From contig OX485804.1 in NCBI GenBank assembly GCA_950295325.1, positions 43,276,001 to 43,340,000 on the forward strand: DNA of 64,000 nucleotides. The letters run 5' to 3'. The notes beneath the pieces were generated by a model that was not told the origin of the DNA, did no database searches, and saw only the letters and a program-made list of their open reading frames with translations. This stretch comes from Polytrichum commune. Taxonomy: Eukaryota; Streptophyta; Polytrichopsida; Polytrichales; Polytrichaceae. Position numbers and translations under genes: made by a program. This document shows, piece after piece, positions 1 through 64,000 of the stretch. How positions within the stretch are numbered: the stretch's first letter is position 1; each line of letters begins with the position of its first letter.

Positions 1-307
1 AATTGAAGTGGAGAACTGGTGATGATGTTCGTTACGATGCCCAGGTTTACATTATAGTGCAATGAGATCATTGATTTTGACAGAATATACCACACATACA
101 TAGTTGGACATGTACTACTAATGACATTCATCTTTCTTCGGCTCTCAGACATTCAAAACGGGAAAGCAGGAGCACGCAAGGATTTCATCTACCCACATTT
201 CCAAGTTAGGAAGATATCCGGACTAACAAGAAAGTATGGAAAGTGTATTACTGTAGAGCACAAGTACTAACAACAAAGAAGATGATGACTCACGGACATA
301 TACTCAC

Positions 308-1827
308 AATGGCGACGGCAGTGATTGTCTCATCCGAGAGCTCACTGTTGCTCGCAAGTAGAGAGGTGATGAAGTCGACACGACCATCTTCCTTCTGTTT
401 CCTACTTGCTTCCAGAGTGTGGCCGCTTTGCCTTCTGTATTCCTGAATGATCGGCACAAGAAGGCCTTCTCGGTGTGGTTTGAGACGTTGTAGTCCCGCC
501 TCAACCCCTGGAAATTTATGTATAGGTACAGAATACAACCATTGTTAGGAAACAAAAGAAAACAAACAAGGAAATACCACTCTTGAGTCAGAAATGCGCA
601 CAATTTCTCATAGGTAAATGAGCTGGTAATTTATTTATACATCGTTGATCCTACATGACGAGTAGTATTCTACTGCACAAAGTAGAACTCCCTGTAGTAG
701 TACTTTCTTGGCGGTTTATGTAGAATGATGATTGACGTCTGTAGTAAGTAATGTCCCACTAATAATGTTTGCTCATTTTGCCATGACAGGAACCATCGCT
801 GGGAATTTAAACGTCCACCTTGATTCAAGAACGTACACTTTTCTCAAAAAATAACTCCCGGTTAGGTAAAGAACATACCATTACTAAATTGAATGCAGTT
901 TATATAATTGTATGACTGACACAAAGGTTTGAATGAATGGAATGAGTCAGTGGAGGAGATGATGATTCAAAGTTACTCACCTTGCAGATCCAGCCACCGA
1001 AGAGCAGGAATGTAATCACCGATGTTGAAGAGGCCAACAAGTCTGGTGGCCGATTTGACGAAGCATTTGAAGTCCTCAACCTCCGGTGGGGTAGGCACCT
1101 CCGAACTAGCTGGTTCACCGAACAGCCTTTTGCACAACACCATTCGCCCCACGATGTTCAAGGTGACATTGAAGACGGTGGATGTCAAATTAAATGTCCT
1201 GGCAGAGGAATTAGGTGAGTCCAAATCACATCCGGCTACATCTCTTGAATGTCGAAACACGCTGGCTAGCAAGGCCCGAACCTCCTCCCACCGCAACCCA
1301 GACATGAGCTCCACCTTGGTTGGTGACAGAAGCTCACATGTGTATATCTTCTTCATGCGTCGAAAGTGCTCTCCACTGGGAGAAAATACCACACTGCGGT
1401 AATTGTAACCCAGATGCTTCCCTGAGGCAAGAAGAGGGCGGGATGCGAAGTTCTGGTCATAGGTTTTCAGAATCGCCATCGCCATTTCGGAGTTCGACAC
1501 CACCAGAGTGGGGCGAGCTCCCATCCATAGAAACATCACCGGACCATATTTCTCAGCTAAAGATGCGAACCTCCGACACGCAGGAATGTGCTTGGGGCCC
1601 AACGAATACATAGATCCTACGATCGGCCAACCTTTTGGACCAGGTGGGAATTTTTTCAGATTTTTTTCCCCGTCTCTCCATCTCTCTGCAAGATTGCTGG
1701 ACCGCAAGATGATGAACACCGAACCTATCGTCGCTAAACTCAGCAGGGCTGTGAAGATGATGCTAACCTCAAACTCATTGTTGTTGACCATGCTGATGAT
1801 GATGCTCCGTTCATTCAATATCACCAT
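308..1827 (-). CDS. Cytochrome P450 (CYP71 clan), exons 1-2, 3' part outside window
   Basis: Membrane-bound heme mono-oxygenase, expected on the ER face; the substrate cannot be told. Exon 1 is 1827-981 (282 codons plus one base) and exon 2 is 507-308. The donor GTGAGT at 980 and acceptor TTTCCAG ending at 508 join in phase 1 to give LDLQ-G-VEAGLQRL, a familiar intron site in this clan; exon 2 ends in phase 0 at another GTGAGT (307). Visible parts are a hydrophobic anchor (about residues 21-41), the proline hinge FPPGP (60-64) and the substrate-recognition and C-helix region (HFRRMKKI). Exon 2 ends at LSDETITAVAI, just before the expected AGTDT I-helix. The heme Cys motif and ExxR lie beyond base 1. 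A second Met at residue 13 is an alternative start. Both exons are free of stops, so the gene looks functional. The clan assignment is firm; the family (CYP75-like, CYP78-like or other) is not. Confidence 0.93.
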
Positions 1828-2110
1828 TGTAACTGTAAATTTTTGGAGGTTATACTACAACTTCTACTACTGCACAAATCTATGTCTACCAAAGATGATG
1901 ATGCTCACGTGCTTATAAATCTTTTTTGAGCAGATCTCTAAACTCTCTGAAACCCCAAATCCCAGCAGGGCGTGAAGATGATGCAATTAGCCCCCCATGC
2001 TGATGCTCCGTTCATTCACCATTGCAACGGTTGTAATTTGGTGGTACTACCTAGTACTGGTGCTGGACAAATCTCTCTACAAAAGATGATGATGATGCTC
2101 ACGTGCTTCT
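1740..2110. repeat. Tandem duplication covering the P450 start region
   Basis: The block 1740-1918, which holds the first codons and leader of the P450 gene, recurs in decayed form at about 1963-2110, some 222 bases upstream of the gene start. Shared landmarks are CAGCAGGG..GTGAAGATGATG, GATGCTCCGTTCATTCA, and AAGATGATGATGCTCACGTG. The distal copy also carries an ATG in the matching place but soon meets a stop, so transcripts starting far upstream would carry an upstream start codon. Confidence 0.8.
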
Positions 2111-2165
2111 TCCTTTTCTCCTGCAGATATATCGACTCTAAAACCTCTTCAGGAAGCCTTGACCT

Positions 2166-2210
2166 ATGACGATGACGATGAAGATGATGATGATGATGAT
2201 GATGATGATG
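2166..2210. repeat. GAT/GAC microsatellite
   Basis: A run of about fifteen GAT or GAC trinucleotides directly upstream of the duplicated P450 leader. Confidence 0.95.
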
Positions 2211-4389
2211 CCAGGCTCTCGGAATCAGCTATCTTTTTCGGATGAGCTTGCTAGGTAGCAGCGAAGTGAGCTCATTCCAAGTTTGCTGCCTAAGTACTTA
2301 GCATGCGGATGTCAGCCTAACCGTTGCTGCAAGCATCACCAACCTATGATGATTCTCTGAGATGTTCCCATTTGTACTGATCATGTGTTCGGAGCAATCA
2401 AAACCATTATTCTGCCAGGCTGCAATTGCACATCTTCTACAGGGGTTAAGTACAAAACAGCAACGAACTCCCAGCTACCTGCCTCCTGCTCATGATACTT
2501 GTCCGAACCAGCAGCAGCAGCGGCAGCTCTATTGAATGATCATCGTCACCACAGCACTCCACCCACCGGCAACAATTTGTAAGTTATTTCAATTCTACCT
2601 GGTCCTCCCCTCCCTAGTTACCGACTTGGCAAGTTAATCTGATCTCAGCTCCCAGGCCCCGCCCCCCTCCCCCTCCCCCTCCCCTTATTTGCCTGCCTGC
2701 TGTTTCATCATAACACGTCATCTTTACCTTTTCTCAAAGTCCTCCCTACTTTCTGGGATCTTTTTTTTCCCCAAAACTCCACATTTCTTAGTTAGTATTA
2801 TTCATGCTCTGTGGCTAAGAGCTACCTTTTCAGATATATGGGTCAAGGAAGGGTTCGCCACATATATCATATAGATTTTTAGTCGATTTGATAACAGAGG
2901 ATATGTGTGTGTATATAAATTTATTTATTTAATTATAGCCAGCCTCTTGCTTGCTTGCTTGTAAGCAACCCATGATCCCCTTCATGGGTTTATTCATGTT
3001 TTTGTGCTGAAGGTTCCCTTCATGCCAACATGATGATCAAGAAGTAGTTGGCTCGTCTCAGTTTCTGTGCACATTATTAATAATGTGCATTGTAATCAAT
3101 CCCTGCATAGTAGATATTCTTATACCTCCTCATCAGCATCTTGCAATATCGCACCACATTCTTTTGTGATGAGAAGGACCCCCCATTTTCATTTTGACCT
3201 CAGGTTGGTCATGGTCTTTTCTCAGTTTCAAAGCTGACTTGCATCAATTTACAACTAAACATGGAGGGCTGTGCAAGGAAATAAATATTCGCTTCTTGGT
3301 ACCTACTTCAAAACTTTACCTATGTCGTAACTAAATTCCACACCTGTGCTCAGATGGTCAGGGCTTAGGGTTTAAGGGTTATCTCTTTCTTTACGATTGG
3401 AATGTCTCAATCGCTGTACCTAATTTTTCAGTACAAAAGTGGCAGGGACACATTGTTTTGGAGGGAGTCACTGGCAGCCATGAAATGAAACTCTAGTTCA
3501 AACCTGCACGCCAATCACATTTTCTAATTTTCTGCACGGCCCTGATTGACTCCTCACCTTCCTCAGTCACTCTCATGCACACATACGCATGTGATAAATT
3601 GAGATTTTAGCCCATTTGCTGTCTCTCTCATGGATCTCATCACTTAGTCGTAAAGGTGTTTCGTGCATGACATCGATGCAGCCGTCTTCTTGCTTCCAAC
3701 ATCACCCTCTCTCTGTTGGTGCTAATAAATAAAATCTATATAATATCTTCTTTGTTTAAAAGTAATGAACCTGGTATTCATTGTTGTGGACCCACCCACA
3801 AACACCTGAATTAAATTTTCTGCAGTGAAACTGACATCAATCCAGGCTGACGGTGCAATGAAATGGTTAAGTTAACTCTGCATCCGAACTAGTCTTTTGA
3901 TCAATCTACATGTTTCAGATGGACCGTCAGTGACTCAATGTCCATGTAGCTGGAAATTCTAAAACTCGCATGTGCTGGAGTAAATTGGTACACTACATAA
4001 CTCAGTAGATGATTACTTTTTCAACTGCAGCACTAATCCATATTTGCATACATGAAAAGGATCCAGAATTGTAGCATGAGCAATTTGCAATGTCAGCTGA
4101 TTGAAGTTCTGGTCCGATGTCTGTACAAAAGCTGTCCATGTGCAGATGTTCATCAACACCCATGATGCTCATGGCTGTCAAACGTGACTTGTACCAAACT
4201 TAAATGGGTTTTTGATTTTCTTTGATTTTCACATTCCAAATAAGTCTTACTTGAAGCTAGATATAGCCTATGTTTCCATTTAATGAATGCTCTAATTTGT
4301 TTGTTTTAAATGGAACTGACTTTGTACACAATGACTCAGCTATAATGAGCTCACTGCATTCACTAGTTGAGGCTCTAGTTCCAAACTGC
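2211..4389. other. Intergenic, no gene seen
   Basis: Upstream flank of the P450 gene. A pyrimidine-rich stretch at 2650-2690 (CCCC and CT runs) and ordinary AT-rich sequence; no open frame with recognisable similarity on either strand. Confidence 0.6.
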
Positions 4390-4780
4390 ATTGGACATAA
4401 GGTACGTGGGCCTATTGTGGGCACTTCTAACACCAGAAACAATATTGACTGTTGGATCAAAACATGAACTGTCTCATCCGGTTAGGAACTGCAAATCACA
4501 TAATTTGTCATACCAAGTTTATGAATTGAAGTTGAGCTGCGAAAGTTGTACGAGTCCAAACGTCATGTTTTTGTAAGTGATCACATAGGCCCTCTCACTT
4601 TTGTAAACCTAGAATTGAATCTAAAACGGTGTCCATATTTTGAACAAATGGTCCAATCTCATGGTAACATGTGTCTTTTTGATGTCCATTCTTAACCAAA
4701 AAAAAAACCTTGCCATATATATACAACTCAAATATAGGTGTCCAATTCAGAAAGGTGACCACGTAAGGCCCACATACCTT
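4390..4780. repeat. Old dispersed repeat (first of three copies)
   Basis: Parts of this block recur at about 42690-42960 and 44741-44940. Shared phrases include TATTGTGGGCACTTC, CATTGGATCAAA or GTTGGATCAAA, TGATCACATAGG, GTCCAATCTCAT and TGGTGTCCAA. A shorter piece (GTGTCCAATT..GTGGCCACATAA) is at 15475-15530. No coding potential or intact ends were found, so the class is unknown. Confidence 0.6.
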
Positions 4781-7700
4781 ACTTTCCCTGGTTTTCTTGC
4801 ATAATGGGCTTGCTCGAGTTTGAAGTACAGATTGTGCATGCATGCTAATAGTGTTTTGAACTCATCGTGGCTAGAGGTGGATGTGAAATTATGCAGCTGA
4901 ACAATGAGGAAATTGGGAGTAGTACGTTGTCATCTTCATCACAACTGGTCTCACTTGATTACTAGTTCCACAGTTGGCGGCCAAGCACTGCGTAGGTAAG
5001 TAAATGGCCAGCTGTTGGTTGCATTTGCAAACTCAAATTATCATCACGACTTGCAATGACCATCTTGGTTGTTGCGTCCGACTCAAAGCAACAAATAATG
5101 CTGTATTCTCTTTTTTTTTGGGTGAAAAAGTGATCTGTGGCTGTCTGTTGCGATCATTCTAATTTTGGGCTGAATATATTGTTGCGAGAGTGTCCTGTCC
5201 AATTGGTTCTCTCTCACTACCCCAAAAACTACTCCAGAACTCTTAGTACTTCCTTTAAATAAAAACCCTCAAATGTCTCCCAGGCTCCAAACGGGGCCTC
5301 GTGATACGTAGATGCGACCTTAGCGAGCCTGCTGCGCCTGATTCATAGGTCACCATGATTTGAAGACCGTCCTCGTGTTTTAGAGATAGGAATATTTTAG
5401 TATCGGTATAAGTGATAATGCAAACCCGTCTGGGCCAGCGATTCCCAGTTGTCTAAAATAAAACTCTCTCGCCCTCAATGATGACAGTAAGCTTGGTCAT
5501 GGGATTGTCAAAGTGGCCGGCACAACTGGTGAAAGTAGGCAGTCGGAGTCCCCATATCATCGCAAGTAGAAAGTCGGTATATATTTTAATTATAGTTTTT
5601 TTCTCTTTTTAAATACTGAAAATACACACTTTAACACTTGGAAGATCAGGTTGGGGGAGGTCGAGTCTGTACAGCTTATGTAAACTATGCCATGCCATGA
5701 CTCAAGGTATGTTTACAGAGCAGTGTCTGAGGAGATTTTTGGGCATAAGGTAGATGGGTCTTAAGTGGCTCATTTTCTTAAATGGACTTCTAGATTTGAT
5801 TGGTATGTGATGCGGTGATGATCAAAGAGCAAACATCATAAAGACATGTGTTTAAAAGAGATTGGACCACGTCTTCAAATATTAATAACTATTTTACACT
5901 CAATAGTGAATACAATTGGAAGGATTTATGTATTCACTTAAGAGATCGACAAACATGCACTTCCGATAACCATAACTTAATCAGGGGAGGTTCAATTTTC
6001 AATATGGTTTTTGCATATGTCTCATTGTAGATTTGCCAACACAATTACGATTTTTTTGGGTGTGATTCTAACTGGTAGAAGGTGGAGAACATGAATTCAA
6101 AGAAATTTACACCCAAATACCTTGTTTGGTCAGTAATTTTCTTGCAGTCATGAACCTCAACCAGTTATTTCTCAACCTCAACTGGTTCATCTGTACCTAG
6201 CGATCATTTCTCTATGTTCATTGTGACAGAGCCTGTAAAATTCAGTTTTTATTTTGGTGCTTGTCAAAACAAATTCTATTTTTGTGCAGTGATTTTCTAC
6301 ACATCACACTGCAATTTTAAATTTCCATTTTATCATTTGTTTTACAATTAGCAAGTACCATATAAAATTACTTTCAGTGATTTACATATTTACTGTAGTT
6401 AAATGTTGCATGGAATATTGGAGTTAGGCGGTGCTATAACATTCTATTAGGCATATGTTTTCTTGCAAGTGGAATACAAAGAGGTACTCTAAATATTGTA
6501 TTTAGTGCCACTAATTCTATTCTTTTTGCTCAATGCTAATTGTAAGCCGCCCGTGTAGTGGTTGTCACACTAAATATAAACCTAACATAATTTGTCACTG
6601 AACCTTGAAAGAGAATTGGACATTATAGATTTATAGAGATGCAATTACTATCACTTACTAAGTGGATTTTCATCCAAATTGTAATCATCCATGGCGATAG
6701 TTCAATACAAAATTGTTAGAATACAGAAAACCAAACTTTGTTTCAATAATTGACATGGATTCCATCCCAATTTCAATCATCCATGACAGTATTTGTATAC
6801 TTATTCATCTTCATGTCAACTGGATTGAAAAGTCCATTTTGCATCTGAGTAGTTTTGGCATTTGGATCATGAATGTCATGTCAGATTTGACAATTCCGAG
6901 TTATGATTTACTCGATGAATTTTAGTCCTGATGACCCAAATGTTCCAAACATTATTATTGTCCTGATTTTATTTGTGATGAAGATTCTCCGGTCAAAAAG
7001 ATTTCATTCGGAAAACATCAAAGGATGGTCAATTTCAATGGATAATGAGACATGTGGGCCTCGTCACTCTTTCTAATGGGATGCCCTAACTCGGGGGGTC
7101 ACTCTCTCTTATATTAATGCATACACATGCGCTCAGGACCTATTTATATGGGGGGCTATCTACCTTGCATAAAAGATTATAAGGTTATGATATTTTTCAA
7201 AATAAAGGTAAATGCTTGTATTTTAATACACCTTATCAGTAATTATAATTTTTTTGGGGGAATCATTTTAAAATATTTTATTTTACTTATACTGCCAATG
7301 AAAATTGGAAAGAAGATTGCAATTCAAACAACACACTAAAATTTTCCCTCCCAGCACGTAGGTAGAGAACATTAACTCCACATTGGATATGTTGGTTCAG
7401 TTACGTTCTAGTCAACCAGCCTGCAAAGTCATCCATCCAAGCTTTTTTAACAAAAAATTACCTATTTCATCCACTAGCACAGACCCTACCCTAGACCCGC
7501 TACCCCTAGTAAATGTTTTCCATGTTATTTACCATGTACCGACTAGATAAAAGAGGCCATTATATGTGATGGTATTTTACATGTAAACATGTTTCATTAT
7601 TCCAAAACCCCCTATATTAAGTGTATGTTTTTGCAAAATTTATCTAAAATGAATATATTAGACCCTATTTTTATCGCACGTTATTTCTACGATTTTTGGC

Positions 7701-7983
7701 TGTGACCCCCCCGAGACGCTTAAATTTGAGTTTTATATTGCTAGGCTTGTACTTACAAATGGACACCAAATCTCCAAAAAGACATGTGTTACAATGAGAG
7801 TGTAATATGTGCTTAACATATATACATCAATTTATGTTCAATTATTGATACAATTAAGAGGGCTTAAGTGATCACTTACACAACATCTTCACTTTGATCT
7901 CCTATTAAATTTTTTTGAGACAAAGAACTGAAAAATTATGTCAGGTCAATAAAAAATATAAATAAAAACTCATAAAAGAAGAG
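4781..7983. other. Intergenic, AT-rich, no gene seen
   Basis: No supportable coding frame. The block 6075-6235 is similar to 50400-50550 (shared TCAACTGGTTCATCTGTA and CTAGCGATC or CTAGCAGTC), so it is another dispersed repeat whose second copy abuts the hAT-like element at 50565. Confidence 0.6.
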
Positions 7984-7991
7984 AAGACGAG

Positions 7992-8705
7992 CCCGGGTAT
8001 GCAACTCCCGTATTATATGGTCCTGATTATAATCACTTATAATGCGTTTTAGTCCAATATTGAGTGATACAATTTGTTTTAATGTAGGAAAACCTTGTAG
8101 CCCTTCTAACAAGGAATCCAAAAATGTAATTATATATAGGAAATGAATATATTTTGAAGCATGTAATTGCATTAAAAACCTAATTATATGATTTTTAAAA
8201 ATATAGGTACCATAGGTCAAACTACCCAACTTTTTGGACTTTTTAATAAAAAATTAACATTGTGAATGAATTATAATTTTAATGGGAGGCAACTATTCGT
8301 GGCTTATAATTTTAATGGGAGGCTTAATAAATATGCAACCCAACTTTTTTTTCATCTCATTTATTTAATTTGGTCTTCACCCAACTTTTTTTCATCTCAT
8401 TTTATTTAATTTGGTCTTTACCCAACTTTTTTTTCATCTCATTTTATTTAATTTGGTCTTCACCCAACTTTTTTTTCATCTCATTTTATTTAATTTGGTC
8501 TTCACCCAACTTTTTTTCATCTCATTTTATTTAATTTGGTCTTTACCCAACTTTTTTTTCATCTCATTTTATTTAATTTGGTCTTCACCCAACTTTTTGA
8601 TCATTTTAATTTGATATAATTTGATATAATTTTTACAAAAGCCGTCCTCTAAGCCGTTTTAAGTACGATGCCCCCTGCGTATAATATGGGAGTTGCGTAC
8701 CCGGG
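7992..8705. mobile_element. Non-autonomous TIR transposon with 8-bp target duplication
   Basis: The left end CCCGGGTATGCAACTCCC and the right end, read inverted, CCCGGGTACGCAACTCCC match at 17 of 18 positions. AAGACGAG stands on both sides (7984-7991 and 8706-8713) as a perfect 8-bp target-site duplication. No transposase frame; the interior holds a 41-bp tandem array. An 8-bp duplication fits hAT, though some MULEs also produce 8-9 bp, so the superfamily stays open. Confidence 0.85.
8339..8604. repeat. 41-42 bp tandem array, six units plus a partial
   Basis: Units start with CCCAAC at 8339, 8380, 8421, 8463, 8505, 8546 and 8588. T-run lengths are 8,7,8,8,7,8 and the unit ends are TTCA, TTTA, TTCA, TTCA, TTTA, TTCA. 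Units 1-3 therefore match units 4-6, which indicates duplication as a block of three. It lies inside the transposon 7992-8705. Confidence 0.93.
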
Positions 8706-8993
8706 AAGACGAGCCTACTCGCACGGGAGGGAGAGGGGAAGCGGAGCCCCTCAAGCGCCACATAAAGGTAACCATGGAACCCGCCGCGGACAATCCACAA
8801 ACGGATCCACATCCATTAGAGAATATCCAAGGCCTCATCATTAATTGAAATTAAAAATACGCCCATATCAAAATACCGGCATGAATGTGAGCATGTTGGC
8901 CTTGTGTTGATCGTGGCATTCTGTGATGCAACATAAGGTGTTTTGCATCCTTTAGGAGGTGGGCTCCGGTGGTGTATTACATATCTCTTTTCG

Positions 8994-9282
8994 TTAGGGT
9001 GGGGGAACATGTGTTTGTTTGTTGTCTAGTTTTATTTTGTTTAGGATAAGGTAGGAAAGGTATTTGATGGCGATTTGGTGTAAGTTTTTCATGAGGGTTT
9101 TGATATTAATTTTAGGGATTTTTAGTTTGGTCAGTTTATCTATAGAATGTTCGTGTATAGCTCCTCTTACTCCTGCTGTGATGGTAATGAGGGGGTTGGT
9201 GTTTCATCCATTGTTTTGTATGGTGTTGATTAGTGGGTCGTATTTGGTGTGTTTGTCTATGACAAGGCCTCATCACAAACCA
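8994..9282 (-). pseudogene. LINE retrotransposon fragment, C-terminal end of the RT polyprotein
   Basis: Read on the minus strand from about 9280, the frame gives IDKHTKYDPLINTI, then PLITITAGVRGAIHEHSI and LKIPKINIKTLMKNLHQIAI, and LDNKQ before a stop. From memory this resembles the conserved tail after the reverse transcriptase in a group of LINE-type elements. A related, more decayed copy is at 28660-29330, which shares the KYDKYNPLI and IKYLTFLVLNKHKLDNK segments. One in-frame TGA and a 2-base shift before IDKH mark it as dead. The element name is not known to me. Confidence 0.7.
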
Positions 9283-9299
9283 ACCTAACCCCTTGAAGA

Positions 9300-10062
9300 A
9301 GGATTAGTCAAAATCAAACTACCCCTGCATAATTTTTTAGTTCTAGCTAACTACCAACTCATATGTAGATCATATAAGATGCCTCCAACCCCCCAAATTG
9401 GTCAAAACCTTTGAGGAGGGATTCTTGAGCACTCTCTCCCAAGTCCCATGCCACCTTACCATGAGCATTGTAGCCGTCCTAAATGGGTTGGACCTGACAC
9501 AACTTTGGAGTTGTGTCATTGCTCTTGGTCGAACACCTTGCCATTCCTTTCAATTCAAAGAGTCGAAAGGGTAAATTACAAAGCATGTACCAAATGTCTT
9601 TCTAGTTTTTGAATTCCTTATGGATGTTTTCCCCAATGAATGTTTGTTTTTAGTGAAAGACTTCCGCGTGGGCAACCATAGCGTCGCCAAGGTCAAGCAT
9701 TATGTTGGTTGTCTACCTCCATGCCCTCTGAGCCTAAATGTAGTGCGTGATATATTACAAGTGTTGGGGTAGACAAAATGCATTGAGTATATATGATGAA
9801 AGGGGAGATGCATACACGACATTTGGTGACAACTAGAAGCTTGTGCTAGATGGACCAGATGAAGCCCGCTTCTTAACCTGAATGTTTGGGATCTCACACT
9901 CCCAATCACATGTGATTGTAGTTATTAGGAAGGAGGCGATTTAATGACCGGCCAACCGCAAACAAACCATCCCAAGTGACTAGAAGAGTTTCCACAACAA
10001 ATGCAAGAATCGACAGGCCGGTTGGGGTTGAAGACATTACACGCGGCGACTAAGAGGAGGTT
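9300..10062. other. Intergenic, no gene seen
   Basis: Unrecognised sequence between the LINE fragment and the first AT-hook element; no frame with family features. Confidence 0.55.
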
Positions 10063-10070
10063 GATTAGTG

Positions 10071-11498
10071 CTCGGGGGGTGCACTGTACTAAACATGTAC
10101 GAGTATATGTGAGTGCACAGGAGGGGTATTGATTTGGACCTTGCCGTATTACATATACATATGGTATACATGTCATAATTTATAGTTACGTACATATATG
10201 GAAGGCCTTTAAAAAGTATACAATAATTGTACTTGTATGATACTGTTACTATACTACATATCATAAGTTTTCATATTGGATGAAATTAGGATTAACTAGG
10301 ATTAACGATTTTCGTTAGCAACCTTATAGGGTAGTTTGAACCATGTACAAGGTGTCAAGGTAGTATCGGGGAAAGAGGCAGTATTGGGGTTTTGAAATGA
10401 TTCGTTCAGCTCAAAGTAACAAGGACCATTTTCCCCTCCCATCCCTAGGTTTTGTTTTCTCTTTTTGTCGGGTGCTGAAGGTTTTTATTTTCTCCTCTAG
10501 TCGGGCGCCGAAGGTTTTTGTTTTCTCTTCTCACATAGCCTGCTTCTTTTGCCGACAACTGCTTCACTTTTCCTTCTTTCACCTGTTGCTTCCAACGCTT
10601 CTCAGCGTCCTTGCGGTTACCGCTGCCGTGGGAATCACCGAAAGTCCTGACATTGTCATGGCCTCGTTCTGAAATTCCCTCTCTATCAAATGCAAAGTCA
10701 GCTGTGGCTTATGTAATGGTAGGGGAGTCTAGAATTTTTAAAAGTACACTTGTTAGTCAATTGAATGGCAATCCTTCTTTGTCTAAAGATCGGTTGACTC
10801 GAATTAAATCTGGCATATTATATATGAAGCCTAAACTCCCGAGTGTTGGAAACCATGACACTTTGTTAAAGCTTGGTTGTGACTCTGGTGTGTGTTTTTT
10901 GAACACACCTGAAGCTAAAACTGTGAAAAAACGAGGTAGGCCAAAAAAATCTACTCGAGTTAAGGTTTGGTTTGTTGGGAGAGTTTATAGGATGTGGAGG
11001 AAGTTTGGTAATCGTTGGGTGGAGTATAGGGATCCAATTGACTTGATGGACCATCCATCAAACGTGGAGATTGGTTTATGTTGGTATCAAAAAGGGGCTA
11101 ACAACAAGTGGACATATGATCTTACTGATCATTTGATGGTAGACTTAGAGACAATAATTGCATTGGCTACAATGACATATATTGGTGAATCAAATGTTTA
11201 TGAGTTACATCCGGGAGATGAAAAAGTTTTCAACGACTTTGCTTATGAAAGCTAGGATATTTTGTTATACATATTATAGGGGTTGATTATTGTTCAAAAG
11301 TATATTTGTATACTTATGTTAATGACTATATATGAATGGATGTTTTTTTGTGTATACATATTGTCACTTGTATATTTATTGTTGCAATTGTATGTGTATT
11401 ACTTCATTTCACAAAAAATAACTTGTATATAGGGGGTTTTTAGAGTATGCAGTGAACGCACGTGATTCTAGGTTTTAATGAAAGGTGCACCCCCCGAG
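10071..11498 (+). mobile_element. AT-hook-protein transposable element, copy 1
   Basis: The ends are perfect 14-bp inverted repeats (CTCGGGGGGTGCAC). GATTAGTG precedes the element at 10063-10070 and follows it at 11499-11506, a perfect 8-bp target duplication. The interior has AT-rich flanks shared with copies 2 and 3 and one coding region on the plus strand (10611-11255). The stretch 10270-10680 does not match the other copies and contains an internal duplication (TCGGGTGCTGAAGGTTTT, TCGGGCGCCGAAGGTTTT), so the 5' half has been replaced. No transposase was recognised, so it is presumably mobilised in trans. Perfect ends and duplication suggest it is the youngest of the three. Confidence 0.88.
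10611..11255 (+). CDS. AT-hook protein carried by the TIR element (open frame, 214 aa)
   Basis: I do not recognise a named family. The open frame has a block at residues 44-66 (KSTLVSQLNGNPSLSKDR), conserved in copies 2 and 3, then a typical AT-hook (KKRGRPKK, about 106-113). A C-terminal domain at about 117-200 is rich in Trp and charged residues (VWFVGRVYRM, WVEYRDPIDLMDHP, WTYDLTDHLMVDLETII). The same C-terminal domain is recognisable at 46638-46920. The true start is unclear: homology with the other copies begins near residue 22, the next Met is residue 36, and the acidic N-terminal module of copies 2 and 3 is missing. AT-hooks bind the minor groove of AT-rich DNA, so a chromatin role is plausible but inferred. 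Expression is unknown. Confidence 0.6.
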   Translation: MRLPLPWESPKVLTLSWPRSEIPSLSNAKSAVAYVMVGESRIFKSTLVSQLNGNPSLSKDRLTRIKSGILYMKPKLPSVGNHDTLLKLGCDSGVCFLNTPEAKTVKKRGRPKKSTRVKVWFVGRVYRMWRKFGNRWVEYRDPIDLMDHPSNVEIGLCWYQKGANNKWTYDLTDHLMVDLETIIALATMTYIGESNVYELHPGDEKVFNDFAYES

Positions 11499-11506
11499 GA
11501 TTAGTG

Positions 11507-12530
11507 CGGCTCTACCAAGGGAAAACCAAATCCAATTTAGTCCATGAAGGGACACCCTGGTGAGTAACTTTGTTCTTGTCAGACCAAAGAACAAGGAGAA
11601 CCCAATGTGGGTGGGAAAAACGTTGATGATAGTGGAACATGAACCCACATCCACGTTTTACTGGCAATTCAAAGTGCAGTGGTGGGAACCATGTGCAACA
11701 GGAAAACCATAAACCGAGAGTGCTAGATGAAGCGATGGAGAAAAGCGTGTCACAAAACCAGATGAATTTCCGGAATGTAACACTGTTTTGTACGAAAGTG
11801 GACAAACACATATGAATATGCACACCCAATTTTTGAAAGTTCATGAATGATTTGGGTCTAGCTTTCATTGAATTGTCTAGATTCACCAAAATTTGAGTAA
11901 TGAAGTGGATACAAATCAGTAATCTTTCTTCGTAGTTTTGTGGTGTAATCCAAAAAAGGGATGTTCCTTGACCATTTGCAACCCAAGCAGGTCCCAAACG
12001 AGAGAGGGCTACCTCTCATAGTAGAAGATATCAAGCTTCTATTGACCTTTCTTGGTGGCGTTCACCACCAGTGCTCAAGATTGAAGTCTTCGATGCCCTT
12101 CAAACGCGATTTAGCCCTTCAAAATATACCTCTCTCAAAATAGCCCTTCAAAATGCAACCCCAAATTGAGAATGAAGCCATCACTTGAAGTCCTCAATAC
12201 AATTTGCCCGCCACAAGACCCGACAAACGTATGGCATTGTCACTACAAGAAGTGGAGTTAGATGGTCAATTCTAAATTCTTCACATTGTACCGGAAACAT
12301 GTACCATATAATTCATGCACAAGTTTCATATGAGTTTTGTATTTCATTTCGATGTTCTTGGATTGACGTCTTGGGTTTGAACTAACCCTTCAACTAGAGA
12401 GCTGAAATTTGAGAGCCCTTGAAAACGAAACTCATATGAGGGCTCCAATCTTGAACACTGTTCACCACCCACACACACACTGTCCAAAAAGTAACCTCTC
12501 TCCCGACTTTTGGCATTACGAAACCGGATG
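11507..12530. other. Intergenic, one unrecognised long frame
   Basis: A 161-codon open frame on the minus strand (11512-11997) has no family features that I can identify. The rest shows only short direct repeats such as TAGCCCTTCAAAAT (12110-12160). Confidence 0.45.
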
Positions 12531-12533
12531 TTA

Positions 12534-13124
12534 CGGCCACTTCACACACAAGGTTGAAGGCCCTTGACCATGGCAATGCAAGAGCTCTCATTGGTCGAAA
12601 AGGCGGAGACCGTCCAAGTTCACTTCACACTAGGAGGTGAAGGCCTAAAGGCCCAAAGAAAAGTTCGTGGATGAAAAGTCTACATGGAGTCCTACATGGC
12701 TAGTTGTGGATAAGGGTGCATGGTCTACCGGAATTTGCGTCAGACCCACCTCCAAGAGGTGGGCTTGATGCAAATTCCGGGAGACCATGACTTTTTTAAT
12801 ATTTTTTCCAGCAGGACAGATTTCAGGACAGACTGCACGGCAGCTTCCAGAATAGATTCCAGGACAGACAAACACCACCAAGTAGTTATCTTAAATTGAT
12901 AAACTTGGAGACATATTATATTAAACCAAACCCTCCCCTCTTTTTCCGCCAACAAAACATGCAATGGTCCCGCAACATGGTTCATTCTCACTTCACACTA
13001 TGCTTGAGGGCCCGTGACCACATAAAACAACTTTCCCAACACCCATGGTACGGCCTTTGGATGAGAGTCAAGGGTCCTCACCACTACAAGGTCACAGCTC
13101 TTGGCCCCATGTCTAAACAGGCCC
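12534..13124. mobile_element. Harbinger/Tourist-like MITE (GGCCACTTCA family), copy 1
   Basis: Flanked by TTA on both sides (12531-12533 and 13125-13127), as expected for PIF/Harbinger insertions. The left end begins CGGCCACTTCACACA and the right end finishes in GGCCC. The interior matches 40183-40656 (AAAGTCTACATGGA, CCACCTC..GAGGT, AAGGTCACAGCTCTTGGC). No coding frame. The second copy is at 39022-40656. Confidence 0.75.
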
Positions 13125-13329
13125 TTAATTAGTCACCATTGCTAACCGGCCCAGTCAAAATCACATGAAATTATATATGCGGTCACGTTGCAATAAGCGC
13201 TCCGAATCGCACCACATACATCCTACCTTGCTTGCATTTCAACACGCCCAAGTCGCCATGTTTGACGATCCATATAACGTAACTGACTGAGGCACACAAA
13301 TAAAAATGTTCCAATGGCACACAGATAGA

Positions 13330-13545
13330 TCGTGGTGAGCCCAAAATCTGGTACTCCTGGTTTGGTGTCCCCCGGAGGACTCAAAGGTACGAATTCGACC
13401 ACAAAATTGGGGGTCGATTCATGCCTCCCAGCTGCGCCACCAGTCCTTGCAATCTGCTCTTGGCCAATGTTGATAAGTTAGTGCCTGGTGGGTCCCTATT
13501 CGAAGCGAGACTTGCTGACTGTTGAGCTATAACCCTTAAAGGACA
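13330..13545 (-). repeat. Probable SINE with two tRNA-like units
   Basis: On the minus strand the first unit has TAGCTCAACAG, a perfect match to the pol III A box, followed about 15 bases later by GCTTCGAATAG, a weak B box. About 65 bases on is a second A-box match (TGGCGCAGCTGG) and a degenerate B box (GGTCGAATTC). Neither unit folds as a clean tRNA, so this is read as a dimeric tRNA-derived SINE rather than tRNA genes. SINE ends and target duplication were not found. Confidence 0.4.
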
Positions 13546-14205
13546 TATGCTTTCCCGATACCACACCCAAAATATCTTTTAAATTTCATTTTAAGCATGA
13601 TTAACCAAGTAATTTACATAGGCTCTATTCTAAAGAAGTATAGATCTTGCTAAGGTGCTTGATTTGACATTCGAAAAACCCCATTTGGTGTAATGGAGTA
13701 GAAGTTTTGAACAAGATTCTCCCAAAATAATACCAAGCCCGTGGGGCAACATTGTCCTTTAAGGGTTAGTTGACCTCATTTCCACAAAATATCAGGCACT
13801 TGGTGGTGATGAAACGTGCGCGCGAGTTTGATTTTGAAGCGTGGATTTTTTTATCGCCAGTGTTAATGTGGCTCTGTTTTTCGAGCAATTCTCGCTCTCT
13901 ACAAACATTTGTTGGCCGTTGGATTGGATCAGGAATCCTCTCGTTGGTTAGCGATTGTGAATCGCGCATACTGTCACTCTCCGTTTCTAAATGGGAGTTG
14001 GGTTGCAAAAGTTATGAGAGGTCGAAGTGGCGATTTCTTTTTCTTTTCTTTAACCGATCACCGAGGTTCGTTCAGTTGTGTTAATTATTGAGCTTAGAGT
14101 GCTTGATATCTTTTGAGCACATAGGTCGATCTCATTGGAGCACGGTTTGTTTTGGTATGTGTCCATTTTTTATAAAAAAAATTAGTATAAGTGTCATAGT
14201 CCACT

Positions 14206-15461
14206 CCCAGGGGGTGCACCTTACATTAAAAACCGAGAAACCATGTGCTTTCGCAACATACGAAAAACACTTCCTATATACAAGTTTTTTTGGTTGTAAA
14301 ATCAAGCAGTATATGTGCAATTTCAATGATAAATGTTACAAGTGACAATATGTATACGTAAAATCATTCACTTTCATATATAGTCATTAACATAAGTATA
14401 CAAATACACTTTTGAATGATATTGAACCCCTATCCTATGTATGATGTAAAACTCTAGCATTCATCAATGAAGTTGTTGAAGACTTTTTCATCCCTCGGAT
14501 GTAATTCATAAGCATCTTAGTCTACAATATATGTCATAGAAGCTACTGCAATTATTGTTTCTAAATCTATCATCAAATGATCCATAAGATCGTACGTCCA
14601 CTTATTCTTGGTTTCTTTCTTAAATTAACATAAACCAATCTCCATGTTTGATAGACAGTCCATCAAGTCAATTGGATCCCTATACTCCACCCAACGAATA
14701 CCAAATTTTCTACGCATCATATAAACCCTCCCAACAAACTAAACCTTAAATGGAGCTAAATCTTTTGGTCTACCATAATTTTTTAATAATTCTAGCTTCA
14801 AGTGTGGTCAAAAAGCACACTCCACAATCACAACCAAGACTTAATATAGTATCATGATTTGCAGCGGTAAGGAGTTTAGGCCTCATATATAAAATGTAAG
14901 TCTTAATCCGAGCCAATTGATCTTTAGGTAAAGTTGGATTGCCGTTCAATTGACTAACAAGTGTACTTTTGACAATTCTAGACTCCCCTACCTCCACATA
15001 AGCCACAATAAAGTTTACAATAAATTGAGAGGGCATTTTAACATTTTCATGTTCATCAATTGAACAATCCAAAGCATGTCAAAGCTCGCTTTGCAACTCC
15101 AAATCTTCATGTAAATCATTTTTAACTTGCGATTGCATCAATTTCATCTTTTTGACAACATCCTTGCACGTGTTTGAATTATCTTCTCCAACACTATAAT
15201 TTTCCTTGTCGCCACCTTGTGCACTAGAATCATCAATCAATGTGTGATGACATTCACACTCCTCATCCCCCTGCATACTTCCAAATAAATGAGTGACCCT
15301 CTACAAGTACAAGTGTTGTATGTTTTCTAGAGGTCCTCCATACATGCACATAACTATGAGCTCAATTTAAGTAGCACATGTAGTATATACAAGTTCAAAT
15401 TAATACCCTTTTTGTGCACTCAAGTCTTCTCATACGTGTTATGAAAGGTGGACCCCAGCGG
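14206..15461 (-). mobile_element. AT-hook-protein transposable element, copy 2
   Basis: The ends are CCCAGGGGGTGCACC at the low side and, inverted, CCGCTGGGGTCCACC at the high side. The flanking 8-mers are AGTCCACT (14198-14205) and ATTCCACT (15462-15469), a target duplication with one mismatch. The coding region runs on the minus strand and includes an acidic N-terminal module absent from copy 1. Diverged ends and several frame breaks show it is older than copy 1. Confidence 0.85.
14470..15276 (-). pseudogene. AT-hook element protein, broken (copy 2)
   Basis: Starting at 15276 the frame reads MQGDEECECHHTLIDD, then GGDKENYSVGEDNSN and DLHEDLELQSEL, then a TGA. The same frame continues into SIDEHENVKMPSQ and KSTLVSQLNGNPTLPKDQ as far as IIKK. 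There a one-base insertion and stop precede a frameshifted AT-hook (GRPKD). The C-terminal domain follows with more stops. The TGA after LQSEL sits at the same place in copy 3. Confidence 0.8.
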
Positions 15462-15469
15462 ATTCCACT

Positions 15470-17187
15470 CAAATATGGTGTCCAATTAAGAAGAGTGGCC
15501 ACATAACACCCAAATATTAGGTCTTATATGCACACCCTATGCACGATCCGGGTAGCATGTGTTACGACTAGTTTGTTGAACGGCCGACATGATCAATTCA
15601 ATGTAACACTACCACCATACGAGTCCTACACAACACGTCTTTTGTCACGTGATGAATTTGCAAATCTCTTGTAAATCTACTATTGTGGTAGATTTGCAAT
15701 TTTTTCAACGACAAACGACGTGTGGTGTGGGACTGTATGGTGGGAGTGATAATGAAGATCCCCTTTGCAAAGGTCATTTACACACAACAATAACCATGGT
15801 GGTTGATGGTTGTAGTTTGTTTCTTTAACTCTTATTTTGAGGATAAGGAGAAACAAGATGCATTGATGATGACCACAACTTCTTTTCCTTGCCCAACTAT
15901 AACACAAGTCATAGTTGAAGGTCTTTGTACTTTGGTTCTACTTTGTTTGTAGTTGCTACCTAGGTGACACCCGGGGAGGGTTCAAGGCCAAAGCATGGCA
16001 TAGAGAAAATTTATTTCATGAGCATGCTCATGAAACATGGGTTGTATGTCCATGGACATAGGGTGCCCCATGACCATAGGAGAAAATTTCATTATACTAC
16101 CCGATGTTCTTTTTCTTTTTCTTTTTGATGAAATTTTTTTTCGAGCAAGATGGTCAATGTTTAAAAAACTCTTGTTTGCCCGAGGAAGACATTTGGCTAC
16201 CCAGACATGGTGCTCATAAAAAAGGTTGCCCATAATATGCATTTGAAACCTATGCATCGAGTTTGAAGTAATATGTTGCACAGAGCACATAGGAGTGCTC
16301 AACGCAACCCGGTGTTCTTAACCATCTACATAGGTGAATCTTAATAATGATGAATTCTTACACAAGAAATTAAACACATGACATGGAATGGTGTCAAAAT
16401 TGTCTAGTGGGTTATATGACAAGGCTCTATATTTAGGTCCTAGGATGTTTGAGAATCCATAAGTAATTTAGGAACTTTAAGCAGGTTACGATTAAATCCT
16501 GAATGAAACTTAATTAATCAAGGCATTTAGGGTTGTCACCCAAAGTTCCTCACCCTTGATTTCGTCCTTAGCCCAAGTGTTGAATGTTTGACTGACACGT
16601 AATAACTCCCTCCTTGGTAGTTCAATGTATCATTCCAATACACCGTTGGAATATACATAACACCCGCAACTATTGATGAGCTTACAACTTAACCCACATT
16701 ATGTCATTTCATTACCTTTGATTTCGGGTAAGGTTACATCTTTAGCTTTCTCCAAAGTCCACCCGGACGCCTTAGCCACGCATGCCTTTAAAAACATCCC
16801 CCTTGCACCCGTTGGCCTAACCTCCTTTGTCTCGCCATCGCAGGGGTCCTCCACCTTCTCCATTGATTATGTACGTGATTTATTTCAACCAAAATATTGC
16901 AAGTGTTTAAAAACACTCACATCAATGGTCCATCACTAATACATTCAAAAGTTACACACATATCTACCTACCTAATGAATCCAACATTACCGAAGAGCCA
17001 AGATGGCATAAAATAATCTAGTATGGTCTAGATTGATTTTTGTGAAACGACTAAGTTGCTAGGCCTTGATTGATTGATTGCAATCCCGCAAAGGCTTAGC
17101 CTAACTAATCACCCTAGTAGCTAATCTAACTAATCAAAAGCTAACCTAGCTAACCCTAAGCCTTAATCCCAGCTTCGGCTATTTCGG
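15470..17187. other. Intergenic, no gene seen
   Basis: No recognisable frame on either strand. A short inverted motif (CATGAGCATGCTCATG) lies at 16018-16033. A piece of the dispersed repeat described at 4390-4780 lies near 15475. Confidence 0.5.
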
Positions 17188-17511
17188 CCTTGAGCCCATC
17201 CAAGTCCCAGCTCCACTGTCGGCCTTGAGCCCGGCTGCTCCTAGCTCTACTATCAACCTTGAGCTCGGCTGCTTCCAACTCTACTGTTGGCCTTGAGCCC
17301 AGACCCAGCTGATCTCAGCTCTACTGTTGCCTTGAGCCCAGCTGCTCCCAGCTCTACTGTTGCCTTGAGCCTAGCTGCTCCCGGCTCTACTGTCAGCCTT
17401 GAGCTCGGCTGCTTCCAGCTCTACTGTTGGCCTTGAGCCCAGCTGCTCCCAGCTCTACTGTTGCCTTGAGCCTAGCTGCTCCCGGCTCTACTGTCGGCCT
17501 TGAGCCCAGAC
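17188..17511. repeat. GC-richer minisatellite, ~34-bp unit, nine copies
   Basis: Units begin CCTTGAGCC or CCTTGAGCT and end in CTCTACTGT plus TG, TGG, CAG or CGG. Three variants (CCCAGCTGCTCCCAG, CCTAGCTGCTCCCGG, CTCGGCTGCTTCCAG) recur in order over the last units, giving a block period of about 101 bp. The array is clearly GC-richer than its surroundings. Confidence 0.9.
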
Positions 17512-19080
17512 TAAAAATCAATTCCAACAGCTTTCGGCTGCTTTAGGCCTTGGCAGCCGTGTAGTATCATTAGCCTCCTCCAAATACCAACCACCATCAA
17601 GTGTTTCTATCCAATTATAAATCTAACACTATAAATCCAAATCTCACAAGTCTAAATACAAGAATAAATGCTATAAATCTAAATGCTATAATGTCAATAT
17701 TAAAAGTCTAAATACTAGAGCTATACACGTGTTCATGAATGCCTTTGGTCTAAAACCACCTCTAATAAAGTAAAGCTAATCTACAAAACTAATTGGTCTT
17801 GGCTCTTTACCTTAAAATCTTGCACACACACGTGCCTCTCTCTTCCCCCACACATACACAAGCTCACCTACTTCAATAATATAACTTTGTAAGTCCAACA
17901 AAACTAAATGCTCCAATGTTTTATAAACATAATTTTGCAAGTCTAAATAATTATAGGTGTGGATAATATAAACCCAAGCACTACAATTTGAAGACTATAA
18001 ATTAAACTCTAAACTCTTCCAAAGCACACTACTCCTAACAAGAGGTCAAGCCTACTTAAAGGCCAACTAGTCTTGGCTCTTCACCTTAAAATCATGTACG
18101 CACACGTACTCCTATCTTGTTTCCCACACACCCACACTTATAACACGTGGGGTGCCAAGGAGCACGAAGGAAAGAGGAAGAGAGAGGGAAGAATGAGGGC
18201 TTATATAGTACGTTTGAGGAGGTGAACACCCTCAAGGCTCAAGATAAGCCTTCGTAATCTTCCCCTACTTTGTAGGCTCTCATCTTATCTTTTATGCCTT
18301 TGTCCCTCAAACGAACAACATATATCCTAATTCAAACATTTAACTTAAGGAACTACCATTGGTTCTTCACCTACTACGCTCTCCAACTAAGGAGCTTTCT
18401 CACACTACTAATCTTCTAATTAATCCTCTCCACATAAGCCTAATGCTTAAATATAGTTTCCCTCAAGCTTCACTCTTTTTATATTTTTGTGAATAATCAA
18501 TAACATTAAAACATAACTTCTAATGGTCTCAAAAGACTTAAGAACACATGTGGGCACCATTTTGGGCTCACAAGGGTAAATGATTTTCCAAAGATTTTAC
18601 AATAAATTCAATACTTACTATCGGATGAATGTAATAAATAATTTTTGTAACTTCTACAATTGTTACATGCATGAAAAGTTATAAATTCTATTAATCATGG
18701 ATTAACCCAAGGTAAATTCCATGGTAAAGAGACAACCTATTTGTAAAAACACCCTAATTGCACATATCACTATACATGTTTGCCCTCCATTGAAGAAGTA
18801 AAAGCAACAACTACGTCGAGAGTTGAGATTTATGCCCTATGGTTTCCATCGTTGAGGTCATGTGGGAACACCAGGACAATACTCTAAGCTCACAACATGG
18901 ATGCAGGAGGAATTGAACACGGGATCCTCTAGGATAGAGAAAATTGACCAGAGTGACGTGTGGATATGAGTGTATGCTTAAGGTCATCTCTAAACTTCAT
19001 ATACACTCCAAATTAACAGAGATCAAAAGTTTAACAATTCTAAATAAAAACTCAAACATTTGAACCGCAAAATACAACAC
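17512..19080. other. Intergenic, no gene seen
   Basis: AT-rich sequence with two similar stretches (GGTCTTGGCTCTT.ACCTTAAAATC near 17795 and GTCTTGGCTCTTCACCTTAAAATC near 18070) that point to an old partial duplication of about 275 bp. No coding frame. On the minus strand, GTTCAATTCCTCC near 18915 resembles a pol III B box without a clear A box. Confidence 0.5.
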
Positions 19081-19380
19081 CTTTGAAAACACATGAAAAA
19101 CTTTCAAGTTGTAGCACTTGGAAAAACCACATGAAATAGGGTGTCGCTAACGACAACCATTTTTAGGCCTTTTTGCAAATAACTCACAGTCCAACATATT
19201 GCAAACAAGGTAGGATTTTTAAGAAATTTTGATTTTTTGGATTTTATTCTAGAAGCCTATGGAAATAAAGAGGTAGTAATATAATGAGTTTTAATTTTAA
19301 AATTTAGATTTTAAAATTTGATGGGCATTAAAATACTAGAGTGGACTTTTGGACATTAATCTTGGAGGGGAAGGGAGAGG

Positions 19381-19525
19381 CCTCAAGGAGAACAGCATAA
19401 AACTTTCATGTAAAAAACACTTGGGAAAACCACATGAAAATGGGGTATTGTTGTTGACACCCCCTTTTTGGCCACCTTTTTCAAGCATCCTCATTGCAGC
19501 TTTGCGCACGGCTTTGCGTTGCAAC
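19381..19525. repeat. Dispersed repeat with quasi-palindromic GACACC core (copy near pogo-like element)
   Basis: The segment has AAAACCACATGAAAATGGGGT, GTTGACACCCC, then TTTTTCAAGCATCCTCATTG and GCTTTGCG. It matches 21451-21530 (GATGACACCC, TTTTTAAGCATCCTCGTTG, GTTGCGCTACAAC). A shorter version is at 19120-19160 (GGGTGTCGCTAACGACAACC). Nature unknown. Confidence 0.6.
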
Positions 19526-19527
19526 TA

Positions 19528-20039
19528 CAATAATCTCCCATTTAAGTATGCACTTTGAACCGGAGCCGTTGGTGTGCACTTAGTTGGTAGGTTCGTACTT
19601 TACTCATATCATTAGTGTTCCAAATTGGGCTAGTCGGAATAAGTAACTGTCTAATACCCATCTAGCTAAAATTCATCTATCGATGTCGAAATCCATTCTA
19701 TCGACACATTTGTTGAATGTGAAAGTGCTACCGAATTCAAAGGCTTTGAAGCTCTACACAACATTGTCCTTGACATTGACGTCCAATTGCTTTGCTCCGA
19801 TGTTCAAATGGAAGTTGGACAAATGTATGATGAACTGCGATGATTGTTAGCGACGTTTCAGTGAAACATTAACAAACTGACATTGAATTTCAAGCATAAA
19901 AAATTCATGCATTCGCAGAAAATGACTTTGCATGACATGTTCAATCAATAAATTATGAACCCTAATTTTTGTCAAAAAAATTGTGCACTTAACCGGGATG
20001 TGTACTTAAACGGGTGCGTACTTAAGCGGGAGATTACTG
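19528..20039 (+). mobile_element. Pogo-like (TcMar) deletion derivative
   Basis: TA lies on both sides (19526-19527 and 20040-20041). The left end CAATAATCTCCCATTTAAGT and the inverted right end CAGTAATCTCCCGCTTAAGT match well and resemble the CAGTAA start known for plant pogo/Emigrant elements. The interior keeps an open stretch from 19679 to the stop near 19842, including IDVEIHSIDTFVECES and DIDVQLLCSDVQMEVGQ. This could be the tail of a lost transposase but was not matched to a named one. Confidence 0.72.
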
Positions 20040-20041
20040 TA

Positions 20042-20206
20042 TATAAGAACCATAGAAAAATGTGGTGGAAAGGGGGTTGTCACAAAGCTATAGAGTGCCC
20101 TCGGGGAGTTCACTGCGATAATATTAGAAAACAACGTGTGGGAAAATATAGGGTAATTTATATTCACAAAAGGAAAAAACTTAGAATTTTCTTAGAAGTA
20201 ATATAG
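20042..20206 (+). other. Short conserved-looking coding fragment, unknown
   Basis: Directly after the pogo-like element the frame reads ECPRGVHCDNIRKQRVGKYR to a stop at 20206. A mutated relative at about 46968-47030 gives LPRGGDYRNFRKPREIKRNR. The second copy lies just downstream of the fourth AT-hook-protein remnant, so the two may once have belonged to one gene or element. No function can be given. Confidence 0.35.
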
Positions 20207-20590
20207 GTGAGTATGTATGATAAAATTTGTATTATAAATAATATAGGCTTGATACAAATAGCGAATATTTTTAAAATATTTTTAAAAATATACCGTAGGA
20301 TTTAAGGATCCTAGGTTTTTTTTGAAATAGGGTGTCCTTTGTGTTCAGAGGTGGGAAGATTTTGGATGAAAAACTATGTCGATTCAGTTGAAAAAATGGG
20401 ATGAAAGATTGATGAGGGCGGATGACGGATTAGGGTTTAGGAAAAATTGAGGGAGAACGTTGCTGGAGGATTAGGTTTTGAGAGTTTTTTTTCACCGTTC
20501 TGAGAGGTTGGGTTTGCGGTTTAGTGTTGGCGAGAGTTTTTTCTTCGGTGTTGTTGACAATCTGACGTTGTCTCGTTTGGACTTTGCAGA

Positions 20591-20775
20591 TTACCATGTG
20601 ACATCAATTTGCAAGATGGTGTCCCCGTTGCTGAACCACCTCCTATAGGGTTCCACCACATGTTTGGCAACGAAGAAGCTGGAATGCAAGTCTTGGAGAA
20701 CGTTTGCGGACAGCTCGTTGAAGGCTATGGCGATGAAGTTGGGGCGTTGGGACGTAACAGATTACAAATATTAAA
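20591..20775 (+). other. Possible isolated exon, weak
   Basis: A plausible 3' splice site (GGACTTTGCAG ending at 20590) is followed by a stop-free frame with balanced composition, for example DGVPVAEPPPIGFHHMFG and GMQVLENVCGQLVEGYGDE. The upstream 150 bases are T-rich and intron-like. No partner exon or family was recognised, so it may be a captured or relic exon. Confidence 0.25.
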
Positions 20776-20779
20776 GGCA

Positions 20780-21420
20780 TGCATTATTTGTTGATTATAT
20801 ACTAGTGTTCTTAAAAGCTAGGAATTGTTTTGCAAGATGAACATGACATCTTTCATTTGATATGAACAGTTTTGCTAGTGTTTTTAAATGCTAGAAACAA
20901 TTTCTCAAGATAAATTAGAGGAGTTTTGGTTGGTCTTGTGTCTGTCTGCTTCAAGCAGGATGTTGTAGTATTAACTCTATACCCTTCTACATTATTGCAT
21001 GGACCCTATTTTTGCTTACTTTGTTGTTGGTGTTTTAATTGTTTTTTTTACACTCAGTACCGTTGTGTTTAATTGTGCGTGTAACTTGATTGAAGAACAT
21101 GGGCTGATTTTGTTGTTTGAAACTGTTTATGAACACTCTTAATGTAAAACCTTGTTGTGCCTTGGATTTTGGTGACTTAGTACTTTGAATGCTCTGAAAC
21201 CCTTTGGAGCAAAATCAAATAATTATAATGAACATACCTAGCTTAAAATTAGAGCTTCATCAAATTTTAAAGTAATTATAGGGTCATTTAGAAAACAAGA
21301 AATTAGCAAATTATATAATAATACGGTACAAAAAATTAAGGATGGATAATTAAATACCCCTTGAATAAATACCCTTGTCACGCACGTGTATACATATATA
21401 CATGTCTAGTGAACTCCCCA
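20780..21420. other. Intergenic, no gene seen
   Basis: AT-rich, no frame or structured repeat recognised. Confidence 0.5.
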
Positions 21421-21424
21421 AGAG

Positions 21425-21605
21425 AGTGCCAACTTTAAGAAATTGGCCAAAACGCGGGTGTCAGCGATGACACCCTTTTTCCCAAAGTTTTTAAGCATCC
21501 TCGTTGCAACGTTGCGCTACAACTCATTGGGAGTGAGAAAAAACATGTGAAAAAATGTGGTTGGGAAGGGGGTGTCGCTAGTGCACCCCTCTTTCAACCA
21601 CTTAT
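21425..21605. repeat. Dispersed repeat with GGGTGTC hairpin, second locus
   Basis: Contains the perfect 8-bp hairpin GGGTGTCA-GCGA-TGACACCC (21456-21475) followed by a T-run. A second variant, GGGTGTCGCTAGTGCACCCC, starts at 21570. It shares flanking phrases with 19381-19525. Confidence 0.65.
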
Positions 21606-21627
21606 TGTTATTATTATTATTATTATT
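21605..21627. repeat. TTA microsatellite
   Basis: About seven TTA units. Confidence 0.95.
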
Positions 21628-22608
21628 TACATCATTCATAATAGTACCTGGAGCCCCACTTCTTTGGAGACACTTTTTATCCATGATCCTATGGTTTAGA
21701 TTGCATTGGATAGCAGTTCATTAGATGTAAGTACTACTACATTTGTATTGGACAGTCTAAGAAGTTATTTTTGGCCTCTGACTACCAATACATTTTGTAA
21801 TAAACAACTTTTTGTCTTGAGTAAATTTTTATTTTGAGGAATACATTTGTCTACGAGCAACTATATAGTTGTTAAAAAACGAAAAGTGTTTGCAAAAGAT
21901 ATTCCCAAAATAGGGGTGCATTTACATATCTTTTGAACTTCCATGTTGAAATTATGAAAGTGTTACATTATAAACTGTGACAAATAGATAGTCATGCTAG
22001 TTTCATCAAAATTAGGTTAACAAAATAAAGTGCCAAAATATTCATTAAAATCAAGTTAACGACAAAGTGTTGGACAATACACAATAATTTTGAGGGTAGT
22101 ACCCAAAAATAAATTTGGGCAGCCCAAAACAAAAATATCGGGCAACATCTAAAAATATTATTTCTCCAAGTAGCTCTAAAAATGTTTATCAAGCACTAAC
22201 AAAATGTTTTTTGTTGTGTCCAGAAATCAAAAGGTAGGCCTACATATAGACCTACAAATCCACAAAAATAGGCTTAAAGGGTCCGCTCACATGAGCTTGC
22301 TCATGTTCCAGTCACACTTCATGGCACACAACTTCTATGAAGCAATTACTCTTACACAAAATTTACACTAAAAGGTACTATGTCCCTCAATTATTTTGTC
22401 TTCATCCCATGGATTGCACCTAGAGGAGCTCGACAATGATTGAGGTCATATTCACTCAACCACAAATTTACTTTATGTTTAATATGGGGTATCAACACCA
22501 AAAGGATACTTTCAAGCATTGCCAAGTATGAGCAAGTAAGGGAAGATTCAAAGCCAGAAAATAGTGGCCACCATAGATAAAACAACTAGAATAATAATGA
22601 AACTAGGG

Positions 22609-22775
22609 CATAACATTATTCAGATTCATAACAGTGTTCTATGGGATTGACAATATTCCACGTAGTATTCCGGGATATTCCCCACATTAAGAGTAAATGT
22701 GGGGAATATTTGGGAATATTACAAGGAATATTGTCAATCCCACATAACATTGTTATGAATCTGAATAATGTTATG
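22609..22775. repeat. Long near-perfect palindrome (foldback/MITE)
   Basis: The left arm starts CATAACATTATTCAGATTCA and the right arm ends as its exact inverse. Arms of about 70 bases pair with few mismatches (CAATATTCC with GGAATATTG, GTGGGGAATATT with GATATTCCCCAC) around a short loop near 22690-22700. No clear target duplication. RNA from this locus would form a strong hairpin and could feed small-RNA production. Confidence 0.85.
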
Positions 22776-24235
22776 GGAAGAGCTGCACCAAAAAAAGGAG
22801 AGCGTTAATAGCAGTAGACCAATCACATCACCAAGGGCAGCCAAGAAGGCTGGGGCAAACCTTATGTTCCTTGGAAATAAGGGTTTAGGCATCCAACAAG
22901 GGACGAGTGTATGGGTTGGTTTGCCCAAAATCAACCAAGAGGGAGAGGAACAACCACCAAGTAATTAATAGGCCACTGAAAGGTTAATGAGCCCTCACTA
23001 AATTAGTGGGCCTTTGAAAATAAATGAGCTCCACTTAATTAGCCAGGCCACTTGAAAAGTAGTGAGGCATCACTTCATTAATGAGCTACTTGGAATGTAG
23101 TAAGCCACATAGCAAGCCACTCAGGATTAGTAGGCTTTATGTCTAATTAAGTGTCATTTAGGCCACAGAGGTGAAGAAAAACAGAGGTGGAAGAAAATAA
23201 GGGCCAAGAAACAATTGTTTGGATATCCTTGAGAGTTTTCCCAAACCTAGATAGTGATAGGTGGATCTTCGAACAAAATCTACCGCATTTTGAACGTAAG
23301 AGAATAAAGAGGATATGTTCTCTCTTTTTAAGATTTTAGAGGAGAACTTATCATCTTCTTCGAGGAAAAAAAGAATTAGCAATCTAGGAGAGAGGCACAT
23401 GGCTGGAGCCATCTCTCACTACATATAGAATCTGGATTGAAGTCTACAATAGTAATTACCATTTTGGAAGTGGTGGTAGTCTGGTGGGGAGTCAAACCCC
23501 CACTCCTAGCTGCCAATCTGATAAGGAATCAACTTTAAAAGTAGTGTATGGATTTTGTCGTCAGTGGCATCAGTGGGGGAAACTACTAGTTTCCCACCAT
23601 GTGTAGCCCGACCTTCAAGTGGGGATCCATACCTTGACATTCAAGACTTTGGTTCGCCAACATGGATCAGGGGTCCATAGCTTAATCAACATCCTACAAT
23701 TAGTAAAGTGTCTATCAAGATTCCAAAACATACTACGAGCAAAAGTATATGCCGTATGATTAGCACTAGCCAACACCTACAACACCCTCTACCACATCCA
23801 CATATTCACGGACACCCTAAACACATATACCTCGTAAACAACCACATCTAGTGCCCATCTACTCAACACAACCACCTAAAGAAAACTCCTCTTAGCTTCA
23901 TAGTACACTTCCATCACATCATAGTTTCCATTTAAAATCACTATTTAAAAGTCCGAGCACACACATGCATCCAAAGGCAATGAATAACCGGACATACTCA
24001 CGAATGAAGGTGCACTCAGAAACCCCCATTACCCTGGTACACTCGTACATATAGCACACATCATCGCCTATAGACTTGCCAAAACCCCTCATTGACGAAC
24101 CTTTACAGGCACTATGGTGCTAATTGTTTTGTTTCTCTAGTCCAATTCAGGAATTAATGGGAATAGGATAGTAGTTGAACCAAAAGATTCCTAAGTTATG
24201 TATGTTTGAATAGGCTATTGTCTTGAGATATCATG
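22776..24235. other. Intergenic, no gene seen
   Basis: Contains GAGTCAAACCCCC near 23490, which vaguely recalls a pol III B box. No coding frame was recognised. Confidence 0.5.
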
Positions 24236-24239
24236 ATGT

Positions 24240-24696
24240 AGTGATTGAAAGGACCATAGTTTGGTAGAAGGAGATGTGTATGCTGAAATATGCACATGTT
24301 AATTGAAGGACATATAGGCTAGCATGTGGGAAGTCTCACTCTCTCTCGGTGAGTTGCTTTTCGAACCTTTCAAAAAATCTAATACCATTCTCGGTTTTGT
24401 AAGCGCTTCAACTCTCACGTGAGCAATTAGATCTATTGTTTGTGGCACTAGAGGGGTGATTCCCAAGTGATTGGAAGGACCATAGTTTGATAGAAAGGGA
24501 TGTGTATGCTGAAATATGCACATGTTAATTGAAAGATATATAAGCTAACATGTGGAAAGTCTCGATCTCTCTCGGTGAGATCCTTTTTGAACCTTTCAAA
24601 AAACCTTATACCACTCTTGATTTTGTAAAACCTTCGACTTTCACATGAGAAAGTAGATCTATGGTTTGTGGCACTAGAGCAGTGATTCCTAAGCTA
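24240..24696. repeat. Tandem duplication, 226-bp unit, two copies
   Basis: GTGATTGAAAGGACCATAGT at 24240 and GTGATTGGAAGGACCATAGT about 226 bases later start two similar units that share GTGTATGCTGAAATATGCAC and TTTGTGGCACTAGAG. No coding content. Confidence 0.88.
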
Positions 24697-25180
24697 CAAG
24701 ACCATTGACTATGAATCAAAAGACCTCCCGGGTGTTGGTACTGGGTGGTCATACCTTATAATTCCAAAAGGATTCCCATTGTGAAGTGTGTGTTTTGTGT
24801 ATGTCTCCTTTCATGGTTGGCCTAAAGGAGGCTAGAGAGACTATGGTTGTCGATGAATGTGGATTCTTCTTGATCACTGGGGCCTGAACCCCCAAGGAAA
24901 TGATTGAGAAGAACTGGAGTCTAGTAAGGTAGAGAGCGCTAAAACCAACACTTAAAAACGTCTCCCAATCACCAGCACTCTACTATCTTGAAGCGTTCCC
25001 CATGGTGTAGGAGTGTATGGGCCCACAGAGTGACGTTTTTAGGTGCCATTAGTGACGCCACCTCAAAGCAACCTCCACTACCTTCATGTAGGGTAGGTAA
25101 TGGGCTCCACTCTATCTCGGGTTGGTTCAAGGTGGGTTTAGGGTGGCTTGTCAGTGCCTATTCTAGCCATTCCATACATT

Positions 25181-25202
25181 GTGTGTGTGTGGGGGGGGGG
25201 GG
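25181..25202. repeat. TG and poly-G simple repeat
   Basis: A short TG run followed by eleven G residues. Confidence 0.9.
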
Positions 25203-25343
25203 TATAGCCATTCTATTCACAAAGGCACGAAGGTAGGCCCACAAAGCACAAAGGGGGTTGGTACCCAGGATGCAAGGTGATGGTTTTGCAAGTGAACTAG
25301 GTGGGATCATGGAGGTGGCATGTGGCTTTGCGCACCGTTACTA

Positions 25344-25731
25344 AGGTAGAAATACCATGACCTGTGAAAATAAGGTGATTCGCATGGAAGATCTGGTCTG
25401 ACAATCATGAGATAATTTTCCAAGATAGACGAGAAGGATTCATGAAGAATGAAAGTTGTTTCATATTTTCTCTGCCCTATACAAAAAATGCTACAATTTT
25501 TCAAAGTGGAAAGTTGTCCAACCCCCTACTTGTTCACTAGATTCTCCCTACACCAAACACGGTTATCCACATTTCCATATAGAACAATGCCTAAATCGGT
25601 TACCTCGTGAGTACATTAACACTTGAAGTTGCCGCCGAGCCATGATCTGTTTTTAAAATGGCACTTCACCATTATGACGGCGGTCTAGTGCACGGCTAGA
25701 GGGTGGTTAACATGTTATGGTATTTCTACCT
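25344..25731. mobile_element. TA-flanked MITE (AGGTAGAAATACCAT family), copy A
   Basis: The ends are AGGTAGAAATACCAT and its exact inverse, with TA on each side (25342-25343 and 25732-25733). The interior is the reverse complement of copy B at 43324-43744 (TCTATCTTGGAAAATTATCT in B, its inverse in A). No open transposase. TA duplication fits Tc1/mariner, though the tip sequence is not the Stowaway consensus. Confidence 0.82.
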
Positions 25732-26200
25732 TAATTGATCTTTGATCTAGCTTGGGTCTAGAACCCAGCTATGTTGTGTTGGTTCTAGGCAATGAAGGTG
25801 AAGGTCCTCATCATAGCCAAGGTCGTCATACATAGGGCCTATACATTGGTTTAAGGAAGCTAGTGGTTTTGACTTTGAATATTCATCAAATATCTAATTG
25901 AGGCTAAATTTTTCTTTTCTTTTCTTTATACCTATGTTTAGAACAAAGGCTAATATGATTTTTTATTTTTTAATATATCAACCATGTAGCCATATGTATG
26001 TGCAATATCTTAAAGTGTTGGTTTAAGCACCCTCTACCTTACTGCAAAGTTATATGTTTGCATAGTGAACACTGATTGGAATTCTAATAAGAAGTGGATT
26101 CTGACATTTCGGCTATAGCGGGAACTGGGACTCATTCTATACGGGGTAGTGACCTCGCATATCATAAAAATCTGTCACTGTATGGAGAAGATTTTTATAT

Positions 26201-26222
26201 GAGAGAGAGAGAGAGAGAGAGA
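26201..26222. repeat. GA microsatellite
   Basis: Eleven GA units. Confidence 0.95.
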
Positions 26223-26280
26223 GGTTTTGAGAAGGATGAGTAATCACATGCCGGCGAGGACAACCACGACCATTCTCTAA

Positions 26281-26864
26281 GGGTTGTTTCACACTATGGT
26301 CATCCAAGTTGAGAGGCCATGGGATTGAATGGTCAAACTTTGTTGGAAGTTAAAAGAAATGGGCTGAAAATAGATAGCCAAGAAAGTATAGGAATTGGAG
26401 CCTTTCGGCCATGCATAGTGTGAAGCCTCCAAAGGCCATGCCCAAAGTCCAAACCCTTGGTCATGAACTCCCATAGTCTCTCAACTTGGACGGCCATAGT
26501 ATGAGGCCTCCAAAGGCCAAGCCCAAAGTTCAAAGGAAGAAGGAGCATCCCACTTTATTCCCTACCCAAAACAACCCCTCTAATTTAATAGCCAAGATCT
26601 TGTCATTTTTTTAAAAAAATTTATAAAAAGAAATCAACGGCCTCTCGACCATAGTTTGGTTTCCATTCCTGTCCGACCCAAACTTCCTTCGAGAGTCCAT
26701 CGCCTTGGTCAAAAAGTACTGCCATGTAGGCGTTTTGGAGAGTGACGACCTTTGGACTTTGGCCTCTAGTGTGAAGGGTCGAGAGACCAAATTCTTGGTT
26801 TCTTGCAATCTAATTGGTGGAAATTGACGGCCTCTCGACCTTCGGTCATAGTGTGAAGCAACCC
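26281..26864. mobile_element. MITE with GGGTTGTTTCACACTATGG ends
   Basis: The left end GGGTTGTTTCACACTATGG and the inverted right end GGGTTGCTTCACACTATGA match at 17 of 19. The arms extend inward to the GAGAGGCC motif. An internal stretch (GCCTCCAAAGGCC..GCCCAAAG) is present twice. TAA is on the left but AGA on the right, so the target duplication is not intact. The end style resembles the Harbinger-like elements at 12534 and 39022. Confidence 0.65.
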
Positions 26865-26869
26865 AGAAT

Positions 26870-28560
26870 ATTGATTAGTAAGAAGTCCAAAGGTTTTCCA
26901 TTCTTCACCACGGGGTGGTACAAAGGAGACAAAAGGTCCTTACAAAGACTATTGGCCTAAAGGGAAACTAAGGAGACCAATGGAAAGCTCGTGTATAATT
27001 GTGGGGTGTGAATAGGACTTGCATACATGTGTGTGTGTGTGTTACTACTTATTGGTAATTTGTATTTGCATAGGTCTTGTGATAAATCAAAATTAGGAAA
27101 ACATAACTGACACTAAGGAAGCATGGATAGATGAACTCAGACTATGGACTTTCAACATGTACATCGGTCTGGCCTATTGTCCTATGAGGTGGACACCCAT
27201 ACTTGCAATTGGAGCTGAGGTAATTTTTTTTTAAAAAAAATTAAAAAAACTATGGTATGATAGCATTAAAATTAAGAACTAATTAAGTAAGGTTGAACAC
27301 CCTAGAAGGGTGACTTCACAACCCTTTCAAGTTACATCTAAAAAGATAATTAATACGAAACTATTGACCACACCAAAGTGCCTTTGGCTTTAGTGAAGAG
27401 ACAAAAATGGGATACTCTATGCAAGACTATTGACGATGGTTGTGCCTATGATTGTGCACTGCACAAGGTCTCAGTCAAATGAACTTATTGCTAGACTAGT
27501 ATGCGGGAAAATAGTGAGATGGAGTGACTATCATAAATGCATGTATTGCGGTTGAAAGATTCCAATTCCCTTGCACAAATGAATGAAATGTTAGTATAAA
27601 TCATGAATACTTTGAAATAAACCTATATTTTTCCAAATTAAACTTATTTGCCACACCTAGATGATACCAAAAAATCACCTTTTAAGTCTTCCTTGAGTGT
27701 TTCCTAGGGTTTTGTTTTCACCACAATCTAAACTATAAGCACGGTCAAGAACATAAAATCCTTCGTCCAAAAAGAACACACAAGACTCACAATTGAAACC
27801 ACCAAAGATTTTCAATATGTTGAAAAATGGCTAAACAACGACCAAATTGACCAAAATCTATCCAATCATTTTTGGAAAAATCCACACATCCATGGGGTGT
27901 GGACTCGTCCATACCACATACAAAGGAACGTGAATATAAGAAGGGATATTATTTGAGGCATTAGCGTGCATAGTATACATAAGGGAGATGTATTGATTTT
28001 CTCTAGTGTGTATATTTAAAAAGGCTATTAAGTATTTTGAAGAAAAGGTAGACGTACACAAAAGGCCCTAATATTTAGACAATTTTTTGACAATAGATGT
28101 GCTAGTTTTATCTAATTCACATTTTCATTCATTGCCGTGATATGGTAATAGTCATCAATGACTCTCTTGTCCATCCTTGTTAGGGTTTGCATTTGGGTTA
28201 CACAACAAGCTAGAGGCTCTTGGAGTGCCCATGGGCTCACTTGAGTTTTGTTCTCCAGATTGTGGCTAAGTTATTGTGCACTTTTCATTGTTTGTATAAT
28301 GTAATCATTGAATTACATGCTATGAATGGAAAAATGTTCAATGAAATTCTCATTAGAAAGTGAACAAGGATTTTACATGTAATAAAGGCATGTTTGATTC
28401 ATGATTTATATTTTGTATATGTAGTGGAGGCAACTATCACATTAAATTAAAAAGCTTAGTTTATTCCTTGATAGACTTCCCGTATATAATTAGGTTTAAT
28501 TTCGGAGTGACCCAAGCACGTCTTTTAGGTTTCCAATGAAGAGTCCACCCCCCAGGCACA
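26870..28560. other. Intergenic; holds a dispersed repeat pair
   Basis: The block 27940-28240 matches 45925-46200 on the same strand (TTTTCTCTAGTGT, GACAATAGATGTGCTAGTTT, GAGGCTCTTGGA). The phrase TTTAGGTTTCCAATGAAGAGT near 28525 recurs at 48392. No gene was recognised. Confidence 0.55.
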
Positions 28561-28659
28561 CACCACATATGCTCAATTATACAAACACTAAAACATTCAT
28601 TTGCCCAATACATGGGCAACCATAGAATACACATTTTTGGGCCCCAAACAAACACAAAC

Positions 28660-29330
28660 CCCAAATGCACACTATGCCATAAAAAGGACAAAGACCCTTG
28701 GTTGCACATGCTCTCCCTATGCAAAAATTAATTCCTCGAGAGGCTTAGAATTGCAAGACATAACAACAAAATCCACCACTAACCAATCTACTCAAATCAT
28801 GCACACACACATTGGGACACTTCACACTCACTAATGTAGGAACAAACAACAACACACCCCAAGACAATACTATCCCACCATGGATACTAAATCATACTTG
28901 CAACACCCCAAAATGTACAGCCCTAGCCAAACTATGACTAGACATTATCTATATCATAGGAGCACAACTAAAATAAACCGGCCCAAAAAACCCGAATCCT
29001 AATCTCCACATACAAATTATCAAATTCACATTTGCACACGATAGATCCATCCAACAAGCCACCAAAATCAAATATGATAAATACAACCCATTAATATAGG
29101 AGATTAAAACACAAGGAAGGCAAATCAATCCACTAAAAATCATAATTTTGAAGTAAGAGGTGCCAAACACACAAAAGAGATTAAAAGCCTAGATACATCC
29201 ATGCACCTATTAAAAAAATGAAAGAAATACACCAAACCACCATAAAATACCTCACATTTCTTGTCTTAAACAAACACAAACTAGACAACAAACATATACC
29301 CATATTCCGGGGGTTGGTAAATCATGAGCA
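28660..29330 (+). pseudogene. LINE retrotransposon fragment, zinc-finger-like and C-terminal region
   Basis: The plus-strand frame gives CHKKDKDPWLHMLSLCKN then, after a stop, FLERLRIARHNNKIHH. This is a Cys/His-rich motif followed by the RxARHN segment, which I associate with the region downstream of reverse transcriptase in some LINEs. Further on are KYDKYNPLI and IKYLTFLVLNKHKLDNK, which match the fragment at 8994-9282. Many stops; inactive. Confidence 0.65.
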
Positions 29331-29409
29331 CCTTGACACGAGCATGAGCATGTTAGAGAACACGGAGATAAGTTTCATAGGCCTCAGACACACATATATA
29401 GGGGGGTGA

Positions 29410-30105
29410 CAAGGTTTCGAGCGGGGCTCCCCGAAAAAAATTATTGGTGTGAGGTTGGTACTGCAACATGGCTGAAATAGAATCCAAAAGGAAAGCCATC
29501 ACAATTGCTCCCGGAATGCAAATAGAAATTTTTGAGATCCCAAATGTATGAGGAATACATCTTGAATGCCAACCATGAATCTCTTATGTCCAATGGCTTT
29601 ATTACCAAATACACAAATTGATGAAGAAATTTACAATAGTAACCAACAAATGCCCATTGCAAAGGCAAATTGAGCAACCAAATAATTCAACCAAACTGAA
29701 TGCAACTAAACTCAATTGAATAGCCATACGTGTATATTTCATAATATTCAATATGAGCTCCCACAAAACATGGAACATGAAGTTTCAAGAATGTGGAAAA
29801 CTCTTTGAATTGTCACATATGACCGGCCATGCCAAAGTGAAACAAAATTAAATGAATATCCTTCAATCAATGAGGCCACATCTACTAGCTCATGTTGTTC
29901 AAACATGAAATTCACACAAATACTAAATTTTGCACGTGGTTCTTGGTAGCCTTCTTGGAGGGCTACAAAATGCCTCGACATTCATGTGCTCTTTGGCCCT
30001 TGTTTTAAACTTATGGCAGAAATGATCATGGATTGGTGACCCTGAATGTAACGACATGCGTGCAGCTAATTCTGCCCATGGTGGAAGTATGTAGGTAGAG
30101 GAGGG
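29410..30105. other. Intergenic, no gene seen
   Basis: No supportable frame; see the rejected RNase H-like reading. Confidence 0.45.
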
Positions 30106-30108
30106 AGA

Positions 30109-30530
30109 TGTCACGGTATGCGGCGTCGGCGGCCGCACCTTATCCGTTGGGCTTTATCCATTTAGAGTTGGATGGATGAACCTTAGTTTTGGAAAGTGAG
30201 GCTCCTAAATGAGGAGCCTCCTCCTTGGCTTGGCATTCTTGCCAAGTCAAGTCTTGTGAGTGAGTTTGTGGAGAGAGCTTGTGTGAGGTGTAGATTGCAT
30301 GATTTTGCAATAAATCTTGAGTTCTTCTCCCTCTACTTACACTCTTGGATTCTCCCTTGGTGGAGTGAGAGATAGCTTGACTAATTGTGTGTATTTGAAG
30401 AGAGATTTAGAGATCTTATGAGTGTTCTACTCTCTCCCTTCTCTATCGAGATGTGTTATTCATGTGTGACCTTGCTATGTTTTAGTGTTGTTTGTTAGTG
30501 ATGGTTGGTACTCGAGCTGCAGTGACACAC
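30109..30530 (+). repeat. Probable solo LTR or 5' LTR remnant
   Basis: Begins TGTCACGG. It contains AATAAATCTTGAGTTCTTCTC, a polyadenylation-like context typical of plant Copia LTRs. It is followed by TTGGTACTCGAGCTGC, which resembles a damaged methionine-tRNA primer site (TTGGTATCAGAGC). No second LTR or pol region was found beside it, so this is a tentative call. Confidence 0.38.
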
Positions 30531-30559
30531 GATCGGTATTTATACGACAAAGAATCAAA

Positions 30560-31190
30560 CACAATCCTACAAGCATAGGAAAAATACATGAGTTCAAATG
30601 AGGATTAAACAAAATAAATTCCACATGGAGAAACATACATTTGCTCTATCCTCACAACTTATGGCCATGTCCTCACAATTTTTCATGAATGAAGGTATCA
30701 TGTGCCTAGAATCATTACTGCCTTTAGAAGACTCAAATTCCTCATCGATAGCACAACGGTTGTGCCATGGTTAAGGACACAACATCACCTATGAAAGCAT
30801 TTGTCGAATTTGAAAATGCCCCATCCTGTAGTGATGGCGAATGCGCACTTTGCTTTCTCACAAATGTAAAGCAGTCAAAGCAATGCGTCTAGACCACACA
30901 ATTCAAACCACCAAAACAAGTTAATGCACATATTGGAACCAAAATTTCAACCTACACATCAAAAACAACTATATTGCACATGAATTACATGTTTCCCAAG
31001 GAAATCTCCCTTTGCAAGAGAAAACACTATTAACACCCATCCAATGATCAATGACCTCGAACCGAAACTTTGGCATCCATTCCTTTGAGCTACATGTGAA
31101 GCACTAAAGACAAGGAGAATTCCACTATTACTTAGAATTTTTGTACATAAGATAAAACTCCACTTCCAGTCCCAAATGTTGTACTCGTTC
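30560..31190. other. Intergenic, no gene seen
   Basis: No supportable frame; the plus strand may hold unrecognisable upstream LINE sequence. Confidence 0.4.
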
Positions 31191-31279
31191 CAAGGTGGAA
31201 CTCTTTCACTAAAACTAGAGTGAGGCACATGAATACCATTGGGGACATCGTTAATCACCAAATGAGAACCGAATGAGGA

Positions 31280-31510
31280 CACCTCTGAACCAAATCCACA
31301 TCTCCTTCTCCTACAAGAAGCCATGCATATTTACAAATGATATCTACCTCACATGTATAGACTTCATATATGCTTTCGGCTCCATAGACCATGCAAGGTT
31401 GCTTGCACTAATGTTTGACCTAGGCTACCCCTTGGAGGGTATGGGAAAAAAGGGAGGAAAACCACACCTACATGTGGCAGTCAATTCCATGTACAACTCA
31501 TTGTGTTTTT
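31280..31510 (+). pseudogene. LINE reverse transcriptase fragment
   Basis: The frame reads NDIYLTCIDFIYAFGSIDH then ARLLALMFDLGYP. This is the RT block with the catalytic-Asp region DFxxAFxSIDH typical of LINE polymerases. A preceding segment in a shifted frame (LLLQEAMHIY) fits the upstream helix. The FADD-type motif and later RT blocks are not visible, so only a short piece survives. It cannot be continuous with the C-terminal fragment at 28660-29330, which lies on the wrong side. Confidence 0.75.
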
Positions 31511-32394
31511 TGTTAAAAGGTCTATTTTAAAATTTGAATGGGGCTCTCATAGGTGGGGAATTTTTGTAATGAACCCACCCCTCAATAAATTCAATGCACA
31601 ATATTTTTCAAATTAAATATAAAAAACAACAAAAATTTGTAATTAAAGGGGTCCAAAAATACTACCGCGCATCAAACTAACACCCCATTTAATTACTCTC
31701 TCAACATAGGTGTATACATGAAAACATGCTAAATGATCAACCCAAGGATTTTTGTTTTTGTTTTTTTCCTGTTTAAATGTAACAATGGATCCGTGCATGG
31801 AATTACATTAATATAAAAGTCTAGATTTTGAAAACATGTCTGGATTTTTGCTTGACTATGAGTTCTAAAGGGTGTCCACATTTGGAAGGTTATGGGAAGA
31901 TATCTAGTACATAGAGATTCACATGTGTTGTGAACCAATTCGCATGAACTTGCCACGTGCTATGGCGTGACAATGCAATGGGGCACTTATCTGTATCACT
32001 TTTTGAAAGCTATTTGAAGGTACTATTCCAATTGTAGACTATACAACATGTAGTATATTTAGAGATGCATGTCAAGGTTGTAATGAACTACACCATTTAT
32101 GGTATTGAGTCTCACTTAGTATTTTGAATTACACAAAGCTAATATCAAGGGATGTTCCTATAACTCGTTGATGCATATGCTAAAGAAAATACAAAGTATA
32201 ATAAAGAGAGGCCTTCATGCCACTTGCCCGCATAGGGGACTAATAAACTTTGGAGACTACTATGACACAATCCACGCAAACCCTAAAAGCAATACCACTC
32301 ATGGAGCCACAAACAAGCTTCTATCAAGCAGGGTATTAAAAGGCTAATTTTTCTTTATCCTCCCACTTCCCGTAGGATGTTATACATGCAATCA

Positions 32395-33045
32395 ATGCTA
32401 GCAAGTGGGTTGAAATATCTCTCAATGTCGATGATGGTCTAAATTTTTCTTCCTCAATGATGCAACCCATGGAAAAAAAAGATCAATAAAAGTTGACTGT
32501 CGAGGTTCATGGATGCCTCATAAATTTCACTTTGCCAAAATTATTTCCTTTACATGAAGATGTCTACTTTGCAACCATTAGATCTTCTTATGTTCATGTT
32601 TGGTTTTTACATGTATTTTTTTTTCTAATAGGTTTGTAGTGAAGTTAGCTACAACATATAAGTGGCCGACCACAAAAACATATGGTACCAAGTGTGATGT
32701 AAAGCCCTCAATATCAATGGCGATCTTATACAATTTCCTTCCTGAATGAAATGCAACCCTTGGAGAAACACTTACTGCCTCAGGAGGTTTAGGGATGCCT
32801 CACAAATTTCACTCACAAAAAGTTTCATGTACATGAAACCGTTTTATTTTAACACCGTTGAATGCTCTTATATCTAATCAAAATTTTAAATTTGATTTTT
32901 TCTTTGTCTTCCAAATTTCCCTCATGGGTGTGTATTGAAGTTACCGTATGGTACAAAGTGGGATGTAAAGCCCTCAATATCATTCAATATCAATGGTGGT
33001 CTTATAAATCATCCTTCCTCAATAGAGTTATTCGTAAAGTAAAGT
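32395..33045. repeat. Degenerate direct repeats, ~280-bp spacing
   Basis: Three units share GTGTGATGTAAAGCCCTCAA or CTCTCAATGTCGATG, then CTTCCTCAATGA or CTTCCTGAATGA, GATGCAACCC and GGGATGCCTCACAAATTTCAC. They start near 32398, 32690 and 32955. A further piece is at 35005-35070 (ATGCAACCCTTGGAGG, CTGCCTCAGG). Class unknown. Confidence 0.65.
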
Positions 33046-33699
33046 AGATGAAATCATGGATTTAGTCCCAAACCCTAAATGAGAATTAACACAAAGTCAC
33101 CCAAGATTTCTTGATGCGTAAATTACCATACACAAAGAGTGATGTGCAGCTATTAAAAACAAGTTTTCTAGCTTATCCTACTAGGATGGGTGGGCCAAGC
33201 TAGTCTTGCATGGGCCAATCCAAGATTTGGGATAGTGGGCATACTCTTATTTTGGATTCTAAAATTTTGATAAAGTTTGAAAAGTGGAAAGAGGAGGTCT
33301 CAAAATTTTTACCCAACCTTCAAAATACACTAACTCTCAAAATTGAGTAAATCAGTAGAACAAGAAATTTGAGAAGCTAATCTAGAAGAGCATTGACCTT
33401 TCTACCAAACCATAAATTGTGTTAGATGTGCAACCAAGTTGACTATCATCCTTCCAAATTTCAGCTTGAGTACCATATCAACAAGAGAGATATTACATTT
33501 TGAATGAACTTAGGTCTATTAACTCAGTCTTGGAATTGTTTTCATCACTCACCTTCGATTGCAAGAATAAGCCCACAACATTGCCTAGGGTTCTTCCTCT
33601 CACTTTTGGTTAATATTGTGGTCTCTTAGGATATTTTCTTACAATTATGAAGGTTTTCTTTGCCCATGAGAGCATTACTAAAGGGAGAAGAGGTTGAAT

Positions 33700-34640
33700 G
33701 TTATAGCCCTATTGCAACATGAAATGTCAAAATTGTTGGGTGCCTCTCAATCTACATGCTCTAGGGAACGTAGAGAGTGTGTCCCTCATGTGGAGTCTTC
33801 AAGAGGAGGGCACCCAAGAAGCATCACCCCTGCTCAACGATGAGCATGTTTAAAAGTCATCATAGTTGGTGGACTAGATAATGTTATAGACGTGAGGAAT
33901 GCTTTGAATGAGCACTTGAATGTGGTAGTGAGCACCAACACAGTGAGTCGTGCACTTCATGAAGCAAGTCTTGGGTCATTAGAGAAGGAAAAGAAGTTGT
34001 TGCTCATAGCCAAGAATGTGAGTTGCAGGTTGGAATTTGCTCAATGTCATCAAGATTGGACTATCCATGATTGGTATAGGGTGATTAGTGATGAATCTAA
34101 GATCAATCGACTTCCATATGATGGTCACACTTGGTGTTGGATAAGGGATGGAGAATCTCGATTACAAGCTCATCATGTGGGTCAAACAATTAAACATGGA
34201 CATGGTGCAATTTTGTGCGGGGTTGTATGACTTTCCCGTGGCATGTGCAAGATATAGGGGATGATGATACAAGCTTTGTATCCTAGCATTCTTCAAGATG
34301 GGGTCATGAAGACAATTGAATGATACCGTTTCAACCCTTCTTATGTAATATTTTAACATGATAATGATCCTAAACATATTGCAAAATTATTCAAGCAGTG
34401 TTTGTCAATGCAAAATTTTGGTGTACTTACTTGACCTCCTCAATCACTTGACCCAAATCCAATGGAACATGCGTGGGCACTTGTGAAATGGAAATTAAAT
34501 GAGTATCCGACACCAACCAAAAGAAATACTTCAAGTCTGGGAGCATGTGGAAGCTTCTTACCATTCCATCACTCTTGAGTAGTGTCAAAAGTTCTATCAT
34601 AGCATGCCCGATTGTCTCCAAGTTGTTTTGGGTTCTAAAG
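33700..34640 (+). pseudogene. Tc1-type DD34E transposase, decayed
   Basis: Cut-and-paste transposase of the Tc1 group. In one frame come a helix-turn-helix stretch (LLQHEMSKLLGASQSTCSR), a GRPR-like hook (RGGHPRS) and a second DNA-binding part (VSTNTVSRALHEA). The catalytic core follows, with the first Asp in VISDESKIN (34090), the second in HDNDPKH (34360) and the Glu in NPMEHAW (34465). Exactly 34 codons separate the last two, which defines DD34E. In-frame stops (34228, 34255 and at the IE*YRF, IF*HD and T*PPQ sites) and a frameshift after 34520 inactivate it. Terminal inverted repeats were not found. Usual plant mariners are DD39D, so this type is unexpected. Confidence 0.88.
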
Positions 34641-35571
34641 AGAGTGAACAAAATATTGATCTATAAGTAAATATAGGTTACAAAATTGAGTCAATGTATA
34701 TATCCCTCTTCAAATCATTTTTCCTTCATGTTAAGTTTTGCAATAGACATGAAACTTTAGAAATGATGTACTAGACTATGACTATCGACTTACAAAAGTG
34801 AAAGTTGCATGTTCTTGTTTTTATTTGCCTGGCATTATGAGTGAAAACTAATGTAGTGAATGATTGACTCAATTTTGAAAGTCAATGTGGGCTTTGAAAC
34901 ATGACAAGCTAACGAGCTCTTAATAGAAAGTTCTCTCAAAGAACAATCAAACCCACAATTTTTTTTTTTTCTCTCTTTGAGGATCTTTACGGAGAACTCT
35001 AACGAAATGCAACCCTTGGAGGAAAAAGGGTTTACCATTTCTGCCTCAGGGACATGAATCTCACTTGCATAAATCGGTGCCTGGGCAAAGCCTGTCTTCT
35101 GAAGCACCTCAATTAAGTTAGGGTTCCGATCGAAATTCCGATCTCGATTTTGATTTCTGTTGCAACTTTGTCGTGTCCGGGGGCGTGATCGTGAGGCTCT
35201 CCTTGATTTTGTGCACGAATGAAGGCTTTTGGGTCTCTGGGAGGATGAATGAGATAGGCATTTAACTTAAGTTAGCGTGTCAACAAACAAGCTTTCTTGA
35301 AGTTTATGGACATTCCCACACACTTGGTTCTAAGTCACGGTAGAGTTGATCACAAGTAATCCCAGCTACCACGTGGCCATGCGTGCAAGATGTGTCCACA
35401 CCACTCTTACAAACACATGGCCCCAAACATCACGGGTCCAAACAACATGCTTGTAAAATTGGCGCGACTCATTTTTATGTGGGGTCCAGACTCGATATGT
35501 CAATAATTTAACATAACAAATGGATATTTTCGGAACTGCTTTCTCTAGGGCCTCGTTTCATGAAATTGCAT

Positions 35572-35614
35572 GGTATGTATGTATGTATGTATGAATGTAT
35601 GTATTTGTTAAATC
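35572..35614. repeat. GTAT microsatellite
   Basis: About ten GTAT units with one interruption. Confidence 0.93.
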
Positions 35615-35836
35615 GATCACACATTGGTTAAAACAACCACAGTCAATATGTAAGGGTGTCGACTAGGCTCTAACTTGTCATCCAAGTCGGCCGAGTTTGA
35701 TGTATTAATGCAAAGTTAAATCCTTGATCCTTTTCATGTGTGCGATGAAAAATCTAATTTTGACAAGTCATTTGATTGCAAGACGCATCTATGTGGTTGT
35801 TTTAACAAATTACATGGTCAATTTAACAATTTCCTC

Positions 35837-35857
35837 TGTGTGTGTGTGTGTGTGTGT
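35837..35857. repeat. TG microsatellite
   Basis: About ten TG units. Confidence 0.95.
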
Positions 35858-38800
35858 TTGACATACCACATAACTTACAGAGATGTAATTTGATTAATAA
35901 GTATTGTAATTTACCTCCACCCACACTAGGTGTCAAGGGTGATGTTAGGATGTTCACCTGCAAAAAGTAGAAGCACCTACAACAAATGCTTTAAGCATTT
36001 GAGACTTTGGATGTTTATGAAAGTTGAATTTTTCCAAGGAAATCTTTAAAAATTAGGAATTTGATAATGAAATTAATGAAATAAATCCAGTTCGTGAAAT
36101 TTTGGCATCATGTTTTAGACTATGTCTCGTGTTTTGTTTCTCTCAAGTTGTAAATGTTAGAACCAACGGCACTCGTTTCTATTTACGTATGTGCCCACTT
36201 TTAAGACCAAAAATGGGTGGAGAATTGGGTCATTGAGGGAATTGGGCAATGTCTTGATCACTTTAGAATATTGAATTGTTGGTCCACATACCGAGCAAAA
36301 GGGCTTGGAGGCTAGAAATGAGGTGGAGAGTCGTATAACAAACAACCTTGCTAAAGCGGTTTCCAATGTATGACAATCCTCCATTTGCGCTCCAAAATGA
36401 ATAGACTTGTGTATACATTCTAGGAAATATTGACCACTTAAGGAAGGGTGTCCGTGATAGGCGCTTCTACCATATTGTAGGGGGAGGCTAGATGCTAGAA
36501 AAAAGTCACACGTAGGATTGCCATACACAACTTGAGGTCAAGCTCAAACTTGCAAGCTTGGTGGACCAAGGTTGAAGAATTTGCACTCTTACATGTGCCT
36601 AAGATGGTAGAGCTTTGTCTCAAGGAACTGATCCCCCCTTTTGGGGGACCAAAGATCTAGTTTAGGCACAAACTTAAACTTATAGGTGACTTGTAGAATT
36701 TTCAAGCTGGATGACGACATCTTCTAGTCCACTCTTGAACATGAAATCTCGGGGGTGGACTCTGCATTGGATACCTAAATGATGTGCACATGTCACTACA
36801 AAATTAAACCCCCTACACATGGAAACTTTATGGAGGAAAACAAATGTATATGTACTAATGGCAAGTCAAAAATTGGATTCATGTATTTATACTAAGTTTT
36901 TCAGATGCATGTGATAAATGCCTCCACCACTTATACAAATTATAAATCATGACTTAAACAAACTCTTATTACATATAAAATTGACCTTCACTTTCCAATG
37001 AGAAAGTCATTAAACAAATTTTCATCCATAGCATGTACCTTAGCGATTGCACCAAACAAAAAAAGACTAGAGCACAAATAAATTAGTCACAACTTGGAAG
37101 AGCAAAACTCAAGGGAGCCTATCTTATCCAAGAGCCTCCAATTTGTAAAACCCTATCAAAAATTGCAAACCCTATCAAAAATGAACATGGGAGTCATTGA
37201 GGTCTATTATCATATGACAACACTAGATGAAAACGTGAATTGAATGAAACAAACACATCTTTTGTCAAATTTTCCTCTAAACATTAAGGACCCCTTTTGT
37301 ACATCTACCTTAACTTTAAATTCTTAATACCCTTTTTATATGTACACACTTTAAAAAAGAACAAAAAAACACACACCTCTCCCTTACGTTGATGCCTCAA
37401 ATATTGGGTATATGTAAGCGTCCAAATTCTTTCATTTTGACCCACCAAAATTGGAAACTTGAGCTTAAGCTCAAGTCATGTGTGTGTTTGAACCTATGTT
37501 CGGGGATAACCGACGGCTAGTTCATTATCAACCGATGGATTTCCCCTCATGGCCGGTCCAAATTTCCAACCATCGGATGGCAATCCGACTGTAATTTCAA
37601 TCCTACGGCAATTAGCCGATGGACCAGAATATGTCCCGGAAATGTAGCCGATTCTTCTTGTGAGCAACTGGATTTCAACCGGAAGCATCCAGAGCGCTAT
37701 TTGTCTGGGGCATCTGATGATGCACTTGAGGAAGTACCCTAAACCTTAAACTTTTTGAACTATGCAACCTTTCCATGACCAAATCCAATTGCTTCTATGA
37801 AGAATTGGGGGACCCTTGACCTTCAAGCGGTGAAGGCAGTGCTAGGTTCAATTCCTGCCAAGGATATTAACTCTTCAAATTTAAAGTTTTGAACATGCCT
37901 TTCTTTTCACTTATTCAAGATTTTGTACTAAGAAATGATTTCTAATAACTTTTCATACATTTTTTAAACAATTAGTGCCGATATGAATTCCATTTAATCG
38001 GATATTGGCCAATGAAAATATAGGCAATTGGCCGATTGATTTTACAAAAGACCGGCTCTTGCCGATGTAAATTGGAAAAAATCCGACCCTTCATAGCAAC
38101 TACCGGCAATTAGCCACTAAGGCTTCAAAAACTTCCCGAACTCTAGTTTGAACCTAAGTAAGAAGCTGCCTATCGTGGACACCCTTCCTAAAATGGTTAG
38201 TATCTTCTAACCTTCAATGTAGCATGTCTATTCATTTTAGAAATGTCGTGCTTTGGTAACCGCTTTAGAAAGGGTATTCATAAAATATTTCAAAGGCCTT
38301 AGAGCGGCATCGGCAATGCAACTCCAATGGAGGTATTCTAGCCTAAGGTAGATGTGCCTAGTTAGGTTCCTTCTTTCTATTGGATGCTTATATTTGAGTG
38401 GAGTGTGGTTTGGTGTGGCTCCAATAACGGATGTCAAAAACACAAGTGTTCAAAAGAGATTGAGTTGCATGCTCAGAAGATGATAACCATTCTAAGCTCA
38501 GTAGAGAGCATCATTGGCACGATCTATATGACCACATAATGAGCATGAAAATCTTCACTTTGGTAATGAATAAGACATTCACATGAGCTCCAAAAATTAT
38601 GAAGAAAGTGGTTGTGGCCTTGAATAACATTACTAAGCATCAAGATGATGGTCTTTTCCCAAACAAGGAAGCTGCAATTGAAAACTTTGACTATATAGCT
38701 TCTAGTTGATAATTCCACAGTTTATAGTCTAAGTGCTCCCCGTAAATAGGGAATCCCGAAATTAAAGGAAATTATTCTCGTTCAATACATGGTCCCATAA

Positions 38801-39021
38801 AACGCAACAAATGAGTTGTAATGTTATGCGGTTTAGATCTTTTTGAGCATTGTGACTAATTGCGTGTTTCATATCCTAGGAGAAGTGGGTTGCTCAAAAG
38901 AGTATCCATTTCAGACCCATCTACCATAGCCATCTTCATAATGTATAGACCTGGCTAATCAACTAGACTCTAGTTATAGAAGCTCATCCATTTGTGTGCT
39001 TTTTCCCCTAACATTTATTAA

Positions 39022-40656
39022 GGGCCACTTCACACACGAGACTAAGGGGCGGTTTACACCATAGACCATGAACTCGTCCCATGGAAGATGCCTTATTCCG
39101 CGGTACGAGTTCATGGTCTACATTTCATGGTCCGAGTTCTTTAAAAATTGATTTACAAAGCCGCTGGGCCCCTCACTAGGTGTAAACCGAATGTGGACCA
39201 AGAGGAATGACCACACACCAAAAAGTGAAGGTGCCAATTTTTTTAATACATGCCCAAAAAAGGCAATTTTGAAAAAAAATTAAGTTTGATCATTCCTTGT
39301 CTTCTCTTGGGCTTCACTTGTCTTCACTTCTTGTTAAATGTGTCGAAGATGTGGCTTGCAAATCTTCTCACAACAACTTTTTTTAAAATAAAACAAAATG
39401 ACCAATTTAATTTGTACATGCTTAATGTAATTTACATGTGACATGTACCTTGTGTTGTCAGTACATTAAATAAGATATTTAGTGTTTGATTATATTTAAT
39501 GTTGTTACCACCCTACCTTACTCAACACTAATTTTCAATTCTTTGATAATTAATGTTAGAAGATTTCCCATTGCACTTCTTTTGACTACCCTGATCTACA
39601 GTCACTAAAACACTACAGATTTTTCTTTTTTGTTTTGCAACTTCATTTTGTAAGAATATTGGGGTGTATAACATACCATTGGAAAGGTATTTTCAAGACC
39701 TTTCCAATGGTATATTACAAGCCCCAAAATTCCAAACATTGCATTTGGTAGACCAAAAAAACAAATCTGCACTTGAATTCTTGAGTTCTAGATGTCCCGC
39801 GTTGTTTGGTGAAACACGTGTGAGCCGGTTTAAGGGGTAGGGCAAGGTAGTGTTGGTATGTCTCATGGGCTATGGTATAATTAAGGCACTTAAAAGGTAG
39901 ATTCATTAAAGACTTATTGAAATGGTATTTCTCTAACATGGGCCCTTACCTTTTCCTACCCAACAACCTCTCTTGCCTCTCTCACCACAAAACCCGTTGG
40001 ACCATGTCAGTGCATTTATTAGGCCTTAAAAATTATATTTTGGGGACCTCGACCTCCATGGTCCCTCTGCCATTTTTTCCTTAGTGTAAACCGAAGTTGT
40101 CCCGGGAGAACTTCAACAACCAATCAGCTGCCTTGCAGAGCCCTGGTCCAACTTTATGGTCCATAGTGTAAACCGCCCCTAAGAGCATGTGACCATTACA
40201 CTTCAAGCACTCTCATTGGTGGAAAAGCAAGGCCGGTCCAAGGTCCCTTCACACTATGCTTGAGGGACCAACGGAGTCTGTGAATGCAAGATGGATGTAA
40301 AGTCTACATGGATTCCTACATGACATTGAATGGATCATGTTTCATGGTCACTTGGATTGTTCTCAAAAACCACCTCTTGGAGGTAGGCCTAACACAAAAC
40401 CAGGATACCATGACACTCCAAACGCTCACAACCGTTGATTTATTTTATTTTGTCATGCATAAGGACCCGCATGAATAGAAATTCATTGAAATAGCATTTG
40501 GTTGAGGGACTGGTCTCATATGACTTCACACTACACTTGAGAGTCCGTGAGCACACTACATGATTTTGGAGGTGTGTTGGGACGGCCTTTGGACACTTTC
40601 TTTTGGGCCCTCACAATTACACGGTCACGGCTCTTGGCACATGCATGAAGTGGCCC
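39022..40656. mobile_element. Harbinger/Tourist-like MITE (GGCCACTTCA family), copy 2, split by a nested element
   Basis: Starts GGGCCACTTCACACA and ends, inverted, as GGGCCACTTCATGCA, with TAA on both sides (39019-39021 and 40657-40659). The body on the right (40183-40656) matches the copy at 12534-13124. After only 21 bases it is interrupted by the element 39046-40179, so its own length is about 500 bp. Confidence 0.82.
39046..40179. mobile_element. Harbinger-like element nested in 39022-40656
   Basis: The terminal inverted repeats begin GGGGCGGTTTACACCATAGA and, inverted from the right, GGGGCGGTTTACACTATGGA; TAA flanks both sides (39043-39045 and 40180-40182). The interior shares GTGGACCAAGAGGAATGACC with the inverse of 43286-44287, so both belong to one family in opposite orientations. 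A 25-base inner inverted repeat (ACCATTGGAAAGGT / ACCTTTCCAATGGT) lies near 39676-39714. No transposase frame. Confidence 0.87.
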
Positions 40657-40776
40657 TAAGTGCCATGCTGAAGGGTTCTCTTTCCATAATCAGCAAAGAG
40701 TGCTTTGTGCCCACGGGCACGTGAAATGACACAGTGTCTGAAATTAGAAGGACATGATGGCCCCACATGACCTGGT

Positions 40777-40794
40777 TTTATTATTATTATTATT
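40777..40794. repeat. TTA microsatellite
   Basis: Six TTA units at the edge of the satellite array. Confidence 0.93.
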
Positions 40795-40811
40795 CAACCT
40801 CTGAATCTGGC

Positions 40812-42520
40812 ACCCATATAATCTTGCGAGATATTCTCATGCCCATGGCATTGTTAGTGTGAGCTTAATAATGTTATGTCAACAAACGGGACGATTGTTT
40901 CCCAAGATTTCATGTCCATCTACACATATAATCTTGTATTGCAGTATGGAGGAACAAAGGCTGGACAGTTCGGTTAACCTCCATGGGTTTCGTGCCAATA
41001 GAATGTCATACTATACATCTAATTGGTTTGCGTGGCCCACAATATTCATCATCAATCCAGACAAGCTTGAGAGATATTTCCATGCCCACATCATTGTTAG
41101 TGTGAGCTTAATAATGTTATGTCAACAAACGGGACGATTGTTTCCCAAGATTTCATGTCCATCTACACATATAATCTTGTATTGCAGTATGGAGGAACAA
41201 AGGCTGGGCAATTCAATTAATCTCCATGGGTTTCGTGCCAATAGAATGTCATACTCTACATCTAATCGGTTTGCATGGCCCACAATATTCACCATCAACC
41301 CATATAATCTTGAGAGATATTCTCATGCCCACAGCATTGTTAGTGTGAGCTTAATAATGTTATGTCAACAAACGGGATGATTGTCTCCCAAGATTTCATG
41401 TCCAACTACACATATAATCTTGTATTGCAGTATGGAGGAACAAAGGTTGGACAGTTCAATTAATCTCCATGGGTTTCGTGCCAATAGAATGTCATACTCT
41501 ACATCTAATCGGTTTGCATGGCCCACAATATTCACCATCAACCCATATAATCTTGAGAGATATTCTCATGCCCACGGCATTGTTAGTGTGAGCTTAATAA
41601 TGTTATGTCAACAAACGGGATGATTGTTTCCGAAGATGTCGTGTCCATCTACACATATAATCTTGTATTGCAGTATGGAGGAACAAAGGCTGGACAGTTC
41701 GGTTAACCTCCATGGGTTTCGTGCCAATAGAATGTCATACTATACATCTAATTGGTTTGCGTGGCCCACAATATTCATCATCAATCCAGACAAGCTTGAG
41801 AGATATTTCCATGCCCACATCATTGTTAGTGTGAGCTTAATAATGTTATGTCAACAAACGGGACGATTGTTTCCCAAGATTTCATGTCCATCTACACATA
41901 TAATCTTGTATTGCAGTATGGAGGAACAAAGGCTGGACAGTTCAATTAATCTCCATGGGTTTCGTGCCAATAGAATGTCATACTATACATCTAATCGGTT
42001 TGCATGGCCCACAATATTCACCATCAACCCATATAATCTTGAGAGATATTCTCATGCCCACGGCATTGTTAGTGTGAGCTTAATAATGTTATGTCAACAA
42101 ACGGGATGATTGTCTCCCAAGATTTCATGTCCATCTACACATATAATCTTGTATTGCAGTATGAAGGAACAAAGGCTGGGCAATTCAATTAATCTCCATG
42201 GGTTTCATGCCAATAGAATGTCATACTCTACATCTAATTGGTTTGCATGGCCCACAAAATTCATCATCAACCCATATAATCTTGAGAGATATTCTCATGC
42301 CTACGGCATTGTTAGTGTGAGCTTAATAATGTTATGTCAACAAACGGGATGATTGTTTCCGAAGATGTCGTGTCCATCTACACATATAATCTTGTATTGT
42401 AGTATGAAGAAACAAAGGTTGGACAATTAGGTTAAACTCCATGGGTTTTGTGCCAATAGAATGTCATACTATACATCTAATTGGTTTGCGTGGCCCACAA
42501 TATTCATCATCAACCCATGT
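40812..42520 (+). repeat. 243-bp satellite array, about seven units, open in one frame
   Basis: Units recur every 243 bases (GAGCTTAATAATGTTATGTC at about 40861, 41104, 41347, 41590, 41833, 42076 and 42319). As 243 is a multiple of three, one plus-strand frame stays open across each unit (MSLIMLCQQTG..CSMEEQRL..NLHGFRANRMSY..). It is cut only where ACGGGACGATTG has become ACGGGATGATTG (Arg CGA to TGA). Units 1 and 4 share DKLERYFHAHI, and the others have PYNLERYSHAH, so units 1-3 and 4-6 form two 729-bp blocks. The last unit is the most decayed. No known protein; a satellite is the better reading. Confidence 0.95.
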
Positions 42521-43285
42521 TAATGATCTTACAATCATTGGATTGCAGCTAGAGAGGTGGCACGGGACACTTGCTGCTCCTACATGACTGGTCATGAAGG
42601 TCACATTTATTAGCATGCCACTCCAATATTGACACCATCATTCACGTATATAGATATATAGATGTATAAAAGATTTTAGGAGCAAGGGCCGAGTTCGTGA
42701 CAACATCTCAAGTATGTGACATATTGTGGGCACTTCCAACTTCACGAACCATTTTGACCATTGGATCAAATTGAAAGTTGTACATAATAGGGTCAGCAAT
42801 TGCACATTGTGATTATTTTCACTTCACATTTTGTAATCAGGGTTGAGATGCAAAAGTCACAAGAGGTCAAAGTGAAGATCCTCTCCCTCTTCATGTGATC
42901 GCATAGGTCCTTCCAAATTAGGTTTACAATCAAACCTAGAATTAGTGTTGATATAGTTTAGGCGCATGCTCCAATCCCGTCGTAACACATCATCTTTTTT
43001 GTTGTCCGTTTCTTGACGAGGGTGATTGGTACAATGTTACCATATAACGTAGATCTTTTGTAACGGCTTTGACAATGTTGACACCCACCCAAATTATAAG
43101 AACCGAAGAACGAGGGAGAGCACGCACCTACTATCTTAGCTATCAACAATCATAAGATCTGATGACAAGATCAGATTCTAATATTTCTTTCTTTGATGCG
43201 AGGGGATGACCTGCCTATTTGCATGTAATTTCGAGCCGATGTCGATGTCCTCGTTTAAGAGGCACCCGCCTCGTCAGCATATTAA

Positions 43286-44287
43286 GGGGTCATTTACATC
43301 ATGGACCATGAAGTCGGCCCTTAAGGTAGAAATACCATAAGCGGTTAACCACCCTCTAGCCGTGCACTAGATCGCCGTCATAATGGTGAAGTGTCATTTC
43401 TAAAACGGATCATGGCTCGGCGGCAACTTCAATGCGTGCACACTTAGTGTAGCCAATGGGAGTCAAGTGTTAATGTACTCATGAGGTAACCGATTTAGGC
43501 GATGTTCTGTATGGAAATGCGGATTACTGTGTTCGGTGTAGGAAGAATCTAGTGAACGAGTAGGGGGTTTGACAACTTTTCACTTTGAAAATTTGTAGCA
43601 TTTTTTGTACAAGACAGAAAAATATAAAACAACTTGCATTCTTCATGAATCCTTCTCGTCTATCTTGGAAAATTATCTCATGATTGTCAGACCATATCTT
43701 CAATGCAAATCACCTTATTTTCACGGGTTATGGTATTTCTACCTTAAATATGTGATTTGGTCATTGAACTTGTCCCATACCACTTCGTTTTTATATCAAG
43801 GACAAATGTAAGATTGACCATGGATCTGGAGGTCCTCAAAAAGACCATTTTCAAGCCTACATTATTCATTGTTATGGTCCAACAAGTTTGGCAACGAGAG
43901 AGGCAGAAGGGGTTCTCTTGCTTTGAAAGTTGGGGACCATGATAGCCAATTGTTGTTTTAATTATTTTTTTAGTTTTTGCCAAACATAACTGTAGTTAAG
44001 AGGAAAGAAGGGGAGAAGAATGGGAGAGGGTACAACTTGAAGAAAAAAATCCCCAAATTTGTCCTTTTAAAAAATTTGGGCATATATTAAAATAGTCGAC
44101 ACATCCACTTTTGGGTGCATGGTCACTCCTCTTGGTCCACGTTCAATTTACACCTAGTGAGGGGCCTAAAAGCTTTAGGAATTGCAGTTTTTTAGAAATA
44201 TGACCATGGAAGTGTGTCCCTAAAGTGTGACGATGGAAAAAGCAATTTGACATGAGTAACTTTGTGGTTCATGATGTAAACAACCCC
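43286..44287. mobile_element. Harbinger-like element, second family member, with a MITE nested inside
   Basis: The left end GGGGTCATTTACATCATGGA and the inverted right end GGGGTTGTTTACATCATGAA match at 17 of 20; TAA flanks both sides (43283-43285 and 44288-44290). The interior near 44100-44160 is the inverse of 39170-39240. The MITE 43324-43744 sits 38 bases from the left end. No transposase. Confidence 0.85.
43324..43744. mobile_element. TA-flanked MITE (AGGTAGAAATACCAT family), copy B
   Basis: Exact 15-bp inverted ends AGGTAGAAATACCAT (extending with TAA to a 20-bp palindromic pair) and TA on each side. It is the reverse complement of copy A (25344-25731) and is inserted inside the Harbinger-like element. 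Confidence 0.85.
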
Positions 44288-44299
44288 TAAGATAGATGT

Positions 44300-45125
44300 G
44301 TGTTATGTGCATTTTTTTCTCCCGACACCTAACCTACTTCTTGTAGGATATGAAACACGCAATTAATGTGAGATGATTAGCAAATCCTAGTTGTGCCCAT
44401 AACCATTTGCCTCAAAACATGAGCTCCGGTGTTGTTCTTTCCTCCAAATCCTCAAGGCAGCTCTGATGGCTATCACTTTTGCCAAGGTGAAGAAACAATT
44501 GACATCCTTTCGAATGTACAATATGGATGAAAACCAAAATATTCATCCAAAAAAGGTGATCTCATCTCTCCTTGGCCCTTTTTGAGCAGTCGGTTGGTGA
44601 TTTCATGCATAAAAGACCCCAAGAATATGCTATCAAATACCCTTCCCAAATGTTCAGGTAGAAAGTTGGCTAAGGCTTGCCCCCCAAAAAAGCGTTGGAA
44701 CTCATATGAAAATTTGATTCATTATCAAGTGAAGATTCTCATGTTCATTAAGTGGTCATACAGGTCTCCCCAATCATTTTGATCATTGAATCTAAAATGG
44801 TTAGCACATTTTGAACACATACTAGTCCAATCTCATTTGAACATATGCGTTTTTGGTGTCCAAACTTAGATCCACATCTAACCACATCTAACTCAATCAT
44901 AGTTGTGTAGATGATTGTTGTGTTGAAATTAGACACGTCCACCTTAGAGGATTAAATCGATACATTTGAGCGGGATAACGCAAAGTCCTTGCCGCTTATG
45001 GTTCTACTTTGATGTTGTAACTTGCGATATGTATTTCTTGAAAGCATGGAATGTTACATTGTTGAGAAAGAAATAATGACAATTTTACATTGTTGTTAAA
45101 ATCCATTCATCATGAAGAACAACAC
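44300..45125. other. Intergenic, no gene seen
   Basis: Holds the third copy of the dispersed repeat of 4390 (44741-44940). Confidence 0.5.
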
Positions 45126-45131
45126 TGCACC

Positions 45132-45366
45132 TGCTTGTTCTCCTCCCCGCACCTGCATGGGAACTCCTCCTCATTGGGAACCAATGTGACAATACCCAGT
45201 CAAAATTACAAATATTCAAGTTGACATCACTTGCATTATACCCAAGTTAATTGAAGGAGTTCCTTCACATGCCAAAGGAGCTTAATGGCTTAAGTGAACG
45301 GGTATTGTCACATTGGTTCCCAACGAGGAAGAGTTCCCATGCAGGTGCGGGCAAGAAGACCAAGCA
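45132..45366. repeat. Inverted repeat with ~66-bp arms and ~100-bp loop
   Basis: The left arm (45132-45197) carries CGCACCTGCATGGGAACTC and GGGAACCAATGTGACAATAC; the right arm (45300-45366) carries their inverses with few mismatches. Outer bases TGCTTG and CAAGCA also pair. No target duplication was seen. Likely a small foldback element; its transcript would fold into a long stem. Confidence 0.85.
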
Positions 45367-45399
45367 ATAAAAGAGGCGTAGGTTGAGCAGGGCCCAACT

Positions 45400-46620
45400 G
45401 AATGAAGATGTGATCTAGCACGGGGGGCCATAATTTAGGATCTTCCCCCTTATGCAGCTTGAAATTTATTAATTATTTAATTTGTAGTTTTTTTCCTATT
45501 GCCAACTCCAATTTTGTGATTGATTCAAGTCACTATATTGTGGTGCCATCTTTATTGCCCAAAATCCACACAAGGAAGAGAGAAAACATATTGTGTCTTC
45601 ACATCTGAGGAGGAAGAGGAGGTGGTGGTGGTTGTTTGAATCTCACAACTCTTATGCAATCTCGGTCTCAAAATTGGTATGCATACTAATAAACAAGTTC
45701 TTTAAACATCTATACGGTTAGATTTTGGATAAAAGACAAATTCCTCCATTGGGGATTGTATTAAAGCCATGCACATATTTCTTAGGAAAAATCCATTCCG
45801 AAAGGCTTGGGCACTTAGGGGTTAAGACGGAATCAATTGGGCATCCTTTTATCTAAATTATGATTGAAGGTGGCCTTGAAGATAATGCAAAAGCGTTAGA
45901 TATCCTTCAAAGGATGGTATTCTAGGTTGGAAATGGGAGAGGTATTGTTTTTCTCTAGTGTTTACATTTGAAAGGGCTATTAAGAATCTGGAAGTAAAGG
46001 TAGATGTAGAGAAGCGGGTCCTACGTTGTAGAGAAAAATTAGACAATAGATGTGCTAGTTTCATCCACTTTTCATTTTCTTTCATTGTTGTCATATGATA
46101 ACTAATGGTCCCCAATGGTTGTTGTGTCCATATTTGTTAGAGTTTGTATTTGGGTTCTAGGCTTTTCCAAATTGGAGGCTCTTGGATTTATATTTTTGAG
46201 CATTATGGGTTATTGAGAAGGTCAAGGAAAGAGGAAGACCATCTATAACTACAAAGTCTTTGACTCTTAACATAACATTACTCAATTGTGTATCAATGTT
46301 TTGTGGGGCCAGGAATCCCCCAAGCATTATGCCCCTCCTATTTTGGGTTTACCCTACATTTGGGGTATACTTAGCTTGAACACCATTCATTACATATTGG
46401 TAGTCACCGGCAGTTGGCCATCATTATCAAAATAATGTTTTAGTGAAGTTGTGTGTCAGAATCACAGTTGCAACTAAATTGTTATATATTAATTTTAAAC
46501 CAAATTTTATGTGTCGTTGCTTAGTTGGTTTCCTACCCAGTTGTGGGTCACCACCGTATCACCGAGAATCTACCTATTTGAATAATGGGGCCAACTCAAT
46601 TTGGAAACTTGCCAAGCTTT
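45400..46620. other. Intergenic, no gene seen
   Basis: Contains the second copy (45925-46200) of the dispersed repeat also found at 27940-28240. Confidence 0.5.
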
Positions 46621-46637
46621 GAAGCCTATCTAATGTT

Positions 46638-46920
46638 ATGAAGACTTGGTATATTGGAAGGGTTTATAGAATGCATTTGGTACTAAGTGGGTGGAATATA
46701 GGAAACCAATTGACCCAATGGCTCATCCTTTGCATATGGAGATAGGGTTAAAAGTCGAAGTGGACTTACAATTGAATTGATCGTATGATGATGAACTTTG
46801 ATGTTATTATTACCTTAGCTTCAGTAACGGGTGTTTTAGGGTTGGATAATTATTAGCACATGCTATGGATGAAAAGGTGTCCATGACTTTCTCAATGGAA
46901 AGTCAACATGGAGTTTATAG
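46638..46920 (+). pseudogene. Remnant of the AT-hook-protein C-terminal domain (fourth copy)
   Basis: The reading TWYIGRVYRM is followed, in a shifted frame, by WVEYRKPIDPMAHP and HMEIGL. These align with VWFVGRVYRM and WVEYRDPIDLMDHP of copy 1. Later MDEKVSMTF resembles the GDEKVFNDF end. Frameshifts and stops make it a relic. No GGGGTGCAC ends are visible, so it may be a piece of an older element or of the parental host gene. About 45 bases on is the fragment related to 20095-20165. Confidence 0.65.
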
Positions 46921-47039
46921 TACTCAAATGTAGGTATATACTCAAATGTAGAATATCAAGTTGAAATCTTCCTCGGGGAGGTGACTATCGTAATTTTAGA
47001 AAACCACGTGAGATAAAAAGAAATAGGGTTGATTTAAAT

Positions 47040-50000
47040 TTTTTTAATAAAATTTATAATTTCATTAGATCTACCACAACATTGGAAATATGTCCCCTAC
47101 ATGATTGTAAGTCAAATAGGGTGGTGGATAATTCCTTCATTTTAATAATCAATAGAAAAATAGGGTCATTAACATAGGATCCCCCTAAAAGTGTGTAGTA
47201 GGATTAGTAGAATAATTATAGGTTTGACTACTTGGATGAAGAAGTGTGTAGTTTCTGTCCAAATTTGAATCAAGTGCGTTAGTAAGAACTTATGAAGGGA
47301 AATGTCATGGGATTCTTTTCGGGGGAAGGAATGTGTTGGCGCTCCTCAACAACCGTTGGGTTTTGCAACGTTGTTGAACATGTGGGACCTTGCTAGATGC
47401 TTGTTTATTTTAGCTTGCATATTTGTTATCTCCATGTTTATTGGTAAGCCTTTGACGATTATCCAAGTGTTATTGGTTGTGTTTTGAATGGTACTTTGAA
47501 TGGTTTAGGATTGGTATTACTAAATGAAACCAAATGAATGACAATTTGAATGGTATGAAATGTTTGTTGCTCACATAGTCGGTTTTGCAATGCTATAGTA
47601 TTTCGTCCATTATATGGTACTTGTATGATTTATGAAAAAATATTGTGCCAAAAATTAGCCTCTCTAAAAAATTACAAATAAATATAAGGTACTAAAAAAT
47701 ACGTCAAAGTAGCTTTTATTTACAAATAGGGAGGGAAAAAATTTATTAAGAGGTGCATAAATATCCCCCCATTAAATACCCCATTTTTGCATGTAGTTAC
47801 AAAATGTAAGGGGGTGAGATGGTCCTGAGAAATCTTCAATACTTAGCAGCAAAAGTGATGCTCAAAAGCAAATGATTGAGTCTGGGTTTTGGACGTAGAT
47901 TTCATGACCTTAACTATTTTGAAGTTGGAAATTTTTTATATTCCTTGGATTCATTATCTACTTGAGGGCATCATCACAAAACTTTGTAGAAAAACATTAA
48001 TAAAATGTAATTATATCATATTTTAGACAAATTTTAAACAATCACTTGTTCAATATCACCTACTTACAAGCCACTTGCACCGTTTTCTACAATATGTAGA
48101 ATTTTCTTGGATTTTTTTTTCATTTTAAGTTACTTGGCTTTGTAGATCAGTATTTTTTTAAAGTGTTTATGATTTTTTTTTCACAAAATTCAAATTTAAT
48201 ACATGAAATTGAATCACTTTCAATTTAACACCAGGTAGGGATCAAGAGCTGTCCACTTTACCGTGCTTGCACCCAACACATAAATCTTGAAAGCTTAATG
48301 TAAACACATGACTCCATCCTCTAACCTACAGTTAATACACGCATACATTTCTCACATGAAGGGGGTTATTTCATAATCACCCACACATGTCATTTAGGTT
48401 TCCAATGAAGAGTCTACCCCATGGGGTTGAACACAACTTATGGCATTCAAGCTTGGCATGCTTGGAGTCTGACAACCCACATCGTGCTTGAACTTAATGG
48501 TGTTAGATTACTCTAATGAGGGATGTCATTGGATGCAAGTCATCATCCGTGAAAGCATTAGGAAGATGAGCTCCTTAGTACAATTGACCATTCATGGGTT
48601 GCTAGGGAGATTTTGTGTCATGGAAGTAAATGTGCATTGGATGGGCTTATTGTCCATTGGATAGGCTTTACGTGATGATTTTTTTGGGGAATAGAGCCAT
48701 GTTTCAAGTAAATATGGACAAAAGACTTGTTTAAAAACAATAATGCATATGAGGGTAAGACAAGCAAGCCATGCACATTGCAAGAAATATTATTTGGGGA
48801 AAGAGGCTTGAAGAATAATATGACACAACCCTAATCATAAACACTTTGAGAAGTAATGTGGTCAAGTAATCGTTTTAAATGTGTTATTTTCAAAAATCAC
48901 ACAATGTGCATGCAACTAAAGCATGGTACAATAAGAGATGCAATGTACACCTAAGACCCGTATCTATCATTTCTATCATAAGGTCCGCTGATAGAAATAT
49001 ACATTTCCATTATGTCCAAAAAACATGCATGTGTCTAGATTACTTTAAACCTAGAACTGTAGTGAGTGATTGGCCTTGGTGGTGGTAGGGGATTGTTTGA
49101 GGTGGGTTACATCCTGAATTCTTGATTTATTATCTTCTACGTGGTGGTGTGGCACACTTGAGGGGCTATGTCTCCCCTCCACGAGGACGTGCCTTTGGTT
49201 TCTTAATTTATTACATGCATTGGTGTTTTCCATTTACCTCAACCAAAAAGAAGAAGGACGAAAACAATTTTAATTTTGATAGAGCGGGTTCTTCAATGCT
49301 AGGATTGACATCGTGTGTTGATTCCATGCATTTACCTTATATAAGTAGGTATGATACCAGTCCAACATTGACATTTGGTTACTACCAACGTAGGACCAAT
49401 ATATAGGTGAATGAATAATGTCAACATCAATAATGGTCTCAAAGAACCTACACGTGGGTACCAAAATTGCAATATTAGTCAAATACTGATATTTGGTGGA
49501 GTATCTCAAGGTGAGAGAATCTTTGCATACCCAAGTTATTATATGGGTCAATACCAATTCAAACCATATTGATACCAGAAACACTTTACCTCCGTATGAA
49601 AATTCTTGTATGAAATATAGACCCAAATGATATTGAAAACAAAGACATCCTCAAATATCCATACTCCACTAGTATTTTTTAAATGCAAAATCCTCATTAC
49701 AAATATCTAAACAGTATCAAAAAAATGAAAAATCCTCATTATGGATACTTGAATGATATTGAAAAAAAGTGAAATCCTCATTACAAATACTTGAATGGTA
49801 TTAAAAAAAACAAATAAATGACACCAGTCCAACATTGCATAACATTATTCAACGGTTACTGCATGTTGGGTGGGGCTAGGAATAAGTTGAATAGTGTTCT
49901 GAATCATACCCTTGCTTATTATATCTTACCAACAACTTCAACATGATAAACTCGGGTGAAGCACTCTTATCACTATGTTCGTTAATCAAAGACTTTGGAA

Positions 50001-50555
50001 AGTCTCAAAATAAATGCAAATGGTTTAATATCTGGTTCAATTTCTCATTGCAATGACATGTATTTGTACCAAATTGGTTAGTGTTGCCCATGCAAATTGC
50101 TTTATTAAGTCACATTCAATATATTTTTGTGTTTTTCTTGTTCTTTGTTTGAAAACTACATCCTTAAATCGTCTCAAAATCATGAAAAAAACCTCCAATT
50201 ACCGAATAGACTGATTCTCACTAATATCATTAGAATGGAATGGTCGATAACAACTACATAATGCTATGTGGTTTCTACCGGACCCTTAACTTATACAAAC
50301 AACATACATGCATCAGAGTAGTGTCTTAAAAGATTTTTGGGTGTAATCGGTCAAGATCCTAGTGTTTCCAAGGTCAACTGGTTACATGTTGGCATCTTGC
50401 AGTTTAATTTGAAGCGCATTCTGTAGATTCCTCTTAAAATGGTCAGTAAATTTTCCTGAAGTCTTAAACTTCTTCAGCTGGTTATTTTTGCAAACTTAAA
50501 CTGGTTCATCTGTAACTAGCAGTCGATTCTCCTCCCTTCATTGCATCAGAGGGGA
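47040..50555. other. Intergenic, no gene seen
   Basis: No coding frame recognised. A short tandem array at 49686-49810 has three ~45-bp units (AATCCTCATTACAAATA, AATCCTCATTATGGATA, AATCCTCATTACAAATA). The block 50400-50550 is a copy of the repeat at 6075-6235. Confidence 0.5.
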
Positions 50556-51378
50556 ACTCATCAGCAGGGGTGTTTTTTCACAAGGTCCCTAACATGTCTA
50601 GGGATATGTTCATAAAAAAAAAACATTTCCAGTGGACGGGTTCTTAGAAAATGAACCGGTTTTGGGACGTGTCAAATTCACTTTGGACGGGTTCTAAAAA
50701 TAACATTTTTAAAATTAAAAAAATGGTACAAATATCAATTACGTTATGTCATATATGACATGTGAATATAAGCATAATGCAATCAAACCACTAATACCCA
50801 ATCAAACTATCAATCTTGAAGTGCTTGATTCACCTGCATACATCAATTCATCAACCACAAAATTTAGAACCTTTTTAACATAATGTCAAAGATTACAATT
50901 GAAGGTAAACTTAGTAATTGAATAAGAATTAGTATATATAAACATGTTAAAAAGTTTAAAAATAATGAGCTACTTACCCTTCAAAGAAGTGGATGAATTC
51001 TCCTATCCTTCATCATGTTTCTCCAAACAAGCATCATTGCATTCCAATCGATGTTTTCAACTAGAATATTTCAACTAATAAATAGACAACGCTTGCACTA
51101 TCCTTGCAAAGACAACGCTTCCACCATCTTAGGCACATGTAAGGCTCAAATATCTACTCATACATTGACCCAACAACTTACAAGCTCAACCCTGCAATTT
51201 GCTAGGGTTTAACTCGAATTGACAGAATTTTCCTGCACAACCCTCGAATCTGCACTCAACCCACAACAAAAGAGAGGAATAAGACTCTCAAGATTTAGGA
51301 TGCTAATGAATCGAACATATGCAACTGAAAGCTAAAGCAACTGAGAGACCGGTGAGAGATAACTTGATTGCAGTCGTC

Positions 51379-51600
51379 AAATGAACCGGTTGAGTTTGAG
51401 GAAAAAACTGTTGAAGTTCAAGATTGCAGGAGAAGATTGTTCTAGCGGCACTCTTCAACTTCTTGAATTCGAGTTAGTTTCAAATGAACCGGTTGAGTTT
51501 GAGAAAAAACCTGTTGAAGTTCAAGATTGCAGGAGGAGATTGTTCCAGCGGCACTCTCCAACTTCTTGAATTCAAGTTAGTTTCAAATGAACCAGTTGAG
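51379..51600. repeat. 103-bp tandem repeat inside the hAT-like element
   Basis: CAAATGAACCGGTTGAGTTTGA occurs at 51379 and 51482 and, slightly changed, at 51585: two units plus a partial third. Confidence 0.92.
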
Positions 51601-51797
51601 TTTGAGTGACCGAGTCTAGTTGAGTTTCTCTGAACTAGTTTGTGGACAAACAAACAAAATGGGGCAGTGGCAGGCCGGCAAATTGGTAATTATAATAGAA
51701 AAAGCATAAATGAACGAAGATAGTAAGATACTATTGTTTCCAAGTGGCAAGTGCACCAATCACATGCCGACATCTTTCGGGTTATCTTTATCGATTT

Positions 51798-51986
51798 GTT
51801 TTTTCCTTTAACCTTTTCATGGACGGGTTGGTTTAGAAATTACCGGTTTTGGGACGGGTTGTTTTTTCTTTAACCTTTCCATGGACGGGTTGGTTTTGAA
51901 ATTACCGGTTTTGGGACGGGTTGTTTTTTCTTTAACCTTTCCATGGACGGGTTGGTTTTGAAATTACCGGTTTTGGGACGGGTTGC
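51798..51986. repeat. 62-bp tandem repeat, three units, in the right subterminal zone
   Basis: GGACGGGTTGGTTT occurs at 51821, 51883 and 51945, each followed by ACCGGTTTTGGGACGGGTTG. The units carry the same motifs as the left subterminal region, so the array multiplies presumptive transposase-binding sites. Confidence 0.92.
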
Positions 51987-52066
51987 AATTTTTTTTTGCC
52001 TTTCAATTCGAGGTTTTGGGACGTGGACGGGTAAAAACTTTGTGAAAAAACAGCCCTGCTCATCAG

Positions 52067-55000
52067 TCGAGTTATTACAGCCTAGTTGATATCTGAATAT
52101 AAAAGTCGAGGATACTCCAACAAGATCGCATGCCAAAAATACCCTCTACAATGGACTCCCAACAATAGATAGATAGGTACACACACACACACAATTAAAC
52201 TGCCGACCATGCGTCCTGTCATGTTCTAACCAGACAAAGACCACGTCGACTTTTAAGATTCATTTTGGTGCAGCAAATGTGGGGGGTGGGGGAGGAGTAG
52301 TCCCTGTTCTGCTCATGTCAAACAAAAAACGAGAGCTCAGGGCCGGGGGATCATGGCGGCATGTTCATTGCAGGAGGAGCGAGAGCTCCTCAACTTGTCT
52401 GTAACAAGTTACTTGAACTCACCTGGACTCCCGAGTACTGTATTTACTCCAAAAGGGAGAATGAATCTGTGGCCCCATGGCCATGTGAGTGCACCTATCA
52501 TGAACCATGACATGGGATGGATCCTAGCCTGTGCATGCAGAGAATCGACTGCTATACTTTAGTTACACATGCATCGGTTGCAGTTTGAGAAATAACCGGT
52601 GGTTGCAGTTCCAGACTTCAGGAAAATTACCCATCGTTCTAGAGGAATTCATGGAGTATACCTCACTTTAATGAAGGAAAACCGAAAGATGTCAGCATGT
52701 AACCGGTTGGACTCTGGAAACACTAGGATCTTGATTGATTATGTCCAAAAATCTCCCCCGACGATGGTACATGAATCTTATGGCGGGACAATGATGTTCC
52801 AAATAAATCGGAGCCTCCTTAACGATAGGTTTTGTGGTTGCAAGTGATCGAAAGTAGAAACCAACTTCGAATGTTAGAGTGTGTATAGGATGTCGAGATA
52901 ATCTCGACGCTGCTTTGATCACCTTCAACTGACCATTTTGACGTTGATACGGGCTTTAGGGTTTAACTGGTGTATTATGGGACACCGTTGTCCCACCATA
53001 AGGTTCACGTATCCAAGTTTGAATCGTAGGTATTGTACATTATAGGTCATCTATGATTCTTCACTCTAAGATTTCATAAAAGGATGCTCATCTTGCCTCC
53101 AAGTACAACCAGCTCGGCTCTTATGTTTCTCACTAACATTTGCTTGTGTAGTAAAACTCATGCAGTTTTTATTTTGTTTTGGAATCTCGGCATTTGCTGA
53201 AAGCTTAGATGTGTCCATAATAAGCACACCCACCTTAGCTAACTATACATTAAGGTCCAATATCCAAAAACTCCAACATAAAAACTTAACCCCCAATGGT
53301 TTTGTTGCCAGTTGATCTCAATAACGTCGAGCACAGTAATTCAAAGTCTTTAAAGATATTTTGGTTTCAAATTAACTAAAAAAAATTACATCCGAGCTGC
53401 ATATAATTTCAAGGCTTTTACATTGGATGAATGAGAGGTATGCTCATATACAATAATTCCCTCTATCTGCCCTCTCTCCACTTTGCTTGCAGTATCAATG
53501 GTCCCCAGTCAAGATAAAAATTACTCCTAGTTGAGAAACCAATACTTTTGAGCTAGGGTCCAGTTCCAAGTCGGAAGTAAGGTCCATCAAGTAAGAACGG
53601 TGTTTTGGACCCCAAGTTTCTTAGACCCAAACCGTAAAGCCAACAACCACCCTCATAGCCATAATCATGTAATGTTCTCTTACACGAAACAAGAATGTTT
53701 CTAAAGTCTGGGTCTTCCCGAAGCAAGGGAACCTAAATTTTTGTTCCTAATATTCTCCTCCTACAGTCTCAAAATTCAAGGACAATGGACTTTTGAGCCA
53801 GCTGATGTTCATGAGATTTCGGATAAATGCCAAATTAGCTCCCATACTGATAGATAATCTTCCACTTTTTGACGCTCTCACGACACATAAAACACGGAAT
53901 TTCGGAAACCGCCGTGTTTAGCTATGTGGGAATCTCTCCATTGTAGCTAGAACCCACAACCAATTAAAGGCGGGCAGGTCTAATACAGACACCAATGTAC
54001 GATCACCCCCTAGATTTCCTTTCTAAAATGAACAACCGACCTACATTCCCAAAGATACCTATTACTAACCGCTTCGACCTGACACACATGCACAAACCAG
54101 GAGAAGACATTATATCTTGATACACTTGACCCCCACCTAGCTGAAAGGCAGAATTGACCAATCTTTGCAAATTTAGGGACACACACGCAAAGTGTTTGCT
54201 CTCCTTAATCAGATGCTATATTGGAGTGGTATATGGCAAGGCTTGCGGTTTAAAAAAAAACACCAAACAGGCACATTATAGTGAGATTTGATTATGTGCT
54301 CAAAATATGACCATACTAGGTTTAACAACTGACACAATAAGGATGGTCTGTGTGAGAGAAAGAGTATCTTTATACTGTAATAACTTTCACATCTCGACTC
54401 GAATGCTGAAATTGGAAATGACAATGTGCTCAAAATATGACCATCCTATAACTTTACATCTCAACTCCCATTCTGAAACTTGAAGACGACATCTTCATGA
54501 TTCATAATTACTAGCGGGATGGACGAATTCACTATGTACTCCAACTGCCCAAGTTGTAAGTGGAGTTGCAAGTGCACACAACGGGGCCACATACCTTATA
54601 CAAGACCAAAATACACTACAGTCTAAAACCCTCTAAAATGAAAATCAGTTTCGTATGACAGGAGCACCTCGGTTGGTAAACAAAAATGAAGTGGGTGAGA
54701 TTTATGCCGCATTTAAGTTATCCTCTAACTCCGCTGCTGTAGAATGTTATGCCACTTTCTAGTTAGACTAAGGGATAGCTTGGTTAACTCTTCAAGGTCA
54801 CGAGTCCCCAATATTATACTAGCTGAAGTCACCACAGAAGGCCTCTCATATTTAAGGGCTAAGTTAGGGCATGAGCAACCTAAATATTAAATGCACAATT
54901 ACCAAATACACCTCATGCAACCAATACACCTCATGCTAGAAATGTAAGATAAGTTTATCCTAATTTACACTACCAGTAAGTCCCAAACTTGTACATGTGT

Positions 55001-55599
55001 CATGGGATACATGTCTAGTCTGGGGCAATGACAAATAGATGGGCAGATGTACACTATAATGTGCTTCCTGGTATATCTTCTTTAATATCAAACTATAGTT
55101 TCCATGTGGGATTTGGACGGTCTCAAGCAACATAAGACTGCCATGTGGCAAAACATGAAGAACATTTGATTATTAAAAGCTGACGCAGGAAGCACTCTAC
55201 AGTAGCGTGAGTGCAACTCACCACCAAGGACAAATACAGAACATATGCAGATCCATGGACAAATAGGTGTAGGGAAGAGTACAGGGATAATGATGTCTCA
55301 CTAGAACATTGCTTGTGAGCTATGTCTCGATTTGACCAATATAGGAGATGTTTCGGGCCATCTAAATACCTTTTGCCAACCCATGGTATCCAACTTACAA
55401 GGTTGCGGCCAACATGAAAACAGGCCAATTGTACCACATTCATTTCAACACTCATCTGACCTGTGTCAAAGAACTACCCACCTGAATAACAATTTTGGGA
55501 GAATCATACCCCACTCGTCAGAAACTACTGGGAGATGTCTGTGTGCCAGCTATATGCTTTAGGTTTTTACAAGATGTACGGAGCCCTGGAACTCATGAT
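52067..55599. other. Intergenic, downstream of CSN6, no gene supported
   Basis: Two modest plus-strand frames (52353-52562 and 52599-52847) look exon-like in composition but show no recognisable domain. The rest is low-copy looking, with repeated phrase CTCAAAATATGACCAT (54299 and 54430). The CSN6 3' UTR must begin at 55599 going left. Confidence 0.45.
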
Positions 55600-58500
55600 C
55601 TATATAAAAGTAGTGCGCCCACCCCGCCGATTTTGTTTGTCATATGCTGTGTTGAATTTGTCCACGAACTCATTGATAGTACTGCACATTATACCATACC
55701 ATGTTTGTCTTGGTGCTTCTTGCCAGTAAAGTCTAGGAAGAATTGCGGAAGGTTAAGCAGATTATAAAGATGTTGATGAAAGTGCTGACAATCAGGGTTT
55801 TTGGCTCTACCACTCATTTCAAGGTTAAGCAATCAACACGGCTAGTTACTATGACCTGGCCAAACATTGTAAACAACAACCTCAATGAAACTGTCCAATT
55901 GTTTCTTAATGGGAGCATTTTCAAAGAAGCAGAAAGGGAAGATGGAGAGCACATGTAAGTGTATTTTATATTTCATCCAATTCAAAGTATACATACCTGG
56001 AGCACTTGGTAATGGTAGCCAAATATGTCATAAGAAGTGTGTCGTTGTACTCCTGTTTGCCAATGCAATAAATTAGTTGGTAACATAAAGAGTTGAAAAG
56101 AAGCAAGTTGTAGACTTGAAGTACTTTTGTAAGCTTAGGAACAGTGAACTTCACCACATATATGTCATACAAAGACAGGTGAACAGAAGTATATTACAAA
56201 TTCATCTAACAGGCTGCAGGTTCTCACAAACCAGTTCAAAAAACCATATGGCCTCACTGACAAATGCACATCATACCTACGTCTACAAAACCAATCCTTC
56301 AGCCAGAACAAGGTCAGACTACATTGAGCTCATCCAGAATAGCGCACTGTACAGCATACCATAAGAAAGTCATCTTGGAACTTTGGAGAGTCAATGGCTG
56401 GCAGTCTTCGCACTAGACTTGATATTTGGCGCAGCAGAGAATGCTCATATTCAGCATCTCCTGAAAATTGTAACCATTAAAATGGTGAGATCTAGAGCAG
56501 CTTGCTTCCCTCATCCCTGGAAGCTAGAGTTGCTTCCCAAGTTGCATTCAGTAGGCATGGTTCATAAATTGGACTTGATACTGATAACCTACTGCTTTTC
56601 TGAGTACCTTTCCTGTGAGCTCAGTGTTTCTTAACCAGTAACAAGAAGCACATCTACGCTTATGCAGAGTAGGTTGGCAACCACAATTTTACAATGGGAC
56701 ATTTACACCACGTACCTTTTTGTATAGCTACAAGATGGTGAAATAGAACTCGAATTCGGCTGTTGAGCATCTTTATGGCACTATGCATTCCTGTCAAATG
56801 AGCTGCCACTGATCCATGGAAACACATTTTGTAGAATTCAATAACCATTCACAAATGAAGATGAAGTGCATCATGAAGTCCAGGAACAATGTCCACATAC
56901 AGTTTACCTAGAAGCCAGATATAAGTTACAAGAATCAGGCTGAGGTTATAAATTAGATGTGCAATCATAATGTCGTGTGGAGATGCTGACACAACAAATT
57001 TGACATCACCTTCATCATCCAGGTATAAAGGGATTTAGGAAAAGACTAGATCTTCTCATTCCCTTGAACAAGAGAAAACTGTAAGAATACCCACACTTGT
57101 CATCCATCCAAAATTCAACTGCTGCAGTCAGACTTCAGAAACAATTCAGCTATAATTATTACATACACTTCAGTCCTTTTGCTGCTGTGAAGCTGAAACA
57201 ATAAGGACTCAGAAGAGAGCAAGGTGGAACTTTTACATTGTGTTGCAGCTGAGCCTCCATCAGAGGGTTTTATATGTGCCACATGATCCACTGATATTCG
57301 CTCTGCCTCCACTGTCTGGATAGACACAACAATGTTAACTCCGGAAAACATCCAGATGAAGAGTATTTCACAGCCAGAGGAAAAGGTGAAAACAGGAAAA
57401 CTCCAGAAGTACCTCTATGGTGTAGCTTGCATTGACAAATATAAGGGAAGGGACATCTTCAATTACATGTAACTCTGCAAACCCCACCCCCCATCCCACC
57501 AGATCCACCAAGTACTTAGATTCAACAAAGCTTCACTCACCACCAAAAGAGCTTATTTCAAGGCATTAAACTGATTGTAAACTGCATCCTCTCTGCGGGA
57601 ATTTAAATCTGGGCTGTTTCAATGGGCACGATTGAAGATTTAACAACAAAGTAGAGTTTTTTGAAGGAAATCTCTCTTGTTCCTATCAGAAGAACCAACT
57701 GGACAAATGCATTTTCATAACTAGAGTATGAAAGACAAAGACTCATTAAACAGTATGCACTATCTCAATCCCTGTAATCATACACATACAGAGCTTGGAC
57801 AGGACGGATTAGTTTAGAGGACCCACCACTCTCAAAGATAGTGATTGGGAGATCCTTCTGTGCATGATTGATAGCAGGATTTAACAACACATACACCGGG
57901 CTCTCATTGATGTCCATGAGCTGCAAGCCAATCACAGGACATGTATCAAGATTGGGGCTACTAGCCACTTTGACCAATCACCTAATCCTAACTTCGGCCT
58001 TGTATGTACCAAAAGGATGAGCAGACCAACAGATGATTTAGCGGAGTAGTAAGAAGGACTGCCCACTCAGATTTGTCCAAAGGATTCAACAAAAACTGAA
58101 CATCAAGTTTGCAAGCTTGCAGAGACTTACAGCTTTATGTATATGCATGTCTGAATCCTGAACATCACTGCCAGTGGAGTACCAGCCCAATACATCATAT
58201 TTGGGGAACACCTTCTTGTCTGTTTACACATGAATGTCAGGTCCATTGTAATGAAGTGAAAACAATAGGTTCTCCAATTGAACTACTTGAGAGCATAAAT
58301 TGCCCTCACAAGTTACAAGTCAAATTGCATTATGGATTTCCATTAACTTGATAACATTAGCCTCGCAGTACAAAAGTGCAAAAGGCTTTCAGTGAGGTAG
58401 GACCAGTAGGTATTGCTCAAAAACAAAAACAAAACATGGAGTGACAAATTTCTGCTTTCTTTCCAGTTACGCTGAAACTTTACATGAACGATGATATCTG

Positions 58501-59552
58501 ACAACCCACGAAATGCTTCTTTCGCACACTGCAATGGATTCAAGTATTTTGAGCAAAATTTAATAGGCTAAACTTCAATTTGGCACGCGAAGACCTGGTA
58601 ATTGTATACTTCTTAATATTGTGGGACAGAAAATACAAAGTACCAGATCATACTGTCCTTTGGAGAATTTTTTTCCTACCATGAAGTCTCTTCTTGCCGA
58701 GTGTCTCAAGGCGGAAATCCCATGAGAAAAGCCTCATTTAACCTAGTCCTCCAGCTGGTGACCAAATAATGATGAATTTGGAGCGTACTTTTTCAGCCAT
58801 CAGCCATCGTAAAGGAGCCTATGTTGATTGAGATAAACCTCTACTAACCTTAAAAGTAGACTTCAATGTATAGCATCGACTGACTAAGCTGTCACTTGGT
58901 TCACTTAAGAAAGGCAATTTGAAGAAATTGAAGTCAATTTGGATACACCGGAATGTTAGGCATTATGACACACAGCAAGTATCACACCATTCAGGGGTGG
59001 AAATCCTAAGAAAAAACCCTCAAGTCTCCAGCTGGTGACCAAATAGTGGTGAATTGGAGGCACACTTTTCATCTCCTGTAAAGGATGACAGCAAAGAGAC
59101 TGCGTAGTAGATTGACATAAATCTGTACTAAAGAAGACTTCAATGTATATCATCGACTGACTCAAATTATCACTCGGCTCACTCAAGAAATGCAAATTTG
59201 AATAAATTTAAGTGAATATGGAGACATCTAAATGTCATATTAGGCATTATAACACACATCAAGCATCATAATATAACATTATTCACATTGGCTGATATTA
59301 CTTACATTGTTCTTGCTTGGTTTCGAGAAACGCACGATCCAAGACATCAGCTGCGGCATCATATCGAAGTTCAAAGCTGTTGAAAATCTCCACAGTTCGT
59401 CCCGTTTGCACTCCTAACACACATCCATACACGCGTGGCGGGCGGACATTACTTCCACCGCCACTCTGCGCCTTGATCCGAGTGTGGTGATCGGAAATGT
59501 TTACAATTACTAACGGATGCAGCTTAAACGTTAACCCGCTGCTTGAAGACAT
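55600..59552 (-). CDS. CSN6: COP9 signalosome complex subunit 6, complete, nine exons
   Basis: MPN-domain subunit of the COP9 signalosome, which removes NEDD8 from cullins; CSN6 itself lacks the metal-binding JAMM residues and is structural. Exons: 59552-59306, 58219-58131, 57920-57827, 57474-57413, 57315-57237, 56808-56716, 56460-56360, 56052-55997 and 55681-55600. They sum to 903 bases, 300 residues, no stops; all introns are GT..AG. The product starts MSSSSGLTFKLHPLVIVNIS. It contains RTVEIFNSFEL, LGWYSTGSD, LMDINESPVYVLLNPAINH, EAERISVDHVAHIKPSDGGS, HLTGMHSAIKMLNSRIRVL and FVDKFNTAYDKQNRRGGRT, landmarks of plant CSN6 (about 315 residues in Arabidopsis). An in-frame Met 14 codons upstream is not conserved. 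The gene looks functional. Confidence 0.97.
58705..59270. repeat. Tandem duplication of ~286 bp within CSN6 intron 1
   Basis: The blocks starting near 58709 (GGCGGAAATCCCATGAG) and 58996 (GGGTGGAAATCCTAAGA) share CTCCAGCTGGTGACCAAATA, GACTTCAATGTATA, CATCGACTGACT and TTAGGCATTAT. The copies are diverged, so the duplication is old. It does not touch splice sites. Confidence 0.88.
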
Positions 59553-59755
59553 CTCCCCCTCTTTTCTTCCTGTGATTGGCCTCACACTGTACAATAACTT
59601 GGCCTTCGATGGACGGACTCAAACCCTCCAGACTTTAATTGCAAAACTTTTGAGGTCACCTTCGCTATCGAACCTGCCTCTTCTTTTCCCTGATGTGACA
59701 GCATCAACGACTGATTAATTACCCGATAAGCACAATGCGCAGAACAATAGTTTTC

Positions 59756-59958
59756 TCAAACCCTAACATCGACCCTAAACCCTAACCTTGAGGCGAGCTC
59801 CAAAACATCAACACAATAATCACTTCGCCCGTCCTCGAGTCCGCTTGTCGAAATTCTTCACGTGTACATATATATAAGTATTTTTCCTTCGTCACCGTTA
59901 CTGACTGTCCCCCCCGGAACTTCAATCGCAATGTAACAACTTTCGCAGCAAACCCTAA
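59756..59958. promoter_or_regulatory. Telo-box cluster upstream of CSN6
   Basis: AAACCCTAA occurs at 59758 and 59778, and AAACCCTAAA at about 59950, all 200-400 bases upstream of the CSN6 start codon. Such telo-boxes are known in promoters or leaders of plant housekeeping and growth-related genes. Whether they lie in the promoter or 5' UTR cannot be decided here. Confidence 0.6.
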
Positions 59959-60216
59959 AATTTCCACAGCAACCTCTTTCTCTCTTTCTCTAAGTACCGC
60001 TTTCAATTTTGCAATCTGAAAAAGGAGGGGAAAAAAAAAGGGAAAAAAGCACTCGTGTGTTGTGTTCTGTAGTGTTCCTTACCCTAGCACGATTCAGTGA
60101 AGGAAAGATAAGAAAGAGCTGTGAAAATGGTCACCCGCCATAGCCAGCTTTTCTTTGCAAATTTGCTGCTAAGGCTGACACATCTACAGTTATTGTAGAT
60201 TCTGAAGATTATCAAA

Positions 60217-60500
60217 GGTTTGGGATACTCGACACACCTGTATGTGGGGCCCACCGTACAGGTCGCAGTTTAAGGGCAGCCCCGAAGAAACTCTTTGTTG
60301 AGTTGGATGATAATCATCCATAATAGCTAGCTTAGGCCTCCTGATGAAATTTTGTCTGTGTTTCTGGTCATCCGCCATAGCCCGGTATGGGATACTGTAG
60401 TGTACGCCGATGTACATGTGGTGGGGTCCATCGTACAGGGCGCAATTTAAGGGCAGCCCGTGGAGAAACTCTCTTTCGGGGGGTAGATGAATATCATCCT
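60217..60500. repeat. Diverged direct duplication upstream of CSN6
   Basis: TGGGATACT..GTGGGGCCCACCGTACAGG and GGGATACT..GTGGGGTCCATCGTACAGG start two units, both with TTTAAGGGCAGCCC and GAGAAACTCT or GAAGAAACTCT. GGTCACCCGCCATAGCC (60129) and GGTCATCCGCCATAGCC (60367) add an outer copy. Confidence 0.8.
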
Positions 60501-60533
60501 AATTGAGCCTTACAAGTATTTAACGGAATCTAA

Positions 60534-61047
60534 GGGCCGCTTTACACTTAGAGGCCGGGCCAATTCGTTGTGTAAGAGGCTTGAAATCCTCATTTGTGAT
60601 TGGTCAAAAGGCTCAAATCGGCCCCAACCCCTTTACATCTAGAGGCCGGGCCGATTTGGTGGTATGATTTTTTAAATTAAAAAATGTATGTTATGACACG
60701 GCCCGAGCTCGTTGAATTGGGTGCACCCAAAATGGAAGGCCAATGTCATATTCCACTAAAAAAATCTTGTTAAATAAAGTATAATTTTTTAAAGTGAACT
60801 AGATCCATTGGATTATGTGGAATCTAAAGGCTCTATCTTAGATTATGCTACATCCGTTGGATTAGGCTAATTTTTTTGAATCAGCTTGGCTTCTTGGCCC
60901 GAGGGCCTTTACATATGGGAAAATTGGCCCCCGGTATAATGTTATTATAATGTGTAGTAGAGGCCGGCCTCCAACCCAAAAAAGGCTGAAATTTTGTGCA
61001 ATCGGCCTCAAGGGAAATTGGCCCAGCCTCTAGGTGTAAAGCGGCCC
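60534..61047. mobile_element. Harbinger/Tourist-like MITE, ~35-bp TIRs
   Basis: The left end GGGCCGCTTTACACTTAGAG and the inverted right end GGGCCGCTTTACACCTAGAG differ at one of 20 positions. The repeats continue through GGCCGGGCCAATT or GGCTGGGCCAATT. TAA flanks both sides (60531-60533 and 61048-61050). An inner partial copy of the end (CTTTACATCTAGAGGCCGGG) is near 60630. No coding frame. Confidence 0.88.
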
Positions 61048-61320
61048 TAAATATATGTCTGGGAGCTCCTCTCTGAACATAGAGCATGAATGGATGAAAG
61101 TTTCTGGAACGGTACTTTTCCCGTCCAGGAACTTTTTGAGGGGGCTGCCCAAACAATTGAAGCCGGTGATGCTGGCCCACCATTTAGGTGTATATCGGTA
61201 TTTCTGTTTTTTTAATACCATTTGGGTATTTATAATGAGGTTTTCATTTTTATTTTTCATGTCCTTAGGGTATGGGAATTTGACAGTAGTTGTGTTTTCG
61301 ACATCATTTGGGTTTACACT

Positions 61321-62539
61321 CTCCAGGGGTGCACCTTTTATAACACATATGAGTATACGTGAGTGCACAAAAGGGCTATTAAATTTAACTTTTTCATATA
61401 ACGTGTACATATTGTATCTTACACAAATTATAACTCGTAGTTATGTGCATGTATGGAGGACCTCTAGAAATATACAACATTTGTACTTGTATGCTAGGGT
61501 TAGTTACTGAGGATCGTTTATTTGATAGTATGCAGGAGGATGAGGAGTGTGATTACAATCACACATTGATTGATGATTTCAATGCACAAGGTGGTGACAA
61601 GGAAAATTGTAGTGTTGGAGAAGATAATTCAAACATGTGCAAGAATGTTGTCATACAGACGGAATTGATGGAGTCGCAAGTTGATAATGATTTACATGAA
61701 GATTTGGAGTTGCAAAGTAAGCTTTGACATGCCTTGCATGTTCTAATTGATGAACATGAAAATGTTGAAGTGCCCTCTCAATCTAATGTAAAGTCCATTG
61801 TGGCTTACGTAAAGGTAAGGGTATCTAGATTTTTCAAAAGTACACTTGTTAGCCAATTGAATGGCAATCCAACTTTATTTAAAGATTGAATGACTCAGAA
61901 TAAGGTTGGCATATTGTATATGAAGCCTAAACTTCTTATCGTTGCAAATCATGATACTGTGTGAAATTTTGGTTGTGATTGTGGAGTGTGTTTTTTGGAC
62001 ATACCTGAAGCTAAAATTGTCAAATAACGTGGTATTCCAAAAATATAAGCTCCAATTAAGGTTTGATTTGTTGGGAGGGTTTATAGATTGCATAGAAAAT
62101 ATGGTCACTATGAAATATGGAGATTGGTTTATGTTGGTATCAAAAAGAACCAACAATAAGTGGACTTACGATCTTACTGATCATTTGATGGTGGATTTAG
62201 AAACAATAATTGCATTAGCTTCTATGACATATATTGCAGACTCAGATGTTTGTGATTACATCCAGGGATAAAAAAAGTTTTCAACAACTTTATTAATGAC
62301 TACTAAGGTTTTACATTATATATATGATAGAGGTTCATTATTATTCAAAAGTATATTTGTATAATGACTATATAGGAATGTAATGTTTTCAATGTATACA
62401 TATTGTCACTTGTATTTTTATCATTGAAATTGTATCTGTATTGCTTGATTTTACCCAAAATACTTGTATAGAAGGGGTTTTTAGAGTATGTTGTGAACAC
62501 ATGTGACTTTTGGTTTTTAATAAAAGGTGCACCCTTGGG
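61321..62539 (+). mobile_element. AT-hook-protein transposable element, copy 3
   Basis: The left end CTCCAGGGGTGCACCTTTTAT and the inverted right end CCCAAGGGTGCACCTTTTAT match best inside the GGGTGCACCTTTTAT core. The flanking 8-mers are TTTACACT (61313-61320) and TCTACACT (62540-62547), one mismatch. The interior aligns with copy 2 through both the N-terminal module and the KSTLVSQLNGNP block. The Copia fragment begins directly at its right border. Confidence 0.86.
61443..62290 (+). pseudogene. AT-hook element protein, broken (copy 3)
   Basis: The frame holds MQEDEECDYNHTLIDD, GGDKENCSVGEDNSN and DLHEDLELQSKL before TGA at 61725-61727. This is the same stop position as in copy 2. It continues with LIDEHENVEVPSQ and KSTLVSQLNGNPTLFKD, then stops. 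The hook itself is damaged (RGRP has become RGIP and follows a stop). The C-terminal part reads NNKWTYDLTDHLMVDLETII. The N-terminal module is acidic and includes a KEN tripeptide. Confidence 0.8.
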
Positions 62540-62549
62540 TCTACACTAT

Positions 62550-63960
62550 TTTGCCAACTAACATTCTATAGAGGGTTGCATCAACACACAGTGTAGTTGT
62601 GTCTTTGGACAAAGTCATGCCTTCAGGGAGGGGAGTGTGAGAGGGTGCACATTGCTCCATGTTGAACTGATGTTGAATGTTGAGTGCATATTGGGTCTAG
62701 TGCATGTGTAAGCCAAAAGAGTCTCGATCAAATTGAACTCCCAAGTACCTATGAATTGGACCAAGGTCATTTGTTTTGAAGTTTTCGTGCAGATTGTCTT
62801 TGAGTTGATTGATGAGGTGCAGGTTGTTACCTATCACGAAAATATCATCTACATAGACTATAAGGACCACTATGTTAGTATCGACTTGAGCAAAGTAGAG
62901 ATTGGGGTTAGGTTGGGATTATTCTAAGCCCCATGCTAGAAGAACTTTGTGGAGAAGAGTATACTAGGCTTGGGGGCTTTGTCGTAAGCCATAGAGAGAT
63001 TTGTGAAGTTTGCAAACAAGATGGTTTTTGCCAGGTTTGATAAAACCTTGAGGTTGTTGCATGAAGACATTTTTGTTAAGGAGACCATTGAGGATGGTAG
63101 TATGCACGTCAAATTGGTGTATATGCTAATTCAAATGTACATCAATTGCAATTAGGATGCGGATGGTTTCCCAATTTACCACTGGGGCAGAGGTGTCGGT
63201 AAAGTTGATCCCAAATTTTTGTTCATAACCCCGAGCGACGAGGCGAACTTTGTAGCGATCGGGCCCGCCATTGACACCAGGTTTGACCTTGTATACCCAT
63301 CGAGATGTAATTGTCTTTTTGCCCAAGGGAAGAGGCACAAGAGACCATGTGCAGTTTTTGTGGATGGAATCAATTTATGCATGCATAGCGACTTGCCACT
63401 AGGGATTGTTCTTGGCCTTGTGAAATATGACAGTGTCAGCTTGATTGTTGGGAAAAAAAAATGGTAGTGTTAGGTTGTGTGAGTTGTGTGTGAGCTACAA
63501 AGTTTTGAAGGTGTTGTGGGAATCGACGGATGTGGTCTAATCTGCAAGGGTGGAGTTTGGTGGGGTCAACTAACAATGGGGCTTGGTGGGGTCACTGAAC
63601 AACGTAATTGCAGTTGGTGGCAGTGGAGGTCTAGAGTTCAGGGAGGTCACCAAACCACGAGGCCCTAGTAAAGTTATTGGGAGTCAGTGACTCTGTGGGG
63701 AGTGGAAAGCCAACTCGGCTCATCGTCAGGGGTGGGGTCAGATGAGGTGGAAACAACAAAATGCCTTTCACAGCCGGTAGTTTCAAAGCACGGACATAAG
63801 ACCCTAGCACATGACCAGGATAACTTGGTTTTTAGGCCCCACCACGGCGGTAGGGACCGCCCGAGTTGTGCCTGCCGCTGGGCCCTCGGCTGCCGGGCAC
63901 GGGGCAATAACCTACACCACCCAGGCGACCGGTGCCGCCGCGGCAACGCCTAGCCACACA
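62550..63960 (-). pseudogene. Ty1/Copia pol fragment (linker and reverse transcriptase)
   Basis: On the minus strand from about 63540 the linker RRFPQHLQNFVAHT is followed by NCTWSLVPLPLGKKTITSRW and VYKVKPGVNGGPDRYKVRLV. Next come ARGYEQKFGINFTDTSAPV, QPQGFIKPGKNHLVCKLHKS with LYGLRQ, the catalytic VYVDDIFVIG (about 62840-62865) and YRMLVGKIV at the left border. Several stops (NNP*WQ, HA*ID, MH*TQ) make it inactive. RNase H and LTRs are not seen; the fragment ends where AT-hook element copy 3 begins. The GC-rich part right of 63600 is probably the integrase-RT spacer but is not recognisable. Confidence 0.88.
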
Positions 63961-64000
63961 TTTTACCACAACCTTGGGAAAATGGCCACCTTTTTAACCA

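Follow-up and report, generated by a model that had tools for sequence, protein, structure and literature searches.

The three TIR elements in the window (the whole 64,000-nucleotide stretch of Polytrichum commune DNA analysed here) are very probably internally deleted, non-autonomous members of a family of cut-and-paste DNA transposons. Protein alignment shows that the AT-hook frame which they carry is the C-terminal tail of a transposase encoded by the family itself, left behind in the internally deleted copies. The long elements of the family contain a candidate DDE core that resembles that of the P superfamily around its signature positions. We regard it as an evenly balanced call that the family represents a P-superfamily-like cut-and-paste clade in a land plant, with diverse lineages whose ~1,500-aa transposases are intact and lack a THAP domain, and with a recently mobile non-autonomous family.

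In the window, copy 1 is a 1,428-bp plus-strand element (10071..11498), which is defined by its ends, CTCGGGGGGTGCAC and GTGCACCCCCCGAG, and by its target-site duplication (TSD). Its 14-bp ends are identical, and comparison of its flanks gives the duplication GATTAGTG on the left (10063..10070) and on the right (11499..11506), with 8/8 positions in agreement. Copy 2, a diverged minus-strand element of 1,256 bp (14206..15461), lies between AGTCCACT (14198..14205) and ATTCCACT (15462..15469), while copy 3, a diverged plus-strand element of 1,219 bp (61321..62539), lies between TTTACACT (61313..61320) and TCTACACT (62540..62547); each of these two duplications agrees at 7/8 positions. The initial annotation had described three TIR copies with CTCGGGGGGTGCAC-type ends and a common coding region, and our analysis confirms both the positions and the shared region, which is ~80% identical to copy 1 in copy 2 and ~76% in copy 3. 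In both diverged copies the transposase tail is decayed. In copy 1, alignment and tblastn identify it as a 214-aa open frame on the plus strand (10611..11255) with the AT-hook KKRGRPKK, for which the Pfam match is sub-threshold (11.8 bits against a cut-off of 17.4). The frame begins with a TTG codon, its first in-frame ATG being residue 36. A search for an empty site of copy 1 returned its own two flanks as the sole matches.

The window also contains two GGGGTGGAC sites, at 28543..28551 and 36752..36760, one on the minus strand and one on the plus strand, in the similar contexts CCTGGGGGGTGGACTCTTCATTGGA and CTCGGGGGTGGACTCTGCATTGGAT. They look like single ends of another, similar family, and no partner with a good TSD was found for either among the end-like sites listed.

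The host genome searched (G000; 408 Mb, 64 contigs) contains 401 matches to the left-end 24-mer and 396 matches to the right-end 24-mer (≤2 mismatches), and the same end patterns read backwards, as a control, give 0 and 0 matches. Four matches to SAM_LFY, a family of green plants, fit a plant as host, and the LFY reading frame seems unlike that of flowering plants. On contig C1, 47 exact left ends are listed, of which 31 have a listed exact right end as partner no more than 12 kb away (spacings 702–790, 1,167–1,428 and 1,752 bp); the other 16 have no such partner. The 214-aa frame matches at least 152 places in the genome (150 of 2,943 candidates scored). We examined 44 short copies, comprising window copies 2 and 3 and 42 of the 152 matches (L001, L002 and 40 picked by hand, mostly high-scoring). 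Both ends are present in 40 of the 44, no end pair being found for L037, L040, L042 and L043, and 38 of the 42 examined loci drawn from the frame matches are bounded elements; the surroundings considered were those of these 42 loci and of L003–L005. With the best TSD of each short copy chosen from 64 combinations of small offsets, the 8-bp duplication is exact in 34 of the 40 two-ended copies and within one mismatch in 39, the remaining copy (L052) having two mismatches. Flank pairs taken between different loci at fixed positions, as a control, include 0/1,560 exact matches and one within one mismatch. Many copies bounded by these ends and by 8-bp duplications, which the initial annotation had named as support, are present in the genome. 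The examined copies fall into size classes of 716–758, 1,269–1,270 and 1,362–1,430 bp, with one copy of 1,841 bp, while the diverged short copies measure 1,219–1,278 bp. The 716–758-bp copies keep just the last 87–97 codons, yet they have spread.

One match to the 214-aa frame sits in a 796-codon open frame (C4:55013324). Read further upstream in the same phase and past two stops, it starts at the ATG L003:581 and counts 1,443 codons with the two stops included. The upstream 487 residues of L003 match at least 92 places in the genome, and among the listed matches there are nine stop-free single frames of 1,493–1,549 codons with 46–50% identity to the L003 query, as well as two frames of 1,114 and 1,189 codons with 34% identity. 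The five full-length proteins used here measure 1,490–1,509 aa from the first ATG, and the long-element proteins overall ~1,440–1,510 aa. In an alignment of nine long proteins, five of them full-length (alignment A1), the 214-aa frame aligns with the C-terminus of all nine, lineages of ~28% overall identity among them, and the blocks AEDET, GH[AS]SD.D.RRR, QD..H..KK..NP and GSD.CE.FFS are invariant. Furthermore, six of eight long frames (L006–L011) find the window copies in tblastn, while the divergent L012 and L013 miss them. The initial annotation had read the frame as an AT-hook protein in place of a recognisable transposase; its alignment with 9/9 long proteins contradicts this.

L012 and L013 form a divergent lineage, with a core that is 34% identical to L003 and 98% identical between the two. 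They carry a separate upstream open frame of 367–414 codons, termini CCCGGGGTGGCAAC and exact 8-bp TSDs.

All eight long proteins compared (8/8) contain a candidate catalytic layout D-D-D(2)H-E, with spacings of 119–120 residues from D1 to D2, 42–47 from D2 to D(2)H and 233–242 from D2 to E; in L006, whose 440-aa core covers residues ~680–1120, three of the candidate positions are D707, D826 and E1068. The interval between D(2)H and E includes a stretch long enough for a GTP-binding insertion domain. The DDE core is probably catalytic, and the Cys/His pairs in the N-terminal half look like zinc fingers. By eye, an RGRP motif also occurs near these pairs in most full-length members, and the fingers and AT-hooks probably bind DNA. 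In addition, L006, L008, L009, L010 and L011 share a G[KR]xGRP AT-hook-like motif followed by a conserved Q..LH.WF (A1 columns 401–430), a motif that we take to resemble the PCNA-binding (PIP-box) consensus. All four candidate catalytic positions lie within the part deleted from the short copies. Among the listed matches, L003 is the sole whole-core copy of copy 1's subfamily, and because it bears two in-frame stops, no intact transposase source of copy 1's exact subfamily is seen.

The long relative of copy 1 is a 9,148-bp element (C4:55005007-55014154) with CTCGGGGGGTGCAC at both ends. On its two sides stand TTTATTT (7 bases fetched) and GTTTATTT, which give a TSD of (G)TTTATTT with 7/7 fetched bases in agreement. 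The left 416 bp and the right 829 bp of copy 1 are 96% and 98% identical, respectively, to the ends of this element, and a differing stretch of ~180 bp lies between the matching ends. Relative to this longer coding element, copy 1 retains both ends with their adjoining sequence and lacks the middle, as in a non-autonomous internal deletion derivative. Long elements as a group span 5.8–9.1 kb, with ends similar to those of the short copies; they supply the longer relative with a DDE-like domain that the initial annotation had named as support. Specifically, five of the eight more distant long loci have C(T/C)CGGGG ends and exact 8-bp TSDs: TCTAGATT (L008), AAAGAAAC (L009), TGCCACCC (L011), CTCAGCTC (L012) and GTAACGAG (L013). 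No C(T/C)CGGGG end pair was accepted for L006, L007 and L010. Three alternative pairs were left out, namely a pair in L007 that forms a 25/25 inverted repeat with CATTAATG duplications and has an unrelated end sequence, a second, weaker pair in L007, and a pair in L010 with a 15/25 match and a duplication with one mismatch.

The tail evolves neutrally in the short copies. Across 34 short-copy rows, in which copy 1 appears twice (as 'ref' and as L001), copy 2 is included and copy 3 is left out, the pooled pN/pS is 0.93, with values of 1.03 in the 19 stop-free rows and 0.85 in the 15 stop-bearing ones; comparison with the majority sequence gives 0.99. Five distant long-element pairs give 0.16–0.43 at pS of 0.69–0.87. 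Constraint is absent in four close long or long-short pairs, each resting on few changes: L003/L004 (0.79), L012/L013 (0.85), L003/copy 1 (2.8) and L006/L007, which shows no synonymous change. The initial annotation had proposed a dN/dS comparison between copies; run here as pN/pS, it gives ~0.9–1.0 in short copies and 0.16–0.43 between distant long lineages, which argues that the tail is a passenger in the short copies and is conserved only as part of a whole transposase. Furthermore, L019–L022 occupy four sites, each with its own exact TSD, and show 100% identity over 1,393 bp; all four carry the same single stop codon, indicating that movement has been very recent.

The family has also captured a host gene. 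Bases 1460–3717 of the 9,148-bp element (L014:1467-3724, C4:55006466-55008723) are 97% identical to C2:21143426-21145680, a locus with a DUF1295 (steroid-reductase-like) gene (PF06966, 8.7e-28), which is probably the donor. Judged by the match, the captured stretch apparently includes introns. The same join recurs in L072 (in C3:10419000-10428900), a second partial copy, which aligns with bases 2794–3747 and 3817–7130 of the element.

This capture is the one point in favour of reading the short copies as Pack-type elements that have amplified a host AT-hook chromatin protein, as the initial annotation had suggested. Gene capture does hold for the family, in the form of the DUF1295 stretch, but it does not extend to the AT-hook part. 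That part matches the C-terminus of every aligned transposase, including the ~28% identical lineages; it is neutral in the short copies, and the examined copies that contain it are in most cases (40/44) bounded by element ends. Capture of a host chromatin protein as the source of the AT-hook frame is therefore largely refuted, and we consider it very improbable. Still less credible is the other proposal of the initial annotation, in which a very short autonomous element would rely on its own 214-aa protein for transposition. The frame is open in 19 of the 34 short-copy rows, which speaks for this proposal, but it starts at TTG with no ATG before residue 36, has none of the four candidate catalytic residues (D, D, D(2)H, E) and shows a pN/pS of ~1. 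Moreover, stop-bearing copies have spread as identical copies at four sites, and so have 716–758-bp copies reduced to the last codons of the tail.

Truncated P-element proteins act as repressors, and the retained tail might likewise regulate transposition trans-dominantly. A possible DNA-binding motif and retention in several size classes would suit such a role, but neutral pN/pS and the spread of stop-bearing copies argue against it, and retention of the tail may reflect merely which DNA adjoins the right end. We judge a regulatory role improbable, if somewhat less so than capture or autonomy, and favour internal deletion of a larger transposon.

On this favoured reading, internal deletion, the long form is an element of 5.8–9.1 kb bounded by C(T/C)CGGGG ends and flanked by 8-bp duplications, which in the main lineages encodes one protein of ~1,440–1,510 aa. 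That protein is predicted to start with N-terminal Cys/His zinc-finger-like motifs and the first AT-hook, to continue with a split RNase-H-like DDE core (D-D-D(2)H-E) and to end in the C-terminal tail; some lineages have a second AT-hook. The N-terminal fingers would recognise the element ends, the DDE core would cut and insert with an 8-bp stagger, a length that follows from the 8-bp TSDs, and the AT-hooks together with the C-terminal domain could contribute to the binding of AT-rich DNA, either at the ends or at the target. The short copies retain both ends, whose need for the enzyme follows from their being kept, plus, by accident, the last ~90–215 codons. Transposase from a longer copy would then mobilise them in trans.

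To place the core within a superfamily, we searched domain and structure databases. Pfam gave no match above cut-off for any of six long proteins (five full-length) or nine core segments, TNP-like models included; in the same six proteins no THAP domain and no hAT, MULE or KDZ transposase domain was matched. Pfam includes a KDZ transposase model. As a control, a hAT-like DUF659 transposase frame of the same genome (L005:3713-5074), which adjoins a diverged transposase copy, scores 5.4e-34 by the same Pfam method. PF21787 is silent in the genome, and its controls are equally silent. NCBIfam returned nothing for three L003 pieces, PDB searches by sequence and profile returned nothing relevant, and among viral and GTDB contigs 77 and 76 pattern matches yielded 0 confirmed relatives of the long protein. 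As Pfam, NCBIfam and PDB lend no support, the case for catalysis and for P affinity is one of motifs.

The P superfamily signature is D, D, [C/D](2)H, E, represented by D230, D303, D339 and E531 in the residue numbers that PMC8230255 gives for DmTNP. All eight long proteins contain this signature, in the same order as DmTNP. As P-type reference we used the L063 frame, which scores 1.2e-26 for Pfam TNP-like_RNaseH_N. Profile comparison with this reference stays within background: hhalign of the core against L063 gives an E-value of 0.034 and a probability of 1.5%, with 2/100 shuffles and 2/50 decoys scoring better, and hmmsearch ranks L063 42nd of 658 reported among 1,001 sequences, nearly all of them its own shuffles. 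A register test with a hAT control was therefore used instead, in which families are anchored at the four residues and their flanks are scored against all other same-residue anchorings. In this test, a post hoc one devised with the motifs already known and with one P-type protein as reference, the true score is reached by 0/593 null anchorings at D1, 2/666 at D2, 7/615 at D(2)H and 2/459 at E. The hAT-like DUF659 frame, used as control in the same test, gives 613/674 at D1, 222/724 at D2 and 9/335 at C(2)H (E excluded), and thus fails at D1 and D2 but not at C(2)H. These counts suggest a distant relationship between the core and the P superfamily, to which we give an even chance or somewhat better.

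Membership of hAT or of another known superfamily (KDZ, MULE) instead of P-like affinity is the most serious competitor, and we regard it as unlikely rather than remote. The 8-bp TSDs occur in hAT and Zisupton as well, and the hAT control performs fairly well at C(2)H (9/335); against this stand its failure at D1 and D2 and the silence of Pfam on six long proteins by a method that readily detects the DUF659 control. TSDs of 8 rather than 9 bp do not fit a typical MULE. Two MULE-like readings had been entertained and were dropped, namely TSDs of 9 bp (ends aligned to CTCGGGGGGTGCAC give 8 bp) and the tail as a PB1-like MULE domain (Pfam gave no support).

L063 itself is a contig of 3,981 bp that bears the label of a Nitrosopumilus MAG and encodes a P-type transposase (512–1636 and 2278–2589) with a PF21787 match; its presence in that bin is probably eukaryotic contamination. 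A search for L063 relatives found none. The degenerate P-motif pattern DPPHL.K..RN matched nine contigs (L056–L064), of which L063 alone is P-type. By eye, L056–L060 are methyltransferase-like, L061, L062 and L064 consist of short or repetitive frames, and none of 6 further contigs from a looser P-motif pattern is P-type. One P-type contig in nine is a warning for motif-only searches.

PMC5791352 describes the P group as mostly restricted to Drosophila. In the titles and abstract openings that we covered (a scope outside which Repbase and most subscription papers fall), we found no plant P-type elements and no mention of these ends. If the P-like placement is true, it would extend the P group to plants, beyond the animals in which the cited papers place P-type transposition, and would illustrate the use of other DNA-binding modules by a P-type core. 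Plant elements that seem to have been active recently and that have a new type of transposase would be candidate genetic tools; with them one could ask whether a THAP domain is required for the GTP-dependent P mechanism. A group of hundreds of copies with long open transposases, for which no Pfam model was found here, would probably be left unclassified by model-based annotation.

Deletion derivatives of the Ds and KP type retain the two ends together with a portion of the transposase gene, and depend on a full-length element. The short copies are built likewise and would depend on a full-length element too, but the portion that they retain is the 3′ coding end and not the DNA-binding N-terminus. 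Compared with Pack-TYPE elements, the 9.1-kb member similarly carries a host gene fragment (DUF1295), apparently with introns, whereas the AT-hook reading frame is not captured host DNA. hAT elements have 8-bp TSDs and an RNase-H-like core with an insertion; the TSD length is shared here, as is, by prediction, this kind of core, but there is no hAT Pfam match in the long proteins and the register test fails at D1 and D2. Mutator-like elements, with TSDs of ~9 bp and a MULE domain, differ from this family in both respects, the TSDs here being 8 bp and the Pfam match absent. The KDZ (Zisupton) group differs in that no KDZ Pfam match is found in six long proteins; for Zisupton, PMC12730594 gives 8-bp TSDs.

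The P superfamily (Drosophila P, zebrafish Pdre2, THAP9) shares 8-bp TSDs with the moss family, and zebrafish also has internally deleted copies, as described in PMC7776569. The D2-to-E distance of 233–242 here is close to the 228 of DmTNP and the 239 of hTHAP9, as calculated from residue numbers in PMC8230255, and there is local similarity around the four signature positions in comparison with one P-type protein (L063). By contrast, the D1–D2 distance of 119–120 exceeds the 73 (DmTNP) and 70 (hTHAP9) obtained from those numbers, and the long moss proteins lack a THAP domain and score with no TNP-like Pfam model. The moss family further differs in its single ~1,500-aa protein, which combines zinc-finger-like motifs and AT-hooks with a C-terminal domain that is conserved, in its G-rich CTCGGGG ends and in its plant host.
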